64,000 nt of DNA from Candidatus Microthrix parvicella Bio17-1 (GTDB taxonomy: Bacteria > Actinomycetota > Acidimicrobiia > Acidimicrobiales > Microtrichaceae). The position numbers and the translations under genes were made by a program. Shown in pieces: positions 1 through 64,000 of this stretch. A model generated the notes under the pieces. The model did no database searches, was not told where the DNA came from, and saw only the letters and a list, made by a program, of their open reading frames with translations. The stretch lies in contig NZ_AMPG01000001.1 of assembly GCF_000299415.1 (NCBI RefSeq), positions 682,001 through 746,000 on the forward strand, in the 5' to 3' direction. The first letter of the stretch is position 1. The number at the start of each line of letters is the position of its first letter.

Positions 1-181
1 CGGGCAACCGGTCGGCGTCTGCGAGAAGCCGTTCGATCTCCTCGACCGGCTCGGGCACCCGTAGCTCTGCCACCCTGGCACCGCGCCGCGTGATGAAGAC
101 CTGGTGCCCGGAGTCAAGGGCATCAAGGAGCGAGTTCGTGTTGTTGCGAAGTTCACGCATCCCAAACTCTTTGACGGCCAT
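1..181 (-). CDS. Phd/YefM-type antitoxin, C-terminus beyond window edge
   Basis: The frame is open from an ATG at 179-181 to the window edge. It encodes about 60 residues beginning MAVKEFGMRELRNNTNSLLD and continuing with GHQVFITRRGARVAELRVPE. This is the pattern of Phd/YefM antitoxins: an N-terminal beta-alpha DNA-binding and dimerisation region followed by the 'G..v.ItrrG.pva.L.p' strand. Family members neutralise a toxin through the C-terminal tail and repress their own operon. The toxin gene, normally directly downstream, would lie outside the window. An inverted repeat just upstream (192-218) fits autorepression. The family call is strong. The partner toxin is unknown. Confidence 0.75.
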   Translation of the reverse strand, partial: MAVKEFGMRELRNNTNSLLDALDSGHQVFITRRGARVAELRVPEPVEEIERLLADADRLP

Positions 182-191
182 ATTCCAAAAT

Positions 192-218
192 GTAGCACCA
201 AGGATACGCAGGTGCTAC
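192..218. promoter_or_regulatory. Inverted repeat, probable antitoxin operator
   Basis: GTAGCACC at 192-199 and GGTGCTAC at 211-218 form a perfect 8-bp inverted repeat with an 11-bp spacer. It lies 10 bp upstream of the Phd-like start codon at 181. Phd/YefM proteins bind palindromes overlapping their own promoter, so an autoregulatory operator is the natural reading. The rest of 219-381 shows no convincing gene. Confidence 0.5.
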
Positions 219-381
219 CACTGTCACGACCCGAACAGTTGGCCAACTGGTGGGTTCCAAGTGGCGAGCCATGTCGCCAGCCGAGAAGTCGGCACGCGAC
301 GATGGCCTTGGACGCGATCGAACTCCCCTGGGTTCTCGGCAGTTCAATGGCCACAGGCCAAATGGGTCGATACCCGACGGC

Positions 382-795
382 TCAAGGATTCAGGTCCAGT
401 CGTTCGATCCGGCGCTCCTGAACGGCGTAGATGAACGGACCTGGCTCCTGGCACGCCGCTGCAATCGCATCCAGGTGAGTCAGATAGCGCTCCACCATCT
501 GTGCGGCGGTCAGATCCTGGCGTGTGATGCAGAAGCATCGGACACCGAAGGCTTGAACTGCTTCGCGCTCCACCGCTCGGCCTCGAATGCGTGCATCCTT
601 CATGAGCTCAGCCCAGCCCTCGGTGCCTGCCAGCTCCAGCCAGTCGACATCGGACACATCTTCGTCCGAAGGAATTCCGTAGTGCTCTGCGAGCGTGACG
701 AGACGCAAACCGGAGTCTCGCAACAGCCGCGGAACCTGGATCCTCCCAAGGCTTCGATCAAGGAAGAGGTCAGGCAGCCCGTCGGGATGCGACAC
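382..795 (-). CDS. vapC45: VapC45-like PIN-domain toxin
   Basis: Probable RNase toxin of the VapC45 type (PIN-like fold). The early acidic FLDRSLGR motif supplies the first metal-binding residue. Later acidic residues occur in SDEDVSDVDWLE, followed by the CFCITRQDLTAAQMVERY segment typical of this subgroup. A GTG start at 795 with GAGGA about 9 nt upstream gives 137 residues, close to the 138 residues known for M. tuberculosis VapC45. A TTG start at 819 is also open. The gene overlaps the end of the antitoxin gene by 26 nt, which indicates translational coupling. No disruption is visible, so the toxin may be active. Confidence 0.78.
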   Translation of the reverse strand: MSHPDGLPDLFLDRSLGRIQVPRLLRDSGLRLVTLAEHYGIPSDEDVSDVDWLELAGTEGWAELMKDARIRGRAVEREAVQAFGVRCFCITRQDLTAAQMVERYLTHLDAIAAACQEPGPFIYAVQERRIERLDLNP

Positions 796-1492
796 GCAGG
801 GCGTCCTCAAGATCGTCAATCGGGACGCCGAAGTCTTCCGAGAGGTCGGGCAGCGACTCGCCCGCTTGGAAGCGATCGATCACATCGCTGACTTTGGCCC
901 CTCCGCTGACGAAAACGGGCTGGCCGAAGGACCGCTCGGGGTCGACCACCACTTGTCGGTGTTGATATCCGGGCAGATGGAGGAGACGTGCGTACCCATC
1001 GTCCCCGTAGTCGATTCGTTGCAGATAGTCGCTGACGGTTTCGGTGAAGACTCGTTGGCCATTGCGAAGAACAACCAGGTCCCGCGCAGCCGTTGTTGCT
1101 TCAGCCGCCTCGTTGCTCTGCTGGGCGAAGTCGAACAGCACCTCGGCACCGTCGGAGTACAACCGCTGGCTCGCCAAGGCGTGCTCAATGCCAAGATGAT
1201 CCTGCAGCGCGAGCAGCGCCGGACGGATCCGCTGCATCGGAACACCGGTCTTCCGAATCGCTGCCAACACCATGCCCTCGGCCAAGGTGATGAACGGCAC
1301 AGAGGCTCCGTCTGCGCTGGTTGGCGTCGAGAGCACCGGCGCGCTGCTGACTGGCTGCCGGCCGAGAGCATGACGGACGTACCCCTTCGCCCAGCTTGAG
1401 AAGGTCGTGTTGGCCACGCCCAAGAACCGCGCTGCCTCAGCCACCGAGTAGAGCGGGACGTCGAAGCGGAGATCACTGTCGACAACAGACAT
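770..1492 (-). CDS. vapB45: VapB45-like antitoxin with C-terminal DUF433 domain
   Basis: A 240-residue protein, against 239 in M. tuberculosis VapB45, encoded immediately upstream of a VapC45-like toxin. The N-terminus has a MerR/excisionase-like helix-turn-helix (VPLYSVAEAARFLGVANTTF). The C-terminus is a DUF433 domain (QPVFVSGGAKVSDVIDRF, then ESLPDLSEDFGVPIDDLEDAL). The open frame continues upstream into the degraded phosphotransferase. The chosen ATG at 1490-1492 has an excellent ribosome-binding site (GAGGAGG, 6 nt upstream) and gives the expected length. It should bind the toxin and repress the operon through the HTH. The first gene of the operon is therefore the antitoxin, as usual for this pair. 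Confidence 0.82.
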   Translation of the reverse strand: MSVVDSDLRFDVPLYSVAEAARFLGVANTTFSSWAKGYVRHALGRQPVSSAPVLSTPTSADGASVPFITLAEGMVLAAIRKTGVPMQRIRPALLALQDHLGIEHALASQRLYSDGAEVLFDFAQQSNEAAEATTAARDLVVLRNGQRVFTETVSDYLQRIDYGDDGYARLLHLPGYQHRQVVVDPERSFGQPVFVSGGAKVSDVIDRFQAGESLPDLSEDFGVPIDDLEDALRVASRRAA

Positions 1493-1541
1493 ATCGAACC
1501 TCCTCAGGTAGCCAATCCTGCCCAGCCGCAGGGCCTTCAGA

Positions 1542-2532
1542 TTATCCCCGAGGGTCCGCAACCGACTCGGTGAGGCGTTGCAGCGAGGCGAGCGCTGGCG
1601 GACCCAGCTGGGTTGCCCGCCGGGGTGACCAGCCGTTGCGACCGTGAGGCTGCCGCTGGCCCGCCAAATGGCCCAGCCCCGGGCTCGACGCCAGGTCGCC
1701 TTGTCCGCAGCCAGCGGGTAGGCCGCTCGGAAGTGTTCGATTGCTTCGTGATCGGGAAGGAGTATCCAGCAGGCGGCCAGGTCGAAGGCCGGATCGCCAG
1801 CGCACAGGTCGCCGAAGTCGACCATGCCACAGAGGTCTCCGTCCGAGGTGAGCACGTTGGCTGGGTGCAGGTCCCCGTGGAGCCACAGCGACTGCCCAGC
1901 CCAGCGGGGTGCGGCCACGGCGTCGTCCCAGATCGCACGGATGACGTGTGGATCGGGGGGTCGGCTTCTGCTCGGTCGTCGCGATTGCAGCGCACGCGTC
2001 GGTCACCGCCTTGAACATGAACTGCTGCGCGGCCCCTTTTCACGGCGTGCGCCAGGGGTCCGCCTCTCACGCGGTCTTCTGGTGCCTCGGCGGGGGCCGG
2101 CCGGTGCATGGCGGTCAGGAACGTGGCCAGCGCATCGGCAGCCGGAATACTGCTCGTGACCGGCGCAATGTCGGCGGGCATTTCCGAAACCCACGTGGTG
2201 ACGATCCACGGGTGGGGGTATCGCTGCGATGGCTGACCGAGCCGTAGCGGTACGGGGACCGGAAGGGGCAACACCGGGGCGAGGACGGGAAGCCAGGTGT
2301 GCTCGTTGAGCAGTTGCGAATCTGCACTGTTGGTCTGCCGGGGGATCCGGACGACGAGGTCGTCGCCGAGTCTCCACATCTGGTTGGACCAGCCGCGGGC
2401 ACCGAGTTCAAGAGGTAGGTCAGCCAAATCGGGATGCTGATCCCGCAGCAGATCTCGGACGAGGTCGGCAGTCAGCTCGATCTTGGCCTTCTTGCGGAAC
2501 CGATCGAGAATGGCCACGCCCGAGAACGCCAA
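1542..2532 (-). pseudogene. Aminoglycoside phosphotransferase family gene with three frameshifts
   Basis: All parts of an APH/choline-kinase-type phosphotransferase are present, but in different frames. The N-lobe is in one frame (LELGARGWSNQMWRLGDDLV, then VRIPRQ). It shifts near 2037 at a run of A4G4 to QFMFKAVTDACAAIATTEQ. It shifts again near 1957 in a C6 run to DPHVIRAIWDDAVAAPRWAG and the catalytic loop HGDLHPANVL with the DFGD metal site. A third shift near 1605 gives GPPALASLQRLTESVADPRG and a stop. The catalytic residues survive in sequence but no single frame encodes the enzyme. Two shifts sit in homopolymers, so sequencing or assembly error is possible. Three shifts favour a pseudogene. 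A TTG would be the start, and its position is uncertain. Confidence 0.75.
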
Positions 2533-2633
2533 CCGAGCGACGAGTGCGGGCCTGTCGTCACCCAGGGAAGCTCAGTCGTGCCAGGCAGAGTGCGGGCAAG
2601 GGCGTCGACAGTCTCGGCCTGACCGCTGGCCGA

Positions 2634-3006
2634 TCACGCTGTTCGGCGTCGGACCTCGTCGGCGAAGGCCGGCACCCCGGCTCTATCGAGTGCGTCGAGG
2701 ACCTGCGACAGCGTCTTCGGGGCTCGCCGGTTGGCCGACGCCTGTCGATTGAGTTCTCCGATGACCACCCCAGGTGCGAGGTCAAGCAGGTCGAGGAGGA
2801 AGGTGTCGGGGTGTACAACCTCGAGAGCAAACGGCTCGACGCTGTGGTTTGGAAAGTCGCTGGTGTTGAAGGTGACGATCGCTCCGGCGTTGGCTCTCAC
2901 CGCGGCGGCGAGAACGTGACGGTCTTTGGGGTCGCAAGCGGAGCAAGCTGTCGCGTAGATGCGCTGGGTAGAGGACGCAGGTGTCGAGCACCACCGCGAA
3001 CGTCAC
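2634..3006 (-). pseudogene. PIN-domain toxin gene with internal out-of-frame deletion
   Basis: The gene starts with GTG at 3006, 6 nt after the antitoxin stop, and reads MTFAVVLDTCVLYPAHLRDSLL, a PIN-domain N-terminus with the first catalytic Asp. Around 2940 the protein-like sequence jumps frame to CDPKDRHVLAAAVRANAGAI, then FNTSDFPNHSVEPFALEVVH and an intact C-terminus ending FADEVRRRTA. In intact members of this PIN family the CDPKDRHV motif lies roughly halfway down the chain. About 50-60 residues between these segments are therefore missing and the frame is broken. The toxin is predicted to be inactive, while its antitoxin (3013-3477) is intact. Confidence 0.8.
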
Positions 3007-3012
3007 GATGGC

Positions 3013-3477
3013 TCAGCGGGTGCGTTTGGGAGTTGCGGTGCTCTCATAGAGATCGGCTTCATCGGCGATCCCGACCATGCGATCGAGTGCGGCGCGCCGC
3101 TCGTTCGATGCCCGCTCGCGATACGCGAGAACATCGGCGAGGCGGACCCGGCGATGACGGCCGGGCTGTTCGAAGGGAATTTCACCCGACTCGAGGAGCT
3201 TCACGACCGTGGGACGGCTGACGCCCAAAAGATCAGCCGCCTGCTGTGTGGTGAGTCGCTGGTGCACGGGAACGACCGTCACCGCTTGGCCCTGGGCCAT
3301 CGCGTCGACCAAATCGCGCAGCACCTCGAAGACCTCCGGCGGAAGCACCAAGTGCTCACCATTGGGGCCCGACAAGGTTGTGATCGGCTCCGCGCCGAGG
3401 CTGCCAAGCATCGCCGCTAGCGCCTCCAACGGCTCAGCGGGCGGCAGCACGGTTCGTTCAATCGTTGGGGTCGCCAT
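3013..3477 (-). CDS. Antitoxin with excisionase-type HTH, partner of PIN toxin
   Basis: A 154-residue protein with a central-to-C-terminal helix-turn-helix of the excisionase/MerR type: RLTTQQAADLLGVSRPTVVK followed by LLESGEIPFEQPGRHRRVRL. The C-terminal tail (ERRAALDRMVGIADEADLYE) is typical for antitoxins that precede PIN toxins. ATG at 3475-3477 is preceded by GAGGAG at good spacing. The frame is open further upstream, but that extension lacks conservation features. It lies 6 nt upstream of the disrupted PIN gene and forms the first gene of that operon. It may persist as an orphan repressor. The 3478-3693 stretch upstream holds no recognisable gene. Confidence 0.8.
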   Translation of the reverse strand: MATPTIERTVLPPAEPLEALAAMLGSLGAEPITTLSGPNGEHLVLPPEVFEVLRDLVDAMAQGQAVTVVPVHQRLTTQQAADLLGVSRPTVVKLLESGEIPFEQPGRHRRVRLADVLAYRERASNERRAALDRMVGIADEADLYESTATPKRTR

Positions 3478-3693
3478 CTCGGATCTCCTCGTCAACCTCA
3501 CAAAAGGGTATGACGAATTCGAAAGAATCGCAACCCGCGAGCCCGTCTCATTGGGTGAGCCACCGGCGGCCAAGACCTGGCAACTCGGCACTTTTCGGCG
3601 TACTCAGGCGACACTTTGACGGACGGCCGCAGAGTTCGGCCATCAGATACGCCCCCTACCCCTCCTAATCGTGCTGTAATCGTGTTGAACGTG

Positions 3694-3722
3694 TTGAACC
3701 TCAACTGCATCGTCGCTACTGT
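3694..3722 (+). promoter_or_regulatory. Promoter of TIR/STAND locus 1, probably leaderless
   Basis: TTGAAC (3694-3699) and TACTGT (3717-3722) are separated by 17 bp. The TIR start ATG follows the -10 box after only 6 nt, so the transcript should begin at or next to the start codon. The -35 box lies in the second unit of a tandem 9-bp repeat (GTGTTGAAC twice, 3682-3699), a possible regulator site. The second TIR locus has the same geometry. Confidence 0.6.
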
Positions 3723-3728
3723 GAGCGT

Positions 3729-4232
3729 ATGAGCGACCGCAGAACGTTGAAGGGCTTCATCAGCTACGCCGAACGCGACACCAAGTTGGTGACGTCGTTC
3801 GTCGAACTGATGAAGGAGCGTCTCGCGATTCTGAGCGAGTGCAGCATCGATGCATGGTGGGCGCGTCAACACCTGCTGATTGGCCATGAATGGAGCGATG
3901 AGATCGACGTTGCCATGCAGGATGCGGACTTCGGGCTCTTCTTGGTGAGCCCGGCGTTTCTTGGGAGCGAGTTCATCGGTGACGTCGAGCTGGCGCACTT
4001 CCTGGAACGCTCCGATGCCCTGCTGTTCCCGGTTGGACTCAAGACCGTCAACCTCCAGACCAGCAACATGAAGGGGTTGGCCGAGAAGCAGCTCTTTCGC
4101 TACCGCAAGGACGGCGAACCGGGCGGTCGCTGGTTCAACACCACCAATGGCGCCAACCAAGACAGGTTCTGCGATCAGCTCGTCGACGAGATGCTGCAGC
4201 GGTTCCGCCAGGAAGGCTTGCTCGATGTCTAA
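3729..4232 (+). CDS. TIR-domain effector protein of a two-gene NLR-like system
   Basis: A compact 167-residue protein that is essentially one TIR fold. Beta-A is LKGFISYAERD (7-17). The BB region is DAWWARQHLLIGHEWSDEI (41-59). The beta-D/alpha-D segment is ADFGLFLVSPAFLGSEFI (66-83) with E87 as the likely catalytic Glu after S80. VGLKTVNLQ follows. TIR domains of bacterial defence systems cleave NAD+, and that activity is inferred here. There is no signal peptide or membrane segment. The stop overlaps the next gene's start by 8 nt (ATGTCTAA), so TIR and STAND ATPase are translationally coupled. The 175-residue protein at 31227 is its paralogue. It is probably held inactive until the STAND partner senses a trigger. 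Confidence 0.85.
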   Translation: MSDRRTLKGFISYAERDTKLVTSFVELMKERLAILSECSIDAWWARQHLLIGHEWSDEIDVAMQDADFGLFLVSPAFLGSEFIGDVELAHFLERSDALLFPVGLKTVNLQTSNMKGLAEKQLFRYRKDGEPGGRWFNTTNGANQDRFCDQLVDEMLQRFRQEGLLDV

Positions 4233-7200
4233 CCATCGGCCCAACGAGGCCTTGCCCCAACTCTCCGCCGGAGATGCGGCAGCCAAGATCCGTCGCCTGC
4301 TCCAACGAACCGAGCACCAAACAACTCGGCGACGGCTCGAAGCGTTGCTCGCAGCAGTCGAGGCGGTGGCACCCGACGCCGACACGCTCGACTACGTCGC
4401 CGTTCGCTTCGCCACGGTCGGCGACGGCCCAAGCGCTGCCGACTCGTTTCGAACCTTTCGCTCGAACTTCAGCGAAGCGTCAAATCAGCTCGGCACCCCG
4501 ATGACACTCGAAGTCGACGGCAACAAGAAGCAAGGCGCCGAAGGGCGCCGCTGCTGGTTCACTGGCCAGTCGCAGCGTGGCATCGAGCTATCGAACACCT
4601 CCGCCGCGCTCACCCGCTCCGTTGACGAGGAGTCGCTGGTCAGCGCCGATGCGTTACCCCAAGATGCCGTCGAGGACGTCGCCCGGACTGCCGAGAAGGA
4701 GGTCACGGTCTGGATCCACCTCGAGCATGATCCCAACACCACCGCAACGGCAGAGAAGCTTGAGGAATTGCTCGAGCCATGGCTCTCCATGCACGACCAA
4801 CTGGCCAAGCTCGGCATCGGGGTCCGGATCAGCAACAGCCACCTTCTTGCCGGGCAGAGCAGCAAGCAACTCAACGACCGTCGCCAACAGGCTGTCGTGA
4901 TCGTTCCGCTCCTGACGCCCAAATGGGTCGCCGACCATCGGGAAACACATTGGCCTGCGGCCGCACAACTCGTACCGGTCTGCGTGACGGCCATGAGGAC
5001 CAAGATTGAGAACGGAAAGATCCTTCTAGCCGACAACGCTCCCATGCAGGTGTTTCAGGGTGGCAAGCCTTGGCCCAATCGGGCCGGAGGCAACGAGACG
5101 TTCACAGAGGAACTGGCAGACCAGTTGGTCGCTCGGGTCAAGGAGAGCTACCAACAACTCCAGCGTCAGGGCATGGCCCGACGGGTCGAGCTTGACGACG
5201 TCACCACTGTGGACCACGAGGCGGTTCAGATCGGGCTGACTGATGCCAGCAGCAGATCGCTGGGCAACGCCACACCTCGCCATGATCGAACTGAAGCCGT
5301 TCATGTGGTCGACCATCTGGAGGCGTGGGCGGCTGCGTCGGAGGGCAAGCCGTATGCCGTGCTGCTTGGAGATTCGGGAAGTGGAAAGACGACCGCCGCC
5401 CAGGTGCTGAACAACCGCCTCAACGCCACCTATCGCAAGCACCTGGAACACCAGGGCGCCGATCGCGCCGATGCACGGCTTTCCATCTACCTCGACCTCC
5501 GCAAAGCCGATCTCGACGAACGCCAGTCACCGGAACTCGAAAGGCTCATCAACAACGTGATGGAACGCACCTGGGAAGAGGAAGCGGCACGGACCATCAC
5601 CCCCGACGTCATCCTCGACCAGGTACGCAACCACGGCGCCGTGCTCATCTTCGATGGCCTTGACGAGGTGCTGGTGCGGGTTAACGAGCAGCGTGGCATG
5701 GAGTTCATCCAACAACTGTGGCGTGCGCTGCCCCCGGAGATGGTTAAGGACGACGACAGGAATACCGGCCGGTTGGTCATGACCTGCCGTACGCACTACT
5801 TCCCAACCCTCGACAGCGAGCGATCGTTTTTCGGTGGACAAGACCGGACGGACGGCGTGCCAACCATGTACGAGGCGCTACACCTCTTGCCGTTCAACGA
5901 GGCCCAGATCCGCGACTACCTCTCCCAGCACTTCCGCAAGCGGGACGAGCACCAACCAGGCCTTGGTCAGGTGGACGCAGCCATGACCATGCTTGCCGAC
6001 GTTCACAATCTGCTTGAGCTCGCCGGACGGCCCTACAACCTGCGGTTGATCTCGCAACAACTCGGCAACCTCGAGAGCATCCGTGCGAGCGGCGCAACGG
6101 TCAGTCTGGCAACGCTCTACGACGGCTTCGTCCGCGACTGGTTGTCGCGAGACGACACCAAACACGTCCTGCGGCCCGACGACAAACGCACCCTCATGGA
6201 AGACCTCGCTGGAAAGCTGTGGCGCGATTCCACTCGCTCGATGTCCCACAAGGACCTCTCCAACTGGTTGATGACGCAGTTGAGCGAGAACACCGACCTG
6301 GGCCGCTGGTTTGCCGTCGAGCGGCCCCAATTTGAGCTCGCTGTTGAAGACCTGCGAACGGCAACCTTTTTGGTTCGTCCCGGTGCCGAACGCTTCGAGT
6401 TTGCCCACACCTCGCTGCTGGAGTTCTTCCTGGCGTCCTACCTGGTGCGGGCACTGATCGATGGCCGACCCGAGAGCTGGGCGATGCCGGTTCCCTCGGA
6501 CGAAACGCTGGAGTTTGTCGCCAACCTACTCACCTCATTAAGGGGCGAATCCGATCGGGCAGTGCAGGCCGATTCCGCCAAATCGACTCTCCGAGAACTC
6601 GGGGACACGTACCGACGTCAGGCATCGGAGCTGGCGTTCCGCTATTGCGTCAAGACGCAAGGCACCGACGCCATCACGCGCCCGCTAGCGGGGTTCAACC
6701 TTGCAGGTGCGACGTTGCGACACTTGGAGCTGAGGAGTGAGCCCGACCAACCGCTGCTCAACCTGTCGGGGTGCAACCTCGCTGGCGCCGACCTGCGCGA
6801 CGCCCGGCTGCACCGGGTACGCCTCGACGACGCTAGCTTCACCGGCACGCGAGTCAACCGGGCGGAACTTCATGGTTGTTCGTTGTTGCGGGCAGACTTC
6901 GATCAAGCCGACCTCATTGCCACCACGTTCCGGGACTGTCGACTCACCGAAATCAACCTGGCGGCGGCGACCGTCCATCGCACCAAGGTTCTGCAGTGCG
7001 ATGCCTCAGGTGCAGCGTTGGGGCCACAGCGCCTTGGGGACGTGTTCGTCACCCCGGCCAGCGCCGCCAATCAAACGGACTCAACCGAGCTGGCCAGCAG
7101 CTCGCCCTCTGTCGTTGGCTTGTTTCCTGCCGGTCACTGCGAGACGGTGACGGGTGTGGCGTGTTCCGCTGAAGCTGGCCGCGTGATCACCGGCAGTGCC

Positions 7201-8961
7201 GATAGCACTGGCCGTGTATGGGATGGGACCACCGGCGAGGCCCTGCACACGCTGACCGATCACTCTAGCGAGATCTTGGATGTGGCGTGTTCCTCCGATG
7301 GTTCCCGGGTGGTCACGGGCAGCCGCGACGGCACGGCGCGCATCTGGGACGGCACCACCGGCGAGGTACTCCACACCCTCACCGGCCACACCGACTCGGT
7401 GGGCGGAGTGGCGTGTTCGGCCGACGGTTCCCGAGTGATCACAGGCAGCCACGACAACACGGCCCGCATCTGGGACGGCACCACCGGCGAGGTCTTGCAC
7501 ACCCTCACCGGCCACACCGACTCGGTGGGCGGAGTGGCATGTTCGTCTGATGGTTCCCGAGTGATCACAGGCAGCCACGACAACACGGCCCGCATCTGGG
7601 ACGGCACCACCGGCGAGGTCTTGCACACCCTCACCGGCCACACCGACTCGGTGGGCGGAGTGGCATGTTCGTCTGATGGTTCCCGAGTGGTCACAGGCAG
7701 CCGCGACAACACGGCCCGTATCTGGGACGGCACCACCGGCGAGGTACTCCACACCCTCACCGGCCACACCGATTGGGTGGTCGGAGTGGCATGTTCGTCC
7801 AATGGCGATCGGGTGGTCACAGGCAGCCGCGACGACACCGCTCTCATCTGGGACGGCACCACCGGCGAGGTCTTGCACACCCTCACCCGGCACGGTGGCT
7901 GGGTGGGGGGTGTCGCGTGCTCATTCAATGGTGAGCGGGTGGTCACGGGCAGCCGCGACGGCACGGCACGCGTCTGGAATGCCGCTACTGGGGAGGTCAT
8001 CTACGCCCTCACCGGCCGTAGGGAACCGGTAGAGGGCGTAGCGTCCTCCTCCAACGGCGACCGGGTGGTCACGGGCAGCCGCGACGGCACGGCACGCGTC
8101 TGGAATGGGACTACAGGCGAGGTCTTGCACACCCTCACCGGCCACACCGATTGGATCGTAGCTGTGGCATGTTCGTCCAATGGCGACCGGGTGGTCACAG
8201 GCAGCGATGACGGCACGGCACGCGTCTGGAATGCGGCTACTGGCGAGGTCTTGCACACCCTCACCGGCCACACCGATTGGGTGGTAGGAGTGGCATGTTC
8301 GTCCAATGGCGATCGGGTGGCGACCGTCAGCGGCGACGGCGTCACTCGCATTTGGCACGGGACTACCGGCGCGGTCTTGCACACCCTCACCGGTCAGGTC
8401 GGCTGGGTGGAAGCTGTGGCATGTTCGTCCGATGGTGGCCGGGTGGTCACGGGCAGCGACGACGGCACCACATGCATTTGGGACGGCACCACCGGCGAGG
8501 TCTTGCACGCGCTAACCAGTCACACCGACTCGGTGCTGGGTGTGGCGTGTTCGGCCGACGGTTCCCGAGTGATCATCGCCAGCGCCGACAACACGGCCCG
8601 TATCTGGGATGGAACCACCGGCGAGGTACTCCACACCCTCACCGGCCACACCGACTCGGTGTTGGGCGTGGCGTGTTCGGCCGACGGTTCCCGAGTGATC
8701 ACCGCCAGCGCCGACAACACGGCCCGTATCTGGGACGGGACCACCGGCGCCGTGGGGCTGCAACTCCACTGCCTAGATGCTCGCTCTGCCGCCACCGTCG
8801 CCGGTTCAGGGCAGTTGGTCTGGGCCGACGGCGAGGCATGGCGTCACCTCGGCGTGTTGGTGACCAGCCCTGACGGAGAGCTGCTTCGGGTCCCCGCCGA
8901 GGTCTACGGTCCGCTCCCGGGTATCGGCCCCGGCCCCTTCGCGAAAGCCGCGACATCATGA
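4225..8961 (+). CDS. STAND (NACHT) ATPase with WD40 repeat sensor
   Basis: A 1578-residue NLR-like protein. Residues 1-110 are a helical region of unknown family. Residues 160-330 form a degenerate TIR-like domain (VWIHLEHD, HLLAGQ, VVIVPLLTPKW, VFQGGKPWPNR). A NACHT module follows, with Walker A GDSGSGKTT (382-390), Walker B VLIFDGLDEVL (473-483), sensor MTCRTHYFPT (519-528) and the C-terminal helical signature FAHTSLLEFFLASYL (726-740). Next comes a pentapeptide-like stretch (NLSGCNLAGADLRDARL and on, about 840-935). Residues 970-1515 are thirteen 42-residue WD40 units, with a degenerate fourteenth after them. ATG at 4225 overlaps the TIR stop. A longer upstream frame runs through the TIR gene and is rejected. 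STAND proteins oligomerise on ligand binding with ATP, so the propeller is the likely sensor and the TIR the effector. Confidence 0.88.
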   Translation: MSNHRPNEALPQLSAGDAAAKIRRLLQRTEHQTTRRRLEALLAAVEAVAPDADTLDYVAVRFATVGDGPSAADSFRTFRSNFSEASNQLGTPMTLEVDGNKKQGAEGRRCWFTGQSQRGIELSNTSAALTRSVDEESLVSADALPQDAVEDVARTAEKEVTVWIHLEHDPNTTATAEKLEELLEPWLSMHDQLAKLGIGVRISNSHLLAGQSSKQLNDRRQQAVVIVPLLTPKWVADHRETHWPAAAQLVPVCVTAMRTKIENGKILLADNAPMQVFQGGKPWPNRAGGNETFTEELADQLVARVKESYQQLQRQGMARRVELDDVTTVDHEAVQIGLTDASSRSLGNATPRHDRTEAVHVVDHLEAWAAASEGKPYAVLLGDSGSGKTTAAQVLNNRLNATYRKHLEHQGADRADARLSIYLDLRKADLDERQSPELERLINNVMERTWEEEAARTITPDVILDQVRNHGAVLIFDGLDEVLVRVNEQRGMEFIQQLWRALPPEMVKDDDRNTGRLVMTCRTHYFPTLDSERSFFGGQDRTDGVPTMYEALHLLPFNEAQIRDYLSQHFRKRDEHQPGLGQVDAAMTMLADVHNLLELAGRPYNLRLISQQLGNLESIRASGATVSLATLYDGFVRDWLSRDDTKHVLRPDDKRTLMEDLAGKLWRDSTRSMSHKDLSNWLMTQLSENTDLGRWFAVERPQFELAVEDLRTATFLVRPGAERFEFAHTSLLEFFLASYLVRALIDGRPESWAMPVPSDETLEFVANLLTSLRGESDRAVQADSAKSTLRELGDTYRRQASELAFRYCVKTQGTDAITRPLAGFNLAGATLRHLELRSEPDQPLLNLSGCNLAGADLRDARLHRVRLDDASFTGTRVNRAELHGCSLLRADFDQADLIATTFRDCRLTEINLAAATVHRTKVLQCDASGAALGPQRLGDVFVTPASAANQTDSTELASSSPSVVGLFPAGHCETVTGVACSAEAGRVITGSADSTGRVWDGTTGEALHTLTDHSSEILDVACSSDGSRVVTGSRDGTARIWDGTTGEVLHTLTGHTDSVGGVACSADGSRVITGSHDNTARIWDGTTGEVLHTLTGHTDSVGGVACSSDGSRVITGSHDNTARIWDGTTGEVLHTLTGHTDSVGGVACSSDGSRVVTGSRDNTARIWDGTTGEVLHTLTGHTDWVVGVACSSNGDRVVTGSRDDTALIWDGTTGEVLHTLTRHGGWVGGVACSFNGERVVTGSRDGTARVWNAATGEVIYALTGRREPVEGVASSSNGDRVVTGSRDGTARVWNGTTGEVLHTLTGHTDWIVAVACSSNGDRVVTGSDDGTARVWNAATGEVLHTLTGHTDWVVGVACSSNGDRVATVSGDGVTRIWHGTTGAVLHTLTGQVGWVEAVACSSDGGRVVTGSDDGTTCIWDGTTGEVLHALTSHTDSVLGVACSADGSRVIIASADNTARIWDGTTGEVLHTLTGHTDSVLGVACSADGSRVITASADNTARIWDGTTGAVGLQLHCLDARSAATVAGSGQLVWADGEAWRHLGVLVTSPDGELLRVPAEVYGPLPGIGPGPFAKAATS
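7132..8769 (+). repeat. Thirteen in-frame 126-bp WD40-coding repeats
   Basis: Units start at 7132, 7258, 7384 and so on to 8644, and occupy 1638 bp, exactly 13 x 126 with no indel. Units 3-5 are almost identical at DNA level. Consensus pieces are VACSSDGSRVVTGS, then DNTARIWDGTTGEVLHTLTG. Differences cluster at a few positions: S/W after TD, the next G/V/L, S/D/E/G before RV, and R/H/D/A/G just before the structural Asp of D(G/N)T. A degenerate fourteenth blade follows (LDARSAATVAGSGQLVW). Fourteen blades would build two seven-bladed propellers, which is an inference. Confidence 0.95.
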
Positions 8962-9052
8962 CGACGTTGCGACGCTGAGGCGCCCGGGATTGGCCACCCA
9001 AACCGGCCGAGGTGCCACGATAGGCACTCACGATTTGGGAGCATCGCCACAC

Positions 9053-11110
9053 ATGACCTCGGGTGACTCGAACGCAATCCAGAATCACGCCCAGTTCATC
9101 TGGTCGGTCGCCGACCTGCTGCGAGGCGACTACAAGCAGTCCGAGTACGGCAAGGTGATCCTGCCCCTCACCGTGCTGCGCCGGTTGGACTGCGTGCTGG
9201 AGCCCACCAAGCAGGCCGTGCTCGACCGAGCCAAGCAGATGGCCACCAAAAAAGTCGACAACCTCGACCCGATCCTCGAGAAGACGGCCGGGGAACAGTT
9301 CTACAACACCTCCCGGTTCGACTTCGCCACGTTGATCGCCGCCCCCGACGACCTGGCCGACAACCTCAAGCACTACATCGCCAGCTTCTCCGCTTCGGCC
9401 CGCGACGTGCTGGACAAGTTCGACGTCACCACCCAGATCGACCGGCTGGATCGCTCCAAGCTGCTCTACCTGGTGATGTCCAAGTTCGCCGAGATCGACC
9501 TCCACCCCGACCAGGTCTCCAACCTGGAGATGGGCTACCTGTACGAGGAGCTGATCCGACGCTTCTCCGAGCTGTCCAACGAGACGGCGGGCGAGCACTT
9601 CACCCCACGGGAGGTGATCCGCCTGATGGTCGACCTGTTGTTCATCGAGGACGACGATCAGCTGACCAAGCCGGGCGCCATCAAGACCATCTACGACGGG
9701 GCCTGTGGCACCGGCGGCATGTTGTCGGTGGCCGAGGATCGCCTGCGCGAGCTCAACCCCGCCGCCAGGCTGAAGGTGTACGGCCAGGAACTGAACGCCG
9801 AGACCTACGCCATCTGCCGCTCCGACATGATGCTGAAGGGCCAGGACGCCTCCAACATCGCCTACGGCAACAGCTTCTCCGAGGACGGACATCCCGGCCT
9901 CAAGGTGGACTACTCCATCCAGAACCCGCCCTTCGGTGTGGAGTGGAAGAAGGTGGCCGACGCCGTCAAAGACGAACACAACGATCGGGGTCTCGCCGGT
10001 CGCTTCGGCGCCGGCCTGCCCCGCATCAACGACGGCAGCTTCCTGTTCCTCCAGAACTCCATCTCCAAGATGAAGCCGGTGGCAGAGGGCGGCTCGCGGG
10101 TGGCCATCGTGTTCAACGGCTCGCCGTTGTTCACCGGTGCGGCCGGATCGGGCGAGTCCGAGATCCGCCGCTGGATCATCGAGAACGACTGGCTGGAGGC
10201 CGTGGTCGCCCTCCCCGACCAGCTGTTCTACAACACCGGCATCTCCACCTACTTCTGGATCGTCACCAACCGGAAGTCACCCAAACGCCGGGGCAAGGTG
10301 CAGCTGGTGGATGCCCGCAACTGCTTCGTGAAGATGCGCAAGAGCCTGGGCGAGAAGCGTAAGCAGGTCAGCGACGGCCAGATCGCCGACATCGTCCGTG
10401 CCTACGGCGACTTCACTGAGGTCGATGGTGGCGACGCCGCCGACACCGACCCCAAGCCCAGCGTCAAGATCTTCCCCAACGAAGCGTTCGGCTTCCTGCG
10501 CATCACCGTGGAGCGGCCCCTTCGCTTGCGATGGGAGGTGACCGACGAGGGCGTCGAGGCGCTGCGGGCCGACAAGAAGTTCGCCAAGCTCACCGAGGAC
10601 GACCAGAACTCGATCATCGCCGACCTGGGCCACAGCATCGGCACCCATGCCACCGACGACGCTCTGCGCGACCTGGCCAAGACGGCGCTTAGACGGGCCG
10701 ATATCAAGGGCAAGCCCTACGAGAACGCCATCGTCGACGCATTCGCCATCCGCGACCCCGACGCCGACCCGGTGACCGACAACAAGGGCAACGTTCAGCC
10801 CGACCCCGACCTGCGCGACAACGAAAACGTGCCGCTCCCCGCAGTACAGGTCACCTACGAGGCCGACGTCGACGCCCGGCTTGAGACCATCGAATACCGC
10901 ACCGCCATCGACGACTACATGACCGCCGAGGTGCACCCCTACGTGCCAGACGCCTGGGTCGATCACGACAAGACCAAGATCGGCTATGAGATACCGCTGA
11001 CCCGGCACTTCTACACCTACACACCACCCCGCCCGCTCGACGAGATCGACGCCGAAATCAAACAACTCGAAGCCGAAATCCAGAACCTGCTCGCCGAGGT
11101 GACCGAGTGA
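9053..11110 (+). CDS. hsdM: Type I restriction-modification DNA methyltransferase HsdM
   Basis: A 685-residue N6-adenine methyltransferase subunit. The N-terminal helical HsdM domain (FIWSVADLLRGDYKQSEYGK) is followed by the catalytic domain. That domain has SAM-binding motif I at 214-222 (YDGACGTGG) and catalytic NPPFG at 291-295. It methylates the host target and is also required for restriction with HsdS and HsdR. ATG at 9053 was chosen because homology begins there. A TTG at 8990 is open but adds unconserved residues. No clear Shine-Dalgarno sequence is visible. It overlaps hsdS by 4 nt (GTGA). It starts 92 bp after the STAND gene, so the RM operon and the TIR/STAND pair form one defence island on one strand. 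Confidence 0.93.
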   Translation: MTSGDSNAIQNHAQFIWSVADLLRGDYKQSEYGKVILPLTVLRRLDCVLEPTKQAVLDRAKQMATKKVDNLDPILEKTAGEQFYNTSRFDFATLIAAPDDLADNLKHYIASFSASARDVLDKFDVTTQIDRLDRSKLLYLVMSKFAEIDLHPDQVSNLEMGYLYEELIRRFSELSNETAGEHFTPREVIRLMVDLLFIEDDDQLTKPGAIKTIYDGACGTGGMLSVAEDRLRELNPAARLKVYGQELNAETYAICRSDMMLKGQDASNIAYGNSFSEDGHPGLKVDYSIQNPPFGVEWKKVADAVKDEHNDRGLAGRFGAGLPRINDGSFLFLQNSISKMKPVAEGGSRVAIVFNGSPLFTGAAGSGESEIRRWIIENDWLEAVVALPDQLFYNTGISTYFWIVTNRKSPKRRGKVQLVDARNCFVKMRKSLGEKRKQVSDGQIADIVRAYGDFTEVDGGDAADTDPKPSVKIFPNEAFGFLRITVERPLRLRWEVTDEGVEALRADKKFAKLTEDDQNSIIADLGHSIGTHATDDALRDLAKTALRRADIKGKPYENAIVDAFAIRDPDADPVTDNKGNVQPDPDLRDNENVPLPAVQVTYEADVDARLETIEYRTAIDDYMTAEVHPYVPDAWVDHDKTKIGYEIPLTRHFYTYTPPRPLDEIDAEIKQLEAEIQNLLAEVTE

Positions 11111-12378
11111 GCCGCCCATTTGGATACGGACACACGCCAGATGGCTGGGAACCGGCGAAGCTCCGTTCGGTCCTGACGCGGAGAAAGCGGACAGGCCAGG
11201 TAGGGCTTCCGTTGCTCTCGGTGAACCTCCCGGAAGGTGTGGTGATGCGACGAACGGGAGACGGACGCGCGGCGCCGTCAACGGACCTGTCCGCATACCA
11301 AGAAGTCAGGCCTGGCGACCTTGTGATGAACCAGCTTGGCAAGCCGCACGGCGCACTTGGCGTCTCGGGCTTCCACGGGATCATTAGCCCCGCATACTTC
11401 ATCGCTGAACTCAGCGACCGCATCCATCCACGCTTCGCACACCACCTTCTTCGAACGAGGCTCTACATCAGCGAATACGAACGACGAGGAAAGTTCATGC
11501 CTCCCTCGCAGTTCGATATCAGCTGGGATCAGTTTCGGGAGATTGATCTCGCTCTGCCGCCACCTGAGGTACAGCGAGCGATTGCCGACTACCTCGACGC
11601 CGAGACCGCCCGTATCGACGCCCTCATCACCAAGAAGCGCCGCATGATTGACCTCCTCGGCGAACAGGTCGACGCTCAGGTCTTCGCCGCAGTGAGCGGC
11701 AGCCTCACGGCCGGTTCTACGCCACGCAAGCACACGCAGATCCCGTGGCTGGACACTATTCCGAGCCACTGGGGTAGCCCGTGGCTTGGCGCAAACCACA
11801 CGACGCAGTTGGGCAAGATGCTCAGCGCCTCTGTGGCATCTGGCCCAGAGCAGTATCCGTACGTGAAGAATACCAATGTCCAATGGGACCGGTTCGATCT
11901 CACCGACCTTCCGACCATGACGTTCGATGCGAGCGATCGGGTCCGCTGCAACCTGGATGAGGGAGACCTTCTGGTATGCGAAGGCGGAGAGGTGGGCCGT
12001 GCGGCCGTCTGGCCTGGAGCCCCGAAAGACGTCTTCTTCCAGAAGGCGATTCACCGGGTCCGACCGGTCAGTGAGGCCGAGCCCAGGTACACGATGTACT
12101 GCCTCTGGGCAGCAGCGAACATGAACGTCTTCGCAGTCGAAGGAAATCAAGCAACCATCGTTCACCTGACCGGAGAGAAACTGCGCGAGCATCGCTTCCC
12201 ATGGCCCCCACTCGCCGAACAGCGGGAGATCGTGCGACACCTGGATCAATCACGCGCAAAGGTCGAAGGCATGGTTGAACGGTTGACCAAGCAAATCGAC
12301 CTGCTTGCTGAGCGGCGGCAGGCGTTGATCACCGCTGCCGTGACCGGCGAGCTGGAGATCCCGGGAGTGGCGGCATGA
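11107..12378 (+). CDS. hsdS: Type I restriction-modification specificity subunit HsdS
   Basis: A 423-residue specificity protein with the usual two half-sites. TRD1 (about 1-150) ends in the conserved helix LPPPEVQRAIADYLDAETAR, then IDALITKKRRMIDLLGEQ. TRD2 (about 200-345) ends in PPLAEQREIVRHLDQ and the second long helix to the C-terminus. Each TRD reads one half of a bipartite target and the helices set the spacer. The GTG start overlaps the hsdM stop, and the stop overlaps the hsdR start (ATGA), giving tight stoichiometric coupling. TRDs are the most exchangeable part of type I systems, so target specificity cannot be read from sequence alone. Confidence 0.92.
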   Translation: MSRPFGYGHTPDGWEPAKLRSVLTRRKRTGQVGLPLLSVNLPEGVVMRRTGDGRAAPSTDLSAYQEVRPGDLVMNQLGKPHGALGVSGFHGIISPAYFIAELSDRIHPRFAHHLLRTRLYISEYERRGKFMPPSQFDISWDQFREIDLALPPPEVQRAIADYLDAETARIDALITKKRRMIDLLGEQVDAQVFAAVSGSLTAGSTPRKHTQIPWLDTIPSHWGSPWLGANHTTQLGKMLSASVASGPEQYPYVKNTNVQWDRFDLTDLPTMTFDASDRVRCNLDEGDLLVCEGGEVGRAAVWPGAPKDVFFQKAIHRVRPVSEAEPRYTMYCLWAAANMNVFAVEGNQATIVHLTGEKLREHRFPWPPLAEQREIVRHLDQSRAKVEGMVERLTKQIDLLAERRQALITAAVTGELEIPGVAA

Positions 12379-15300
12379 GCAACGTGGACGAGGCAGCGTT
12401 TGAGCAGTTCATCTGCGACTGGCTGGTGGGGTCGGGCGGCTACGACGCCGTGAAGATCGGCAATCCGAAGGAACCGCAGCAGGACTTCGATGTGGTCCGA
12501 GCGCTGGACACGTTCGAGTTGTTCCAGTTCATCGATGCCACCCAGCGACCTGAATGGGACAAGTTGGTCACGCTCTACGGCGGCGACATCACCAAAGCCC
12601 AGAAGGGCCTCGCCGACCGGGTGGCTCAGGAGCAAGACAAGCGAGGCACCGTGGATGTGCTGCGTCACGGCGTGGTCGACCTGGGCCAGACGATCAAGCT
12701 GGCGTTCTTCCGGCCGGCATCGGGTCTGTCGCCGGAGCTGATCGAGCGCTACGGCAAGAACCGGCTGACCGTCACCCGGCAGCTCCCCTACGAGGCCGGC
12801 TCCACCAAGACGCTGGACCTCTGCCTGTTCGTCAATGGGGTGCCGGTGGCGACCGCGGAGTTGAAGAACCATCTGACCGGGCAGACCGTGGCGCAGGCCG
12901 TCGAGCAGTACCGCACCGATCGGGATCCCAAGAACACGCTGCTGAAGCGGGCGGTGGTGCACTTTGCCGTCGACACCGAGCAGGCGGCGATGACCACGCG
13001 CCTGGCGGGCAAGGCGACCCGGTTCCTTCCGTTCAACCGGGGCCACGACCTGGGTGCGGGCAATCCGCCCAACCCGGACGGGCACCGCACCGCCTACCTG
13101 TGGGAACGGGTGTGGCAGCGCGACGCGTGGCTGGACCTGCTGAACCGCTTCGTCCACGTGGAGCCCACACCAAAGGGCTCGAAGAAGCAGGCGCAGCTGA
13201 CGATCTTCCCCCGCTTCCATCAGTGGGATGCGGTGCTGGCCATGACGGCCGCCGCCCGCAGCAACGGCGCCGGTGACGACTACCTTGTTCAGCACTCGGC
13301 CGGGTCGGGCAAGAGCAACACGATCGCCTGGCTGGCGCACCGGCTGTCGTCGCTGCACAACGACGCCGACGAGAAGGTGTTCGACAAGGTGGTGGTGATC
13401 ACCGACCGGCGGGTGCTCGACAAGCAGCTGCAGGACACCGTTCACCAGTTTGAGCACGTGCACGGCGTGGTGCAGCGCATCGACGAGGACTCCACCCAGC
13501 TGGCCGAGGCGCTGACCGGCCAGCAGGCCCGCATCATCATCACGACGCTGCAGAAGTTCCCCTACGTCACCGAGAAGATCGACTCGCTCCCCGACCGCAC
13601 GTATGCGGTGATCGTGGACGAGGCCCACAGCAGCCAGACCGGCGAGTCGGCCACCAAGCTGAAAGAGGTGCTGGGTTCGGCGGACGGCGCCGCGGCGCCG
13701 GACGAGCTGACCGACCCGGCCGAGGATGCGCTTGCCGCTGCCGTGGCCGCCCGGGGCAAGCAGCCCAACCTGTCGTTCTTTGCGTTCACCGCCACACCGA
13801 AGGCCCGCACGCTGGAGCTGTTCGGCCGATTGGATCGCGGCACTGGGCGGCACGTGCCGTTTCACCTGTACTCGATGCGTCAGGCGATCGAGGAGGGGTT
13901 CATCCTCGACGTGCTGGCCAGCTACGTCACCTACAAGACCTACTGGAACATCGAGAACACCACGCCGGACGACCCCGACTTCGACCCGGGCAAAGCCCGC
14001 GCGGCGATCGCCAAGTTTGTGGCGTTGCACGAGCACACGCTGGCCCAGAAGGCCGAGGTGATCGTCGAGCACTTCCGGGAGAACGTCGCCCATCGCATCG
14101 GGGGCATGGCCAAGGCGATGGTGGTGACGTCGTCGCGGGAGCACGCCGCCCGTTATGTGCTGGCGCTGCGCAAGTACGTGAACGACAAGGGCTACACCGA
14201 CGTCGGGGTGCTGGTGGCGTTCTCGGGCACGTTGGATCTGGACGGTGGCACCGAGACCGAGTCGTCGATGAACGGCTTCCCCGACAGCCAGACCCCCGCC
14301 GAGTTCGACGGCGGCGAGTGGCAGATCCTGGTGGTGGCCGAGAAGTACCAGACCGGGTTCGACCAGCCGAAGCTGTATGCGATGTACGTCGACAAGCCGC
14401 TGAACGGCCTGGCCGCCGTGCAGACGCTGTCGCGTCTCAACCGCACCTACGACCGCGACGGGATCCGCAAGGACGGCACGTTCGTGCTGGACTTTCGCAA
14501 CGACGCCGACGACATCCGGGCGGCGTTCGAGCCCTGGTACGGCGAGACGGTGGCGCCGCCGACCGACCCCAACCTGCTCTACGACACCCGCCATGCGCTG
14601 GACGAGTTTGGGGTGCTGTGGCCAGAAGAGATCGAACGGACCGTCGACCTGCTGCTGGCCAAGGGCGCCACGGTGACCCAGCGGGTCCACGCAGCGCTGG
14701 CGCCGGCGATCGACCGGTTTCTCTACGACCTCGAGGAGGACGAACAGGAGCGGTTCCGCGACGACCTGGGCCGCTTCGTGCGCACCTACGCGTTTCTGTC
14801 GCAGGTGGTGGCGTTCACCGACATCAAGCTGGAACGCGACTATCTGTACTGCAAGGCCCTCGCTGCGTTCGTGAAGGCCGACGGCTCGGTGGCGGTGCAC
14901 CCCGACGTGGAGCTGACCCACCTGAAGCTGGAGCAGACCTTCGAGGGGTCGGTCACCCTGGACGGCACCGTCGGCGAGGTGGTGTCGATCTTCGGTGGCA
15001 CCGGCAAGATGCACGAGCCCGAACCCGAGCCGCTGTCCAACATCATCGCCATGCTGAACGAGCGCTTCGGCACCAGCTGGGACCCCAAGGATCGGGTGTT
15101 CTACGACACGGTCGCCGAGAAGCTGATCGAGCGCAGCGACATCCAACAGCAGGCGTCAGCCAACAGCCCCGAGAACTTCGGGCTGATCCTGGCCAAAGAG
15201 TTCCAGTCGGGCGTGCTCGACCAGCTGGGCACCTCCGAGGACATGGCGCTGGCCTACATCGACAACACCGAGCTGCAGGGCGAGGTGCTGAAGGCGTACC

Positions 15301-15887
15301 TGCCGTTCATCCAGGGGAAGGCGAAGGTTGCGCACCAGGAGCACTGCGACGTGACCGAGCTACTGGGACCCGACCGGGAGTCGGCGAGCCTGGAATACAA
15401 GGCCACGCTGCGCACCCATCAGGACTCGGGCGGGACGTTCAAGCCGCTTGAGGGCGCCTCGCTGAAGACGATCGCCGCGTTCATGAACGGTCACGAGGGC
15501 GGCACCCTGCTGATCGGCGTATCCGACGACGGCACCGTCCACGGGCTGGACAGCGACTACGCCAACCATTCCAAACAAGGCCAGGACCAGCGGGACTGGT
15601 TTCAGCAGCACCTGTCCAACATCATCTCGACGTCGATGGGCGACGCTGCGGTCACCAACGTGCGGGCGCAGATGCACCACGTGGATGGCCACGACATCTG
15701 CCGGGTGCAGGTGGACCCCTCGGGGTTCCCCGTCGACGCCACCGTGATCAAGCAGAAGCCCGGTGGCCCCAAAGAGAAGGTCACCGAGTTCTACGTGCGA
15801 GGACTCAACGGCACCAAAGCCCTCGACGTGGTGGAGAAGCAGAAGTACATCGCCCAACGCTGGCCCGGCACCCCTGAAGCCTCCTGA
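12375..15887 (+). CDS. hsdR: Type I restriction endonuclease HsdR with extra C-terminal AlbA_2-like domain
   Basis: A 1170-residue translocase-nuclease. The N-terminal PD-(D/E)XK nuclease has VATAELKN (E162, K164). The helicase has Walker A SAGSGKSNT (from 308), the DEAH box VDEAHSSQ (from 414) and motif III FFAFTATPK. The usual HsdR C-terminal helical part follows. From about residue 996 there is an additional domain (ESASLEYKATLRT, AAFMNGHEGGTLLIGVSDDG, GLDSDYANHSKQGQD) matching the AlbA_2/Schlafen-type putative nucleic-acid-binding family. Canonical HsdR is near 1000-1050 residues, so this tail is an addition. The last 141 bp recur, diverged, at 17038 and 17572. The operon is intact and the enzyme is predicted to be functional. 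Confidence 0.92.
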   Translation: MSNVDEAAFEQFICDWLVGSGGYDAVKIGNPKEPQQDFDVVRALDTFELFQFIDATQRPEWDKLVTLYGGDITKAQKGLADRVAQEQDKRGTVDVLRHGVVDLGQTIKLAFFRPASGLSPELIERYGKNRLTVTRQLPYEAGSTKTLDLCLFVNGVPVATAELKNHLTGQTVAQAVEQYRTDRDPKNTLLKRAVVHFAVDTEQAAMTTRLAGKATRFLPFNRGHDLGAGNPPNPDGHRTAYLWERVWQRDAWLDLLNRFVHVEPTPKGSKKQAQLTIFPRFHQWDAVLAMTAAARSNGAGDDYLVQHSAGSGKSNTIAWLAHRLSSLHNDADEKVFDKVVVITDRRVLDKQLQDTVHQFEHVHGVVQRIDEDSTQLAEALTGQQARIIITTLQKFPYVTEKIDSLPDRTYAVIVDEAHSSQTGESATKLKEVLGSADGAAAPDELTDPAEDALAAAVAARGKQPNLSFFAFTATPKARTLELFGRLDRGTGRHVPFHLYSMRQAIEEGFILDVLASYVTYKTYWNIENTTPDDPDFDPGKARAAIAKFVALHEHTLAQKAEVIVEHFRENVAHRIGGMAKAMVVTSSREHAARYVLALRKYVNDKGYTDVGVLVAFSGTLDLDGGTETESSMNGFPDSQTPAEFDGGEWQILVVAEKYQTGFDQPKLYAMYVDKPLNGLAAVQTLSRLNRTYDRDGIRKDGTFVLDFRNDADDIRAAFEPWYGETVAPPTDPNLLYDTRHALDEFGVLWPEEIERTVDLLLAKGATVTQRVHAALAPAIDRFLYDLEEDEQERFRDDLGRFVRTYAFLSQVVAFTDIKLERDYLYCKALAAFVKADGSVAVHPDVELTHLKLEQTFEGSVTLDGTVGEVVSIFGGTGKMHEPEPEPLSNIIAMLNERFGTSWDPKDRVFYDTVAEKLIERSDIQQQASANSPENFGLILAKEFQSGVLDQLGTSEDMALAYIDNTELQGEVLKAYLPFIQGKAKVAHQEHCDVTELLGPDRESASLEYKATLRTHQDSGGTFKPLEGASLKTIAAFMNGHEGGTLLIGVSDDGTVHGLDSDYANHSKQGQDQRDWFQQHLSNIISTSMGDAAVTNVRAQMHHVDGHDICRVQVDPSGFPVDATVIKQKPGGPKEKVTEFYVRGLNGTKALDVVEKQKYIAQRWPGTPEAS
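15747..15887 (+). repeat. hsdR 3'-end direct repeat, copy 1 (in the intact gene)
   Basis: The last 141 bp of hsdR, beginning ATCAAGCAGAAGCCCGG and ending at its TGA, is the reference copy. Two diverged copies lie downstream at 17038-17177 and 17572-17711, in the same orientation and with the same boundaries. Confidence 0.85.
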
Positions 15888-15923
15888 TGTGAGGGTCGAG
15901 GCGAGTTGCGCTCATCGCCTGGG

Positions 15924-16406
15924 TTAGTCGGGAGGGGGTGGTATTCGGGGAGCCGGCAGCTTCTCAGAGGCGGACCCAATCACGCTTGTCACGAGGCTTG
16001 CGATCACGTCAAGCTCTCTGCGTGAGGGCTCGACAAGGTCGGCCGGGTAGTTGATGTCGTGGCGCAGCTGCCGCAATTGATCGAGTTGTGCGTGGCCCTT
16101 CGTGTCCACGATCCCGATGGCGAGTGCGTAGTCGACGACTGCCTCGTGGGCGCCAGGAGCGTTGCGAAATCGGTATCCGTTGAGGGTGGCGATCGCCGTG
16201 ACCGAGAGTCGGGCGGCTTCGTGGAAGTTCGACACGGCCGGCAACGACAGTCCCGTTTCGAGGCCGAGCTCCGCAAGCGTCTGGAACGAGCGTGCTTCTA
16301 GCAGGGTTCGACGGGCGGCTGATCGGTTCTCAGCACTCCGAGCCACCAATTGATGCATCTGATCGCGTTCGATCGCGGCGAGTGGAACCGGCCGGTCACC
16401 TCGCAT
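15924..16406 (-). CDS. HEPN-domain protein, probable toxin of MNT/HEPN pair
   Basis: A 160-residue all-helical protein with the architecture of HEPN toxins or partners: SFQTLAELGLETGLSLPAVS, then NFHEAARLSVTAIATLNGYR, and LRQLRHDINYP near 111-121. The Arg/His cluster (R112, R115, H116) sits where HEPN RNases carry their R-x(4-6)-H site, but the spacing is atypical. RNase activity is therefore uncertain. Its start overlaps the end of the nucleotidyltransferase gene by 11 nt, the usual MNT-HEPN arrangement in which the MNT partner neutralises HEPN by AMPylation or binding. The module lies, on the opposite strand, between hsdR and the second copy of the hsdR 3' end. Confidence 0.7.
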   Translation of the reverse strand: MRGDRPVPLAAIERDQMHQLVARSAENRSAARRTLLEARSFQTLAELGLETGLSLPAVSNFHEAARLSVTAIATLNGYRFRNAPGAHEAVVDYALAIGIVDTKGHAQLDQLRQLRHDINYPADLVEPSRRELDVIASLVTSVIGSASEKLPAPRIPPPPD

Positions 16407-16974
16407 GTTGGCGCCTCAGCACCGGGATCGAGTGCTGGCGCAGTTCGGCAAGTCGTTCGTTGTCGGGTTCGACGACGAACTGGTCGATCTTTGCACCGGT
16501 GCTCGCTTCGAGCCGCAGCCGTTCCTCGGCGAGATCGAAGCGAGTGAGGGAGTCGGCGACGATCGCTATGTCGATGTCGTTTGGCGGAGGGCCGGAGATG
16601 CCGTTGACGCGATCGGCCCATGATCCAAAAATGAAGACCTCGTCGATCTCGGGACGGCCGTCGTACTCGGCGATCAGCACGGGAACGATGCCTCCTACAT
16701 ACGCCAGCAGCTGTCGCAGGGCCGGGGCGAATGGCAGGTCATCGGCCGGCACGGCGACCTGGCCGGTACCGACGATCTCGGTTCGGATGAGTCCTGACCC
16801 TTCCAGCCTGGCGAGTTCGCGGGCCACGGTCGACTGCGGAATGCCGAGTCGCCGTGCCAGTTCCGCGCCGGTTGCCGGCACGCCGTGAAAAATTTCAGCG
16901 AGTAGCCGCATCTGTTGTGCTGACCTGAACAGCGGTAGCAGGGCAGAACTCGGCATCGCCATGCGGCGCAACAT
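16396..16974 (-). CDS. Winged-HTH minimal nucleotidyltransferase (MNT) antitoxin
   Basis: A 192-residue fusion of an N-terminal winged helix (ATGAELARRLGIPQSTVARE, about 34-53) and a minimal nucleotidyltransferase domain. The latter carries FIFGSWADR (114-122) and NDIDIAIVAD (132-141); D133 and D135 are the metal ligands, and a third acidic residue is likely in KIDQFVVE. Such HTH-MNT proteins act as antitoxins and autoregulators of a downstream HEPN gene, which overlaps here. ATG at 16974 lies 8 nt after CATAAT on the minus strand, so the transcript may have almost no leader. The wHTH suggests binding of the palindromes at 16977-17012. Confidence 0.8.
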   Translation of the reverse strand: MLRRMAMPSSALLPLFRSAQQMRLLAEIFHGVPATGAELARRLGIPQSTVARELARLEGSGLIRTEIVGTGQVAVPADDLPFAPALRQLLAYVGGIVPVLIAEYDGRPEIDEVFIFGSWADRVNGISGPPPNDIDIAIVADSLTRFDLAEERLRLEASTGAKIDQFVVEPDNERLAELRQHSIPVLRRQHAR

Positions 16975-16976
16975 AC

Positions 16977-17012
16977 ACCCGCATTATGGGTAGATCAACC
17001 CGTAATGTGGGT
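16977..17012. promoter_or_regulatory. Paired palindromes over the MNT promoter
   Basis: Two related 15-bp palindromic sites, ACCCGCATTATGGGT (16977-16991) and ACCCGTAATGTGGGT (16998-17012), fit ACCCRCATTAYGGGT when one is read in reverse. The first contains the minus-strand -10 box CATAAT (16983-16988 complement). This is a good candidate operator for the winged-HTH MNT protein. Confidence 0.5.
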
Positions 17013-17037
17013 AGCGGCGACCCGACCGGGTTCACTC

Positions 17038-17177
17038 ATCAAGCAGAGCCCCGGCGTACCAAGGAGAAGGTCACCGGGTTCTACGTTCGGGGCCTCAACG
17101 GCACCAAGGCCCTCGACGTGGTCGAGAAGCAGAAGTACATCGCCCAACGCCGGCCCGGCACGCCCGACGACGCTTAG
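17038..17177 (+). repeat. hsdR 3'-end direct repeat, copy 2 (out of context)
   Basis: This is a diverged copy of the hsdR tail. It starts ATCAAGCAGAGCCCC, encodes GLNGTKALDVVEKQKYIAQR in the plus frame, and ends at a TAG aligned with the hsdR stop. It lacks one base near its start (20 instead of 21 nt between ATCAAGCAG and AAGGTCACC), a deletion shared with copy 3. The short open frame through it is a remnant, not a gene. Confidence 0.85.
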
Positions 17178-17404
17178 GAAGCCGCTTCGACGCTACCTGC
17201 CCCGCTCGGAGGACGACGGAAGATGCCTTGCTCGTACGCGTCAGCCTCCGCTTCCAGCGCGTGGGTCGTGGCATGGCGACCATCGATGATGACTGCCTGG
17301 CCGTTCGGGTCATAGAGCCGACCATCCGAGTCGGCGAGCATGTCGCCATAGGGATAGAGCGGGTTCGACGGCGTCGGTTTGGGTGCGGTCTTTGTGGAGC
17401 TCAT
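17174..17404 (-). CDS. Small antitoxin-like protein downstream of a toxin fragment
   Basis: A 76-residue soluble protein beginning MSSTKTAPKPTPSNPLYPYG, with a central DGRLYDPNGQAVIIDGRH and an acidic C-terminus. I do not recognise a family. Its ATG overlaps by 4 nt (ATGA) the stop of an upstream toxin-like C-terminal fragment, the arrangement of a toxin-first TA operon. An antitoxin role is inferred from context only. Its stop overlaps the end of hsdR-tail copy 2, so the module fits exactly between copies 2 and 3. Confidence 0.5.
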   Translation of the reverse strand: MSSTKTAPKPTPSNPLYPYGDMLADSDGRLYDPNGQAVIIDGRHATTHALEAEADAYEQGIFRRPPSGAGSVEAAS

Positions 17405-17571
17405 GAGGGACCTCGCAGTGTGCTCGGGCGGAGCTTCATCGAGTGAATCACCCGGTAGCCAGTATCGGTCGTGAGGTAGACGATTTCCAGTAGCTGTCCA
17501 TCCCGGGCTGGACCGATGACCAAGATGCGCTCAGCGGGCCGGGCTGGTGGCTCCGGCGCTAAGGGCCAGTA
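17401..17571 (-). pseudogene. C-terminal fragment of a BrnT/DUF4258-like toxin
   Basis: The minus frame reads PAERILVIGPARDGQLLEIV followed by YLTTDTGYRVIHSMKLR. This is the typical C-terminal half of small mRNA-interferase-like toxins of the BrnT/DUF4258 type ('lviGpdr.GrlLEvv...iiHam.aR'). The N-terminal half is missing: the coding sequence runs directly into hsdR-tail copy 3 at 17572. Family assignment is tentative because only the C-terminal half remains. Confidence 0.5.
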
Positions 17572-17711
17572 ATCAAGCAGAGCCCGGCGGCCCCAACGAG
17601 AAGGGCACCGAGCTCTACGTGCGCGGCCTGAACGGCACCAAGGCCCTCGACGAGGTCGAGAAGCAGAAGTACATCGCCCAACGCTGGCCCGGCACTCCCG
17701 ACATCGCCTGA
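17572..17711 (+). repeat. hsdR 3'-end direct repeat, copy 3 (out of context)
   Basis: This is a second out-of-context copy of the hsdR 3' end, starting ATCAAGCAGAGCCCGG and ending at a TGA aligned with the hsdR stop. It shares the one-base deletion of copy 2, so these two copies are related to each other rather than independent duplications from the present hsdR. It abuts the toxin fragment at 17571. Confidence 0.85.
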
Positions 17712-17783
17712 CGAGCTCCTCACTTCCGGGCGCCGCCAGCGGCCCCGGGTACCACGTCGGTCTACGCCTGACGCTGCGTGTAC

Positions 17784-18050
17784 CTACGATGCCGCTGGCA
17801 TCGGCCCGTATTTCTGTTGTGCGGCCCGCTTGCTCACTCCGAGCATGGTTGCGATCTCCGACCAGCTCCGGCCGTCCAACCTTGCATTCCGCACGACCGC
17901 CCAGAGTTCCTTATCTACAGCATCGCGCCGGTCGACGACCTCGGCGATGGCCCGCAGCGAAGCGGTATCGACCTCCTGGAGATCTTCAAACTCGACCGAG
18001 TCCGCCCACGCTTCCAACGCCGCCGCTTGATCTTCTCGTGACTTTGTCAT
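17784..18050 (-). CDS. Small HTH protein, probable antitoxin of a decayed TA pair
   Basis: An 88-residue protein: MTKSREDQAAALEAWADSVE, acidic helices, then a C-terminal helix-turn-helix (RSWSEIATMLGVSKRAAQQK). ATG at 18050 has GGAG close upstream. The frame is open further upstream, but that portion belongs to a toxin-like N-terminal fragment and to antisense of vapB. Genes of this kind commonly follow small BrnT/DUF4258-like toxins, and a fragment of one (KHGVAEHDMIHAYRNHWRTF) lies directly upstream. The protein is probably a surviving antitoxin or regulator. Confidence 0.6.
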   Translation of the reverse strand: MTKSREDQAAALEAWADSVEFEDLQEVDTASLRAIAEVVDRRDAVDKELWAVVRNARLDGRSWSEIATMLGVSKRAAQQKYGPMPAAS

Positions 18051-18146
18051 GGCCTCCACATCATCGGTCTCAAAGGTGCGCCAGTGGTTTCGATAGGCGT
18101 GGATCATGTCGTGTTCAGCGACACCGTGCTTGCGTGCGCTCGCCAC
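18051..18146 (-). pseudogene. N-terminal fragment of a small toxin
   Basis: The minus frame carries VASARKHGVAEHDMIHAYRN followed by HWRTFETDD, resembling the start of BrnT/DUF4258-like toxins. It runs straight into the antitoxin-like gene at 18050 without the expected C-terminal core. Its upstream side is overlapped by a plus-strand vapB gene, so it is probably a truncated relic. Confidence 0.4.
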
Positions 18147-18152
18147 ATCCTG

Positions 18153-18374
18153 ATGCGAACAACCGTCGATCTCGATCCCGAGCTTCATGCCGAAGCCCAG
18201 GCCTACGCGCGGCGACGCCGCCGCGTGTCGCTGAGTTCGCTCGTCAACGAGGCGCTCCGCAAATCGCTTCGGCCCGTGCCACTGGTGGAGCGCGACGCTG
18301 TGACCGGCTTGGGCGTGGTCCAACTCGGCTACCCCGTGAGTTCCGAAGATGTAGCGGATGCCCTCGACGGCTGA
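18153..18374 (+). CDS. VapB-type ribbon-helix-helix antitoxin
   Basis: A 73-residue protein, MRTTVDLDPELHAEAQAYAR followed by RRRRVSLSSLVNEALRKSL. This is the beta-strand and two helices of a ribbon-helix-helix antitoxin with a C-terminal toxin-binding tail. The open frame extends upstream to 18084, but the RHH fold starts at the ATG at 18153. It overlaps the downstream VapC-like frame by 17 nt. That toxin is truncated, so this antitoxin may be an orphan. Confidence 0.75.
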   Translation: MRTTVDLDPELHAEAQAYARRRRRVSLSSLVNEALRKSLRPVPLVERDAVTGLGVVQLGYPVSSEDVADALDG

Positions 18375-18537
18375 CGCGCTACTCCTCGACGCCAACGTGC
18401 TGATCGCCGCCACCATCGCCGATCACGAACACCATGAGCGGGCGCGCCAGTTGCTCGGCGACAGCCGACGATTCGCAACCTCCCCATCGACCCAGGGTTC
18501 ACCGATCCGGTACCTGGTTCGAGTCGTTCTGCGATGA
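18358..18537 (+). pseudogene. Truncated VapC PIN toxin
   Basis: ATG at 18358 overlaps vapB and opens a PIN-domain N-terminus: ALLLDANVLIAATIADHEHH, then RRFATSPSTQGSPIRYLVR, with the first catalytic Asp intact. The frame stops after 59 residues (RVVLR, stop at 18535-18537), where family members continue to about 130-140 residues. The missing C-terminal half includes the other acidic catalytic residues. The break point lies shortly before the repeats that precede the DUF4143 gene, so an insertion or deletion there may have cut the gene. Confidence 0.75.
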
Positions 18538-18571
18538 GCTCACTGCCCCTGCGGAAGCTTCATGCCGAGGA

Positions 18572-18633
18572 TGGCAGATCCACCACGAACAGGATGGCAG
18601 ATCCACCACGGGTACAGTGGCAGATCCACCACG
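18572..18633 (+). repeat. Three 16-bp repeats with an exact 23-bp period
   Basis: TGGCAGATCCACCACG occurs perfectly at 18572, 18595 and 18618, separated by non-conserved 7-bp spacers. The last copy ends 28 bp before the start of the DUF4143 ATPase gene. Candidates are an iterated protein-binding site controlling that gene, or the end of a mobile unit. See the related repeats at 19973. Confidence 0.85.
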
Positions 18634-18661
18634 TCAACGGTTGAAACACCCTAGGTGCCTG

Positions 18662-19903
18662 ATGAATCTGCCTTCTTACCTCGACCGACGAGCCGCCCCT
18701 TTGGTGACCGAGGCGCTGGGCGACACGCGCGTGGTCGTCGTGATCGGGGCACGCCAGGCCGGCAAGAGCACGTTGGTCCACGAGGTATCACGAGACATCT
18801 CCAACGTGCGAGAGCGTCGCCTGGACCGTCCCAACGAACTCCAGGCGGCGGCTGCAGACCCGGTCGCCTTCGTTGAGCATGACGGCCTGCTGGTGGTGGA
18901 CGAGATCCAACGAGCTCCTGAGCTGCTGCTTCCCATCAAGGCTCGGGTCGATGAAGACCCGCGTCCGGGCCAATACATCCTGACGGGCTCTGCCCGGTTG
19001 CTCGGGTTACGCAACGTTCCCGACGCGCTGGTGGGACGCACCGAGACCGTGGAGCTGTGGCCATTCTCCCAAGGCGAGTTGGATGGATCGCCCGACGAAT
19101 GGGTAGACCGCGTCTTTGACGTTTCGCCGGACTGGCGGAGCCCGGAAGTGTTGGAGCGCACCGACTACTTGGAGCGGTCCGTCCGGGGAGGCTTTCCCGA
19201 AGCCGTCCGTCGGCAGGGCCGCCGTCGAGAGCGATTCTTCGAGTCCTACGTCAACGATCTCCTCGACCGGGACGTCACCCAGTTGGCTGACATTCAACGC
19301 CGCTCTGATCTCCATCGGCTCTTGAGGCTCGTAGCAGACTCGATGGCTCAGCCGATGGTGATTGCCCGAGTGAGCTCTGCGCTCCAACTTCCCGAATCCA
19401 CGACCCGCCGCTATCTCTCACTGTTCGAGGAGGTCTTCCTGATTAAGCGGTTGCCCGCATGGTCGGCAACCGCCACCAAGCGGGCATCGCGGACGCCGAA
19501 GACGCTGTTCGTCGACACCGGTATTGGGTCGCACTTGGCCGGGCTGGGGCTCGGCCGTCTGCAACGGGATGAGGCGCTGGCCGGTCCTGTATTGGAGAAC
19601 CTGGTGCTATCGGAGCTTGCCAAGCAGATTTCCTGGTCGTTAACCCGGCCATGGCTTGGTCACTATCGCACCCGTGACGGGGATGAGGTCGACGGTGTTC
19701 TGGAAGCCCCGGACCGACGCATCGTTGGCATTGAGGTCAAGTCCGCTAGGTCGGTTCGGTCCGAAGACTTCCGCGGTCTCAAGCACCTTCAAAGCCGAGT
19801 GCCCCAGCGCTTCCATCACGGCGTGGTCTTGTACACCGGCGACGAGGTGCTGTCGTTTGGGGCTGGACTCACCGCCCAGCCGATCAGCTCGCTTTGGGCC
19901 TGA
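18662..19903 (+). CDS. AAA ATPase with DUF4143 domain
   Basis: A 413-residue protein of the AAA_14/DUF4143 family. Walker A is IGARQAGKSTLV (28-39) and Walker B is LLVVDEIQRAP (about 76-86). The ILTGSARLLGL segment follows, then the C-terminal DUF4143 domain with GIEVKSARS, a PD-(D/E)XK-like strand. ATG at 18662 is where the family begins. The long upstream open frame is not conserved. These widespread, often mobile proteins have no settled function. Repeats with a 23-bp period flank it on both sides in opposite orientation. It sits among toxin-antitoxin relics, so a selfish or defence-related role is plausible. Confidence 0.85.
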   Translation: MNLPSYLDRRAAPLVTEALGDTRVVVVIGARQAGKSTLVHEVSRDISNVRERRLDRPNELQAAAADPVAFVEHDGLLVVDEIQRAPELLLPIKARVDEDPRPGQYILTGSARLLGLRNVPDALVGRTETVELWPFSQGELDGSPDEWVDRVFDVSPDWRSPEVLERTDYLERSVRGGFPEAVRRQGRRRERFFESYVNDLLDRDVTQLADIQRRSDLHRLLRLVADSMAQPMVIARVSSALQLPESTTRRYLSLFEEVFLIKRLPAWSATATKRASRTPKTLFVDTGIGSHLAGLGLGRLQRDEALAGPVLENLVLSELAKQISWSLTRPWLGHYRTRDGDEVDGVLEAPDRRIVGIEVKSARSVRSEDFRGLKHLQSRVPQRFHHGVVLYTGDEVLSFGAGLTAQPISSLWA

Positions 19904-19972
19904 GCTGCTGACCGAGGTCAAGGCGCCCTTGCTACTTGAACCCGCGTATCGGCTTCGGCTCGTGACGCGCTC

Positions 19973-20012
19973 GTCAGTTTGTGGAGCTTCGGCTAGTCAG
20001 TTTGTGGAGCTT
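19973..20012 (+). repeat. Two 17-bp repeats with a 23-bp period downstream of the DUF4143 gene
   Basis: GTCAGTTTGTGGAGCTT occurs at 19973 and 19996, again with a 23-bp period. Its core GTGGAGCT is the reverse complement of AGCTCCAC, close to AGATCCAC in the upstream repeats at 18572. The two flanks therefore look like inverted, iterated terminal sites around the ATPase gene. Confidence 0.75.
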
Positions 20013-20018
20013 GCTCGG

Positions 20019-22559
20019 TCAGAGACCAAGCGCTGCTCGCAGGCGGGCGGGACTCATGCCGACGGCGCCATCGTCCACCTCGGGGAACGAGGCCAGAAGC
20101 CGTATGAGGTCCTCGCGAGCGATCGGGTCGGCGGCAGCTTCCCGGGGCGTGCGGCCACCCAGCGCCGGAATAGTGGAATCCAGCCATTCCGTTTCGTAGG
20201 TCGCCATGTGGGCCTCAATCGCCGCCCGGATCTCGGGGTTGGCGAGCATCTCGGCCTGATTGGGCAGCTCGGGCGGATCGTTCTCGTCGAACTCGTCCAA
20301 GGCGCTCAGCTTGGTACTGAGGTGGACCGCATCCGGAACGTGCTCGGCGATCAACTCCAGGAGTTCCCCGGCCCGCTCGACCGAGTTGGTGCTGCCCAAC
20401 ATCGTGTCGCCGTCCAGCTGGATCGACGCGACGAGCGCATTCGATTGGTTGGCGGTGTCCCGCACCAACGTCCAGCTGTCTCCATCGTCGGTGAGACCTG
20501 CCCGACCCAAAGCCTCAGCCACGTCGGCGCCGTCGGGCAGCGACCAGGTGACTTCGGTCGGCTCCATCTCATGGCCATCGGTGTTACGGATTTCCGGCGC
20601 ACGGTGCATCGAACCGAGCAACTCCATCAGTGCGTCGGGGTCCTTGTCGTCAAGTACCGACAACGCAGCCTGCACGAGATCTGGTCGGAGCGCCATAAAC
20701 CCCGAGAATGCACGGTAGATGTCCCCGACCGGCAGAGGGCGACCGATCAGGAGGCTACCGGGCCTCGACATCGGGTTATCGTCCACGTTGACGACCTCGA
20801 TCATCTCGCCGGTGCCAAGATCGCGAAGCTCGATAGAGCCCGGACTGGTCGATTCGACCTCGAACACTGTGCGGTCGACCAGCATCCACTGCTGAGCGAG
20901 AAGCACCTCGTCGTCGGGGAGAGTCGATAGTCGTCCGTCAAGGAAGCCCTGCTCGAACTCCTCTTCGTGGAGCACGACGTCGGAGATCAACGGCGCCTTG
21001 ATCATCTCGGCCCAGAGTGAGGGTTCGCCCATGACATCGGTCAGAATCCCAGCGAGCGAATCGATCTCGTCGTCCGCCTGCTCACGCGCAAATCGAACCA
21101 TCTTGTGATACAGCCAAAGTGAGCGATCTTCGATCGGGTGCAGCTCGCGCCCGAGGTGACACACCTTGTACTTGCGGCCCGACCCGCATGGACAGCGCTC
21201 GTTGCGGCGAGCCATCGGCGGCGGAGTGTTGTCCGCCCAGACCTCGATCTCGTCCTGAAGGTCGTCGATGACCTTGCGGTAGGTGTGCGGCAGCAGGGTG
21301 AGCTTGGGGAGGTCTTCGACCAACCGTTCGGCTTCCCGCAGGAGCTTCTGTGCCTCCTTGGCCTGGCTGCGAGCGATGGCGAGCCGGGCGCGGTCGATCA
21401 GTACCGGGAGGTAGCCGGTGCTGCCGGGCAGGTCATCGAGCACCACTGCCGCGGAATCGATATCGCCGAGGACGAGATCGCAGTGGGCCACCAGCCACCG
21501 CATGGCCCAGCTGGTCGGGTCGTCCTCGAAGAGCGCCGCGACCGTCGCCGCCAAGCCCCTGGCGGCTTCGCATCCCTCGGTTTCGGAGCATTCGTACGCG
21601 ACGACCGTGGCGATCGACTTTCGTTCGAGCAGGGCCTCGAACATCACCGGAGACGTCTCCTGCTCGTCGGGAGTTGCCCCGAACGCCATCGGGCTCTCCA
21701 CGGCATAAAGTCCGATGGCGCCCAGCAGAATCTGTGCTCCCAGCGCGTCGTCGGCGTCGACGCCCCATCGGAACATCGATTGGCGTTCCCTGTCCGCGTC
21801 GGCGAGCACCTCGGGATCCAGATCGGCGGGCACGACCGAGCGCCGCTCGACCCGCAGACCCGCAGCGGCGAGAAGATCGGTCGACGATGGCAGCGGCTCG
21901 CCCGCCATCAGCGAATGATCGGCACGAATGGCCTCGTGGAGCACGGTCGACACCTGGCTCCGCATCACGTCAACCACCTCGTCGCTACCGTGGGGCTGGT
22001 ACTGCTGGTGATCGGCGACGGCGTAAAACGCCGTCCGCGCTGCGGCGGCGCGATCGGGATCGACTTCGGGTGGGCCGACGAGTTGCTCGATCACGAGCTT
22101 GCCCTGACGGACCCGGAACGCCACCCACGAGTCGGAGAACGCATCAAGCCATCCGTCGGGGCCCACCACCACGTCGGTGTCGACGTCGTCGATCATCCAG
22201 CCGTCGCTCTGGATGTCACCGATCCGCTCGCCTGACTCGTCGAACACATCGACTGCGCATTCGACGATCCACCACCCGATCGCGTCCAGTTCCGGCTTCA
22301 TCAGGATGTAGCCCTCAGCGGCCGTCGCCGGGTCGATCCACACGCTGAACGCCACGCCATCCGTCAATCCGGGGATGTATCCGATGCCGTCCCCCAACTC
22401 GAGGAACCGAGGGTCCATCTGGATGCGGCGATCGACGTCGTTCGCGCTGATTCGGTACCCAGCCTCGGCCAGCCGATCGCGAAGTTCGGAGCGGGGGACG
22501 ACGCCACCACCGATCACCTCTGCGAGTGCCGCACCAGCATCCTTGTCGCTCATGACCAT
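20019..22559 (-). CDS. Large SEC-C motif protein of unknown function
   Basis: An 846-residue acidic, soluble protein with no signal or membrane segment. The recognisable feature is a central SEC-C zinc-binding motif, RNERCPCGSGRKYKVCHLGR, at about residues 455-474 (Cys-x-Cys...Cys-His). In SecA and many unrelated proteins this motif binds zinc and mediates protein interaction. The N-terminal part has a winged-helix-like start (GGGVVPRSELRDRLAEAGYR). The flanking regions look TPR-like or helical without clear repeats. Two ATGs are possible (22559 and 22553), neither with a strong ribosome-binding site. No operon partner is evident. Confidence 0.65.
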   Translation of the reverse strand: MVMSDKDAGAALAEVIGGGVVPRSELRDRLAEAGYRISANDVDRRIQMDPRFLELGDGIGYIPGLTDGVAFSVWIDPATAAEGYILMKPELDAIGWWIVECAVDVFDESGERIGDIQSDGWMIDDVDTDVVVGPDGWLDAFSDSWVAFRVRQGKLVIEQLVGPPEVDPDRAAAARTAFYAVADHQQYQPHGSDEVVDVMRSQVSTVLHEAIRADHSLMAGEPLPSSTDLLAAAGLRVERRSVVPADLDPEVLADADRERQSMFRWGVDADDALGAQILLGAIGLYAVESPMAFGATPDEQETSPVMFEALLERKSIATVVAYECSETEGCEAARGLAATVAALFEDDPTSWAMRWLVAHCDLVLGDIDSAAVVLDDLPGSTGYLPVLIDRARLAIARSQAKEAQKLLREAERLVEDLPKLTLLPHTYRKVIDDLQDEIEVWADNTPPPMARRNERCPCGSGRKYKVCHLGRELHPIEDRSLWLYHKMVRFAREQADDEIDSLAGILTDVMGEPSLWAEMIKAPLISDVVLHEEEFEQGFLDGRLSTLPDDEVLLAQQWMLVDRTVFEVESTSPGSIELRDLGTGEMIEVVNVDDNPMSRPGSLLIGRPLPVGDIYRAFSGFMALRPDLVQAALSVLDDKDPDALMELLGSMHRAPEIRNTDGHEMEPTEVTWSLPDGADVAEALGRAGLTDDGDSWTLVRDTANQSNALVASIQLDGDTMLGSTNSVERAGELLELIAEHVPDAVHLSTKLSALDEFDENDPPELPNQAEMLANPEIRAAIEAHMATYETEWLDSTIPALGGRTPREAAADPIAREDLIRLLASFPEVDDGAVGMSPARLRAALGL

Positions 22560-22647
22560 GGCACCAGTTTGCCACCGCGCCGGTGGCTACTGTGCTTTGC
22601 GGCGTGAACGACGAGGCTGAGATGAGTGTGAACCGGGGAACGTCGAC

Positions 22648-22960
22648 ATGGCAGCGTCGGCGGACGACGGGGCGGCCTCGACGACGACCATCGCCTCGGC
22701 CCCGACGTGTGACCAGGGCGCCACGACCGATGAGGTCGAGATCGAAACGGTGGCCAAACCCGCCTACGACCGGGTGACCCTCGGAGCGGCATGATCGGAG
22801 CGTCCAGATCATCGCCCAGCACATGGAGGCCAAGTCGTCGCTCACGTTGCAGGTGGTGGCCTCGACGGGTGCCTCTGCCAAGCCCGAACTGGTTGGCGAG
22901 ATCGACGTGTCCTCACTGAACGTGTCGCTTCCCACGACCACGGAACTCACCGAGGCGTAG
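22648..22960 (+). pseudogene. Frameshifted hypothetical gene
   Basis: ATG at 22648 opens 48 codons (MAASADDGAASTTTIASAPT, ending AKPAYDRVTLGAA) and stops at 22794. The following sequence in another frame continues protein-like: DRSVQIIAQHMEAKSSLTLQ, then VGEIDVSSLNVSLPTTTELT, to a TAG at 22960. The join suggests one gene broken by a frameshift near 22790. I do not recognise the family. Confidence 0.4.
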
Positions 22961-23402
22961 CGGCCCACCGACCGCCTCGGCTCGTCTCCCAGGTTGGCAA
23001 TCACTCGTCGGATTCAAACGACTTGGCTCGGATCTCGGCCAGCACGTCACCTGTCAACGGTCGGGCCGCACCCGAATCGAGGCCTTCTGCAATAAGAGGC
23101 CGCGCGGGTAGAAAGAGGGAACGTACGTTCGAAGCGAACGGCGGGTCGTCCAGCTGGCTGGTGAAGGCGGCTGGGACCTGAGGCGAAGGGTCCACCGGTC
23201 GGGGTTTGTCCTGTGCTTTTATGGCAGGTGCAACCAAACACCCGAAAACGGTGGAGGCCACCATTATGCGCGCGTTCCACCCCGAAGTCATGATGCTGCC
23301 TGGGCATCTATCGAGCAGTTCATCCCCCGACACGTCGACAATCATCCCAAAGGAGGTCACCGACCACGGATCGATGACCGCACCTGTTTCGACGTTGTGC
23401 AC
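22961..23402. other. No intact gene; possible antitoxin remnant on the minus strand
   Basis: The stretch has no intact gene I can support. The minus strand near 23001-23100 encodes GLDSGAARPLTGDVLAEIRA, which resembles the C-terminal end of small antitoxins ('..G.a.Plt.d.laeIrarA'). The upstream part of that open frame is not protein-like. Confidence 0.3.
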
Positions 23403-23600
23403 GTCCGTTTGACCACCGGCTGCTCCTGGGTAGACGCCGAAAGGATCTGTGGCGGGAAGGTCTCCGATTCCACCGTCAGAGAGCGCTACAGCCTGTGGGT
23501 CGATGCCGGGGTGTTCAAAAAGGTTGCAGCGAACGCGGTGGTCGCGTAGGACCGGATCATCGGGCTCGACATGTCGGAGATCGCCATCGACGGGTCACTG
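23403..23600 (+). pseudogene. IS5-type transposase N-terminal remnant
   Basis: One plus-strand frame reads VRLTTGCSWVDAERICGGKV, then RYSLWVDAGVFKKVAANAVV, an in-frame TAG, then DRIIGLDMSEIAIDGSLF. This is the N-terminal region of IS5/DDE transposases up to the first catalytic Asp region (DxSxxxxDGS). The internal stop and loss of everything downstream show a decayed insertion sequence. No terminal inverted repeats were located. Confidence 0.6.
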
Positions 23601-23688
23601 TTTCTGCTCAGGGCGGGCACGTTGATTCGCCCAACAACTGTTGTCAACCGTCCCCGCGCATGATGAGCGGTGGGGCCAGTCGCCGGGT

Positions 23689-23795
23689 TCAGGTGATCTT
23701 TCGAATGCGACTGTTGCCAGAGTCGGCGACGTAGACGGTGCCGTCGGCGCCGACCGCCACCCCGTTCGGCCCGTCGGACTGGGTGCGTCGAGGCC
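23689..23795 (-). pseudogene. C-terminal NHL-repeat remnant
   Basis: The minus frame reads SDGPNGVAVGADGTVYVADS followed by GNSRIRKIT and a stop at 23689. This is a single NHL beta-propeller repeat as found at the end of longer NHL proteins. The upstream sequence on the same strand, up to about 24000, is in other frames and lacks further repeats, so only a relic remains. The interval 23800-24057 holds no gene I can support. Confidence 0.45.
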
Positions 23796-24057
23796 AACGG
23801 CCATCCCGACGGGAAAACCGAGCAACCGACGTCGGGCGAGGTCGTTGACCGGCAACCGGATCAGCCCTGCATGTCCCAGGTCGGACAGGGCCCGATCGAC
23901 CTGGTCTGAGCTGACCGGCACCCCCGTGGCGAGGCTTGCGATGAGCCCAAGCTCAACCCGGGTTCGGACACAATCGACAGCCAAAACACTGCGGCAACGC
24001 CGCTGCCTCGGCGGAGCCTGGATCACCCCCGTTGGCCCGGCCGACCAGAATGGGTCG

Positions 24058-25197
24058 ATGCATGAGGAGCTCAGCGGCGCCGGGGCCCGCATCATCCGGA
24101 ACTGGATAATCGTGTGGTTCGTCGTGGTCGTGGCGATCGGCGCCGGCTACTCGCTCTTGGCCACCGTCGGAGGTGGCGTCACCGTGATGGTGATCGGTCT
24201 GGTTGCCGGCGCGCTGGTTGGAGCGTGTTCGGCCGTCTACCTGCTGGTGCGTGGCGAGCATCACGCAATCAAGGCGGCGTTCCCCAAAGCACCATCGCAG
24301 TACGACGCTGAGCTCACCGGCCGCGCCGAGAAGTATGCGAACGCCCTCGGGATCGCGCCTCCAACCGTGTACCGCTTTGAGGGCGAAGGCCCCAACGTCG
24401 CCGCACTCCCGTGGGCGGACGGGAGCGCAGTGATGGTGTCGTCAGCCGCGCAGTACGGCCTGACACCGGGAGAACTCGACTCGTTGATGGCGTTGCAGTT
24501 GAGCCTCCTGCACCATCCGAAGGCCCGCCGCAACAGGCGTGCGGTCGTTGCATCCAACCTGGTGATCGGCTTTGTGGCGGCGTTCTGGTTGACCGCCGCG
24601 GCGATTGGAGCCGCCACGAGCGGCGAGGGGATGCCTCGCCTGATCATCGGGGTGTTCATGACCATCGGCGCCGTGGCGCTGCTCGTTCAGCTTCGGCGAC
24701 GGATTCGCTGGGGTTGGGGGCTGCTGAGCGACGGGGTGGCCGTCGCGACGACACGTCACCCCGGACCATTGGTTCACGGCCTTCGGCGGGTGGCCTCTCA
24801 CAACGGCGACCCGGTGCCGACCAAGGCGTGGCTCGGACAGGGTGACCACTACTGGGTGGTGCCGGTTCGCAAGCACTCATCGTCGAGCCTGGAAGTCAAC
24901 GGCACAGAGGTCTCCAAGGCGTCAACCGAAATGCTCAACGACGGCGAGTTGCTGATGCGGGCATCGCTGGTTGAGGACGTCTGCGTGCGGGCCGGCCCGG
25001 CGACCAAGGCGAGATGGGATGAGGCTGCAGCGGTGTTCCGCGGCCTGACCCGAGGGGCGGCCGAATGGTCAGCGGCACCGGGTGAGGTCGATGGAGTCGT
25101 CGTCACGATCCTCGGCATGGTGAACGACGACATCGGGCCGGTCCACGGGTCGTGGGTCGAGGGACAACCACCGCCCTGGCCGCCACCGGTGCGCTGA
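24058..25197 (+). CDS. Membrane protein with degenerate M48-peptidase-like domain
   Basis: A 379-residue integral membrane protein. Two N-terminal hydrophobic segments (IIVWFVVVVAIGAGYSLLA and VMVIGLVAGALVGACSAVYL) are followed by an M48-like region (KYANALGIAPPTVYRFEGEG, then AVMVSSAAQYGLTPGELDSL) and two more hydrophobic segments near the middle. In active M48 peptidases the helix after 'ls.eEL.avla' carries HExxH. Here it reads MALQLSLLHHPKARRN with no HExxH, so zinc proteolysis is not expected. ATG at 24058 starts the first membrane helix region. A decayed partial duplicate follows at 25212. Confidence 0.6.
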   Translation: MHEELSGAGARIIRNWIIVWFVVVVAIGAGYSLLATVGGGVTVMVIGLVAGALVGACSAVYLLVRGEHHAIKAAFPKAPSQYDAELTGRAEKYANALGIAPPTVYRFEGEGPNVAALPWADGSAVMVSSAAQYGLTPGELDSLMALQLSLLHHPKARRNRRAVVASNLVIGFVAAFWLTAAAIGAATSGEGMPRLIIGVFMTIGAVALLVQLRRRIRWGWGLLSDGVAVATTRHPGPLVHGLRRVASHNGDPVPTKAWLGQGDHYWVVPVRKHSSSSLEVNGTEVSKASTEMLNDGELLMRASLVEDVCVRAGPATKARWDEAAAVFRGLTRGAAEWSAAPGEVDGVVVTILGMVNDDIGPVHGSWVEGQPPPWPPPVR

Positions 25198-25211
25198 CTT
25201 CCGACAAGCGA

Positions 25212-25607
25212 CCCGGCGTCGCACGCCGGGGAACGCATCATCCTGACCTGGTAGGTCATCTGGTTTGCGTTGGTTGTGGCGATCAGCGCGGGGTATTCGC
25301 TGTTGGCAACCTCCACCCGCAACGGCGTCGTGTTGGCGGTTGGCACGCTGACCGGCGCGACCAGAGGTGTGGGCGTCGCCAGCTACCTGCTGGTGCGCGG
25401 CGAACACCACGCGATCAAAGCGTCATTCCCCATGGCGCAGTTGCAGTTCAACCCCTACCTCACGTGGCGTGCCGAGACCGGGATCACGGTTGGGAGGGCC
25501 GGGGGATCACGGTGACGATCAACGGAATGATCGACAACGACATCGGGCCGATACACGGATCGTGGGTCCGGGGAAAGCCACCGACCTGGCCGGGCCCGAG
25601 GCGCTAA
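25212..25607 (+). pseudogene. Decayed partial duplicate of the M48-like membrane protein
   Basis: The sequence parallels the start of the upstream gene (GERIILTW, stop, VIWFALVVAISAGYSLLAT, then YLLVRGEHHAIKASFPMAQL). After a large internal deletion it parallels its end (VTINGMIDNDIGPIHGSWVR). An in-frame TAG near 25254 and frame changes show it is non-functional. It marks a tandem duplication followed by decay. Confidence 0.75.
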
Positions 25608-25668
25608 ACGTCTCGGAGTGATCCCGATATCGGCGCTCGGTCGCTGCTCCAGGGGGTACACCAATCCG

Positions 25669-25698
25669 TTGCACTGGCCCGGCGGTGCCCGGTAAACC
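25669..25698 (+). promoter_or_regulatory. Candidate leaderless promoter of the VOC gene
   Basis: TTGCAC (25669-25674) and TAAACC (25693-25698) are 18 bp apart. The ATG at 25705 follows the -10 box by 6 nt. The start lacks a Shine-Dalgarno sequence, consistent with leaderless translation. Confidence 0.4.
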
Positions 25699-25704
25699 GG
25701 TTGC

Positions 25705-26139
25705 ATGAGCACCGACGCCGCTACTCCGATCCAGATCGTCATCGATGCGACCGACCCGCTCGCCCAGGCCCGCTTCTGGGCCGAGGCGCTGCACTACGAG
25801 GTGGAGAACACCACCGACCTGATCAACCGGGTGATCGAGGCCGGGCTGGCCACTCGGGACATTATCCACGAGGACGACGGACGTCTCTACTGGAACGATC
25901 TGGTCGGCGTCGGCGACCCCGGCGGGACCGGGCCACGCCTGCTGTTTCAGCGCAACCCCGCGGCCAAGACCGACAAGAACCGGCTGCACCTCGACCTCAA
26001 CGTCGGCGCCGAGCGCCGCGACGACGAGGTGGAACGGCTCCGCCAACTCGGTGCCGAGGTCCTGTACGAGATCGACGAGCCCGGGGGTCATCACGTGACG
26101 ATGGCCGACCCCGAGGGCAACGAGTTCTGCGTGCAGTAG
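25705..26139 (+). CDS. VOC (glyoxalase-like) family protein
   Basis: A 144-residue protein of the glyoxalase_6-type VOC superfamily with the paired beta-alpha-beta-beta-beta modules. It begins IQIVIDATDPLAQARFWAEA, continues with LLFQRNPAAKTDKNRLHLDL and ends HHVTMADPEGNEFCVQ, where His and Glu of the metal site are expected. Substrate is unknown. Members include bleomycin-resistance-like and dioxygenase-like proteins. It ends 12 bp before the HTH-SRPBCC reading frame. Confidence 0.8.
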   Translation: MSTDAATPIQIVIDATDPLAQARFWAEALHYEVENTTDLINRVIEAGLATRDIIHEDDGRLYWNDLVGVGDPGGTGPRLLFQRNPAAKTDKNRLHLDLNVGAERRDDEVERLRQLGAEVLYEIDEPGGHHVTMADPEGNEFCVQ

Positions 26140-26151
26140 CCGCTGAACGCC

Positions 26152-26841
26152 TTGGTCGAGCGCTTCGACATGTCCCGCGTCGGGGTGGCCAAGCACCTGC
26201 GTCTGCTGGAAGAGGCAGGGCTGGTCGTCACCAAGCGACGGGGTCGCGAGAAGTTGCACTACCTCAACCCGGTTCCCATCCGGCTGGTCCACGACCGCTG
26301 GGTGTCCAAATTCACCGAAGGCTGGACCACCGGCCTCGTCGACCTCAAGGAAGAACTGGAGCACACCATGGAAAAGGTTTTCGAGATCTACATTCGGACC
26401 ACGCCCGAGCGGCTGTGGGAGGCGATCACCGACCCGGACATCAGGGCGAAGTACAACTTCGGGGCCGCCGTGAGGTCGGACTGGACGCCCGGCTCCTCGT
26501 TCACCATGTCGCACCCGAACGGCTCGGACCCGCTCGGCGAGGGCGAGAACCTGGAGGTGGAGCCACCCCGCAAGCTGGTGCAATCGATGCGGGCCCTGTG
26601 GGGGCCCGAGGTGATCGCCGAGGGGACCAGCCGGGTCACCTGGGAGATCGAACCCGTCGGCGACTCGTGCCGCTTGACCGTCACCCACGACCAACTGCGA
26701 GAGGGCGCCAACGACCAGCTGTTCGGCGGCTGGCCGATGATCCTGTCCGGGCTGAAGACCTGGCTCGAAACGGGCGAACTGCTCACAACCCCCGGCTCGC
26801 TGATGTACCTGGGGGATCGCCCACCCGAGGGCTCGCCCTAA
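26152..26841 (+). CDS. ArsR-type HTH fused to SRPBCC (AHSA1) domain, 5'-truncated
   Basis: A 229-residue frame with the second half of an ArsR winged helix (MSRVGVAKHLRLLEEAGLVV, then GREKLHYLNPVPIRLVHDRW). An SRPBCC/AHSA1 ligand-binding domain follows (EKVFEIYIRTTPERLWEAIT through the C-terminal helix GWPMILSGLKTWLETGELL). Fused ArsR-SRPBCC regulators normally carry one more helix pair before this point. Here the frame begins only 12 bp after the VOC stop with a TTG (LVERFDMSR), so the 5' end of the gene seems to be deleted. DNA binding may be impaired. Confidence 0.65.
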   Translation: MVERFDMSRVGVAKHLRLLEEAGLVVTKRRGREKLHYLNPVPIRLVHDRWVSKFTEGWTTGLVDLKEELEHTMEKVFEIYIRTTPERLWEAITDPDIRAKYNFGAAVRSDWTPGSSFTMSHPNGSDPLGEGENLEVEPPRKLVQSMRALWGPEVIAEGTSRVTWEIEPVGDSCRLTVTHDQLREGANDQLFGGWPMILSGLKTWLETGELLTTPGSLMYLGDRPPEGSP

Positions 26842-26857
26842 CGGAGCGTCGCTCGGG

Positions 26858-27290
26858 TCACCGGGTGTGTCGGGCCGCAAGCACCGCTCGCGCGTCAGGC
26901 TTCATGCGGGCGAAGTGAACCGTGACCCCCAGGTCGCCGTCAACACCCGCCAAGCGGTCGAGTTCTCCGACACCTGGGGAGTCAATGGAGTTGACGGCCT
27001 CGAAGTCCAACCTCCGTGCCCGTCGTTTTTGGAAGCTCACCGACGACGACCTCGATCGCAGCGCCGAGCAGGAAGCCGGTGATGACCGCCTTGGAGAGGA
27101 ACCGCGAGATCCATCCCATCTTGAGCACCGCCAGCACGAGAAACAGCACTCCCGCCATCAAGGTCACCGCACCAACCAGCTGTGGGGTCTTGTCGTCCGC
27201 CCGGCATCCCCGTCGTCACCACTGCGCTGGCGGCAACGGCGGCGATCGCCGATACCTGGGCAGCCACTCGACGGTGGGCAGTGGGCGCTT
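26858..27290 (-). pseudogene. Remnants of a SulP-type anion transporter
   Basis: Minus-strand fragments in different frames match a sulfate permease. SAIAAVAASAVVT is at 27220-27260. TLMAGVLFLVLAVLKMGWIS followed by RFLSKAVITGFLLGAAIEVV is at about 27030-27165. A STAS-domain end (GVTVHFARMKPDARAVLAAR) is near 26860-26920. Most of the gene is missing and the frames do not join, so this is a relic. Confidence 0.65.
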
Positions 27291-27437
27291 CACCGGTGGC
27301 ACCCCACCCAGGCGGGTTGAAACGAGGCGAACGGGGACCGCCACGTAGCCCAGCCGCCCGGCTCGGCTGTTGTCGAACACTCAGGGGTGGGCGGTGCGAT
27401 AGACACGACAGAACGGACCCGCAGGGTCGGGGGGCGC

Positions 27438-28274
27438 ATGGGCAGGACACGGACGGCCGACTGGGGAACCTTCTACGTCACCGGCGGGGGAAGCGGCATC
27501 GGCCGTCACCTGGCGGGGTTGCTGGCTGCCCGGGGCGCCTCGGTGGCGGTGTTCGACCGCAGTATCCCGGCCGAGGTGCGCGGCGAGATCGAGAGGGCAC
27601 GGAGCGACGTCGACCAACAGGTGCGCACCGCCGAGGTGGACGTGTGCGACGCCGACGCGCTGGCGGCGGCGGTCGCCGAGGCCGTGGCCGCCATCGGCGC
27701 GCCCCGACTGGCGATCAACAGCGCAGGGGTGAGCATCAACGACCGCTTCGCCGAGGCGAAACGGGAGGATTTCGAGCGCACCGTGGCGGTCAACCTGTTC
27801 GGCAGCCGCAACTTTGCCGCCGCAGTGCTGCCCCACATGGGCACGGGCTCCCGGCTGGGGCTGATCGCCTCCCTGGCCGGCATCACCGGCGGCTACACCT
27901 ACGCCGGATACGCCGCCTCCAAGGCCGGCGTGATCGGCCTGGCCCGGGTGCTACGCCTGGAGTACGCGCCCGAGGGCATCGGCGTGTCGGTGATCTGCCC
28001 GCCGGAGATCATGACCCCGATGGTTCGCCAGTACGACGCCACCATGCACCCGGCCACCCGCGCGCTGAAGGACGTGGCGGGCACGCTACCCATCGACGAG
28101 GCGTGCCGGGAGATGCTCGACGGCCTGGCCCGGGGCCGGTTCACCGTGATCCCCGGCGCCAAGGCGCGCCGAGCCGCGCTGATGACCCGGATGTTGCCCG
28201 AGCGGGTCACCACCGCCGTGGCCGACCGCATCGTCGCCAGGGCCGTAAAAAGTGCCGGGCGGAACGACCTGTGA
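27438..28274 (+). CDS. Short-chain dehydrogenase/reductase
   Basis: A 278-residue classical SDR. The Rossmann motif is TGGGSGIG (15-22), NSAGVS stands in place of NNAG, and the active-site Ser lies in LIASLAG. The YAASK motif is at 158-162 and PPEIMTPMV follows. It should oxidise or reduce an alcohol/ketone with NAD(P); substrate is unknown. ATG at 27438 follows a G-rich stretch. An upstream GTG at 27387 is open but unconserved. It leads an operon with a ThDP enzyme and an NAD-dependent epimerase, suggesting successive steps on a hydroxy- or keto-acid or sterol-like substrate. Confidence 0.85.
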   Translation: MGRTRTADWGTFYVTGGGSGIGRHLAGLLAARGASVAVFDRSIPAEVRGEIERARSDVDQQVRTAEVDVCDADALAAAVAEAVAAIGAPRLAINSAGVSINDRFAEAKREDFERTVAVNLFGSRNFAAAVLPHMGTGSRLGLIASLAGITGGYTYAGYAASKAGVIGLARVLRLEYAPEGIGVSVICPPEIMTPMVRQYDATMHPATRALKDVAGTLPIDEACREMLDGLARGRFTVIPGAKARRAALMTRMLPERVTTAVADRIVARAVKSAGRNDL

Positions 28275-28301
28275 CGATCGCCCCTGGCCCTTCCGCCCTG
28301 C

Positions 28302-30044
28302 ATGGTTCATCCTTCTTCCATGGCCGATGAGCGAACAACGATGACCGTGGGCGAGCTGATGGCGAAGTGTCTCCAGGCCGAGGGGGTGACGTTTATGTGC
28401 GGCATCGTCGACGGCGCCCACATTCCGCTCGTGTCGCAGTTGGGCGACTACGGGATCGACTACCTCAACACCCACCACGAGGAGGCGGCCACCCACATCG
28501 CCGAGGCCCATGCCCGCATCGGACACCGGCCCACCGTGGTGATCGGCAACCCGGGGCCGGGCGGAGCCAACATGCTGGCGGGCCTTACCAGCGCCCACGG
28601 CGAGGGGCACCCGGTGGTGGCCATCGCCTGCACCCGGCGCAGCGCCACCACCCAGCCCGAGCGGGGCGGCGCCTGGCAGGCCACCGACCTGGTGGACATG
28701 GCCAGGCCGATCACCAAGTATTCGGCGCTGATCGCCCGGGCCGATCGGGTGCCCGAGCTGATTCGGGCGGCGTTCCGCGCGGCCACCACCGGCCGCCCCG
28801 GGCCGGCGTTTCTGGCCATCCCCGACGAACTGCTGGCCCAGGAGATCGACATCTCGGACCTGCGCGTCACCCCGGCCGTCCAGAACCGGGTGATCGACCT
28901 GGGCTCAGGCGATCCGACCGCCATCGAGCGGGCGGCGGAGGCGCTGGCCAACGCCGAGCACCCCTTCCTGTATGCGGGCAAAGGCGTCGCCTGGGCCAAG
29001 GCGGCCGACGAGTTCGTGGCGCTCGGCGACCACCTGGCCGCCGGTATGAGCACCAGCCTGGGCGCCCGCGGGGTGGTGCCCGAGGATCACCCCCACTACT
29101 TCCACATCTTCGATATGGCCACCACCAGCGCCGTGCGCAGCGACGCCGACGTGGTGCTGGTGGTGGGCGCCCGCCTGGGCGAGTACGACGGCTGGGGCAT
29201 GCCGCCGGCCTGGGGCGACCCCGCCGCCCAGCACACCATTCAGATCGACTGCGACCCGATGTCGATGGGCCTTAACCGGCCGGTGGACGAAGCCATCGTG
29301 GCCGACGCCAAGGCCGCGCTGGCGGCGCTGGGCGAGGCGGTGCAGGTCCGCTGCGAACGGCGTGCTGCGCTGGTCGATGCCGAGAAGTACGCCGCCTTGA
29401 ACGCCGAGACCGTGAACAACGCAGTGCCGTTTGTGATGGCGGAAGGCACCGACGGCGTCAACCCGGGGCAGATGGTGATGGCGGCTCGGGAGTTCTTCGA
29501 CCGCGACGCCATCTGCGTGGTCGACGGCGGCAACACCACCCTCTGGGCGGTGGCGCTCAACCCCATCTTCGGGCCCGACTCGTTCCTGTACTCGGTGAAG
29601 ATGGGCTACCTGGGAACGGGCCTGCCGTTCGCCATCGGCGCCCAGTTGGCCGCCCCCGACCGAACCGTCTACCTGCTCAGCGGCGACGGCGCCTTCGGGT
29701 TCAACCCGATGGAGATCGAGACCGCGGTGCGGGCCGGGCTTCCGGTGATCTCGATCGTGTCGGTGGACAGCGGCTGGGGCATGGAGCGGGCGGCCCACCG
29801 GTTCAAGGGCATCGACGAGGCCCGCCACCAGGGCACCGACATCTCACCCGACGTGCGTTACGACCTGATGGCCGAAGCGATGGGCGCCCACGGCGAATAC
29901 GTCACCGCGATGGACGGGTTCGTCCCAGCGCTGGAGGCCGCCGTGGCGTCGGGGAAACCGGCGGTGATCCACGTGCGGGTCGACGGCGAGCTGAACACCA
30001 ACGCCATCGGCTACGAGCAGTTCCAGTACAGCCGAACGCTGTGA
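28302..30044 (+). CDS. Thiamine-diphosphate-dependent enzyme (acetolactate synthase-like)
   Basis: A 580-residue enzyme with the three-domain POX/ALS layout. In the N-terminal PYR domain E60 in THHEEAATHIAEAHARIG is the cofactor-activating Glu. The middle domain follows. The C-terminal PP domain has GDGAFGFNPMEIETAV (from 461). The second half of the ThDP motif reads SVDSGWGM rather than the usual NN, so the metal-ligand loop deviates from acetolactate synthase. A decarboxylase, carboligase or oxalyl-CoA-decarboxylase-like activity is possible. ATG 28302 is used. ATG 28320 and 28341 are alternatives, none with a clear ribosome-binding site. The stop overlaps the epimerase GTG by 4 nt. Confidence 0.85.
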   Translation: MVHPSSMADERTTMTVGELMAKCLQAEGVTFMCGIVDGAHIPLVSQLGDYGIDYLNTHHEEAATHIAEAHARIGHRPTVVIGNPGPGGANMLAGLTSAHGEGHPVVAIACTRRSATTQPERGGAWQATDLVDMARPITKYSALIARADRVPELIRAAFRAATTGRPGPAFLAIPDELLAQEIDISDLRVTPAVQNRVIDLGSGDPTAIERAAEALANAEHPFLYAGKGVAWAKAADEFVALGDHLAAGMSTSLGARGVVPEDHPHYFHIFDMATTSAVRSDADVVLVVGARLGEYDGWGMPPAWGDPAAQHTIQIDCDPMSMGLNRPVDEAIVADAKAALAALGEAVQVRCERRAALVDAEKYAALNAETVNNAVPFVMAEGTDGVNPGQMVMAAREFFDRDAICVVDGGNTTLWAVALNPIFGPDSFLYSVKMGYLGTGLPFAIGAQLAAPDRTVYLLSGDGAFGFNPMEIETAVRAGLPVISIVSVDSGWGMERAAHRFKGIDEARHQGTDISPDVRYDLMAEAMGAHGEYVTAMDGFVPALEAAVASGKPAVIHVRVDGELNTNAIGYEQFQYSRTL

Positions 30045-31078
30045 GCGAGCTCCCCTCCCTCGCTGGACGCTCGGTGTTCATCACCGGCGCCAACGGCTTT
30101 GTGGGCCGTAAACTGGCCGAACGCTGCCGGGGCCTGGGTGCCGAGGTGATGGGCCTGGACACCGTTGCCGAAGTGGAGCGGGGTGTCGTGGCGGGCGACA
30201 TTTGCGATCCGGCGGCGTGGCAGGGGTTGCTGGACGGGTGCGACGTGCTGATCCACACCGCGGCGGTGATGACCAACAACGTCAACCCCGCCGTGGCGTG
30301 GGGGGTGAACGTGGTGGGCACGCGCCGGGTGATCGAGGCGGCGGCCGACGCCGGGGTCGGCCGGTTCGTGCACCTGTCCACCATGGGCGTGGGCCGATTC
30401 GCCCAGATCCAGACCGAGGCGGTCGAGCGGTTTCACCCTGATGCGCCCCTGGACGAGCACTGGCCGCTGATGCCCACCGGCAACCCCTACACCGACACCA
30501 AGATCGCGGGGGAGCACGCGGTGCTGGCCGCCCATGCCGCGGGCGAACTGGCCGCCACGATCATCCGCCCGGCCGACGTCTACGGGCCGGGCTGTCGGCC
30601 CTGGGTGCTCGAGCCGCTGGCCGCCATTCGATCCGGCCGATTCCTGCTGCCGAACCACGGCGAGGGGCTGTTCACCGCCATCTACGTCGACGACCTGGTC
30701 GACGGCATCCTGGCCGCAGCCACCACCGAGGCGGCCGCCGGGCACATCATCCATCTGGGCGGCGAGGAGCCGGTCAGCACCGCCGAATACTTCGGGCACT
30801 TCTACCGCATGCTGGGGCTGGACGGCCCACCCCGCAGCTACTCCACCCGTACTGCGATCGCCATCGCCGAGGCCGCCAGGCGCAGCCTCCAGCTTGCGGG
30901 CAAACCCACCGAGTTGGGCCGGGGCGTCATGGAGATGCTCAACAAGTCACGGCCCGTGTCCAACGCCAAGGCCCACGAGCTGCTGGGCTGGGCGCCGCAG
31001 GTGAGCCTGGCCCAAGGCATGGCCCACACCGAGGAGTGGCTCCGAGCCAACGGCCACCTCGACGACCTGGAGGAATGA
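30041..31078 (+). CDS. NAD-dependent epimerase/dehydratase (extended SDR)
   Basis: A 345-residue extended SDR. TGANGFVG (15-22) binds NAD(P), HTAAVMTNN follows strand four, STMG carries the catalytic Ser, and YTDTK is the Tyr-Lys pair. RPADVYGPGCRPWV is typical for sugar epimerases and 3-beta-hydroxysteroid dehydrogenases, so the substrate class is open. The GTG start overlaps the stop of the ThDP gene (GTGA), indicating coupled translation. It is the last gene of the operon. The next 148 bp lead to the second TIR locus. Confidence 0.85.
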   Translation: MSELPSLAGRSVFITGANGFVGRKLAERCRGLGAEVMGLDTVAEVERGVVAGDICDPAAWQGLLDGCDVLIHTAAVMTNNVNPAVAWGVNVVGTRRVIEAAADAGVGRFVHLSTMGVGRFAQIQTEAVERFHPDAPLDEHWPLMPTGNPYTDTKIAGEHAVLAAHAAGELAATIIRPADVYGPGCRPWVLEPLAAIRSGRFLLPNHGEGLFTAIYVDDLVDGILAAATTEAAAGHIIHLGGEEPVSTAEYFGHFYRMLGLDGPPRSYSTRTAIAIAEAARRSLQLAGKPTELGRGVMEMLNKSRPVSNAKAHELLGWAPQVSLAQGMAHTEEWLRANGHLDDLEE

Positions 31079-31191
31079 CCGCCACCGCGGCGCCGGCCCG
31101 CCGACGGAGCTCGACCGGCGTTCTCTCGTCGATGCGAGTGCATATCTGGTCAGGTTCGTTGCGTGATCGTTGTATTCGTTGTTCAAAGCGG

Positions 31192-31220
31192 TTGACGATA
31201 CCGGTCGGGATCCTTACGAT
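31192..31220 (+). promoter_or_regulatory. Promoter of TIR/STAND locus 2, probably leaderless
   Basis: TTGACG (31192-31197), a 17-bp spacer and TACGAT (31215-31220) are followed after 6 nt by the ATG at 31227. Box spacing and distance to the start codon are the same as in locus 1 (3694-3722), although the intervening bases differ. Confidence 0.6.
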
Positions 31221-31226
31221 GGCCAG

Positions 31227-31754
31227 ATGATCGAACCCGATCCCACGCCAGAAGAGCCACACTCTCCCCTCTTGAAGGGCTTCGTCAGCTACGCGGAGTT
31301 CGACATCGCACTCGTCGACCGCTTTCTTGACCTGCTTCGCCCCCGCCTGGACTCGGCAGCCGGCTTCCGAGTGGATGCATGGTTCGCTCGACGCCACCTT
31401 GCCACCGGTCACCGGTGGCAGGAGGAGATCGACCGGGCAATGGACGAGAGCGACTTCGGCCTGTTCCTCGTGTCACCTGCGTTCTTGGTCAGCGACTACA
31501 TCGGCACCGAGGAACTGCCCCACTTCCTCAACCGCGACGACGCCATCATCCTGCCGGTCGGGCTGGAAACGGTGAACCTCCAGACGGCCAACCTGAAGGG
31601 TCTGGAACAACACCAGATCCACCGGCTAAGACAGAAGGGCAAGCCCCAGCGACAGTGGTTCAGCGAATGCGGCGGGATGAACCTGAAGCGCTTCTGCAAT
31701 CAACTGGTGCAGGACATGACCACCCGATTCGACGAGAACGGCCTGCTGGGCTGA
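31227..31754 (+). CDS. TIR-domain effector protein, second copy
   Basis: A 175-residue TIR protein paralogous to the one at 3729. Matching segments are LLKGFVSYAEFD, then DAWFARRHLATGHRWQEEID, ESDFGLFLVSPAFLVSDYI with the candidate catalytic Glu in GTEELPHFL, VGLETVNLQTANLKGL, and the C-terminal RFCNQLVQDM. The ATG at 31227 directly follows a promoter at leaderless distance. An upstream in-frame start exists but would lie before the promoter. The gene overlaps the STAND start by 1 nt (TGATG). NADase activity is inferred from the family. A separate effector encoded just upstream of its STAND partner is retained in both loci. Confidence 0.85.
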   Translation: MIEPDPTPEEPHSPLLKGFVSYAEFDIALVDRFLDLLRPRLDSAAGFRVDAWFARRHLATGHRWQEEIDRAMDESDFGLFLVSPAFLVSDYIGTEELPHFLNRDDAIILPVGLETVNLQTANLKGLEQHQIHRLRQKGKPQRQWFSECGGMNLKRFCNQLVQDMTTRFDENGLLG

Positions 31755-34700
31755 TGGCCACCGACGACTGGCCACGCCTGACCGCCACTCAGGCGGTACC
31801 TCTGCTGCATCAACTGTCGGCCACCATGAGCGGCCGCCACACGCTGCGCGGCCGGTGCACCCAACTGGCCGACGTGCTGGCCACCACACAGGGGGCAGAC
31901 ACCGAGTTTCTACTGAGCGCTGCGCTGGACAGGCTGTTCCCCGACCATCCGCAGGCGGTCAACAGGTTTCGCGACTTCCGCTACGCGCTGAACGGTGAGG
32001 CCGAACGGGCGGGAGTGCCGATACGGGTACAGACCGACACCCAGCGCACCGGTGACGCCGGACGTCGGGGTTGGTGGGCCGAGGGCATGCCGGCCGGCAG
32101 CGCCGAGGTTGCCCGGGTATCGACCTTGGCCAGCCGCACGTTGGAGACCTCCCCGGTCACGTTGGACGCCGTCGACCAGGCGGACCACGAGCGGACCGCC
32201 CGGCAATTGGGCGCCACCACGCTGTGGGTGCACCTTGAGCACGGCGAGGAGGAGTCGGAAATGGCTGAAGCGATGGAGACGCTGCTCGACCAGCGAACCC
32301 AAACGAACCTCAACCTCGCCGCCGCCAACCTGGCTGTGCGCTACTCCACCTGCAACCTGGTTGCGGGCCAAACCGAGGCCCACCGGAAGAGGCGCAGAAA
32401 CCAAGCGACGATCGTGATTCCGCTGTTGACCCATGCCGAGCTGAAGCGGTTGGCCGAGGGCCCACCCTGGCCGGCAACCACGTGTACGGCGCCGGTGTGC
32501 ATTGAACCGCTAACCGACCACATCAAGAACGGGCACCTCGTCGGGAGGCTTGGATCTGCCACCAACCGACCCATGGTCTTTCGGGGAGGCAAGCCCTGGC
32601 CCAACCGCAGAGATTCGCTGCCACGTGCCGCCGATGAGTTGGCGGACGCCGTAGTGGCGCTGTTGCTGGGGGGCGTCCGCACTGCTCGTCACGGCGACGA
32701 GACCCTCGAATCTCTCAGTACCGGCGATATGACCGAACCGTGCAACCCCTCCAAGCAGCACGAACACCAGGGGAGGCTTTTAGCCCGCAGGCTGCCGACC
32801 GAGCAGATCTTCGTCCACGGTGACGCCGCCCGCTACGACCTCACCGAGGGCACGTCCAGCTCGCAGCAACTGGCCACCCAGCGCTCTGACCGCTCGGAGG
32901 CGTTCGACGCCGTCACCAACCTGCGGCAATGGGCCAACGACCCGGACGGTGCGCCATATGGGGTGATGCTTGGCGACCTGGGCACCGGCAAGACCACCAC
33001 CGCCATGGTGCTGAACAACGATTTGAACGACGCCTGGCATGACTGGACCGAGGAGCCACAGGACGAGGCGCCACCACTGTCCATCTATCTGGACCTTCGC
33101 ACAGTTGAGGCGGGACTGCGAAGCGCTCCACGCTTGAATGAGGTGATCGACAGCGTGCTACGAAATGCCTGGCAGGTGGCCGATAGTGAAAGCGTGAACG
33201 CCCGGGTGGTGCTGGACCATGTTCGCAACCAAGGGGCGCTGCTGATCTTCGATGGCCTCGACGAGGTGCTGGTGCATCTCAGCCCCGCCAAGGGCCGAGA
33301 CTTCCTACGCGAACTGTGGCGGGCGCTGCCTCCCGCCATGATCGAGGACGACGGTCAGCACACGGGCCGACTGTTGATGACGTGTCGCACCCACTATTTC
33401 CCGACGATCGACCGTGAACGCTCGTTCTTCGGCGGTGAGGACAAGGAACCCGTCAAGAACCTGTACCGCGCCATCTATCTGTTGCCGTTCAACGATGCTC
33501 AGATTCGCGACTACCTCCAGCAACACTTCACCGAGATCGAACGGGAGGTGGACACCCCCGATTCGGTTCGACAAGCCATGGAGTTGCTGTCCATGGTGCA
33601 CAACCTGATGGAGTTGGCCGAGCGGCCCTACAACCTGCGCCTCATCTCTGATCAGTTGCCGGCATTGCGGCAGGCCCGCCAGGAGAAACGTCCGGTCAGC
33701 CTCGCCACGCTGTATAACGGCTTTGTCACCCAATGGTTGGAGCGGGGCGAGAACCATCATCTGATTCGTTCAGCCGACAAGCGGCTGCTGATGGAAGACC
33801 TGGCGGCGCACCTCTGGCGTCGCGGAGGCAGGGGCATCGACCACGCTGCACTCGACAACTGGCTGTTCGAGCGTCTCGAGTCGCTACCCGAAATGCAACG
33901 CTTCTACGGGGGCGACCGGGCGGCACTTGAATTGCTCGCCGAGGACCTGCGCACGTCCACCTTCGTGGTGCGGCCCGGCGTGGATCGTTTCGAGTTTGCC
34001 CACACCTCGCTGCTGGAGTTTTTCCTGGCCCGGTACCTGATGCGAGCCCTGGTCGAAGGCCGCCACGAGGCGTGGGCCATCCCCAACCCTTCGCCCGAAA
34101 CACTCGTGTTTCTGGTCGATCTGGCGCTTGGCCTGGGCAGCGACCCCGATGCCGCCCGCGACGTGGCGGCACTCCAGGCCACACTGGACGAACTGGCACG
34201 GGTCCCCCGCCCGCTGGCATCGGAGCTGGCGTTTCGTTATTGCCTGGCGGCCAACGATCGGCAGGCCCCCGGCCGGACCCTCACCGGGTTCAACCTGACC
34301 GGTGCCTCGCTCCGACACTTACACGTCGCGGGCCCCACCACCGGAGCAATGCTGAACCTCTCGGGCTGCACGTTCGACCAGACGGATCTGCGTGACACGG
34401 TGTTCTCCCGGGTGCGGATGGACCGGGTCTCGATGCGCTCCGCCCGACTGGACCGGACCGAGTTCCTTGGTTGCTCGCTGAGCACGATCGACCTGCAGGA
34501 CGCCTCGCTCCCGGCAGCGCTCATGCGTGAGAGCCGGCTGAACGACATGGACCTCTCCTCGGCCACCACGACCCGAGGCAAGGTGGTTCGGTGTCGAATC
34601 ACCGGATGCATCTGGCCCGACGGCACCGGCGAGACCGCCGGCGACATTCTGGGCGCCGACAACATTGGTGCCACCCGCCCCCCCGCCCCCAACTGGCCCC

Positions 34701-35299
34701 AGCCCCAACGCATCAATCCTCTCGCCCGGCTCTTGCCGGGCGGCCACAACGGCTCGGTGAGCGGGGTGGCCTACAGCCCCGACGGCACCCGGATCGCCAC
34801 CGCCGGTGACGATGGGACCGCGCGGGTCTTCGACGCCGCCACCGGCGAGGAACTCACCGTGTGCACCGGCCACAACGGCTCGGTGAGCGGGGTGGCCTAC
34901 AGCCCCGACGGCACCCGGATCGCCACCGCCGGTCTCGATGGGACCGCGCGGGTCTTCGACGCCGCCACCGGCGAGGAACTCACCGTGTGCACCGGCCACA
35001 ACGGCTCGGTGAGCGGGGTGGCCTACAGCCCCGACGGCACCCGGATCGCCACCGCCGGTATCGATGGGACCGCGCGGGTCTTCGACGCCGCCACCGGCAC
35101 GCTCACCACGCCAATCGTGCCCCTACCAGTGCCTGAACGAGCTACGGTTTCGGCTCGGGGGGACTTACTGGCGGCTACACCCGGCGCCTGGCGATACCTC
35201 AGTGCCCTCGTGATGGCTCCCGACGGTCCGGTTCGATTGCCGATCGAGGCTGTGGCACCGGATGCTTTTGGGTCCCACCCGTTCGCCGACACACCCTGA
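31754..35299 (+). CDS. STAND (NACHT) ATPase with three WD40 repeats, second copy
   Basis: 1181 residues, the same domain order as the 1578-residue protein at 4225. There is an N-terminal helical region, then a TIR-like degenerate domain (LWVHLEHGEEESEMAEAMET, NLVAGQTEAHRKRRR, VFRGGKPWPNR). The NACHT module has Walker A GDLGTGKTT (407-415), Walker B LLIFDGLDEVL (about 496-506), the MTCRTHYFPTID sensor and FAHTSLLEFFLARYL. A pentapeptide-like segment follows (LNLSGCTFDQTDLRDTVFS). From residue 997 there are three identical-length WD40 repeats and one degenerate blade. The length difference from the first copy is roughly ten WD40 units. ATG at 31754 follows from the TGATG junction. The longer upstream frame through the TIR gene is rejected. 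Confidence 0.87.
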   Translation: MATDDWPRLTATQAVPLLHQLSATMSGRHTLRGRCTQLADVLATTQGADTEFLLSAALDRLFPDHPQAVNRFRDFRYALNGEAERAGVPIRVQTDTQRTGDAGRRGWWAEGMPAGSAEVARVSTLASRTLETSPVTLDAVDQADHERTARQLGATTLWVHLEHGEEESEMAEAMETLLDQRTQTNLNLAAANLAVRYSTCNLVAGQTEAHRKRRRNQATIVIPLLTHAELKRLAEGPPWPATTCTAPVCIEPLTDHIKNGHLVGRLGSATNRPMVFRGGKPWPNRRDSLPRAADELADAVVALLLGGVRTARHGDETLESLSTGDMTEPCNPSKQHEHQGRLLARRLPTEQIFVHGDAARYDLTEGTSSSQQLATQRSDRSEAFDAVTNLRQWANDPDGAPYGVMLGDLGTGKTTTAMVLNNDLNDAWHDWTEEPQDEAPPLSIYLDLRTVEAGLRSAPRLNEVIDSVLRNAWQVADSESVNARVVLDHVRNQGALLIFDGLDEVLVHLSPAKGRDFLRELWRALPPAMIEDDGQHTGRLLMTCRTHYFPTIDRERSFFGGEDKEPVKNLYRAIYLLPFNDAQIRDYLQQHFTEIEREVDTPDSVRQAMELLSMVHNLMELAERPYNLRLISDQLPALRQARQEKRPVSLATLYNGFVTQWLERGENHHLIRSADKRLLMEDLAAHLWRRGGRGIDHAALDNWLFERLESLPEMQRFYGGDRAALELLAEDLRTSTFVVRPGVDRFEFAHTSLLEFFLARYLMRALVEGRHEAWAIPNPSPETLVFLVDLALGLGSDPDAARDVAALQATLDELARVPRPLASELAFRYCLAANDRQAPGRTLTGFNLTGASLRHLHVAGPTTGAMLNLSGCTFDQTDLRDTVFSRVRMDRVSMRSARLDRTEFLGCSLSTIDLQDASLPAALMRESRLNDMDLSSATTTRGKVVRCRITGCIWPDGTGETAGDILGADNIGATRPPAPNWPQPQRINPLARLLPGGHNGSVSGVAYSPDGTRIATAGDDGTARVFDAATGEELTVCTGHNGSVSGVAYSPDGTRIATAGLDGTARVFDAATGEELTVCTGHNGSVSGVAYSPDGTRIATAGIDGTARVFDAATGTLTTPIVPLPVPERATVSARGDLLAATPGAWRYLSALVMAPDGPVRLPIEAVAPDAFGSHPFADTP
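34742..35119 (+). repeat. Three near-perfect 126-bp WD40-coding repeats
   Basis: Units start at 34742, 34868 and 34994. The first two are identical over all 126 bp except one codon: GAC at 34808, CTC at 34934. The third has ATC at 35060 and is otherwise identical until its last ~20 bp. The encoded change is Asp/Leu/Ile in ATAG-x-DGTARVFD, directly before the structural Asp of the blade. Only the first two bases of the codon change, and every change is non-synonymous. Confidence 0.95.
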
Positions 35300-35365
35300 G
35301 TGTGCGCTGCATCTGCCGAGGCGCTTGACTAACCGGGTGACTTTGCTCTCGGCTCCCGGCGTCGA

Positions 35366-37063
35366 ATGACCGCACCAGAGGCGCACGCCGAGCCGGACGG
35401 ACGCGCTCCGTGGCAGCGGGTGCCCATGCCACTGGTGGTGGTCGTTGGTGGCCTGCTGTTGACCTTGGTCGTCTGGGGGCCCTTGATACTTCGGGGCGGC
35501 GGCACCCTGCTGGACCCCGGCGACCCGGTGTTCGAGGCGTGGAACCTGGACTGGGTGCAGCACGCCGTCACTTCGGACGACAAGTTGTTTGACGCCAACA
35601 TCTTTGCCCCCACCCCCGACACGCTGGCCTACTCCGACACCCGCATCGCACCGGCGCTGGTGACCCTTCCGGTGCGCTGGTTGGGTGGCTCCCCCACCAC
35701 GGTGGTGAACGCCGCGTTGCTGATCGGCGTGGTCGCCAACTTCGCCGCCGCCTGGTGGGCCGGGTGGACGCTGCGACGCTCACATTTGGCGGGCGCGGTG
35801 ATGGGTGTGGTGTACGCGTTTGGCCCGCTGCCGTCGTTCTTCATGCTGCACGTGCACATGACCTGGCGCATGGGCCTGCCGTTGGCGGTGGTGGGGATCT
35901 GGCGCCTGCTCGACCAGGACGACGGCGAACGGCCCGACATTCTTGGGTGCCTCGCACTGGCATCGGCGGCGCTGGTGTCGATTGGAACGTCGGTGTACCA
36001 GGCCGGGTTTCTTGCCCTCACCGTGGTGGTGGTGTTGGCGGTGCGCCACCGAAACCTGTCGTGGCGACGGTTTGGCGCCGTGGTGGGCTCCCTGGCCGTG
36101 GGTGCGATTCCATGTGTACCCATCGCATTGGCGCACCTGCGGGTGCTGAACTCGGGCGAGGTGGCGAGCTACGGGCTGGCTGCCGTGGCCGCGCTGTCGG
36201 CTCAGGTGGGCCAGGTGGACAGCCGGGTGCTGGTGTGGCGGCGCTGGTTGGGACCAAAGACACCCGCCGACCGCCTGCTGTTGCCGATGTTTGCCGGGCT
36301 CGCCCCGCTGCTGGGTGCCGCCGCCGGGTGGTTCGGATGGCGGCGTACGGGCCGCACGCAACGCAGCCTGGGCCTGGCCCTGGTGCTGCTCGGCGCCGTG
36401 CTGGGCTTCGGGCTGAGCGACACGGGATGGCGACGGTTCACCCCGATGCGGCTGCTCTTCGAGTTGCCGGGGTTCGATGCCATCAGAGGGGCGGGCCGCT
36501 ACTGGACGCTGGCGTTGTTGGGGCTGGCCGTACTGTGCGCCGGTGCCGTCATGTGGCTCGACGATGCGTTGGTGCGGCGCCGCGGCGCCGGCATGGGCGC
36601 CCGCGTCGCCCTCGCCGGGGCGTTGCTGCTGATACCCATCGTCGAGGGCTGGCCTGACCTGTCCGATCTGCCCACCGCTTCGGTCACCCCACTGGACCAT
36701 CAACTCGCCGAGGGCTCGGGCACCGTGGCCTACCTGCCGCTGAACATCGCCGACGACGGCATCGACTTCATCCCCCAACACGAGATCTCCGCGGTGTTCC
36801 GATCGACCGCACACCACCGGCCGATACTCAACGGCTACTCGGGCACCTTCCCTCAGTCGTTCATCATCAGGTCGAACGCGTTGAAGGATCTGCCAAGCCC
36901 GGCCGCAATGGCCGAACTGAAGCGTCTCGGCGTCACCGATGTGGTGGTGACGCCGGCCGTTGCAGGCACGCCGTGGGCGGGGCTCCTGAACCCGGACGAT
37001 GCCGGAACCCTCGAGTTGGTCGGCATCGAACCCAACGGGGACGTCCACTACCGGGTGCCATGA
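35366..37063 (+). CDS. Polytopic membrane protein, GT-C glycosyltransferase-like
   Basis: A 565-residue protein with roughly ten hydrophobic segments and an extracytoplasmic-type C-terminal domain (VAYLPLNIADDGIDFIPQHE through VDVHYRVP-like strands). The first loop carries the acidic GDPVFEAWNLDWV and APTPDTLAYSDTRIAPALV, as in GT-C transferases where an early Asp/Glu is catalytic. The substrate would be a lipid-linked sugar donor, and the acceptor is unknown. It stands alone between the second TIR/STAND locus and a gene-poor stretch, but resembles the envelope cluster at 43-57 kb. No signal of regulation was seen. Confidence 0.65.
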   Translation: MTAPEAHAEPDGRAPWQRVPMPLVVVVGGLLLTLVVWGPLILRGGGTLLDPGDPVFEAWNLDWVQHAVTSDDKLFDANIFAPTPDTLAYSDTRIAPALVTLPVRWLGGSPTTVVNAALLIGVVANFAAAWWAGWTLRRSHLAGAVMGVVYAFGPLPSFFMLHVHMTWRMGLPLAVVGIWRLLDQDDGERPDILGCLALASAALVSIGTSVYQAGFLALTVVVVLAVRHRNLSWRRFGAVVGSLAVGAIPCVPIALAHLRVLNSGEVASYGLAAVAALSAQVGQVDSRVLVWRRWLGPKTPADRLLLPMFAGLAPLLGAAAGWFGWRRTGRTQRSLGLALVLLGAVLGFGLSDTGWRRFTPMRLLFELPGFDAIRGAGRYWTLALLGLAVLCAGAVMWLDDALVRRRGAGMGARVALAGALLLIPIVEGWPDLSDLPTASVTPLDHQLAEGSGTVAYLPLNIADDGIDFIPQHEISAVFRSTAHHRPILNGYSGTFPQSFIIRSNALKDLPSPAAMAELKRLGVTDVVVTPAVAGTPWAGLLNPDDAGTLELVGIEPNGDVHYRVP

Positions 37064-37168
37064 TCGGCCGGTTTCCCGACCGTTGGCGCCAGCGGGACTT
37101 TCCTGGCTAGTGGGCGTGGAGGGCCGGTTTTCGTTGGTGTGACAGGGGTTTTGGGTGTGGTGGGTGTA

Positions 37169-37400
37169 TTACCTAAGCCGTTTGGTTGGGGAGTATTGGT
37201 CGAGGTTGAACAGGTCGTAGAGCTGTTGCTGGTTGGGGGTCATGGTGGTGGTCATGTGGCGGGCGCATGGCCGGCCTTTGTCGCCTTGGTAGAGCAGGGT
37301 GGTTTCTTGGATCCCGGCCAGGTCCGCGAGGAGTCGGCGTAGCGACAGGTAATGGCCTGCTTGGTGGGCGGTGCGTTCGAGGAGTCTGGCTGTTACGCCA
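37169..37400 (-). pseudogene. Probable transposase C-terminal remnant
   Basis: The minus frame ends RLLADLAGIQETTLLYQGDK, then MTTTMTPNQQQLYDLFNLDQ and YSPTKRLR. It resembles the C-terminal tail of DDE transposases of the IS1634/IS4 type. The upstream part of the gene is absent, since the homology-like stretch stops near 37400. No inverted repeat was identified. The neighbouring 37064-37168 and 37401-37609 show no gene. Confidence 0.4.
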
Positions 37401-37609
37401 AGGCAGCCATTCCTTGCAGCGGTGGTCACCGTCGTCGTCCTGAGAGGCCATTGGCAAGGTTTCGTGCTCCCCTTGCTCTACCTCGGTGTCTTTGATCTCG
37501 TGATCAAACTTCTCCAGTACCGGGAACGCAGCTCAGCCAGCGGCGAGCCAGAGCGCCGCCGGCTCTGACGCTCAACCACCAGTAAGCCCGCAGCATTCCA
37601 CCCGCTGGC

Positions 37610-37876
37610 CTACCGCCCGAAACCGGTCTCTCGTTGGGGTTTGAGCTGGTGAGCCTGCTGGACCTGGTGGGTCTGATCGGATCGGCTCGGTTTGGGTTGT
37701 TTGGCCTGGGATGCTCGGGCATGTTCGAGCACGGCGGTTGCTCGTTGGGCCTCGCCTCTGGCCTGATGCAGCTCTGAAAGCGCCTGAGAGAGCCGCATCA
37801 GTTCTCCGGCGAGCATTACCCATCCGGCAGTGCCCGCCCCTCCCTTTGTGGATGCTTGTGCAGCTACGCCGGCCAT
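37610..37876 (-). CDS. Small hypothetical helical protein
   Basis: An 88-residue frame with heptad-like helices (WVMLAGELMRLSQALSELHQ, then RGEAQRATAVLEHARASQ) and a Gln/Lys-rich tail. I recognise no family. It lies in a gene-poor stretch with a transposase relic, so it may be a remnant of a longer mobile-element protein. Coding potential is suggested only by the amphipathic helix pattern. The adjacent 37877-38028 holds nothing I can identify. Confidence 0.3.
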   Translation of the reverse strand: MAGVAAQASTKGGAGTAGWVMLAGELMRLSQALSELHQARGEAQRATAVLEHARASQAKQPKPSRSDQTHQVQQAHQLKPQRETGFGR

Positions 37877-38028
37877 CCCTGTTGGTCATCAGGTGCGACC
37901 TGGGAAACCAGATCGGACACTCGAAAGGGTGGATGCTCCACCTCTGGATCCCAAGGGGCGACAGGCAACCAGCCCCAACCCGACCTCAAAACCGAACAGC
38001 CCTCAGCTCGATGGCCCGGAAAGTTCCG

Positions 38029-40155
38029 CTAGGTGCAGACGACCTGATTCAGCGAGAGAGCCGTGACCTCGCCGTCGGCGACAAACGCGCTCAACGCCCC
38101 GCCCAGGTCGTAGGAAGCACCTTCGAGCGATGGGTAGTCATTTCGTTGGCCTGCCGCGTCTGAATAGAGGTTGAGCAGTTCGGACTCTTGGGATCCAACC
38201 CGAAGTCCAGCCGCCGTTGATCCGCCCAGGTCCCCCTGGCTGTTCAGGCTGATCGAGTAGACCCGTACCCCTGACCCCTCATCGATCGAGATGATGGTCA
38301 AACCTGGCCAGGACACCATCTGGGAGTCGACCGGACCTGTGCCCATGCATTCGGTGGGAGCCTCCCCTTCCCGCTGAGGTGGGCCGAGCAGCTTGGAAAA
38401 CTCGGCTGTCGCCATGGCCGGCTCATCACCGATGGAAACCGGCCCCAGAGACTGCTCGGTCATGACCAGCCCACCCGATGTCGAGGTGTCTGGCGAGGTG
38501 TCGGCGACCGGCCCCTCCATGTTCCACGTGCCCTTGGAGTAGGTCCACCGGCTGGGCGCAGAGGCGGTGCGACAACAGTCCTGCTCGCCCGGACGAGCAA
38601 ATCGTTCGTGGAGCACCGCCGTGGTTCCGTCGAGCTCAAGAGAGTCGGTGGTCACCAGCGACTCGCCACGATCGGATGGCCAGAGCGGATCACCGATCAG
38701 CTCCAGCCCATTGGGCCCTTGACGGACGGCCAACCCGACGATCAGCAAGCTTGTTTGCCCGGCGCAACACCCTTCGAGGGTGCCACCGGTGCATTCTGCG
38801 GAGATCAATGCATCCTCGGTGCCGTCGCCGTCCAGGTCTCCGTAACCCGCCACCGAGATACCCATCACCGACGCCCATGACCCGTCGGAGTTCTCCGCTT
38901 CGCCCTTCCCGTCATTGAGCGGGATCGGCACATCGTTGGTCCATGCTTCGGGAGATCGACAGGATCCCGCCGGCAATGTTGCATTGGTCAGGTCGATCTC
39001 GGAGATCGACGCTGACTGCGCCTCCACCCAATCGGCCATCAGGCCCAGGCTGTACACGCCGATCTCGACGTTCTTGGTCAGATTGCTGTGGTAGCACGCG
39101 CTGGCCACCGTCATGGCGCCGAGGCGATTCAGACGATCGCCTCCGCGCCTCAACTGGCTGAGCTTCTCCATCACGGACGCGTTCTTGGAGAAGTCACACG
39201 TTTGAACACGGGTCGGGCCAGGATCGGCCGTTGCCGAGGCGGTCGTCACCACAACATCGCCAAGATCGACCGACTGCTCGCCGATCAGGGGCGCCTCGAA
39301 GAGCCCGATGGGCACTGGCATGGAACCCGCAACCGCTGAGACGTCGCTCGTCGACGGCCAGCGATCGAGCGCTCGAATCGCAGAGGACTTCCAGGCCAGC
39401 TTCTTCCCCGCTTCGCTCTTCAGTGACCCGAGTCCGGGCAGCAGAGCGCAGTCCCCGTCCCCCGTGGCCGTGCCCCGATCTCCGCATGCTCTGGTCATCA
39501 GCCACAGCAGCCAATTGGTGGGCAACGCGGGATTGGATGCCGCGTCGATGCCGGCGTTGGCAACCGTGGCGAGCGCGGAGCCGTCGTACGGGGTACCGAT
39601 CGTGATGATCTTTCCCAGCTTCTCGGATCGCGGTTGACCCTCGCCGTCGTCGGTGTTGGCAACCCAGCGGGTGACGAGCCCGCCCATCGAGTGAGCAACA
39701 ACCGCCACCGGGGTTCCGTGCTTCTCGTACAGACAATCGATGGTCTTGGCGAACTCCCCGCCCACATGCTCGTCGTCAACCCAGCGGAGGGAATTCTTTG
39801 TGTACGAAAAGGTGTACACCTGGGCATGCTTGATGCCCTGCGGAACGGTGCCCGTTGCTCCGTCCATCCCCACCATCTGGTCGACGAAGGATCGGGGAGG
39901 ATCCAGCTTGGTGTAGGGATTGTCCGAGCGATCAAGCTTGGCGGTCCAGGCGGCGTCACTATCGGTGATGCCATGAATGAAGACGATGGGATGGGTGGTT
40001 CCGTTGCCGTCCGGGGTTGCTTTGCGGCCCGCCTCCGCCGTTTGGTCATAGGCCCCGCAGACCCACGGATCGCTGGTGGCACCGGACTGTGTGGGAGACA
40101 CCATGCCGGACAGCACCCCCACCACCAGCAGGATCACGGCGACGGGTCTACCCAT
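38029..40155 (-). CDS. Secreted alpha/beta-hydrolase (lipase-like) with FG-GAP-like segment
   Basis: A 708-residue exported protein. Residues 1-26 form a signal peptide (MGRPVAVILLVVGVLSGMVS). The alpha/beta-hydrolase part has HPIVFIHGITD (oxyanion region, about 55-65) and the nucleophile elbow VAHSMGGLV with S156. It resembles lipases and acyltransferases acting outside the cell. A calcium-binding FG-GAP-like motif (GYGDLDGDGTEDALI) and a long beta-rich tail follow. ATG at 40155 gives the signal peptide. The longer frame upstream is antisense-like. The start overlaps the stop of the upstream lipoprotein by 8 nt, so both are co-translated and may work together at the cell surface. Confidence 0.75.
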   Translation of the reverse strand: MGRPVAVILLVVGVLSGMVSPTQSGATSDPWVCGAYDQTAEAGRKATPDGNGTTHPIVFIHGITDSDAAWTAKLDRSDNPYTKLDPPRSFVDQMVGMDGATGTVPQGIKHAQVYTFSYTKNSLRWVDDEHVGGEFAKTIDCLYEKHGTPVAVVAHSMGGLVTRWVANTDDGEGQPRSEKLGKIITIGTPYDGSALATVANAGIDAASNPALPTNWLLWLMTRACGDRGTATGDGDCALLPGLGSLKSEAGKKLAWKSSAIRALDRWPSTSDVSAVAGSMPVPIGLFEAPLIGEQSVDLGDVVVTTASATADPGPTRVQTCDFSKNASVMEKLSQLRRGGDRLNRLGAMTVASACYHSNLTKNVEIGVYSLGLMADWVEAQSASISEIDLTNATLPAGSCRSPEAWTNDVPIPLNDGKGEAENSDGSWASVMGISVAGYGDLDGDGTEDALISAECTGGTLEGCCAGQTSLLIVGLAVRQGPNGLELIGDPLWPSDRGESLVTTDSLELDGTTAVLHERFARPGEQDCCRTASAPSRWTYSKGTWNMEGPVADTSPDTSTSGGLVMTEQSLGPVSIGDEPAMATAEFSKLLGPPQREGEAPTECMGTGPVDSQMVSWPGLTIISIDEGSGVRVYSISLNSQGDLGGSTAAGLRVGSQESELLNLYSDAAGQRNDYPSLEGASYDLGGALSAFVADGEVTALSLNQVVCT

Positions 40156-40723
40156 CGGACGACTCCCGTGCGGTGACGGTGCTGGAGGGCTGCGGCACGC
40201 CGTCCAACTTGAGTGGGTCCAGGGGCATCGTGGCGTAGATCCGCCACTTCCCGTCCACCTCGTGCAGGAAGGCCCAATAGCGGCTGGGCGTCTTCCCATC
40301 GACTTCGACGGAGACGTCAATGGTGGCCTGGTCACCCTCCACGAAGACCGACACTGGGTCGGGGGTCAGTTCGGCACCCTCAGGGAGCACCGGCCCCTCA
40401 GCGGCCTCCATCGCCACCGGATCCAACGCCGGCCCGGCGCCATCCTCACCGACGACCGCCGCAACGATCCGCTCCACGTCCTCGGTCGAGACCACGGTCG
40501 AGACCACGGTCGCGGAGGTCGTCGTCGACGGCGACGTCACCTTGCTGGTGCAGCCGACCGCCATCATTGTTGTGACCGCGAGCACACCCGCTACTCGACG
40601 TCGGGTGAGCCATCGAGGCGACAGTGCGGCCAGGGTGGCGGCGTTCGAACAGCAGGAAATCTGAACCACGATCCTGGAAAACGTATCTGCTCCTCCGGTG
40701 ACGTGAAAAATCTTCATATCCAT
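40148..40723 (-). CDS. Lipoprotein with NTF2-like C-terminal part
   Basis: A 191-residue protein whose hydrophobic stretch RVAGVLAVTTMMAVGC ends in a lipobox-like Cys. A Ser/Thr-rich linker is followed by a domain with VFVEGDQATIDVSVEVDGKT and YWAFLHEVDGKWRIYATM, similar to small NTF2-like/DUF lipoproteins. The Cys lies about 60 residues from the ATG at 40723, which is long for a signal peptide. An internal start closer to RRRVAGVL is therefore likely, but no good ribosome-binding site was seen for it. The gene overlaps the hydrolase gene by 8 nt and heads the pair. Confidence 0.6.
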   Translation of the reverse strand: MDMKIFHVTGGADTFSRIVVQISCCSNAATLAALSPRWLTRRRVAGVLAVTTMMAVGCTSKVTSPSTTTSATVVSTVVSTEDVERIVAAVVGEDGAGPALDPVAMEAAEGPVLPEGAELTPDPVSVFVEGDQATIDVSVEVDGKTPSRYWAFLHEVDGKWRIYATMPLDPLKLDGVPQPSSTVTARESSDG

Positions 40724-41068
40724 AGGAACTCATCCCTTCGGCTGAATAAAGCTCAACCGCATTGTGCATGCCAGGGTCACCGACTTGAGGCCACCGGAGA
40801 CGTCGACCACCCGGTCATCGTTGCGTCCGTCGACCCCATCGGTGCCCGTACGACCCGGACACACTTCGGAAGCCGGCCAGGACCGAATCAGAGTAGGATC
40901 GGGGGCTGTCGACACGAGCGACTCCGGCCACGCAACCCAGCACAGTGAGGCCGGTTGAAGACCTCGTGAATGACGAGTTCAACGGGAGATCCGGTCAAAC
41001 CGACCGACCACCGGTCAGGTCTGGTCCGCACCACCAACCAGGCCCGGCCGACGCTACTGGAGGGTCAC
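40724..41068. other. Divergent intergenic region, no gene supported
   Basis: These 345 bp separate the minus-strand lipoprotein from the plus-strand PPK2 gene and should hold both promoters. I see no convincing -35/-10 pair. The plus frame is open from 40970 into ppk2, but GGAGGG at 41059-41064 marks the GTG at 41069 as the start. Confidence 0.5.
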
Positions 41069-42097
41069 GTGACCAGCGACAGCACCACCACCGACGGGAC
41101 GCCGGAGCATGCAATGAACAGCCCTGAACCCGGTGACGCAGCCGCCGGGGTGGCCGCAATGCCCACCACCGGCACGTCCGACAAAACGGTCGAGCCGGCG
41201 GCGAAAGATGGCGGCACCGAAGAAGCGGGCAACAGCTCGAAGCCCGACCTGGCGACCGAAGTGAAACAACTGCGTCGCGAGATCAAGGAGCGGGACCGCG
41301 CCTACCGAAAGCTGGTCAAGCGCGACCGCCGCGAGGAGAAGCTGAAGCCCTATCAGGTGGAGCTGCTGAAGCTGCAACGTCATCTGGAGAACACCGACAA
41401 GCGCATGATTGTGCTGTTCGAGGGCCGCGACGCCGCCGGCAAGGGCGGCACCATCCGCCGGGTCACCCGCTACATGAACGAGAAGCACTACCGCGTCGTG
41501 GCCCTGGGCAAGCCGAGCGACGAGCAGCGCACCCAGTGGTACGTGCAGCGTTACGTCGCCCAGTTTCCCCATGGCGGCGAGATGGTGCTCTTCGACCGCA
41601 GTTGGTACAACCGGGCAATGGTCGAACCGGTGTTCGGCTTTTGCACCCAGAAGGAATACGACGACTTCCTGCGCGGCGTTGTCGGATTTGAGAAAGACCT
41701 GGTGCGTCAAGGCACGGCCATGGTGAAGCTGTACTTCTCGGTGTCGAAGAAGGAACAGCAACGCCGCTTCGAGCGCCGCCGGGATGACCCCCTGCGGCAA
41801 TGGAAGCTGTCGGAGATCGACCTGCAGGCCCAGGAGCACTGGGACGAATTCACCACCCACAAGTACGAGATGCTGCGCCGCAGCCACACCGCCCAGACGC
41901 CTTGGTCGGTGATTCGCTCGGAGAACAAGCGCAAGGCGCGGCTCAACGCCATGAAGGTGATCCTCAACTCGGTGGACTACGAGGACCGCAACCCAGACCT
42001 GGACTTCGTTCCCGACCCCAAGATCGTGCTCTCCGGCGCCCGAGAGGTGGAGCTGATGGAGGCCGAACGCATGCGACGAGGCAAGTTCCGGAGCTAA
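41069..42097 (+). CDS. ppk2: Polyphosphate kinase 2 family protein
   Basis: A 342-residue PPK2. A disordered acidic N-terminus (1-60) and a basic coiled segment precede the kinase fold. The Walker A-like loop is EGRDAAGKGGT (118-128), Walker B is VLFDRSWYNRAMVEPV, the lid is VSKKEQQRRFERRRDDPLRQ, and the C-terminal part has WDEFTTHKYEMLRRSHTAQT. PPK2 transfers phosphate between polyphosphate and nucleotides, usually in the direction of GDP/ADP phosphorylation. GTG at 41069 has GGAGGG 4 nt upstream. A second PPK2 gene follows after 28 bp, so the two are probably co-transcribed. Confidence 0.9.
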   Translation: MTSDSTTTDGTPEHAMNSPEPGDAAAGVAAMPTTGTSDKTVEPAAKDGGTEEAGNSSKPDLATEVKQLRREIKERDRAYRKLVKRDRREEKLKPYQVELLKLQRHLENTDKRMIVLFEGRDAAGKGGTIRRVTRYMNEKHYRVVALGKPSDEQRTQWYVQRYVAQFPHGGEMVLFDRSWYNRAMVEPVFGFCTQKEYDDFLRGVVGFEKDLVRQGTAMVKLYFSVSKKEQQRRFERRRDDPLRQWKLSEIDLQAQEHWDEFTTHKYEMLRRSHTAQTPWSVIRSENKRKARLNAMKVILNSVDYEDRNPDLDFVPDPKIVLSGAREVELMEAERMRRGKFRS

Positions 42098-42125
42098 GCC
42101 GAACCCGGGCACGAACAGGAGCACC

Positions 42126-42980
42126 ATGGCGAAAAACGAGAAGAAAAAGAACAAGAAGAAAAACAAAAAGAAGAACAAGGCCAAGGTGGAGCAGCAGCGC
42201 GGCCGGCGGATACCGAAAGCCGAGTACGAGGCCGAGCTGCGCCACCTCCAGCGCGAGCTGGTGAAGCTGCAGGAGTGGGTGCGCCACGAAGGGCTGCGGG
42301 TGTGCGTGCTCTTCGAGGGGCGCGACGCCGCAGGCAAGGGCGGTTCGATCAAGCGCATTGTGGAACGCACCAATCCCCGTATCGTGCGGGTGGTCGCCCT
42401 CGACAAGCCGACCGACCGCGAAGAAACCCAGTGGTACTTCCAGCGCTACGCGGCGCACCTGCCCGCAGCCGGGGAGATCGTGCTGTTCGACCGAAGTTGG
42501 TACAACCGTGCCGGGGTCGAGCACGTGATGGGATTCTGCACCGACGACGAGTACGAGGAGTTTTTGCGCTCGTGCCCCGACTTTGAGCGCATGCTGCTGC
42601 GCGCCGGGATCATCCTGGTGAAGTACTGGTTCTCGGTGTCCGACGAGGAGCAGGAGAAGCGCTTCCAAGGACGAATCGACAACATCGAGAAGCGCTGGAA
42701 GCTGAGCCCGATGGACCTGGAGTCACGGGCCCGATGGGTGGACTACTCCAAGGCGAAGGACCGGATGTTTGCCGCCACCGACACGAAGCAGTCGCCGTGG
42801 TGGGTGGTGGAGGCCGACGACAAACGCAAGGCCCGCCTGAACTGCATCCGCCATCTGCTGGGTTCGGTGCCGTATCAAGACCTCACCTCACAGCGTCTGG
42901 AGCTGCCGCCCCGCCAGGCTGACACCTACATCAGGCCACCGATCGACACCCAGACGTACGTTTCGGACCACTACCCCTGA
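42126..42980 (+). CDS. ppk2: Polyphosphate kinase 2 family protein, second paralogue
   Basis: A 284-residue PPK2 with a striking Lys-rich N-terminus (KKKNKKKNKKKNKAK, 6-20). The catalytic fold follows: EGRDAAGKGGS (64-74), VLFDRSWYNRAGVEHVMGFC, SDEEQEKRFQGRIDNIEKRW, WWVVEADDKRKARLNCI. AGGAG lies 6 nt before the ATG. The polybasic head could contact polyphosphate, which is inference. It diverges clearly from the upstream copy, so the pair is not a recent duplication. The two may differ in nucleotide preference (ADP versus GDP, or AMP). Confidence 0.9.
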   Translation: MAKNEKKKNKKKNKKKNKAKVEQQRGRRIPKAEYEAELRHLQRELVKLQEWVRHEGLRVCVLFEGRDAAGKGGSIKRIVERTNPRIVRVVALDKPTDREETQWYFQRYAAHLPAAGEIVLFDRSWYNRAGVEHVMGFCTDDEYEEFLRSCPDFERMLLRAGIILVKYWFSVSDEEQEKRFQGRIDNIEKRWKLSPMDLESRARWVDYSKAKDRMFAATDTKQSPWWVVEADDKRKARLNCIRHLLGSVPYQDLTSQRLELPPRQADTYIRPPIDTQTYVSDHYP

Positions 42981-43026
42981 CGACTCGGCGGTCTTGGAGA
43001 TTTCGGTGAGTCGGTGGTGGGCCGTG

Positions 43027-46000
43027 TCAGTTTGAGACAGGGGCGTCTCTGGCGGGTGGCGCGCTGACCGGCACGGGAGGTTGAGGCGCCGGGCAGTCGC
43101 CGGTCGCCGGCCTGCGCGCCCACAACTCAAAGCTGTCGCCGTAGCTGCGGTATCGACAGAACCGGGCGTTCAGCACCTCATTGGGCTCGTTGGAACCCGT
43201 ATCACCCGACGTGTTGGCCTCGTCCCAGCTGTCCCAGAGGTGGGAGAGGATGACCCAATCGGCGCCGGCCAGATCGTCGGCCAGGCCAGAATCGGCCGCA
43301 TCGGCGATGCCCGGATCCATCTCGATGTAGCGGGTGGCCGGGGTGAGATCGCCGAACATGTAGTACCAGTAGGCGTCGCTGTACGGGGTCTTCGATAGGT
43401 CGGACGGACCGACGAAGAGCCGCTGACCCGGCTCGCTCAGGGCATCGAGGTCGGCTGCAAGCGCCTGGGCGGCGGTGGTGATGGGGGTGCCACCCAACCA
43501 AAAGTTCTTGCCATCGCGTGCCAGCGACCACTGGGCCGGCGGCGGCGACGAGGCCGACTCGACCACCCGCTCGGCGTAGGGCCGAAGCGTGTAGATGGGC
43601 GCAACGATCACCATCGACGCCACCAGTGCCCCACCGAGCACCACAGCCAGCGCCCCGCGATACCGGGGCCGCACCCAACCTCGGGTGAGCTGGAACACCA
43701 GGCCGGGCGTCAACGGGATGACGATGCACCCCACCCAGGCAAGGTGCGTGGTGTCGGCCCGCTGCATGGCCTGGGGCAGGATGCCGAGCGCCAGCGGAGC
43801 GACGAGCAGCGTGGTGAGGGCACCCCGGTCGGCCCGGATCGCTACGGCACTCCAGCCGCTGCGGTGGGCGACCACCAGGGCGGTCACCACCGCCAGCAGC
43901 GTGGCAGCCAGCAGCCCAACGAACCAGAGGAACACCTGCTGAGAGGGCCCGGGCATGGGCAGGGGCCAACTGGGCGGGGCGATCATGGCCGCCCGCTGTG
44001 CGAACCCGTCGATCGAGCCCCACGACGGCGGAACCGGCAGCGCCCGCCCGGCGCGCAGATCGAACACCGGCTGGATGAGCATGCCCTTGATGGCGGCCCC
44101 GGGACCGGCGAGCGCAAGCTGGATCAGAATGAGTGAGCCGACGGCCATCACCGACGCGCCCGCCTTCCACAACCGCTTCCGGCCGTCGCCCGCCAGCCAG
44201 AGGGCGACCACGCCCACCAGGCCCACCACCAGCACGAGGTCGGGCCGAAACAGCAGAGCCGCGCCGCCCAGGACACCCGTCGCCACGAGCGGCGCGGTGT
44301 GATCCGAATCGTCGGCGAGCGCCCAGCGAAGCGCCACCACCGAGCCCACCAGCAAGGCCAGCCCGCCGTTCCAGGCCAGGGCGACCAGACCAACGGCGGT
44401 CAGCGAAATGACCGCGCAGGCCACCCCGGCGATCACCATCATGCGGCGACCCCAGGCCCGGGCCAGCGCAGCGACACCTCCGATGATGCCCGTCAACTGC
44501 AACAGGCCGAACCAACGCTCGGCAGCCAGGTTGACCCCGAACACCTTGTACCAGGCGGCGAGCGCCCAGAGGCCACCAGGACCGTAGAGGTGCAGAAAGT
44601 CCTTGTTGGGCACGTCGCCCGCCAGCACCCGCTGAGGGAAGGCCAACATGAAGCCCTCCTCCATGGGTACGCCCTGGCGGCGCAACAACTCACGCAACGG
44701 GGCCAACACCGCAAGCACCACGATGGCCACCCCCACGCCGGTGCGCAGGCGCGGACGCGCACCCCACCAACCCCCGAGGGCGGTGCGCGGCTTCGCATCA
44801 TCGAGATCGGTCGGCTGCTCAGCACCGTGATCTTGGAGGTGCTGACCGTCGACGTGGCGATCGCCGAGGTGCTGGCCGGCGGGAGCGGGCCGCGCCGCAA
44901 GGATCGGGGCGGCGGCCGACGTGGTCAGCACCCGCGCCGCGCCGCGGCGCAGCGCGGCGGACAGGGCCACCGCTGCGAACACGATCACCGCCAGATCGAG
45001 CGGAGGACGAAACCGAACGTGGCCGTAGACGAGGACGCTGACCGCCACCACCATGACCACCTGCGACCACAGCGGCCACGCCCATCGGCCGCGGCGTCGC
45101 AACAACCAGGCGCCGACCGCAGCGATGGGCAGCATCGACCACCACATCACCTGGCCGAACTGGGTCCAACCCAGCGGTCGCCCCTCGATCGACAGGATCC
45201 TCGCCCCCTGAGCCGGTCGGTAGACCTCGAGCACACGACCGATGCGGGCCGCCACGACCACCGGCCAGCGGCTCTTGTGCGACATGGCGTAGTCGATGCC
45301 CTTGTCACGCCAGAACTTGACCCGTACCGACTCGTCGCGTGGCTCCTGAACCACCTGCCGCTCGCGCTCCTGGCACGGGAACGACCAGTACCCGATGAAG
45401 TCGCCGTAATAGCTGTCGACGCAGTTGGCGTAGTACAGCACCTCGTCGGAATTGGACGACAGGGTGATCGGCTGCTCGAACGCGGTCATGTTGCGGGCCA
45501 ACCACGGCACGATGGGAAGCGCAACAGCCAGCGCAGCGATGCCGAGGCGGAGGGTCCGCTCCTTCCATGGCGGCCGGCTACCCATCGGCTCGCCGGGCGG
45601 CGTTTCATCCGACGCAACGGAGCCTTCGGCCTTCGCCGCCCGAGAGCGGCACCACCTCCGCAACGGGTACGGACCAAAGAACACCAGGGGCGCCACCAGC
45701 ATCGGAGCCAGGATGAGCGCCTCGCCCCGGGTGAGCACGGCGCCGGACACGGCCAGGCCCAGCCACACGGCGCCCCACCGGCTGGGCCGATCGCTGTAGG
45801 CGAACGCGGCCCACACGGTGAGCGCGATGAACAGGGTGAACAGCCCCTCAGACCAGAGGATCCCGTCGACGATCCAGAACTGCGGGTAGAACGCTGCGAG
45901 GGCTGCGGCGATCCACCCCGCCCAGTCGCCGCCCAGGCGGCGAGCGATCAACCCGATCACGACCACGACGCCCACCCCGGCCACAATCGACAGGGTCTTG

Positions 46001-47457
46001 TGGGCCAGGTAGGTGTCGGCGCCCAGGAACGAACTGATCGACAGGTACATCGAATAGAGCGGTGGATGGATGGCGGTCGGTTCCAGGGTGCCGTCCATCG
46101 TCCAGCGGAACGGCTCGGAGAAGCCCCGCCCGGCGCTGAGCAGACCTGCCTGAATGTGATAGTAGAACGGGTCGCCGCCATCCGGACGCACCGTGGTGAT
46201 GTGCAGCACCGACACCAGCCGCCAGAGCAACCCGGCGATGCCGATGCCCCACATGCCGGCGGCGAAGGTGGGGAGGCGTCGATCGAGGTACGTCAACGAC
46301 GGGCGTTGCACGAGACCCCAGGTGAGGGCCGCGAGCAGCACCACGATGGGGATGACGAACAACGCCATGCGCAGGAACGACAGGTTGAACGCGGCGTCGG
46401 GATGCCGGGATCCGTAGACGGTGATCACCAGGCCATGCCACAGAAACACGCCGTAGGCCAGACGGGCCGGCCACCGGCCCAGGCCCCAGGGCAGTGTCGG
46501 CACAGCAAACCAAGGCCCGCGGGATCCCGCCGCAACGGCGATCACCAACCCGGCACCGATCGCCAGGGTGAGGACATGACGAGCCCACTCCTGGGGGGCC
46601 GGGAACACCAACGCCTGACGGGACAGCCCAAGCGCCACCAGCACGACGAATGCCACCACCGCCACCGCAGCACCGGCGAACGAAATGCGCCGCCACACCT
46701 GCGCCGACCAGGCAGACGACTCGCCCTGCTCGATGCGTCGCTCCCGAACCACCTGCGCCAGCGCCAACGCCATGCCGACCGCAAAGGTGTCGAGGTGATT
46801 GAACAGCCAGGCCCTGCGGCTGAGCACGGTGAGCTGAGGTGCATCCAGCGACACGACCCAGGTGCGGAACACGACGGCGACGAGCACCATGGCGGCCAGG
46901 CCGATCCACTGGTGACGCACCCGTCGGGACTCCTCGGCCGATGGCCTGGCCACGCACCAGGCAAACAGCGGCAGAAACACGCAGAACGCTGCGCCTGTGG
47001 CCAGCGCCCAGGCCAGGGGGATGGGCCCAAGGAACGTGTCCGGGGCATAGATGTTGGTGAGCGTCAGGTAGGAGGCCAGGTCGAGCGCGGTCATCGGCTG
47101 GGCCTGCCGATAGATGAACGCGGCGATCAGCAACACCACCCAGTAGGCAGGGAGGAATCGGAGCGCCAACCGCCGAAGCGAGCGGCGCGCCGCGGGCCGG
47201 GCGGTGTCCGCCGTGACGGCCCGGGCAAGTGGCAGATACAGCAGGTACCCGGCCATGACGAACAGCACGGTGATGCCAACATCGAGCCGGGCGGTCACCG
47301 CACCGAGCGAGAACCGATGACCATTGGCCGCGGCCGCCATCGACCCCAGCGCCACGGCGGTGACGGCACCCAACGCCAGCATGGCAAACGCCGAGCCGCC
47401 ACGGGGGCCGGCGGCCGATGGGGCGCCCGTTGGCACTGGCGAGTCCCTGGTCGGCAC
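43027..47457 (-). CDS. Three-module membrane fusion: acyltransferase 3 plus two GT-C glycosyltransferase-like modules
   Basis: About 1476 residues. Module 1 (to about 400) is an acyltransferase-3/OafA-like ten-helix domain (LDVGITVLFVMAGYLLYLPL, FLPAYWVVLL, ARLAYGVFLWHGLVIT). Module 2 is a PMT/GT39-like transferase (DGGDPFYYHIQAGLLSAGRG, HPPLYSMYLSISSFLGADTY). A His/Asp/Gln-rich linker (HLGDRHVDGQHLQDHGAEQ) joins module 3, which is paralogous to the separate protein at 54576 (PMEEGFMLAFPQRVLAG, DFLHLYGPGGLWALAAWYKV, IEMDPGIADAADSGLADDL). GTG at 47457 lies 24 nt after the preceding stop. An earlier start (47532) would overlap the upstream gene. It is the last gene of the minus-strand glycan cluster. 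Confidence 0.75.
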   Translation of the reverse strand: MPTRDSPVPTGAPSAAGPRGGSAFAMLALGAVTAVALGSMAAAANGHRFSLGAVTARLDVGITVLFVMAGYLLYLPLARAVTADTARPAARRSLRRLALRFLPAYWVVLLIAAFIYRQAQPMTALDLASYLTLTNIYAPDTFLGPIPLAWALATGAAFCVFLPLFAWCVARPSAEESRRVRHQWIGLAAMVLVAVVFRTWVVSLDAPQLTVLSRRAWLFNHLDTFAVGMALALAQVVRERRIEQGESSAWSAQVWRRISFAGAAVAVVAFVVLVALGLSRQALVFPAPQEWARHVLTLAIGAGLVIAVAAGSRGPWFAVPTLPWGLGRWPARLAYGVFLWHGLVITVYGSRHPDAAFNLSFLRMALFVIPIVVLLAALTWGLVQRPSLTYLDRRLPTFAAGMWGIGIAGLLWRLVSVLHITTVRPDGGDPFYYHIQAGLLSAGRGFSEPFRWTMDGTLEPTAIHPPLYSMYLSISSFLGADTYLAHKTLSIVAGVGVVVVIGLIARRLGGDWAGWIAAALAAFYPQFWIVDGILWSEGLFTLFIALTVWAAFAYSDRPSRWGAVWLGLAVSGAVLTRGEALILAPMLVAPLVFFGPYPLRRWCRSRAAKAEGSVASDETPPGEPMGSRPPWKERTLRLGIAALAVALPIVPWLARNMTAFEQPITLSSNSDEVLYYANCVDSYYGDFIGYWSFPCQERERQVVQEPRDESVRVKFWRDKGIDYAMSHKSRWPVVVAARIGRVLEVYRPAQGARILSIEGRPLGWTQFGQVMWWSMLPIAAVGAWLLRRRGRWAWPLWSQVVMVVAVSVLVYGHVRFRPPLDLAVIVFAAVALSAALRRGAARVLTTSAAAPILAARPAPAGQHLGDRHVDGQHLQDHGAEQPTDLDDAKPRTALGGWWGARPRLRTGVGVAIVVLAVLAPLRELLRRQGVPMEEGFMLAFPQRVLAGDVPNKDFLHLYGPGGLWALAAWYKVFGVNLAAERWFGLLQLTGIIGGVAALARAWGRRMMVIAGVACAVISLTAVGLVALAWNGGLALLVGSVVALRWALADDSDHTAPLVATGVLGGAALLFRPDLVLVVGLVGVVALWLAGDGRKRLWKAGASVMAVGSLILIQLALAGPGAAIKGMLIQPVFDLRAGRALPVPPSWGSIDGFAQRAAMIAPPSWPLPMPGPSQQVFLWFVGLLAATLLAVVTALVVAHRSGWSAVAIRADRGALTTLLVAPLALGILPQAMQRADTTHLAWVGCIVIPLTPGLVFQLTRGWVRPRYRGALAVVLGGALVASMVIVAPIYTLRPYAERVVESASSPPPAQWSLARDGKNFWLGGTPITTAAQALAADLDALSEPGQRLFVGPSDLSKTPYSDAYWYYMFGDLTPATRYIEMDPGIADAADSGLADDLAGADWVILSHLWDSWDEANTSGDTGSNEPNEVLNARFCRYRSYGDSFELWARRPATGDCPAPQPPVPVSAPPARDAPVSN

Positions 47458-47480
47458 GGGGGGTGAGGCTAGTTGACCGG

Positions 47481-49964
47481 TCAGGCCATCAGGCGACGTC
47501 GGGCCCGCTCGGCGACCAGCAGACCGGCACACAGGGCGAGCGCCACCAACGTGATCACCAGCCCGCTGAGCAACCCCGGCGGGCGGTAGTGGAACTCGAC
47601 CCTTCCCGGGCCGTCGATGGGCACCGCCATGTGGTTGTGGTTGGCCCGCACGATCGGTACCGATACGCCGTCGATGTCGGCGGTCCAGCCGGGCGCGTCG
47701 TTGGCTCCAACCAGCAGCCAGGCAGGCCCGGCGGAGCGCACATCGACGACGATGCTGTTGATGCCCTGGTCGGTCACCTTCGCCGAGGTGCGTGAACCCT
47801 GCTTTGCCGCCTCATCGTTGCGGGACGCGATCGTCGCCTCGCTGAGGTCCGAGTCGGCCACGGCGGCCGCGCTGGTGAAGATGGGCGCGTTGGGGCTGGA
47901 CGCCAGCGGCAGCGCCTCGAACACTGCAGCGTCGGTGTTGAGCACCTTGAGGTCGTCGCGCACCGAGACGACGCCGGCGGAATTGCCTAAACGCAGCAGG
48001 TTGCCGTCGGGGCCGCTGTAGGCGACCTCGTAGGGGCGCAGCGGCGCCAGCCTGGGGTCGTTGGGGTCGATCTCGGGCACGGTCACCACGGCGGTGACGC
48101 CCTGCGAGCGCAACGCGGCGTAGTTGGTGACGCCGACCTCCAGGTTGGTCACGAACGCACCAACCAGCGGATCGGACAGCACCTGCTTCACCGGCATGCC
48201 GCCCAGGTAACGGAGCGTCTGGGCTGCCGGGAGGGGCAGGGTGGAGTCGTAGCCGGAGGTGGAATCAAGGCCGACGGCGGCGGCGTGGTTGGACCGAAGG
48301 ATCGCTGGGCCACCCTCGGTCCACTTGACGTGGTCCAGCACGATCGGAGCCAGGCGGCCCGCACCGGGGGCGTCCTGCTGGAGTTTTCGAGCCTCGCGGA
48401 TCAGCGGGGTATCTGGAAACCAATGGGCGTCGTCGCGGGGCTGAAACGGCGGGTTGAGGTTGTGGCCCAGCGGCACCAGTTGCGCCACCGTCAGCACGCA
48501 GATCGACACTCCGGCCACCGGCGCCGCCATGGCCCACCGACCCGCAGCCGCCGTTGGCCATCGTCGCTGCACCAACTCGACGAGCAGATCGAAGCCCAAC
48601 GCCGCAGCCAGCACCGCACCGAGGGCAAACCACCCGGCCAGGCGCCCGTAGGGGTAGAACACGTCCATGCCCGGCACCAGGTCGTAGGCCAGGCGTCCCA
48701 ACCAGCCCACCGTGGCCACGCCCGCGGTCACGATCATGATCGTGCGGGCCAGAGCCGATCCCGGACGTCGACTGAAGAACCCCACCACCGCAAGCAACGC
48801 CACCACCGTGCCCACGAAGGCCAGATGATAGTTCATGACCCCGGTGGTCATAGTGGTGAACGACGGCCCGACGACGAACTCGGAGGTGAAGGTTGCAGCG
48901 GGTGTCTCGAACGCCTTGAGAAGATCGACCGGGAACGCCTTTCGAGGCGTTTGGGTGAGGTTCACCAGGGTGGGCACCAACACCACCGCCGACAGTGCGC
49001 CGCCCAGCCCGAAGGCCACGGGAGGTCGCCACAGGTGACCCCAGGCGTCGGAGCGGTCGCCGGATCGCCAGGAGCGGACGGCCGAAGTGAGGCCCAGCGC
49101 CGCGGCGTACAGCAACGCGATCAGCCAACCGAGCAACTGCCACAGCAGGTGGCCCGAGATGATCATGACGGCAAACCCGGCTGCGGTCGCCACCACCGAA
49201 CCCATGGTTTTGCGGCGCCACATGCGGTGAACAAGCAGCGGCCCCAGCGGCAACGCCACCAACATCGACGTGACCACCTCGAGGTGCACCCACCCCAGGT
49301 TGAAGCTTCCCAGCATCCAGGCCGTACCGGCGATCACCGCCGCCAGGGCGGAGCGCTTGAACTCCCGACACAGGAGGTAGGTGACGAGGCCGCCGGCCAC
49401 CAGGTGGAACGCAACGTACAGGTCGTGAGCCCAACGCTCCGGCGCCATCGCTGCGATCAGCCGAGGCGGGTACAGCTGCCCGCTGGTTCCGTTGGCGTAG
49501 AGCGGGGCACCGCCGGAGAAGACGTCGGGCGACCAAAACGGCAGCGTGCCCTCATCCAGCGCGGCCTGCAGCTGCAACTGCCACGGATAGCTCAGGTCGG
49601 CCGAGTCGAACTGCGCCGGAACCTGGGGGGGTCCGTCCTGAGCGGTCCAGGGGTACACGTCGGTCTGCCTGGATCCGACGACCGAGAACGACTTGCCACC
49701 GAACAGCGGAGCGAGAAACACGGCGGCCACCATGACGAACCACACCGCCGCAACCAGGTGTTCGCGCGGGGTTCCTCGGGTCGGAGCCAGACCCCAGCCG
49801 TCGGTGGCGTCGTCGATTGACTGCTCGGCGGGCGGCCTCAGGCCCACCCGAATCTTGGTCCACACCGAGGACGACGGTTCGGACGACGGTTCGGACGATG
49901 GCTTGGGCGAGGGTTCGGGCGATTGCGTGGACGGATCGTCTGTCACCGGGGTCTCATCACTCAT
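47481..49964 (-). CDS. YfhO-like membrane protein
   Basis: An 827-residue membrane protein with an acidic Ser/Pro-rich cytoplasmic head (STQSPEPSPKPSSEPSSEPS), about 12 hydrophobic segments and a C-terminal extracytoplasmic domain ending in another helix (GLVITLVALALCAGLLVAER). The first loop has LSYPWQLQLQAALDEGTLPF, and WSPDVFSGGAPLYANGTSGQ follows, the hallmark of YfhO/GT-C proteins that decorate cell-wall polymers. ATG at 49964 overlaps the upstream acyltransferase stop by 4 nt (ATGA) and follows GGAG. It probably transfers sugars from a polyprenyl carrier to an envelope glycan. Acceptor is unknown. Confidence 0.75.
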   Translation of the reverse strand: MSDETPVTDDPSTQSPEPSPKPSSEPSSEPSSSVWTKIRVGLRPPAEQSIDDATDGWGLAPTRGTPREHLVAAVWFVMVAAVFLAPLFGGKSFSVVGSRQTDVYPWTAQDGPPQVPAQFDSADLSYPWQLQLQAALDEGTLPFWSPDVFSGGAPLYANGTSGQLYPPRLIAAMAPERWAHDLYVAFHLVAGGLVTYLLCREFKRSALAAVIAGTAWMLGSFNLGWVHLEVVTSMLVALPLGPLLVHRMWRRKTMGSVVATAAGFAVMIISGHLLWQLLGWLIALLYAAALGLTSAVRSWRSGDRSDAWGHLWRPPVAFGLGGALSAVVLVPTLVNLTQTPRKAFPVDLLKAFETPAATFTSEFVVGPSFTTMTTGVMNYHLAFVGTVVALLAVVGFFSRRPGSALARTIMIVTAGVATVGWLGRLAYDLVPGMDVFYPYGRLAGWFALGAVLAAALGFDLLVELVQRRWPTAAAGRWAMAAPVAGVSICVLTVAQLVPLGHNLNPPFQPRDDAHWFPDTPLIREARKLQQDAPGAGRLAPIVLDHVKWTEGGPAILRSNHAAAVGLDSTSGYDSTLPLPAAQTLRYLGGMPVKQVLSDPLVGAFVTNLEVGVTNYAALRSQGVTAVVTVPEIDPNDPRLAPLRPYEVAYSGPDGNLLRLGNSAGVVSVRDDLKVLNTDAAVFEALPLASSPNAPIFTSAAAVADSDLSEATIASRNDEAAKQGSRTSAKVTDQGINSIVVDVRSAGPAWLLVGANDAPGWTADIDGVSVPIVRANHNHMAVPIDGPGRVEFHYRPPGLLSGLVITLVALALCAGLLVAERARRRLMA

Positions 49965-51121
49965 GTTGCGAGGCTCCATGCCACTGCGCTGAGGCCGACC
50001 GCACCCGCCACCCAAACGATGGCCAGGTAGGGCGCAGGAAGCGCACGACCGTGGCGGATCGGCGCCTCCACCAGGTGGAAGCTGAGGGCGGCGACGACCA
50101 GCGTCAGCACCACCCGGGTGACAAACAACGCCGGACGGTTGTCGGAATAGAAAATGTCACGGGTGGCCAGGAAGATCGGCCAATGAAACAGATACACGCC
50201 ATAGCTGATGCGACCCAGGTAGCGCAGAGGTGGCAGGGCCAGCACCTTGGCAAGGGAGCCCTCGGCCAACGCCCCGTACACCAGGGCCGCGGAGGCGACG
50301 GCCACCAGCACCAAGCCCCCATGCACAATCCACGCCTGTGGTTCGCGGGCCACCTGCCAGATCACCAGCGTGGCCGCCAGACCCGCCCAACCCAACACGT
50401 CGGCGAACCGCTCGTTGACCACCCGCCAGGTGGGGACCGCCAACGCCAAAAGCGAGCCGACGAAAATCTCCCCCATGCGCACATCGGTGCGGAACTGCTC
50501 CATCAATGGTGCCGACGGGCCAAAGGCAGCACTGGGCGTGATCAGCAACGATGCCAGGATCGAGGCGACCACCCCGGCGCCACACACCCACGCCAGCGCA
50601 CGGCGTGACCGCCCGGCGGCAACGGCTCCAACCGCCAGGACGACCACCGGGAACACCACGTAAAACTGCTCTTCAACCGCCAGCGACCAGAGCGGCGAGT
50701 ACGGCGACAGGAACCTGGTCACCGCGGTGCCGCCCTCGGCGATGATGCGCCAGTTGAACACGTTGCCAAACACCGACACCGTGTCCCAACCCATGCCCGT
50801 TCGGGGCCAGGCCGAGGGCACCGCCACGGTGATGGCCAACACCAGCGCCACGTTGAGGAACGAGGCCGGCGCCAGGCGACGAATACGCCTGGACCAGAAG
50901 TTGGGCAGTGCGATCGTGTCGGTGCGATCACGCTCCCGCATCAGCAGCGAGGTGATGAGAAAACCCGACAGGGTGAAGAAGGTGGAGACGCCCAGAAACC
51001 CACCCGGCTGGGAACCGATGGCGGTGTGATAGAGAAAAACCGCCGCAACGGCCAGCGCCCGGATGCCATCGAGCGAGTCGACGTACCCTCGGGGCCGTTC
51101 AACGGTGAGGGGTCGGGTCAT
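49961..51121 (-). CDS. Acyltransferase 3 family membrane protein (OafA/YrhL-like)
   Basis: A 386-residue ten-helix acyltransferase. It begins YVDSLDGIRALAVAAVFLYH with the catalytic-type His, continues with STFFTLSGFLITSLLMRERD, WSRRIRRLAP, LWSLAVEEQFYVVFP and ISYGVYLFHWPIFLAT. These proteins O-acylate exported glycans using acyl-CoA. There is no C-terminal SGNH domain. The ATG overlaps the upstream gene (ATGA) and its stop overlaps the YfhO-like start, so four minus-strand genes from 54.5 kb to 47.5 kb form one coupled operon. Confidence 0.85.
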   Translation of the reverse strand: MTRPLTVERPRGYVDSLDGIRALAVAAVFLYHTAIGSQPGGFLGVSTFFTLSGFLITSLLMRERDRTDTIALPNFWSRRIRRLAPASFLNVALVLAITVAVPSAWPRTGMGWDTVSVFGNVFNWRIIAEGGTAVTRFLSPYSPLWSLAVEEQFYVVFPVVVLAVGAVAAGRSRRALAWVCGAGVVASILASLLITPSAAFGPSAPLMEQFRTDVRMGEIFVGSLLALAVPTWRVVNERFADVLGWAGLAATLVIWQVAREPQAWIVHGGLVLVAVASAALVYGALAEGSLAKVLALPPLRYLGRISYGVYLFHWPIFLATRDIFYSDNRPALFVTRVVLTLVVAALSFHLVEAPIRHGRALPAPYLAIVWVAGAVGLSAVAWSLAT

Positions 51122-52935
51122 GGTGCGGGCAGCGTGCCCGGAGGTGCCCGGAACACCGCCGTTTCCTCGCCCAGTTCGGTGAGGCGGGTGAGCTTGTTGA
51201 ACGTCGCCTTGGGGATGTCCTGGGTGCCGAACAGGTAGACGGCCACGGGCGCGTCGGGGTCGTAGTCGATGCCCGCCGCCCCCAGCTCGTCCGCCACCTC
51301 GGACTTGAGCCGAGCGGTCTCGGCCCGCTGCGCGGCGTTACGCGGATCGAACGACGCCAACTCCTCCACCCCGGCGGTGGCCCGCCAGGCCTTGGTCCGG
51401 CTGCCGGTCACCACCCACAGCTCAGCGTCGGCCTGTCCCGGCTGAATCACCCGATGCGGTTCGACGGCGGCCGAGAACTGAGGCGGGGCACCCACGTGAA
51501 AGCCGCGCCGCTCCAACTCGAGGATGGTGCCGAAGCCGAGGCCACCCAGGTTGAGCGGGTCCTCCCAGCGCACGTCGTAGGTGGCCTCGGGGTCGAGAGC
51601 ACCGACGATCGGGTTGATCAGCTCGGGCATCTGAGCCCAACTGTTCTGATACGGGATCTCCGTGGAGACCATGCGGGCGGTGTTGAGACCGCCGAGCGCC
51701 ACGAGCACGCCGACGGCGCCGATCGTCGCAACGCGTCGCACCTTCGAGCCATCGGCCCGCTCGCCGAAGCGGGCCCACAACTCACGGACGACCGGCCACA
51801 GCGTGGCCACGATCATCATGGCGGTCAGGCCGACCACCCAGCGAAACAGGTACAGCACCACCACGCCGAAGGCCCGGGAGATTGACAGGGCACTCACCGC
51901 CACCGCCACACCCACCACGACATCGAGACGAACCACGTCCCACCAGCGCCGACGCCACGCGAGCACCATCGAAGCCAGCCAGGCCAGCACCATGGCCAGG
52001 CCCAGCCACAGCGAACCCTCGATGAACAGCCCGCCGGTGATCCACTGGCCGAACGGATCGAGCAGTCGCAGCGTGATGCGTGCCGCCTGGCCCATGCCCA
52101 ACACCGCTTCGTCCGGGGAGGTGAAGTGCTGCCAGAGAATGGTGAGGTTGCCGGGATCGTGGGTGAACTGGTCGACCACCGGGGGGCTCCACATCAAGGC
52201 ACCCACCACGGCCGCAACCACCACGTCGACACCAAAGCTGCGAGGGGTCATGGCGCCGAGGTCGCCGAACGACGAATCCCCGTCGGCCCCGCGGCGGGCC
52301 CACCACAACTGGGCGACCACTCCGGCGATTGCGGACAGCACCAAGGCGGGCGCCACCACGGCATAGCCGGCGTGAGCCTGAACCGCCACCGACGCCGCAG
52401 CGACCGCAAGGGGCAGGGTGCGGCGTCCCGTCAGCGCCGCCCACACCGCCACAACCAGCACGGTAAAGGGCCACAGCGCCATCCACGGGTTCCACAGCTG
52501 GGTGCCCGCATCCAGCCCGTACCCGCCAAGCAGCACGGCGAAGGTCACGGCGACACCCGCCATCACGGCCGTGCCCGCCACTCGCCGAACCAGCCACAAC
52601 GCCGTGGTCACCCAGGCGGCCCCCAGGATGGCGACCGCGGCCTCGGACGCCCAGGCCGAGCGTCCGAGCACCAGGTAGAACGGGTAGGCCGCCCAGAAGA
52701 ACGCCGGGCCGGGATGGTTGCCCTGCACCCCGGCGTCGGACACGATGCGGCCCGCCGCGCCCACCAGCGGAGGGTGGGAGGGGAAGCTGCGCAACCGCAA
52801 CTCGGCCTGGGCCAGGTCGCCGGTGGGATACCAGTGACGAAACGCCAACACCACCACGGTGATCGCCAACGGAACGAGCACCAGCGCCGCAGCAACGGCC
52901 ACCTCCCGGCGTGATCTCGCCGGGGCCTCGGTCAC
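51118..52935 (-). CDS. Polytopic membrane protein, GT-C glycosyltransferase-like
   Basis: A 605-residue protein with about 11 hydrophobic segments. The first periplasmic loop has HWYPTGDLAQAELRLRSFPS and a later HPGPAFFWAAYPFYLVLG, the layout of GT-C transferases with an early acidic catalytic residue (GD). The C-terminal soluble part is alpha/beta. It starts with GTG at 52935, overlapping the GT39 stop (GTGA), and its stop overlaps the acyltransferase start. Donor is probably a polyprenyl-phosphate sugar, from family knowledge. No closer function can be assigned. Confidence 0.7.
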   Translation of the reverse strand: MTEAPARSRREVAVAAALVLVPLAITVVVLAFRHWYPTGDLAQAELRLRSFPSHPPLVGAAGRIVSDAGVQGNHPGPAFFWAAYPFYLVLGRSAWASEAAVAILGAAWVTTALWLVRRVAGTAVMAGVAVTFAVLLGGYGLDAGTQLWNPWMALWPFTVLVVAVWAALTGRRTLPLAVAAASVAVQAHAGYAVVAPALVLSAIAGVVAQLWWARRGADGDSSFGDLGAMTPRSFGVDVVVAAVVGALMWSPPVVDQFTHDPGNLTILWQHFTSPDEAVLGMGQAARITLRLLDPFGQWITGGLFIEGSLWLGLAMVLAWLASMVLAWRRRWWDVVRLDVVVGVAVAVSALSISRAFGVVVLYLFRWVVGLTAMMIVATLWPVVRELWARFGERADGSKVRRVATIGAVGVLVALGGLNTARMVSTEIPYQNSWAQMPELINPIVGALDPEATYDVRWEDPLNLGGLGFGTILELERRGFHVGAPPQFSAAVEPHRVIQPGQADAELWVVTGSRTKAWRATAGVEELASFDPRNAAQRAETARLKSEVADELGAAGIDYDPDAPVAVYLFGTQDIPKATFNKLTRLTELGEETAVFRAPPGTLPAP

Positions 52936-54524
52936 CGGGCCTCCATTGGATCGTCGGCGGGCACCGTGTCATCAAGAAGCACCGTGTCATCGAGAGGCAC
53001 TGTGTCATCGAGAAGCACTGTGTCCGGGGGGCCGAAGAGCCCCGCCGCCAACACGATGAGAAACGGGATCACGGGAACCTTGAACCGTGGCTCACCGAAG
53101 AAGGCCAGCGGCACGACCGCCATCACCAACATGGTCCACACAAACATCTGCCGCCGGGGACCCCGCCACCACTCGCGGCGCCACAACAATGCCACCAGGC
53201 CACCGATACCCACCACGACGTAGGCGACGTTGGCGGCGATGCGCAGCGCGCCCTCCTGAAGGGGCGACAGCCACAACTCGTGCTGGTAGTCCTGCACCAC
53301 CATCACCGCGTCGTCGTCGGCGTGAAAGGTCTGGTAGATGCGGCTGACCATCAGGCGGGGTTCCTCGCCAGGATGCTCGATGGTCCATCGGATCGACCGC
53401 TTGGTGAGTTCCTTGTCGTGGGCCACCTCCGCCGCGGTGCCGTCGGTGGTGTCGCCGGCCACGGCCACGCACCCCGGACGCAGGTGGAACCCGCCGGTGG
53501 CCTGAGAGCTGTGGCCGATGCACAGGTTGTCGCCGGTGTTGGTCGAGATGAGCACCACCTGGTTCATACGCAGGGTGTTGCGCACCGTCCAGGCGCCGAC
53601 CACCGCAAGGGTGGCAACCACTGCCACCGCACTCCACCTCATGGCGGAGGCCCGACTCCAGCCGCGGGCCGGGCCATCTTTCCCGGAGGCCGCAGTACGG
53701 CCTCGAAGCCAGATCACCACCAGCACCCCAACCGCAGGAAGCGCAATGGGTCGAACCAGCGCCGCCATGCCGAACAGCACTCCGAAACCGCCGGCGCGCA
53801 GCCACGCCTGTCGGCCTGTCCACGACTCGAACGGCACGGCCAACAGCACGTGTAGCGAGGCCAGAATCAAGAAGATGTAGAACGTCTCGGACAGGACCCC
53901 CGAGGTGTGCATGACCAGGTTTGGGTACAGCGCAAGGCCCAACGCGGCAATCAGGCCCGCCTTGGCCGACCACAGGCTTCGGCCAAGGCGACCGAGGAAA
54001 TACACCGAACCGGCACCAAGAAACGCCTGGACCACCGCAATGGCGTAGGGCAGCCGATCCTCAAACGACCCGAACGGGCGCATTACGAAGGCGATCGCCC
54101 CGATGAAGATCGGGTATCCCGGCGGGTAGTAGGTGGTCGGTTGCGCCGTGGAGAAATCGATGTAGCCCTTGCCCAGAGCAATATCTCTGGCCGCCGCCAG
54201 GTAACGCGTCATGTCGGTGAGGCCTTGGGGCTGTCGCGCGGCGAACACCACCCAGATCAGGCGGACGACCAGAGCAAGGGCCACCACCATCCACAGCCGC
54301 CGCTGAAACGAGCTCCGCGAAGCGATGTCGGCGTCGGCGTCGACGGAGGGGTCGTTGAAGGGCTCGACCGCAGGGGAGTCTGATGCAGAGGGGTCGAGCG
54401 GTGAGGGATCGGTGCGAGTGGAGGCGGTGCTCTCGTCGCGAGGGGGTTGGGCCACGCTGCGAGCGTAGTTGTCCAAGCGCCTCACGGCCTGGAGCGAACC
54501 CGGCATGGAACCCGTTGGCCGCAA
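52932..54524 (-). CDS. GT39/PMT-family membrane glycosyltransferase
   Basis: 530 residues. A disordered Asp/Ser/Pro-rich N-terminus (about 75 residues) precedes the first helix. The PMT/ArnT-type first loop reads GLTDMTRYLAAARDIALGKG, followed by QPTTYYPPGYPIFIGAIAFV. The rest has about ten helices, and the tail is a short tandem repeat (DTVLLDDTVPLDDTVLLDDT). It should move a sugar from a polyprenyl carrier to an envelope target. It is the first gene of the minus-strand operon, divergent from the gene at 54576. The start is uncertain: ATG 54524 or 54506. Confidence 0.78.
   Translation of the reverse strand: MRPTGSMPGSLQAVRRLDNYARSVAQPPRDESTASTRTDPSPLDPSASDSPAVEPFNDPSVDADADIASRSSFQRRLWMVVALALVVRLIWVVFAARQPQGLTDMTRYLAAARDIALGKGYIDFSTAQPTTYYPPGYPIFIGAIAFVMRPFGSFEDRLPYAIAVVQAFLGAGSVYFLGRLGRSLWSAKAGLIAALGLALYPNLVMHTSGVLSETFYIFLILASLHVLLAVPFESWTGRQAWLRAGGFGVLFGMAALVRPIALPAVGVLVVIWLRGRTAASGKDGPARGWSRASAMRWSAVAVVATLAVVGAWTVRNTLRMNQVVLISTNTGDNLCIGHSSQATGGFHLRPGCVAVAGDTTDGTAAEVAHDKELTKRSIRWTIEHPGEEPRLMVSRIYQTFHADDDAVMVVQDYQHELWLSPLQEGALRIAANVAYVVVGIGGLVALLWRREWWRGPRRQMFVWTMLVMAVVPLAFFGEPRFKVPVIPFLIVLAAGLFGPPDTVLLDDTVPLDDTVLLDDTVPADDPMEAR
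52966..53025 (-). repeat. 18-bp tandem repeat at the 3' end of the GT39 gene
   Basis: About 3.5 slightly varied copies of an 18-bp unit (for example GCACTGTGTCATCGAGAA on the plus strand) encode the repeated DDTVLL/DDTVPL at the C-terminus of the membrane protein. It is in frame and does not disturb the gene. It is likely a slippage-prone low-complexity tail. Confidence 0.7.
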
Positions 54525-54575
54525 CCGACAGCCAGGTTGCGTCCAAGACCGCCAGCGTGGACGCCGGCACGCGGC

Positions 54576-56312
54576 ATGGGTGAAGCTGGGGTGGTGCGCC
54601 TCCCCCGCCCAAACAACGGCGACCTGATCGCCTGGGGAGTGTTGGCCGCGGCATTGCTCGCTCCCCTACCCGGCCTGATTCGCTTCACCGGGCCTCCGAT
54701 GGAGGAGGGGTTCATGCTGCTGTTCCCCCAGTTGGTGGCTGCGGGCAAGGTCCCCAACGTCGACTTTCTGCACCTCTATGGCCCCGGCAGCCTGTGGGCG
54801 CTGGCCGGCGTGTACAAGGTGTTCGGCGCGTCGCTGGAGGTGCAGCGCCTGGTGGGCTGGTTCCAACACGGGGCCCTGGTCGTTGGTCTCTACACCTTGA
54901 TTCGGCCCTGGTCCCGACTGTTGGCCACCGGCGTGGCGCTCACGGCGCTGGTGCAGGTGATCACCCCGGTGGGCCTGACCGCCCTGGCTTGGGACGGCGC
55001 CATTGCGTTGGCGGTGTGGTCGCTGGTGCTGGCCACTGCATCGTTGGATCTGCAGACCGCCGGCCCCGACCTGACCGATGCCGACATCAGCCCTCCGATC
55101 TCCCGATGGGTGCGGTGGCGCCCCGCCATCGCCGGGCTGCTGGGCGGGCTGGCCTTGCTGTATCGCCCCGACCTGATCGTGGCCATCGGGTTGTCGCTGG
55201 GCCTGATGTGGTGGCTGATGGCCGGGCGGGACCGCCGGTTGCTGGGCGCCGGCGTTGCGGCGGGCGTGGCACCGATGCTGATCCAGTTGGCACTGGCGGG
55301 CCCGGCGCGGACGATCAACGGCATGGTGCTCGACCCGGTGCTGCGACTCCGCGGCGGACGTTCGCTGCCCAGCCCACCATCAACAACCGAACTCGCCTCC
55401 ACCCTGCAACGGGCCGCTGCGTTGCGCACCAACGGCTGGCCCCTGCCCCAACTGAGCCCGCCGATGCAGGTGGCCGTGTGGTTTTGGGCGCTCGTCTTGG
55501 TCACGTTGGGGGTGATCGGCGTGGCGGCGGTGCTGTGGCGTCACCGCAACACCCCGCGCACCGCCCGGTTTCTCGCCCTTGGTGCGCTGGCGGTCGGCGT
55601 CCTGCCCCAGGCGTTGCAACGACCCGACACCACCCACCTGGCCTGGGTGGGATGCCTCACGCTGCCGGCGGTGGCCGTCGCTGCGGCCGAACTGATGCGC
55701 TCGAAGGGTTGGTTGCCCGGCGAGTGGCGCGTGAAGGGCCACCTCATCGACGCCAACTCGGCCAACCGGTTCGCGCCGGCCATCATCGCCCTGGTGGTCG
55801 GAGGCGGCCTGGTGATGTCGGCCCCCCAGTACACCTCCCGGGCCTACATCGACCTGGTGGGCCAAAGCGTCGGCATCAACCGGGATGCGATCAAAGTGTC
55901 CCGGGGTGACCGCCACTACTACTACGGAGACCACCAGCGGGCAGCCGACCTGCAGGCCGCCATCGACATGCTGGACCAGCGGGCCAAGCGCGGCCAGAGC
56001 CTGGTGGTGGCCACGGGAGACCTTCGGTTCACGCCCTACTCCGACGCGATCGTGTATTGGATGTTTCCCGAGTTGGTGCCCGGCACCTACTTCATCGAAA
56101 TGGACCCCGGACTGGCCAACCGTGCCGGTAACGGACTGGCCACCGACATCTCCAATGCCGACTGGGTGCTGCAAACTCGGTTTTGGGATGACTGGGACGA
56201 GCCCAACGACTCGGCCAACCCGGGCGACCCGCTACCCAACGAGGTGCTGAAAGAGAAGTTCTGCGTGGTCGGCGAGTGGGACACCGTCGTGTTGTCGGAA
56301 CGCTGTCGATGA
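54576..56312 (+). CDS. Membrane protein paralogous to module 3 of the fusion protein
   Basis: A 578-residue polytopic protein. Its N-terminal loop PPMEEGFMLLFPQLVAAGKV, then DFLHLYGPGSLWALAGVYKV, and C-terminal domain (RFTPYSDAIVYWMFPELVPG, IEMDPGLANRAGNGLATDI, DWDEPNDS) are closely matched by the last third of the 43027-47457 protein. The layout fits GT-C glycosyltransferases: EE in the first loop as candidate catalytic residues, about 10 helices and a soluble C-terminal domain. ATG at 54576 was chosen, since the longer frame lies antisense to the GT39 5' end. Its stop overlaps the acyltransferase start (ATGA). Confidence 0.7.
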   Translation: MGEAGVVRLPRPNNGDLIAWGVLAAALLAPLPGLIRFTGPPMEEGFMLLFPQLVAAGKVPNVDFLHLYGPGSLWALAGVYKVFGASLEVQRLVGWFQHGALVVGLYTLIRPWSRLLATGVALTALVQVITPVGLTALAWDGAIALAVWSLVLATASLDLQTAGPDLTDADISPPISRWVRWRPAIAGLLGGLALLYRPDLIVAIGLSLGLMWWLMAGRDRRLLGAGVAAGVAPMLIQLALAGPARTINGMVLDPVLRLRGGRSLPSPPSTTELASTLQRAAALRTNGWPLPQLSPPMQVAVWFWALVLVTLGVIGVAAVLWRHRNTPRTARFLALGALAVGVLPQALQRPDTTHLAWVGCLTLPAVAVAAAELMRSKGWLPGEWRVKGHLIDANSANRFAPAIIALVVGGGLVMSAPQYTSRAYIDLVGQSVGINRDAIKVSRGDRHYYYGDHQRAADLQAAIDMLDQRAKRGQSLVVATGDLRFTPYSDAIVYWMFPELVPGTYFIEMDPGLANRAGNGLATDISNADWVLQTRFWDDWDEPNDSANPGDPLPNEVLKEKFCVVGEWDTVVLSERCR

Positions 56313-57562
56313 GCCTCCCATCAAAGCGTGCGGTGGCACCGAGGGCGCTCAGTGACCGCACACGCCTGCTGGGGCTGGATGGGCTTCGGGGGGTCGCGGC
56401 ATCGTTGATCGTGGTGCACCACGCGGCCAACGTGTCCGGACCACAGCGAACCGCACCGTTTACGGAAGTGGCGTGGGTGGCCGACGTGGGCGTCGCCGTG
56501 TTCTTCGTGCTGTCGGGGTTTGTCATCTACCGACCCTTCGCCGCAGCCCACCTGTCGGGCAGATCGGTTCCTGCCACCGTGCCCTTCTGGTGGCGTCGTG
56601 CGCTGCGCCTGCTGCCTGCGTACTGGTTTGCCCTGTTCGGCCTGTGGGCCCTCGGGCTCAACACCTTCAACTCGGTTGGGGAGATGCTCAGCCAGGCCAC
56701 GCTGACCCACGTGTTCGGGCCCGGTCTGGCGTTTCAGGGCATCTCGCAGAGCTGGTCGCTGTCGGTGGAACTCAGCTTTTACGCCGTCGTCCCTTTGATC
56801 TCATGGGTGGTACGTCGCCGTCGGGTGTCCGGCGGTGCCGTCTCGGACCGACGGGAGTGGGGAATGGTCGGAGCCTTGTTCCTCACGGGCTACCTGGTCC
56901 GGTTCGTTTTGTCGCTCGGCGAGGTTTCCTGGGGCGACTCCACCCTGCGTGGCATGTCGTTTCTTTGGCTGCCAACCAACATCGACCTGTTCGCCATCGG
57001 CATGGCGATTGCCGTGTTCCACACCCGCAACCTGGTCGGCACAAGCGTCGCCGAACACCTGCGACCCCGAGTCGCGCAGGCCACTCGGCGCCTCCAGCAG
57101 GCCTCGCGCCTTGCTGGGCCGTGGTGGCTGGCGGCGGCGGCACTCCTGGTGCTGTACGCCTATGCGGTCGGCCCCGCCGACTTCAACGTGGGCTACACCG
57201 GCTGGTTCTGGGAGCGCCGCCAGTTGGTCTACGGGCTGATCGGCCTGGCGTTGGTGTTCCCGCTGAGCCGGCCCGGCGGCGCAGGCATCACCCGGCGGGT
57301 GTTGGCCTCCAGCATCGGGGTGTGGTTTGGTGCGTTCTCCTATGGCCTCTACCTGTGGCACAACGCCTGGATCGAGCGCCTGGGCGCCGAGCTGGCCCAA
57401 CCCAACCCGGGTCTGCCGGCATTTCTCGGCACGGGGTTCGGCAACGTCTGGTTTCCCGCCACCCTGGCCGTGGGTTTTGTTCTGGGATTGATTTGCGGCG
57501 CCATCGGCTGGTTCGTCGTCGAGGAACCTCTGCAACGGTTCAGGTCGTTGTTTCGGACATGA
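56309..57562 (+). CDS. Acyltransferase 3 family membrane protein
   Basis: A 417-residue O-acyltransferase. It begins RLLGLDGLRGVAASLIVVHH with the conserved His pair and continues with GVAVFFVLSGFVIYRPFAAA, WWRRALRLLPAYWFALF, SWSLSVELSFYAVVPLI and FGAFSYGLYLWHNAW. It is coupled by ATGA overlaps to the GT-C-like gene before it and the HAD gene after it. This mirrors the combination of acyltransferase and GT-C modules that is fused in the 43027-47457 protein. It probably acylates a surface glycan. Confidence 0.85.
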   Translation: MSLPSKRAVAPRALSDRTRLLGLDGLRGVAASLIVVHHAANVSGPQRTAPFTEVAWVADVGVAVFFVLSGFVIYRPFAAAHLSGRSVPATVPFWWRRALRLLPAYWFALFGLWALGLNTFNSVGEMLSQATLTHVFGPGLAFQGISQSWSLSVELSFYAVVPLISWVVRRRRVSGGAVSDRREWGMVGALFLTGYLVRFVLSLGEVSWGDSTLRGMSFLWLPTNIDLFAIGMAIAVFHTRNLVGTSVAEHLRPRVAQATRRLQQASRLAGPWWLAAAALLVLYAYAVGPADFNVGYTGWFWERRQLVYGLIGLALVFPLSRPGGAGITRRVLASSIGVWFGAFSYGLYLWHNAWIERLGAELAQPNPGLPAFLGTGFGNVWFPATLAVGFVLGLICGAIGWFVVEEPLQRFRSLFRT

Positions 57563-58377
57563 CGCACGCCGCCGACCTCTCGAGGGCCGGGTGGCCCGTC
57601 GTGGCCTCCGACCTGGATGGCACCCTGCTGGGTTCCGACCACGCCGTGGCCGACCGCACCGTGAGCGCCATCGATCGGGTACGAGCGCACGGCGGAAGGT
57701 TTCTCATGGTCACGGGGCGACCCGTGCGCTGGATCGTCGAACTGGCCGAGCGGCTCGGCACCACCGACCCGGTCATTGCCCTGAACGGTGCCGTCGTGTG
57801 GGATCCCGGCAGCGGCGAGGTGATGCGTTCGGCTCCGCTCGACGTCGACCTGATCGGCGGGCTCATCGAACGGCTGGCGGGCGAGGACCCCGATTTGCTC
57901 TGGGCCGTGGAGCGCCCGATGCGGCACGCCCGAACCCCCGATTTCGCTCCACATTTGAGTGCCGACGGCGCCGAGGTGGGCCCGCTCGACGAACTGCTGT
58001 CGGGCACCATCACCAAGGTGCTGTGCCGGGCCGAACGGTTTCATCCCGATCGTTTCGAGCGCATCCGCACCCAGGTGGGTGATGCGGCGAAGGTGACGCA
58101 CTCGGGGAACGAGGCGCTGATCGAGATCAGTGCTCCCGGCGTGCACAAGGCGGCGACGCTGGCTGCGCTGGTTGATGAGTGGTCGCTTCGACCCGACGAC
58201 GTGCTGGCATTCGGCGATCAGGTCAACGACGAGGAGATGCTCGGCTGGGCGGGTTGGGGCGTGGCGATGGCCAACGGCGCACCGCACGTGCGTCGCATGG
58301 CCGACGAGGTCACCGGCACCAACGACGAGGGCGGCGTGGCCCACATCCTCGAACGCGAATTTCCCGAGCTCGGCTGA
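57559..58377 (+). CDS. HAD-superfamily hydrolase, Cof/IIB type
   Basis: A 272-residue phosphatase. Motif I is SDLDGTLLGSD (nucleophile Asp), motif II is MVTGRP, the IIB cap lies in the middle, motif III is the Lys in GVHKAATL, and motif IV is GDQVNDEEML. The sequence MANGAPHVRRMAD follows, typical of Cof-type sugar phosphatases. It dephosphorylates small phosphorylated metabolites; substrate is unknown. It is the last gene of the plus-strand trio with ATGA coupling, so it may process sugar phosphates for the glycan cluster. Confidence 0.88.
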   Translation: MTHAADLSRAGWPVVASDLDGTLLGSDHAVADRTVSAIDRVRAHGGRFLMVTGRPVRWIVELAERLGTTDPVIALNGAVVWDPGSGEVMRSAPLDVDLIGGLIERLAGEDPDLLWAVERPMRHARTPDFAPHLSADGAEVGPLDELLSGTITKVLCRAERFHPDRFERIRTQVGDAAKVTHSGNEALIEISAPGVHKAATLAALVDEWSLRPDDVLAFGDQVNDEEMLGWAGWGVAMANGAPHVRRMADEVTGTNDEGGVAHILEREFPELG

Positions 58378-58432
58378 GCGGCGCCCAGGCGTGGGGTCGG
58401 CGACGCCGCAGCCGATGGCGGCGTGAGCCACC

Positions 58433-58903
58433 TCAGTAGGCGCCGCCCAGCTTGTGGTGGTCCCAGGTGACCACCTTGTCGGCGTGAACCACCACGGCGG
58501 CCCGCTTGTTGGACATCGCCTCGGCCACGGCCCGCCGCTCCTGGGCGCTGGAGGTCTCGATATACCGGCCAACCACCGACTCGGCGATATCGATCACCCG
58601 GGGGTCGCCCTCCTCGATCAGCTCGGCGCGCCCCACGATCTGCACACCGCGCAGCGTCTCGTAGCTGTCGCCGTCCTCCACCAGAACCGTGATGTTGGCG
58701 TCGCGGCGCAGGTTGGCCACCTTCTGGCTCCGGGCAAAGGTCTCGAAGGCCGGGCGACCTTCCTCGAACCCGTACCACATCGCCACCAGATGGATGGTGC
58801 CGTCCTTGCCATGGGTGGCAACCTGCATGGAGCGACGGCCACCAAGAAACTCGGCCTGCTCATCATCGGACATGCGGATCTGGTCTCGACGGTTACTTGC
58901 CAT
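58433..58903 (-). CDS. Split-barrel FMN/F420-binding oxidoreductase family (FDOR-like)
   Basis: A 156-residue split beta-barrel protein. It begins MSDDEQAEFLGGRRSMQVAT, continues with GTIHLVAMWYGFEEGRPAFE and SQKVANLRRDANITVLVEDG, and contains GVQIVGRAELIEEGDP. This order is typical of pyridoxamine-phosphate-oxidase-like and F420-dependent FDOR proteins of actinobacteria. The cofactor (FMN or F420) cannot be decided from sequence alone. ATG at 58903. The gene is preceded on the same strand by the eIF2B-like gene, 92 bp upstream. Confidence 0.8.
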   Translation of the reverse strand: MASNRRDQIRMSDDEQAEFLGGRRSMQVATHGKDGTIHLVAMWYGFEEGRPAFETFARSQKVANLRRDANITVLVEDGDSYETLRGVQIVGRAELIEEGDPRVIDIAESVVGRYIETSSAQERRAVAEAMSNKRAAVVVHADKVVTWDHHKLGGAY

Positions 58904-58995
58904 GGGTCCCCCACGTGTTGGTCGAATCGGACACCTCGAACACGACGATGCCGGTGGTCGGCGCCGAGGCTATGGCGTTGCCGTGCCACACGTCG

Positions 58996-59889
58996 TTACA
59001 GGTCGCGCTCGGCCAACACCACGCCCAAATGCTCCAGCTCGGGCACCCGGGGAAAGTTTGGCGTCGTCGGGATGGGTGGCGCGGCCAGGAGGCCCGCCTC
59101 GCACGCCACGCGGTCCACCAAGGCCACGTCGAGGCGCTCCTCATTCCGTAAGCGAGGCTCGGTCGGGTCCCGGCCCACATCGGCGGGTTCGGGCTCGACG
59201 CGGCCATCGGGCTCGGCCTGCCAGCGTGCGATGGCAACGTCATAGAGGGCCTGCGGCACCCGGTACCCGACACCGGCCACCAGCCACACCGGCACGCCCA
59301 GGTGGCGCGCCACTGCCGCCGCCGGCACCGAGCCGGTGACGCACAGCGCCTCGCCGGGACCTGCGATGGACGCCTCCACCAGCACCGCATCGCTGGCAGC
59401 CACCGCAGCCGCCACGGCCTCGGGAGCCACCCGGGTGGCAACGATGCCACGCAGGCCCAGCTGCCGAGCCAACTCGGCGCCCTCCCCCAGCGCGTCGAGC
59501 GCCAACACACTGACATCGCCCCGACGCAGGAGGCCCTGAGCGGCCTGGATCGACCATCCCACGACGGTCACGGTGGCTCCGTGAGGCAACGCCGCCTCCA
59601 ACTCCACCGCCGTTCGGTCGGCGGCCAGCTCCCTCAGCAGCTCGGCGACCTCGCGGCGCACGTCCGCTGCGGTCACCACCCGGGCAGCCATCCACCACAG
59701 CGGCCCACTGACCGGACGGCGGCTGAGAATACGCCGACATGCCACCAACAGCTCCGCGGAATCGACCTGGCCGAACCGCGACGACAGGCCCAGAACGGCC
59801 TCGGCGGTCTCCTCCACCAGCATGGCGGCGGGGACACCACCCGACCGGGCGACGTAGCGGAGGTGCTCGATGGGATGCAGGTCCGTCAA
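58996..59889 (-). CDS. Translation initiation factor eIF2B-like protein (NagB/RpiA/CoA-transferase-like fold)
   Basis: A 297-residue protein with an N-terminal helical part (MTDLHPIEHLRYVARSGGVP) and a C-terminal Rossmann-like region. The latter carries ATVTVVGWSIQAAQGLLRRG, then DAVLVEASIAGPGEALCVTG and HLGVPVWLVAGVGYRVPQAL. This mirrors the DaV..GaD.i...G...NK..T..lA..A...gvPvyV core of eIF2B-alpha-like and methylthioribose-isomerase-like proteins, but with the key Cys/Asp region changed. A bacterial metabolic or sugar-phosphate role is more likely than translation. The only start is a TTG at 59887-59889. Confidence 0.65.
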   Translation of the reverse strand: MTDLHPIEHLRYVARSGGVPAAMLVEETAEAVLGLSSRFGQVDSAELLVACRRILSRRPVSGPLWWMAARVVTAADVRREVAELLRELAADRTAVELEAALPHGATVTVVGWSIQAAQGLLRRGDVSVLALDALGEGAELARQLGLRGIVATRVAPEAVAAAVAASDAVLVEASIAGPGEALCVTGSVPAAAVARHLGVPVWLVAGVGYRVPQALYDVAIARWQAEPDGRVEPEPADVGRDPTEPRLRNEERLDVALVDRVACEAGLLAAPPIPTTPNFPRVPELEHLGVVLAERDL

Positions 59890-59940
59890 CCTACAACGTG
59901 GGCACAGTGCGAAAAGGGGCGCTTTGACAGCTCGGCGGGC

Positions 59941-59946
59941 TAGATT
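59941..59946 (+). promoter_or_regulatory. Candidate -10 box of the thioredoxin-fold gene (leaderless)
   Basis: TAGATT at 59941-59946 is followed after 7 nt by the GTG at 59954. TTGACA at 59924-59929 is nearby, but its 11-bp spacing is too short for a classical -35 partner. The promoter call rests mainly on the -10 box and the lack of a Shine-Dalgarno sequence. Confidence 0.35.
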
Positions 59947-59953
59947 TGCGGCT

Positions 59954-60436
59954 GTGGATCAGCTCTCACCCGACCTGGAACTGCACCCGTTGCAGGGCAA
60001 GCCCCTCACCCTCGCCGATCAGGTGGTGATGTTCCATCTGGTGGTCGTCGTGGTCGACCCCTACACGGTGGAGAGTTCATGGCTGCTCGACACCGCCGGT
60101 GAGATGCTGACGCAGTTCTTTGGCGCCGACTGCCGGGTGGCGTTCGTTGCCACCGCCGACGAGTACGACACCAGGGCCTTCCTTGGGCCGTGGGCCGAGC
60201 GGTTGCTCACCTACGCCGACCCCGACCGCACCCTGGCCAAGGCCGCCGAGGTCACCGAACTGCCCGCCATTTTGCATATCGACAACGACTGCAACATCGT
60301 CGGTCGCGCCGAGGGATGGCAACCCGACGAGTGGCGTGAGCTGGCCCATCGTCTGGCCAAGGACATGTCGTGGTCGGCGCCTCCCATCCCCAAGGTGGGC
60401 GATCCCGTGGCATTCGCCGGGTCGCCGGCCACCTAA
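59954..60436 (+). CDS. Thioredoxin-fold-like protein without CXXC
   Basis: A 160-residue soluble protein. A central beta-strand (VVMFHLVVVVVDPYTVESSW) is followed by helix and strand patterns (CRVAFVATADEYDTRAFLGP) and TELPAILHIDNDCNIVGRAE, reminiscent of the cis-Pro loop and last strands of thioredoxin-like folds. Where CXXC would stand it has DPYTVES, so no redox-active disulfide is expected. GTG at 59954 lies 7 nt after a -10-like TAGATT. Function is unknown. It diverges from the eIF2B-like gene. Confidence 0.55.
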   Translation: MDQLSPDLELHPLQGKPLTLADQVVMFHLVVVVVDPYTVESSWLLDTAGEMLTQFFGADCRVAFVATADEYDTRAFLGPWAERLLTYADPDRTLAKAAEVTELPAILHIDNDCNIVGRAEGWQPDEWRELAHRLAKDMSWSAPPIPKVGDPVAFAGSPAT

Positions 60437-60478
60437 CGCACGCTCGTTCACCGAGTTGAGCCGGGTGGCTGGGCCTCC

Positions 60479-61960
60479 CTACCCACAGGTGACGCCTGGG
60501 GGCGGATCGCCGACGGCCACACCCACCGGATCTGCCGGCGGTGCCGGGGCGCTTGCGGGCGCTGCGGAACCGGGCGCAGCCTCGTCGTCGGCGGCCTCGT
60601 CAGGCGACGGGTCCCCTGCATCCGACCCGGCGGCCTGGGCCTTGGGCCAATCAAAGCGGTTGAAGTCGGTGCCGATCACCAACTGCACGTCGCCGGGACC
60701 GAGGCTGTCGTCCTCCACCAGGTCCACCGGGGTGACGAAGTAGGACGCCGCCAACTCGGCCAACGGCTTTGAGTCGGGCCCGTGGCGGATCTCCGATTGA
60801 TCAACCTTGCCACCGGCCGGGTTGCCGACACCGGTGGAAACGAACCCAAAGCGTTCGAACTCGGTGGCCAGGCTTGCAGCCAGGCCGTCACGGCCGGTGC
60901 CGTTGAGCAGCTCGAAGCTGACCTGCTCCGGCTGCGGTCCGGCATCGACATGCGCCTGCTGGGGTGCCTCCCCCCGGAACGGCGCAAGCACCGCCGGGGC
61001 CGCGGCCTCGTCCAACCGCTGCACCTGCGCACCGGAGGACAACGTGTCGTCGGTGGTGGGCACCACCGAGGTTTGAAGGTCGTCGGGTGAGAAACTGCGG
61101 AACCGCCTGCCCAGCGCCAACAGGGTGCGCAACGACAGATCCTGGTCGAGGGTGACGGTCTTGGTGAGGGTGGAGCCCAGCGTGTCGAAGGCCCCGACGT
61201 TGGTGACGCTCAGCTTGGACACCCTGCTCAAGGCCCGGCGAAGAAAGATCTGTTGGCGGGTCACGCGGCCGAGGTCGCCGGTGGGATCGGTGCTCCAGGT
61301 ACCGTCCGGCTCTTGATATTGCAGGTGTCGGGCCCGCGAAAACGCAAGCGCCTGGTAGGGGTCCAACATGACGCAACCCTTGGCCCCGATGTTCAGGCCG
61401 GAGTTTCGGTCCCGAACCGGTGCGGGCACGTAGACGGGCACGCCGCCGACCGCTTCCACCAGACGCTGAAAGGCGACGAAGTCGACCTCGACGTAGTGGT
61501 TGACGGGCACACCGAGGTTTTCCTGAACCGCATCGATCACCGCCTGTGGGCCATCGTTGTACGCGGCGTTGATGCGGTGACCCTCGCCGTCGATCTGCAC
61601 CCACAGATCGCGGGGAACCGAAAGTACCGACACCGCCTTTTTGGACGGGTCGACCCGCACCACCATCAAGGTGTCGGAGCGGTGGCCGGATTGTTGCTCG
61701 GCAGTATCGAGAAAGGCGCCAGACCCGGCAGCGTCGGAGGTAATGCCCTCCCGGGTGTCCGAGCCGACCACCAGGTAGTTGCTGGGCCCCTGCTTGGAGA
61801 CGGCCTCCAGGTCGACATCCACCCGGTCCACGTTGGCGTATCGCCCCCACGCCCAGGTGCCGGCCGCAGCAACCACCAACACCATCGCCAGCCCTGCGCC
61901 GCACAGGGCCATGAGGCGGCGTTGCCGAGGGTTGCGGGATCTGAGAACAACTTTGGACAT
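60479..61960 (-). CDS. LytR-CpsA-Psr (LCP) family protein with LytR_C domain
   Basis: A 493-residue envelope enzyme. A short cytoplasmic head and one membrane helix (RRLMALCGAGLAMVLVVAAA) precede the LCP domain. That domain has NYLVVGSDTREG, GHRSDTLMVVRVDPSKKAVS, VPRDLWVQIDGEGHRINAAY and SRARHLQYQEPDGTWSTDPT, where conserved Arg and Asp bind the polyprenyl-pyrophosphate. A LytR_C domain (VSFELLNGTGRDGLAASLAT) and an Ala/Pro-rich tail follow. LCP enzymes attach glycopolymers to peptidoglycan, which fits the nearby glycan cluster. ATG 61960 precedes the membrane helix best. Longer starts (62086, 62134) would run into the divergent FrhB promoter. Confidence 0.88.
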   Translation of the reverse strand: MSKVVLRSRNPRQRRLMALCGAGLAMVLVVAAAGTWAWGRYANVDRVDVDLEAVSKQGPSNYLVVGSDTREGITSDAAGSGAFLDTAEQQSGHRSDTLMVVRVDPSKKAVSVLSVPRDLWVQIDGEGHRINAAYNDGPQAVIDAVQENLGVPVNHYVEVDFVAFQRLVEAVGGVPVYVPAPVRDRNSGLNIGAKGCVMLDPYQALAFSRARHLQYQEPDGTWSTDPTGDLGRVTRQQIFLRRALSRVSKLSVTNVGAFDTLGSTLTKTVTLDQDLSLRTLLALGRRFRSFSPDDLQTSVVPTTDDTLSSGAQVQRLDEAAAPAVLAPFRGEAPQQAHVDAGPQPEQVSFELLNGTGRDGLAASLATEFERFGFVSTGVGNPAGGKVDQSEIRHGPDSKPLAELAASYFVTPVDLVEDDSLGPGDVQLVIGTDFNRFDWPKAQAAGSDAGDPSPDEAADDEAAPGSAAPASAPAPPADPVGVAVGDPPPGVTCG

Positions 61961-62070
61961 ACGTCGCCAAACTCGGGGGGTTGGGCCACCGGGAGGCGAC
62001 AGCGAAACGGGGTGGTCGCCACGGCCCGGTCCGACCACGATATCGGTGGGAGGCCGCCGGACGGTGGCAG

Positions 62071-62076
62071 TAAGAT
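62071..62076 (+). promoter_or_regulatory. Candidate -10 box of the FrhB-like gene
   Basis: TAAGAT at 62071-62076 is followed after 8 nt by the ATG at 62085, with no Shine-Dalgarno sequence in between. No good -35 is visible 16-18 bp upstream. It fits the leaderless pattern seen elsewhere in the window. Confidence 0.35.
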
Positions 62077-62084
62077 TTGCGCCC

Positions 62085-63263
62085 ATGGTTGACACCGCAC
62101 CCGAAGCCGCTCCCACGTCTGGCGTGCCGGCCAAGCCACCCCGCTGGACCTACCAGTGGCAGGAACTGAAGGCCGAGGTCATCGACACCGGCCTGTGCAC
62201 CGGCTGTGCCGGATGCGTCATCGCCTGCCCCCATGACGTGATCGGTTACGACCACGCCCAGGGCGGTTACCGGCCGTTCCACCTGGAGGACGAACTGGGG
62301 CCCGACGACTGCATCCACGGCCAGAAGGGATGCACCTCCTGCACCAGGGCGTGCCCACGATTCCGTGCCTGGGAACCCCAGGCCAACGAGCACCTGTTTG
62401 CACGCGAACGCACCGACGACGAGGTCGCCGGCATCTACCAGGACATCCTGTTGACCCGGGCGTCGGACAAGATGGTGCACGAAATGGGCCAGGACGGCGG
62501 GCTGGTGTCGGCGATCCTGATCTGGGCGATGGAGCACGACTACATCGACGCCGCACTGGTGAGCTTTCTGGAGGGTGACGCCAACTCGTGGGTGGCCAAG
62601 CCGGGAGTCGCCGCCAACCGCGAGGAGATCCTGGCCGCAGCGGGCAGCCGCTACACCTATTCGGCCAACACCCTGGCCATGGACGAGGCCCTCGAAGCCG
62701 GCCACAAGAATCTGGCGTTGGTCGGCATGAGCTGCCAGAGTTCGGTGCCGCCGGTGATGTGGAGCCGCAAGGTGGGCAAGATCTCCAAGCCGGTGAAGTT
62801 CAACCTGGGCCTGCTGTGCTCCAAAACGTTTGACGACGCCATCTTCGAGGAACTCTTCTGGCCAAAGTACGGCTTGAAGCGCTCCGAGATCGCCAAGATG
62901 AACATCAAAGGCGTCTTCCAGATTTGGACGACCGACGGCACCTACCGTGAGGTGCCGCTCAAGGAGTGCCACGCCTGGACCCGCGAAGGCTGCAAGATGT
63001 GCCCCGACTTCGCCGCCGAGCACGCCGACATCAGCTGTGGCGGCATCGGAGCAAACGCCGACTGGACGCTCACGATCGTGCGCACCGATCTCGGCCGGGA
63101 GATCATGTCGCGGATGATCGCCGACGGGTCACTCGAGACCCGACCTGGCGACTCCGACCCCGGAGCGATCGCCCTCATGCGGCGCCTCGCCGAGAACAGC
63201 CGGGCCCGCTGGCCAACGACGGCCGCACCCGAGATACGCCTGGGCCTGCCGGTCAAGAAATAG
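62085..63263 (+). CDS. Coenzyme F420 hydrogenase/dehydrogenase beta-subunit (FrhB) family iron-sulfur protein
   Basis: A 392-residue protein. The N-terminus has two ferredoxin-type [4Fe-4S] motifs, CTGCAGCVIACP (C38, C41, C44, C48) and C76...CTSCTRACP (C83, C86, C90). The FrhB N- and C-terminal domains follow (GQDGGLVSAILIWAMEHDYI, then ALVGMSCQSSVPPVMWSR, CKMCPDFAAEHADISCGGIG with further Cys). Family members move electrons between F420 or FAD and iron-sulfur partners. Without neighbouring hydrogenase genes a soluble F420-linked reductase role is likely, as an inference. ATG at 62085 follows a -10-like TAAGAT by 8 nt and diverges from the LCP gene. Confidence 0.85.
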   Translation: MVDTAPEAAPTSGVPAKPPRWTYQWQELKAEVIDTGLCTGCAGCVIACPHDVIGYDHAQGGYRPFHLEDELGPDDCIHGQKGCTSCTRACPRFRAWEPQANEHLFARERTDDEVAGIYQDILLTRASDKMVHEMGQDGGLVSAILIWAMEHDYIDAALVSFLEGDANSWVAKPGVAANREEILAAAGSRYTYSANTLAMDEALEAGHKNLALVGMSCQSSVPPVMWSRKVGKISKPVKFNLGLLCSKTFDDAIFEELFWPKYGLKRSEIAKMNIKGVFQIWTTDGTYREVPLKECHAWTREGCKMCPDFAAEHADISCGGIGANADWTLTIVRTDLGREIMSRMIADGSLETRPGDSDPGAIALMRRLAENSRARWPTTAAPEIRLGLPVKK

Positions 63264-63311
63264 CGGACACACCCGCCGGGTCTCAACCGGGGATCAACCG
63301 AGGTTGGGCGA

Positions 63312-63725
63312 CTACCCGGGCTTGGTGGTCGAGGTTTGCGCCTCGGTCGTGGTGGGTGATGCGTCCGAACCACCCTCCTTGCACTTGTCGATCGCCGCCT
63401 GGATACCGGCCGGAATCACGATCTTGCGGTTTTCCTCTTCGGCGGTCGACTGCGACTTGTCGAACTTGTTGAACTCTTTCCAGGGCACGGTCTTCTTCAG
63501 TTGCGCCCAGACGCACCGGCAGTACTCAGCCGAGGAGCCGTCCTTGCAGCCCACCATGAAGTTGGCTTCCGCCCGCTCGTTGTAATTGGTGGGCAGATCG
63601 GAGCAGCCGCCCAGCACCAGGATGCCAACGATCAGGGCCGAGGCATACCTGCCCCGCCGCGCGCCGCTGAAGGCCTTCGGCTGAGATGCGGGCTGAGGGG
63701 AGCGGCTGGCCAAACGGTTGAACAC
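63312..63725 (-). CDS. Small lipoprotein
   Basis: A 137-residue lipoprotein. The export signal ends ALIVGILVLGGC with a good lipobox (LGGC), so the mature protein starts at that Cys. The mature part has four further Cys in GCKDGSSAEYCRCVWAQLKK and AAIDKCKEG, a likely disulfide-stabilised helical domain, then a Thr/Ser-rich tail. Family is unknown. The GTG start at 63725 gives a signal with an unusually long n-region of basic residues (RLASRSPQPASQPKAFSGAR), so an internal start is possible. Confidence 0.7.
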   Translation of the reverse strand: MFNRLASRSPQPASQPKAFSGARRGRYASALIVGILVLGGCSDLPTNYNERAEANFMVGCKDGSSAEYCRCVWAQLKKTVPWKEFNKFDKSQSTAEEENRKIVIPAGIQAAIDKCKEGGSDASPTTTEAQTSTTKPG

Positions 63726-63781
63726 GGCTGCGGAGCGTACCAGTGGCCCTCACCCAAGGCAGTTCGAAGCGCGTGTTCGGC

Positions 63782-64000
63782 TCAACCACGTGCCCGATTG
63801 TCGTGCGCCGCAAGGCCGGCGATGGCCCGGGCTCGGGCAAACGTGTCATCCAACATGTTCTCGGTCAGGCGCCCGGTGAAGGTGTTCTGCTGGCTGACGT
63901 GGTAGCAGCCCAGGATGGTGGGGCCGGCCGCCGTGGCCACCTCCACGCCGTGGCCAAACCGGGGCCGGGGTGACACGTCAAAGAGGCGGGCAAGCACCGA
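63782..64000 (-). CDS. Uracil-DNA glycosylase, family 4/5-like, C-terminal part
   Basis: The frame enters from the right window edge and ends at 63782. It encodes about 72 residues: [20 protein letters not shown], then [20 protein letters not shown] and [17 protein letters not shown]. The [18 protein letters not shown]-like segment is the C-terminal motif of UdgB-type glycosylases, with the catalytic-loop His (HxSxxN). These enzymes remove uracil and related damaged bases from DNA. The N-terminal Fe-S and active-site part lies outside the window. Confidence 0.75.

Follow-up and report, generated by a model that had tools for sequence, protein, structure and literature searches.

The window, which is the whole stretch of 64,000 nucleotides analysed here, comes from Candidatus Microthrix parvicella Bio17-1 and contains an ATPase gene lying between two arrays of short direct repeats, both with a period of 23 bp (Table 1). 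Upstream of the gene, the 16-bp core TGGCAGATCCACCACG is present in three exact copies (18572-18587, 18595-18610 and 18618-18633); downstream, the 17-bp core GTCAGTTTGTGGAGCTT is present in two (19973-19989 and 19996-20012), adjoining the 3' end of the SEC-C gene. The original prediction had reported these exact units, three before the gene and two after it, and both the coordinates and a tile scan confirm them. On a score for repeats of period 22 or 23, in which at least 9 counts as an array and at least 13 as a strong one, strong repeats were found at the two array sites only (3 tiles among 473 half-overlapping 270-bp tiles of the window), the right array scoring 18.5. The start codon lies 25-28 bp past the end of the left array, through which an open frame runs (ORF 18434-19903). 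The VapC/PIN frame stops 30 bp 5' of this array and is indeed truncated, as had been noticed, because only positions 2-37 of the 120 of the PIN profile are matched.

Table 1. Features of the ATPase locus and their positions in the window.
Feature	Position	Strand	Basis
VapB-like antitoxin frame, upstream neighbour	18084..18374	+	weak match, under Pfam cut-off
VapC/PIN fragment, truncated	18358..18537	+	match just under Pfam cut-off
Left array, 3 direct repeats of 23 bp, proposed self-operator	18568..18636	+	repeat search; related loci
Spacer from array to ATG, where the core promoter is expected	18637..18661	+	sequence; pattern of relatives
AAA_14 + DUF4143 ATPase gene, 413 aa, PADLOC candidate PDC-S01	18662..19903	+	Pfam, PADLOC model
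Winged helix (predicted), residues about 212-265, with a putative recognition helix at 245-257	19295..19456	+	AlphaFold2, fold matches
PD-(D/E)XK-like C-terminal domain, residues about 304-407; D344, E358, K360	19571..19882	+	model, conserved columns
Right array, 2 repeats of 23 bp, between convergent 3' ends	19969..20012	.	read as orphan
Gene for a SEC-C motif protein, in convergent orientation to the ATPase gene	20019..22559	-	frame list, domain search

No further convincing copy of either unit was found in the 4.2-Mb genome: 5 extra matches with two mismatches were obtained for the left unit, against 13 for a backward control, and 8 with three mismatches for the right unit, against 11 for its control. 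The left tandem is absent from the viral contigs searched and from 32 other genomes of the same family, and the only plasmid DNA resembling the unit is a 96-bp stretch (74-75%, in 5 records).

The identification of the gene between the arrays as an AAA/DUF4143 gene holds, both Pfam domains being well over the gathering score (DUF4143, 131.9 bits with a cut-off of 28.1; AAA_14, 84.4 with a cut-off of 27). A Walker A motif (GARQAGKST), a Walker B motif (VVDE) and a PD-(D/E)XK-type motif (EVD...IEVK) are all present in the protein. In an alignment of 15 proteins, residues G29, A30, R31, Q32, G34, K35, S36, D80, E81, D344 and K360 are invariant, and E358 is kept at 90% or more; the window protein has every one of these residues. 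The AlphaFold2 model made from these 15 sequences (pLDDT 84.5, pTM 0.84) is predicted to consist of an AAA+ core and a helical region, followed by a winged helix and then a PD-(D/E)XK-like domain, names that were given from secondary structure and motifs; the predicted winged helix would provide a DNA-binding domain in the gene product. The best solved fold relatives are the archaeal Walker-type ATPases PABY2304 (2qen, Z 15.3 over 252 residues, rmsd 4.7) and SSO1545 (2fna, Z 14.7 over 249 residues, rmsd 4.3), whose likeness covers model residues 2-294 and 1-293, respectively, and not the C-terminal domain. The next matches are NLR/CED-4 proteins. Foldseek returned CED-4, RuvB and ORC with good E-values and whole-chain TM-scores of at most 0.42, and the matches in a viral fold library were for the most part clamp-loader-like AAA+ proteins. 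No close relative was found by a sequence search of the PDB (one match, E 0.73).

The PADLOC model of PDC-S01, PDLC04790, matches residues 5-413 of the protein (E 1.9e-161), which has the same AAA_14 + DUF4143 architecture. According to PMC12988326, S01 is an ATPase fused to a PD-(D/E)-X-K member, with system counts of 29,494 for Bacteria and 9,986 for Archaea, and is the fourth most common defence across prokaryotes; experimental validation is described there as pending for most PDCs.

The left array is not a peculiarity of the window, as the GGCAGATCCAC core at period 23 was also found directly 5' of homologous genes in other genomes. A scan of GTDB species genomes for two exact GGCAGATCCAC units with 10-14 bases between them gave 34 loci, 27 with a pitch of 23 and 7 with a pitch of 21 or 24. 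A P-loop frame of this kind lies directly 3' of the array in 19 of the 27 pitch-23 loci (frameshifted in L061); hence, the array belongs to the gene rather than to this genome. Among the other pitch-23 loci, L054 and L063 have remnants of a DUF4143 gene after the array, and L065 reaches its edge 89 bp past the array. Five (L042, L055, L062, L064 and L071) carry orphan period-23 arrays, with neither a DUF4143 gene nor a remnant of one in the DNA at hand. In the 7 loci whose pitch is 21 or 24, no P-loop gene of this kind stands behind the array. The ends of an IS21-type insertion sequence, the first guess, were dropped as a candidate once P-loop DUF4143-type genes had been found behind the arrays.

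Homologs collected by protein similarity alone, from this genome and its relatives, show the same arrangement with a constant pitch and a different unit sequence. For example, two paralogs of this genome have CGCGTAATCTTGGTAGTC (L022) and CCGAAACTGTAGCGTAGG (L023) as their units, and further unit sequences are GCAGGTGATCGGCATC (L115) and CCTCCAATTACGAAAC (L034). The 36 array-labelled genes (34 labelled by score and two, L103 and L087, by eye, in the tree only and not in the score counts) all fall within one clade of 51 when a tree of 99 proteins is drawn, with a support of 97/93, and the array label changes 11 times on the tree, versus 29.5 times with shuffled labels. Genes with less than 120 bp upstream or less than 300 aa after the P-loop were left out of the tree and the counts, as was the minus-strand gene of L176, which has its upstream DNA in common with a plus-strand gene.

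When the 17 pattern-found genes are set aside, 34 clade members remain, including the window gene; 10 of these 34 unselected genes come from genomes reached via another array-bearing gene. An upstream array of period 22 or 23 reaches the score of 9 in 27 of them and is strong in 17, the other 7 having no upstream array even at a low score. Among homologs outside the clade, 5 of 48 reach 9 and none is strong, a contrast that is descriptive since the clade was delimited on the tree once the arrays were known. Three further comparisons are independent of the choice of the clade. Dinucleotide shuffles reach 9 in 5 of 680 cases for the 34 clade upstream regions and in 8 of 960 for the 48 outside ones, without a strong score in either set; in natural DNA around the pattern loci, 4 of 610 tiles reach 9 and none is strong; and downstream of the 33 clade genes with enough DNA, the score of 9 is reached twice, once strongly, at the window. 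In a three-copy test against shuffles, 27 of the 34 clade members are significant (period 23 in 20, 22 in 5, 24 in 1 and 14 in 1), while outside the clade, 8 of 48 are, where 2.4 are expected by chance, with scattered periods and only one at 23.

Surveys by Pfam family gave no strong array of period 22 or 23 among 29 genes of another phylum (2 of which had been fetched with the array-genome set), nor among 18 further genes of the own phylum, with weak ones in L170, L176, L177, L179 and L180; the claim is for this reason restricted to one clade. As strong arrays are absent outside it, the family as a whole needs no array. By eye and uncounted, inverted repeats lie near the start of out-of-clade DUF4143 genes, e.g., L167, L168, L177 and L185, so that palindromic operators may exist elsewhere in this family. 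L081 (G114:C101) has a four-copy array of period 22 that lies between about 134 and 52 bp before the start. Read as its reverse complement (CCGCGGATCCACCACG), this array is similar to the window core; such a core seems to be used there in the opposite orientation.

The same kind of array accompanies genes on plasmids. A homolog is present in 193 plasmid records, from which 15 were chosen for variety, 5 from the 30 best matches and 10 from 30 spread ones: 13 are alphaproteobacterial, one is betaproteobacterial and one is from Thermus. The three-copy test is significant for 13 of these 15, with period 22 in 11 and 23 in 2; the two without a significant array are an Aminobacter gene (p 0.07) and the Thermus gene (p 0.215). 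Among viral contigs, no relative of the ATPase protein was confirmed, and phage records contain 7 weak relatives with 23-29% identity. An AAA 14 + DUF4143 gene of T. thermophilus is reported in PMC4406477 to be up 6.6-fold in the presence of a plasmid, only when Argonaute is present. This induction is not used as evidence here, since the sole T. thermophilus homolog tested, the Thermus gene above, has no significant array.

The position of the arrays points to the promoter. Of the 42 actinobacterial genes listed with a repeat score of at least 8, 37 have an array whose end lies no more than 35 bp from the estimated start. In 29 of 54 actinobacterial genes, a TANNNT hexamer ends 4-11 nt ahead of this start, compared to 5.2 expected from bins farther upstream, the gene starts being estimated by script; many transcripts may therefore be leaderless. 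The hexamer is not special to array genes, because the genes of the other phylum are also enriched in it, to a lesser degree (17 of 27 vs. 6.8 expected). In 9 of 11 loci with a AGATCCAC-type unit, the distance from the end of the last core to the hexamer is 9-22 nt, and in the other 2 it is 45 nt, which would place the array over or beside the -35 region of promoters that are predicted from TANNNT only. Thus, in the clade, iterated sites lie directly upstream, at the predicted promoter. The spacer of the window gene lacks the exact TANNNT common among the relatives, the nearest sequence being TAGGTG.

Array and gene can also be followed together in one pair of species. Mycolicibacter sp. MYC123 (L052) and M. 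icosiumassiliensis (L068) have a block of 1,386 aligned positions in common, with 89% identity, which extends from the first repeat to 11 bp past the stop codon and thus comprises the array and the gene; the right edge of the unit is near the stop codon and not at a second array. By blastn, the flanks show no homology on either side. This block with unrelated flanks implies that the unit can change context, with the reservation that a later exchange of the flanks could yield the same picture in this one species pair. The right flank of M. icosiumassiliensis has a counterpart in MYC123 and the left flank has none. No clean empty site was found around the pair, since the M. fortunisiensis region that is syntenic with the MYC123 flanks differs between them. 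Pairs in Frankia and Microbispora are at partly or fully syntenic places and are uninformative on transfer.

The reading that we prefer, with a probability of about 0.6, is that the AAA_14-DUF4143 protein attaches cooperatively to the array before its own gene and thereby governs the promoter of that gene. Several protein subunits would lie side by side on the array at the fixed pitch of 22-23 bp, and the bound array would cover the upstream part of the promoter, by which transcription of the gene itself would be controlled. The gene would be autorepressed until a trigger, e.g., invading DNA, shifts the ATP or oligomer state. The pitch would be fixed by the geometry of the protein and the base sequence would drift per subfamily; the paralogs of one genome would thereby hold separate addresses. 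Binding to the own array is favored because the addresses of the paralogs differ, that of the window is unique and the Mycolicibacter block contains array and gene only. We infer binding by the protein itself, repression through this binding and a link to defence. That the effect would be repression and not activation is guessed from where the array lies, and the link to invaders is a candidate one that derives solely from the candidate status of PDC-S01. A selfish ATPase with its own operators had been among the initial proposals; the left array and the pitch-matched arrays upstream of related genes fit the operators, whose role as such is putative.

Defence genes are often under separate regulators, and a host or phage factor from elsewhere could bind the array instead of the ATPase. 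The tests that tie a protein region to the site sequence are weak, which leaves room for such a factor. The stretch of the putative recognition helix is 83% identical within the same-array group and only 46% and 48% identical to L102 and L103, close kin with other arrays, to which the neighboring stretches stay at 64-79%. Array similarity tracks the identity of the whole protein (Spearman 0.60, 34 genes), and the corrected correlation is 0.30 for the recognition-helix windows versus 0.38 and 0.32 for two stretches elsewhere. In matched pairs at 50-60% identity, the recognition helix drops most, by only 0.09; in pairs at 62-76% identity, it is outside the top eight windows. However, with different sequences at the paralogs and a unique unit at the window, a private regulator would be needed for each gene, and the Mycolicibacter pair has no more than array and gene in common, so that a separate regulator is rather unlikely. 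The array could otherwise be mainly a loading or assembly site, for an AAA+ nuclease filament, iteron-like or for self-transfer, with transcription control being secondary. Direct repeats iterated at a fixed pitch, an AAA+ fold with ORC, RuvB and STAND-type matches, a nuclease-like domain and a block of array and gene common to different contexts would all suit such a site. On the contrary, the arrays end near the start codon, often directly before a -10-like hexamer, and no strong second array exists at the other end in the relatives tested; a loading site as the main function is, therefore, considered improbable. Neutral tandem duplications or a coding N-terminal extension are hardly credible. 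The reading frame is open through the window array, yet the array is no coding extension because a pitch of 22 or 23 is not a multiple of three. Moreover, related actinobacterial and proteobacterial genes have repeats of this pitch with other sequences, and shuffles and natural DNA rarely give such repeats.

The last alternative brings in the right array. The original prediction envisaged a mobile unit with iterated inverted ends, i.e., a transposon carrying the ATPase gene, in which the left and right arrays would be the multi-site ends. Both arrays are real, have period 23 and bracket the gene, the VapC frame is truncated directly before the left one, and in one species pair array and gene form a common block whose surroundings differ. 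Nevertheless, a strong downstream array of period 22 or 23 is found at the window gene only, i.e., at 1 of the 33 clade genes tested, at none of the 17 pattern-found genes and at none of 46 genes outside the clade; earlier downstream scans gave three further repeats, of periods 16, 20 and 21. The exact right tandem occurs in none of the 395 other genomes of the phylum searched (396 with that of the window) nor in the viral contigs searched. The two cores, supposed to be alike in inverted orientation, agree in 9 of 12 nt and, when 23 nt are compared, in 13; of 500 shuffles, 131 and 57, respectively, do as well, so their likeness is at the level of chance. Hence, the ends are not alike as inverted arrays. 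The lone gene between them has AAA_14 and DUF4143 only and no transposase domain, and the Mycolicibacter block ends 11 bp after the stop codon. A transposon is, accordingly, very improbable: the Mycolicibacter block of array and gene is compatible with mobility, and the inverted ends fall away with a right array that is missing in relatives. The proposed search for relatives with flanking repeats yielded upstream arrays in the clade and a strong downstream array at no other gene tested. The right array is probably an orphan, the remainder of the operator of a lost or displaced relative, which is the simplest explanation because arrays with no gene, or with a decayed one, behind them are present at other loci.

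Self-binding could be extended to a broader, speculative proposal. Each ATPase-nuclease of the clade might be a one-gene, self-addressed module, an AAA+ multimer on its own 22-23-bp address that would be operator and loading or self-transfer site together and would keep diverging, whereby many copies could live side by side in one genome without cross-talk. This remains a long shot; if true, a branch of a very numerous candidate defence family would consist of orthogonal protein-DNA pairs, and no system of this sort is described in the literature searched.

In a branch of a phage-defence-candidate family, the arrays form a cis element whose pitch is constant and whose sequence is specific to the subfamily, and they resemble a private switch for gene control. 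Plasmid iterons and cooperative operator arrays are direct repeats of about 20-22 bp before the gene of the binding protein, and the arrays described here are likewise directly repeated before a gene. Unlike iterons, they are found before chromosomal as well as plasmid genes, with one unit sequence per subfamily. The multi-site ends of Tn7, Mu and IS21 contain several binding sites per end at a regular pitch; in contrast, the window gene lacks a transposase domain, and no strong second array follows the gene in the relatives tested. Such arrays were not found described in the literature on DUF4143, AAA_14, PDC-S01 and their kin, the coverage of which extended to sources other than subscription journals and preprints, nor in the accessible parts of PMC12988326, PMC13356809, PMC9252829, PMC11514479 and PMC4406477. 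The array is a handle on unstudied genes, as it predicts a target of the protein, the spacing of its subunits and the avoidance of cross-talk. It may also permit a computed matching of proteins to sites, as with repressor-operator families.

As for the neighborhood of such genes, the ATPase gene of three Microbispora species (L047, L053 and L059) lies, by eye and at syntenic places, beside an apparent selenocysteine-type tRNA gene. In the window, 12375-15887 encodes a type I restriction R-like protein that has HSDR_N and SWI2/SNF2 domains and, at its C-terminal end, Schlafen AlbA_2; the surroundings look like a defence island because this gene is close to the ATPase gene. Its HsdR/Schlafen-AlbA C-terminal end (YVRGLNGTKALD.VEKQKYIAQR.PGTP), at 15763-15887, recurs twice downstream (16986-17177 and 17547-17711), in short frames that resemble partial duplications of the gene end. 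On the minus strand, 15924-16974 contains a MarR-like helix-turn-helix with a nucleotidyltransferase match below the cut-off (16396-16974) and an overlapping 160-aa frame without family match; this may be an MNT/HEPN-like toxin-antitoxin pair, in which HEPN is a guess. Finally, two arrays of 126-bp repeats are present at 7282-8749 and 34741-35098, which, judging from the period, are probably WD40-type coding repeats.
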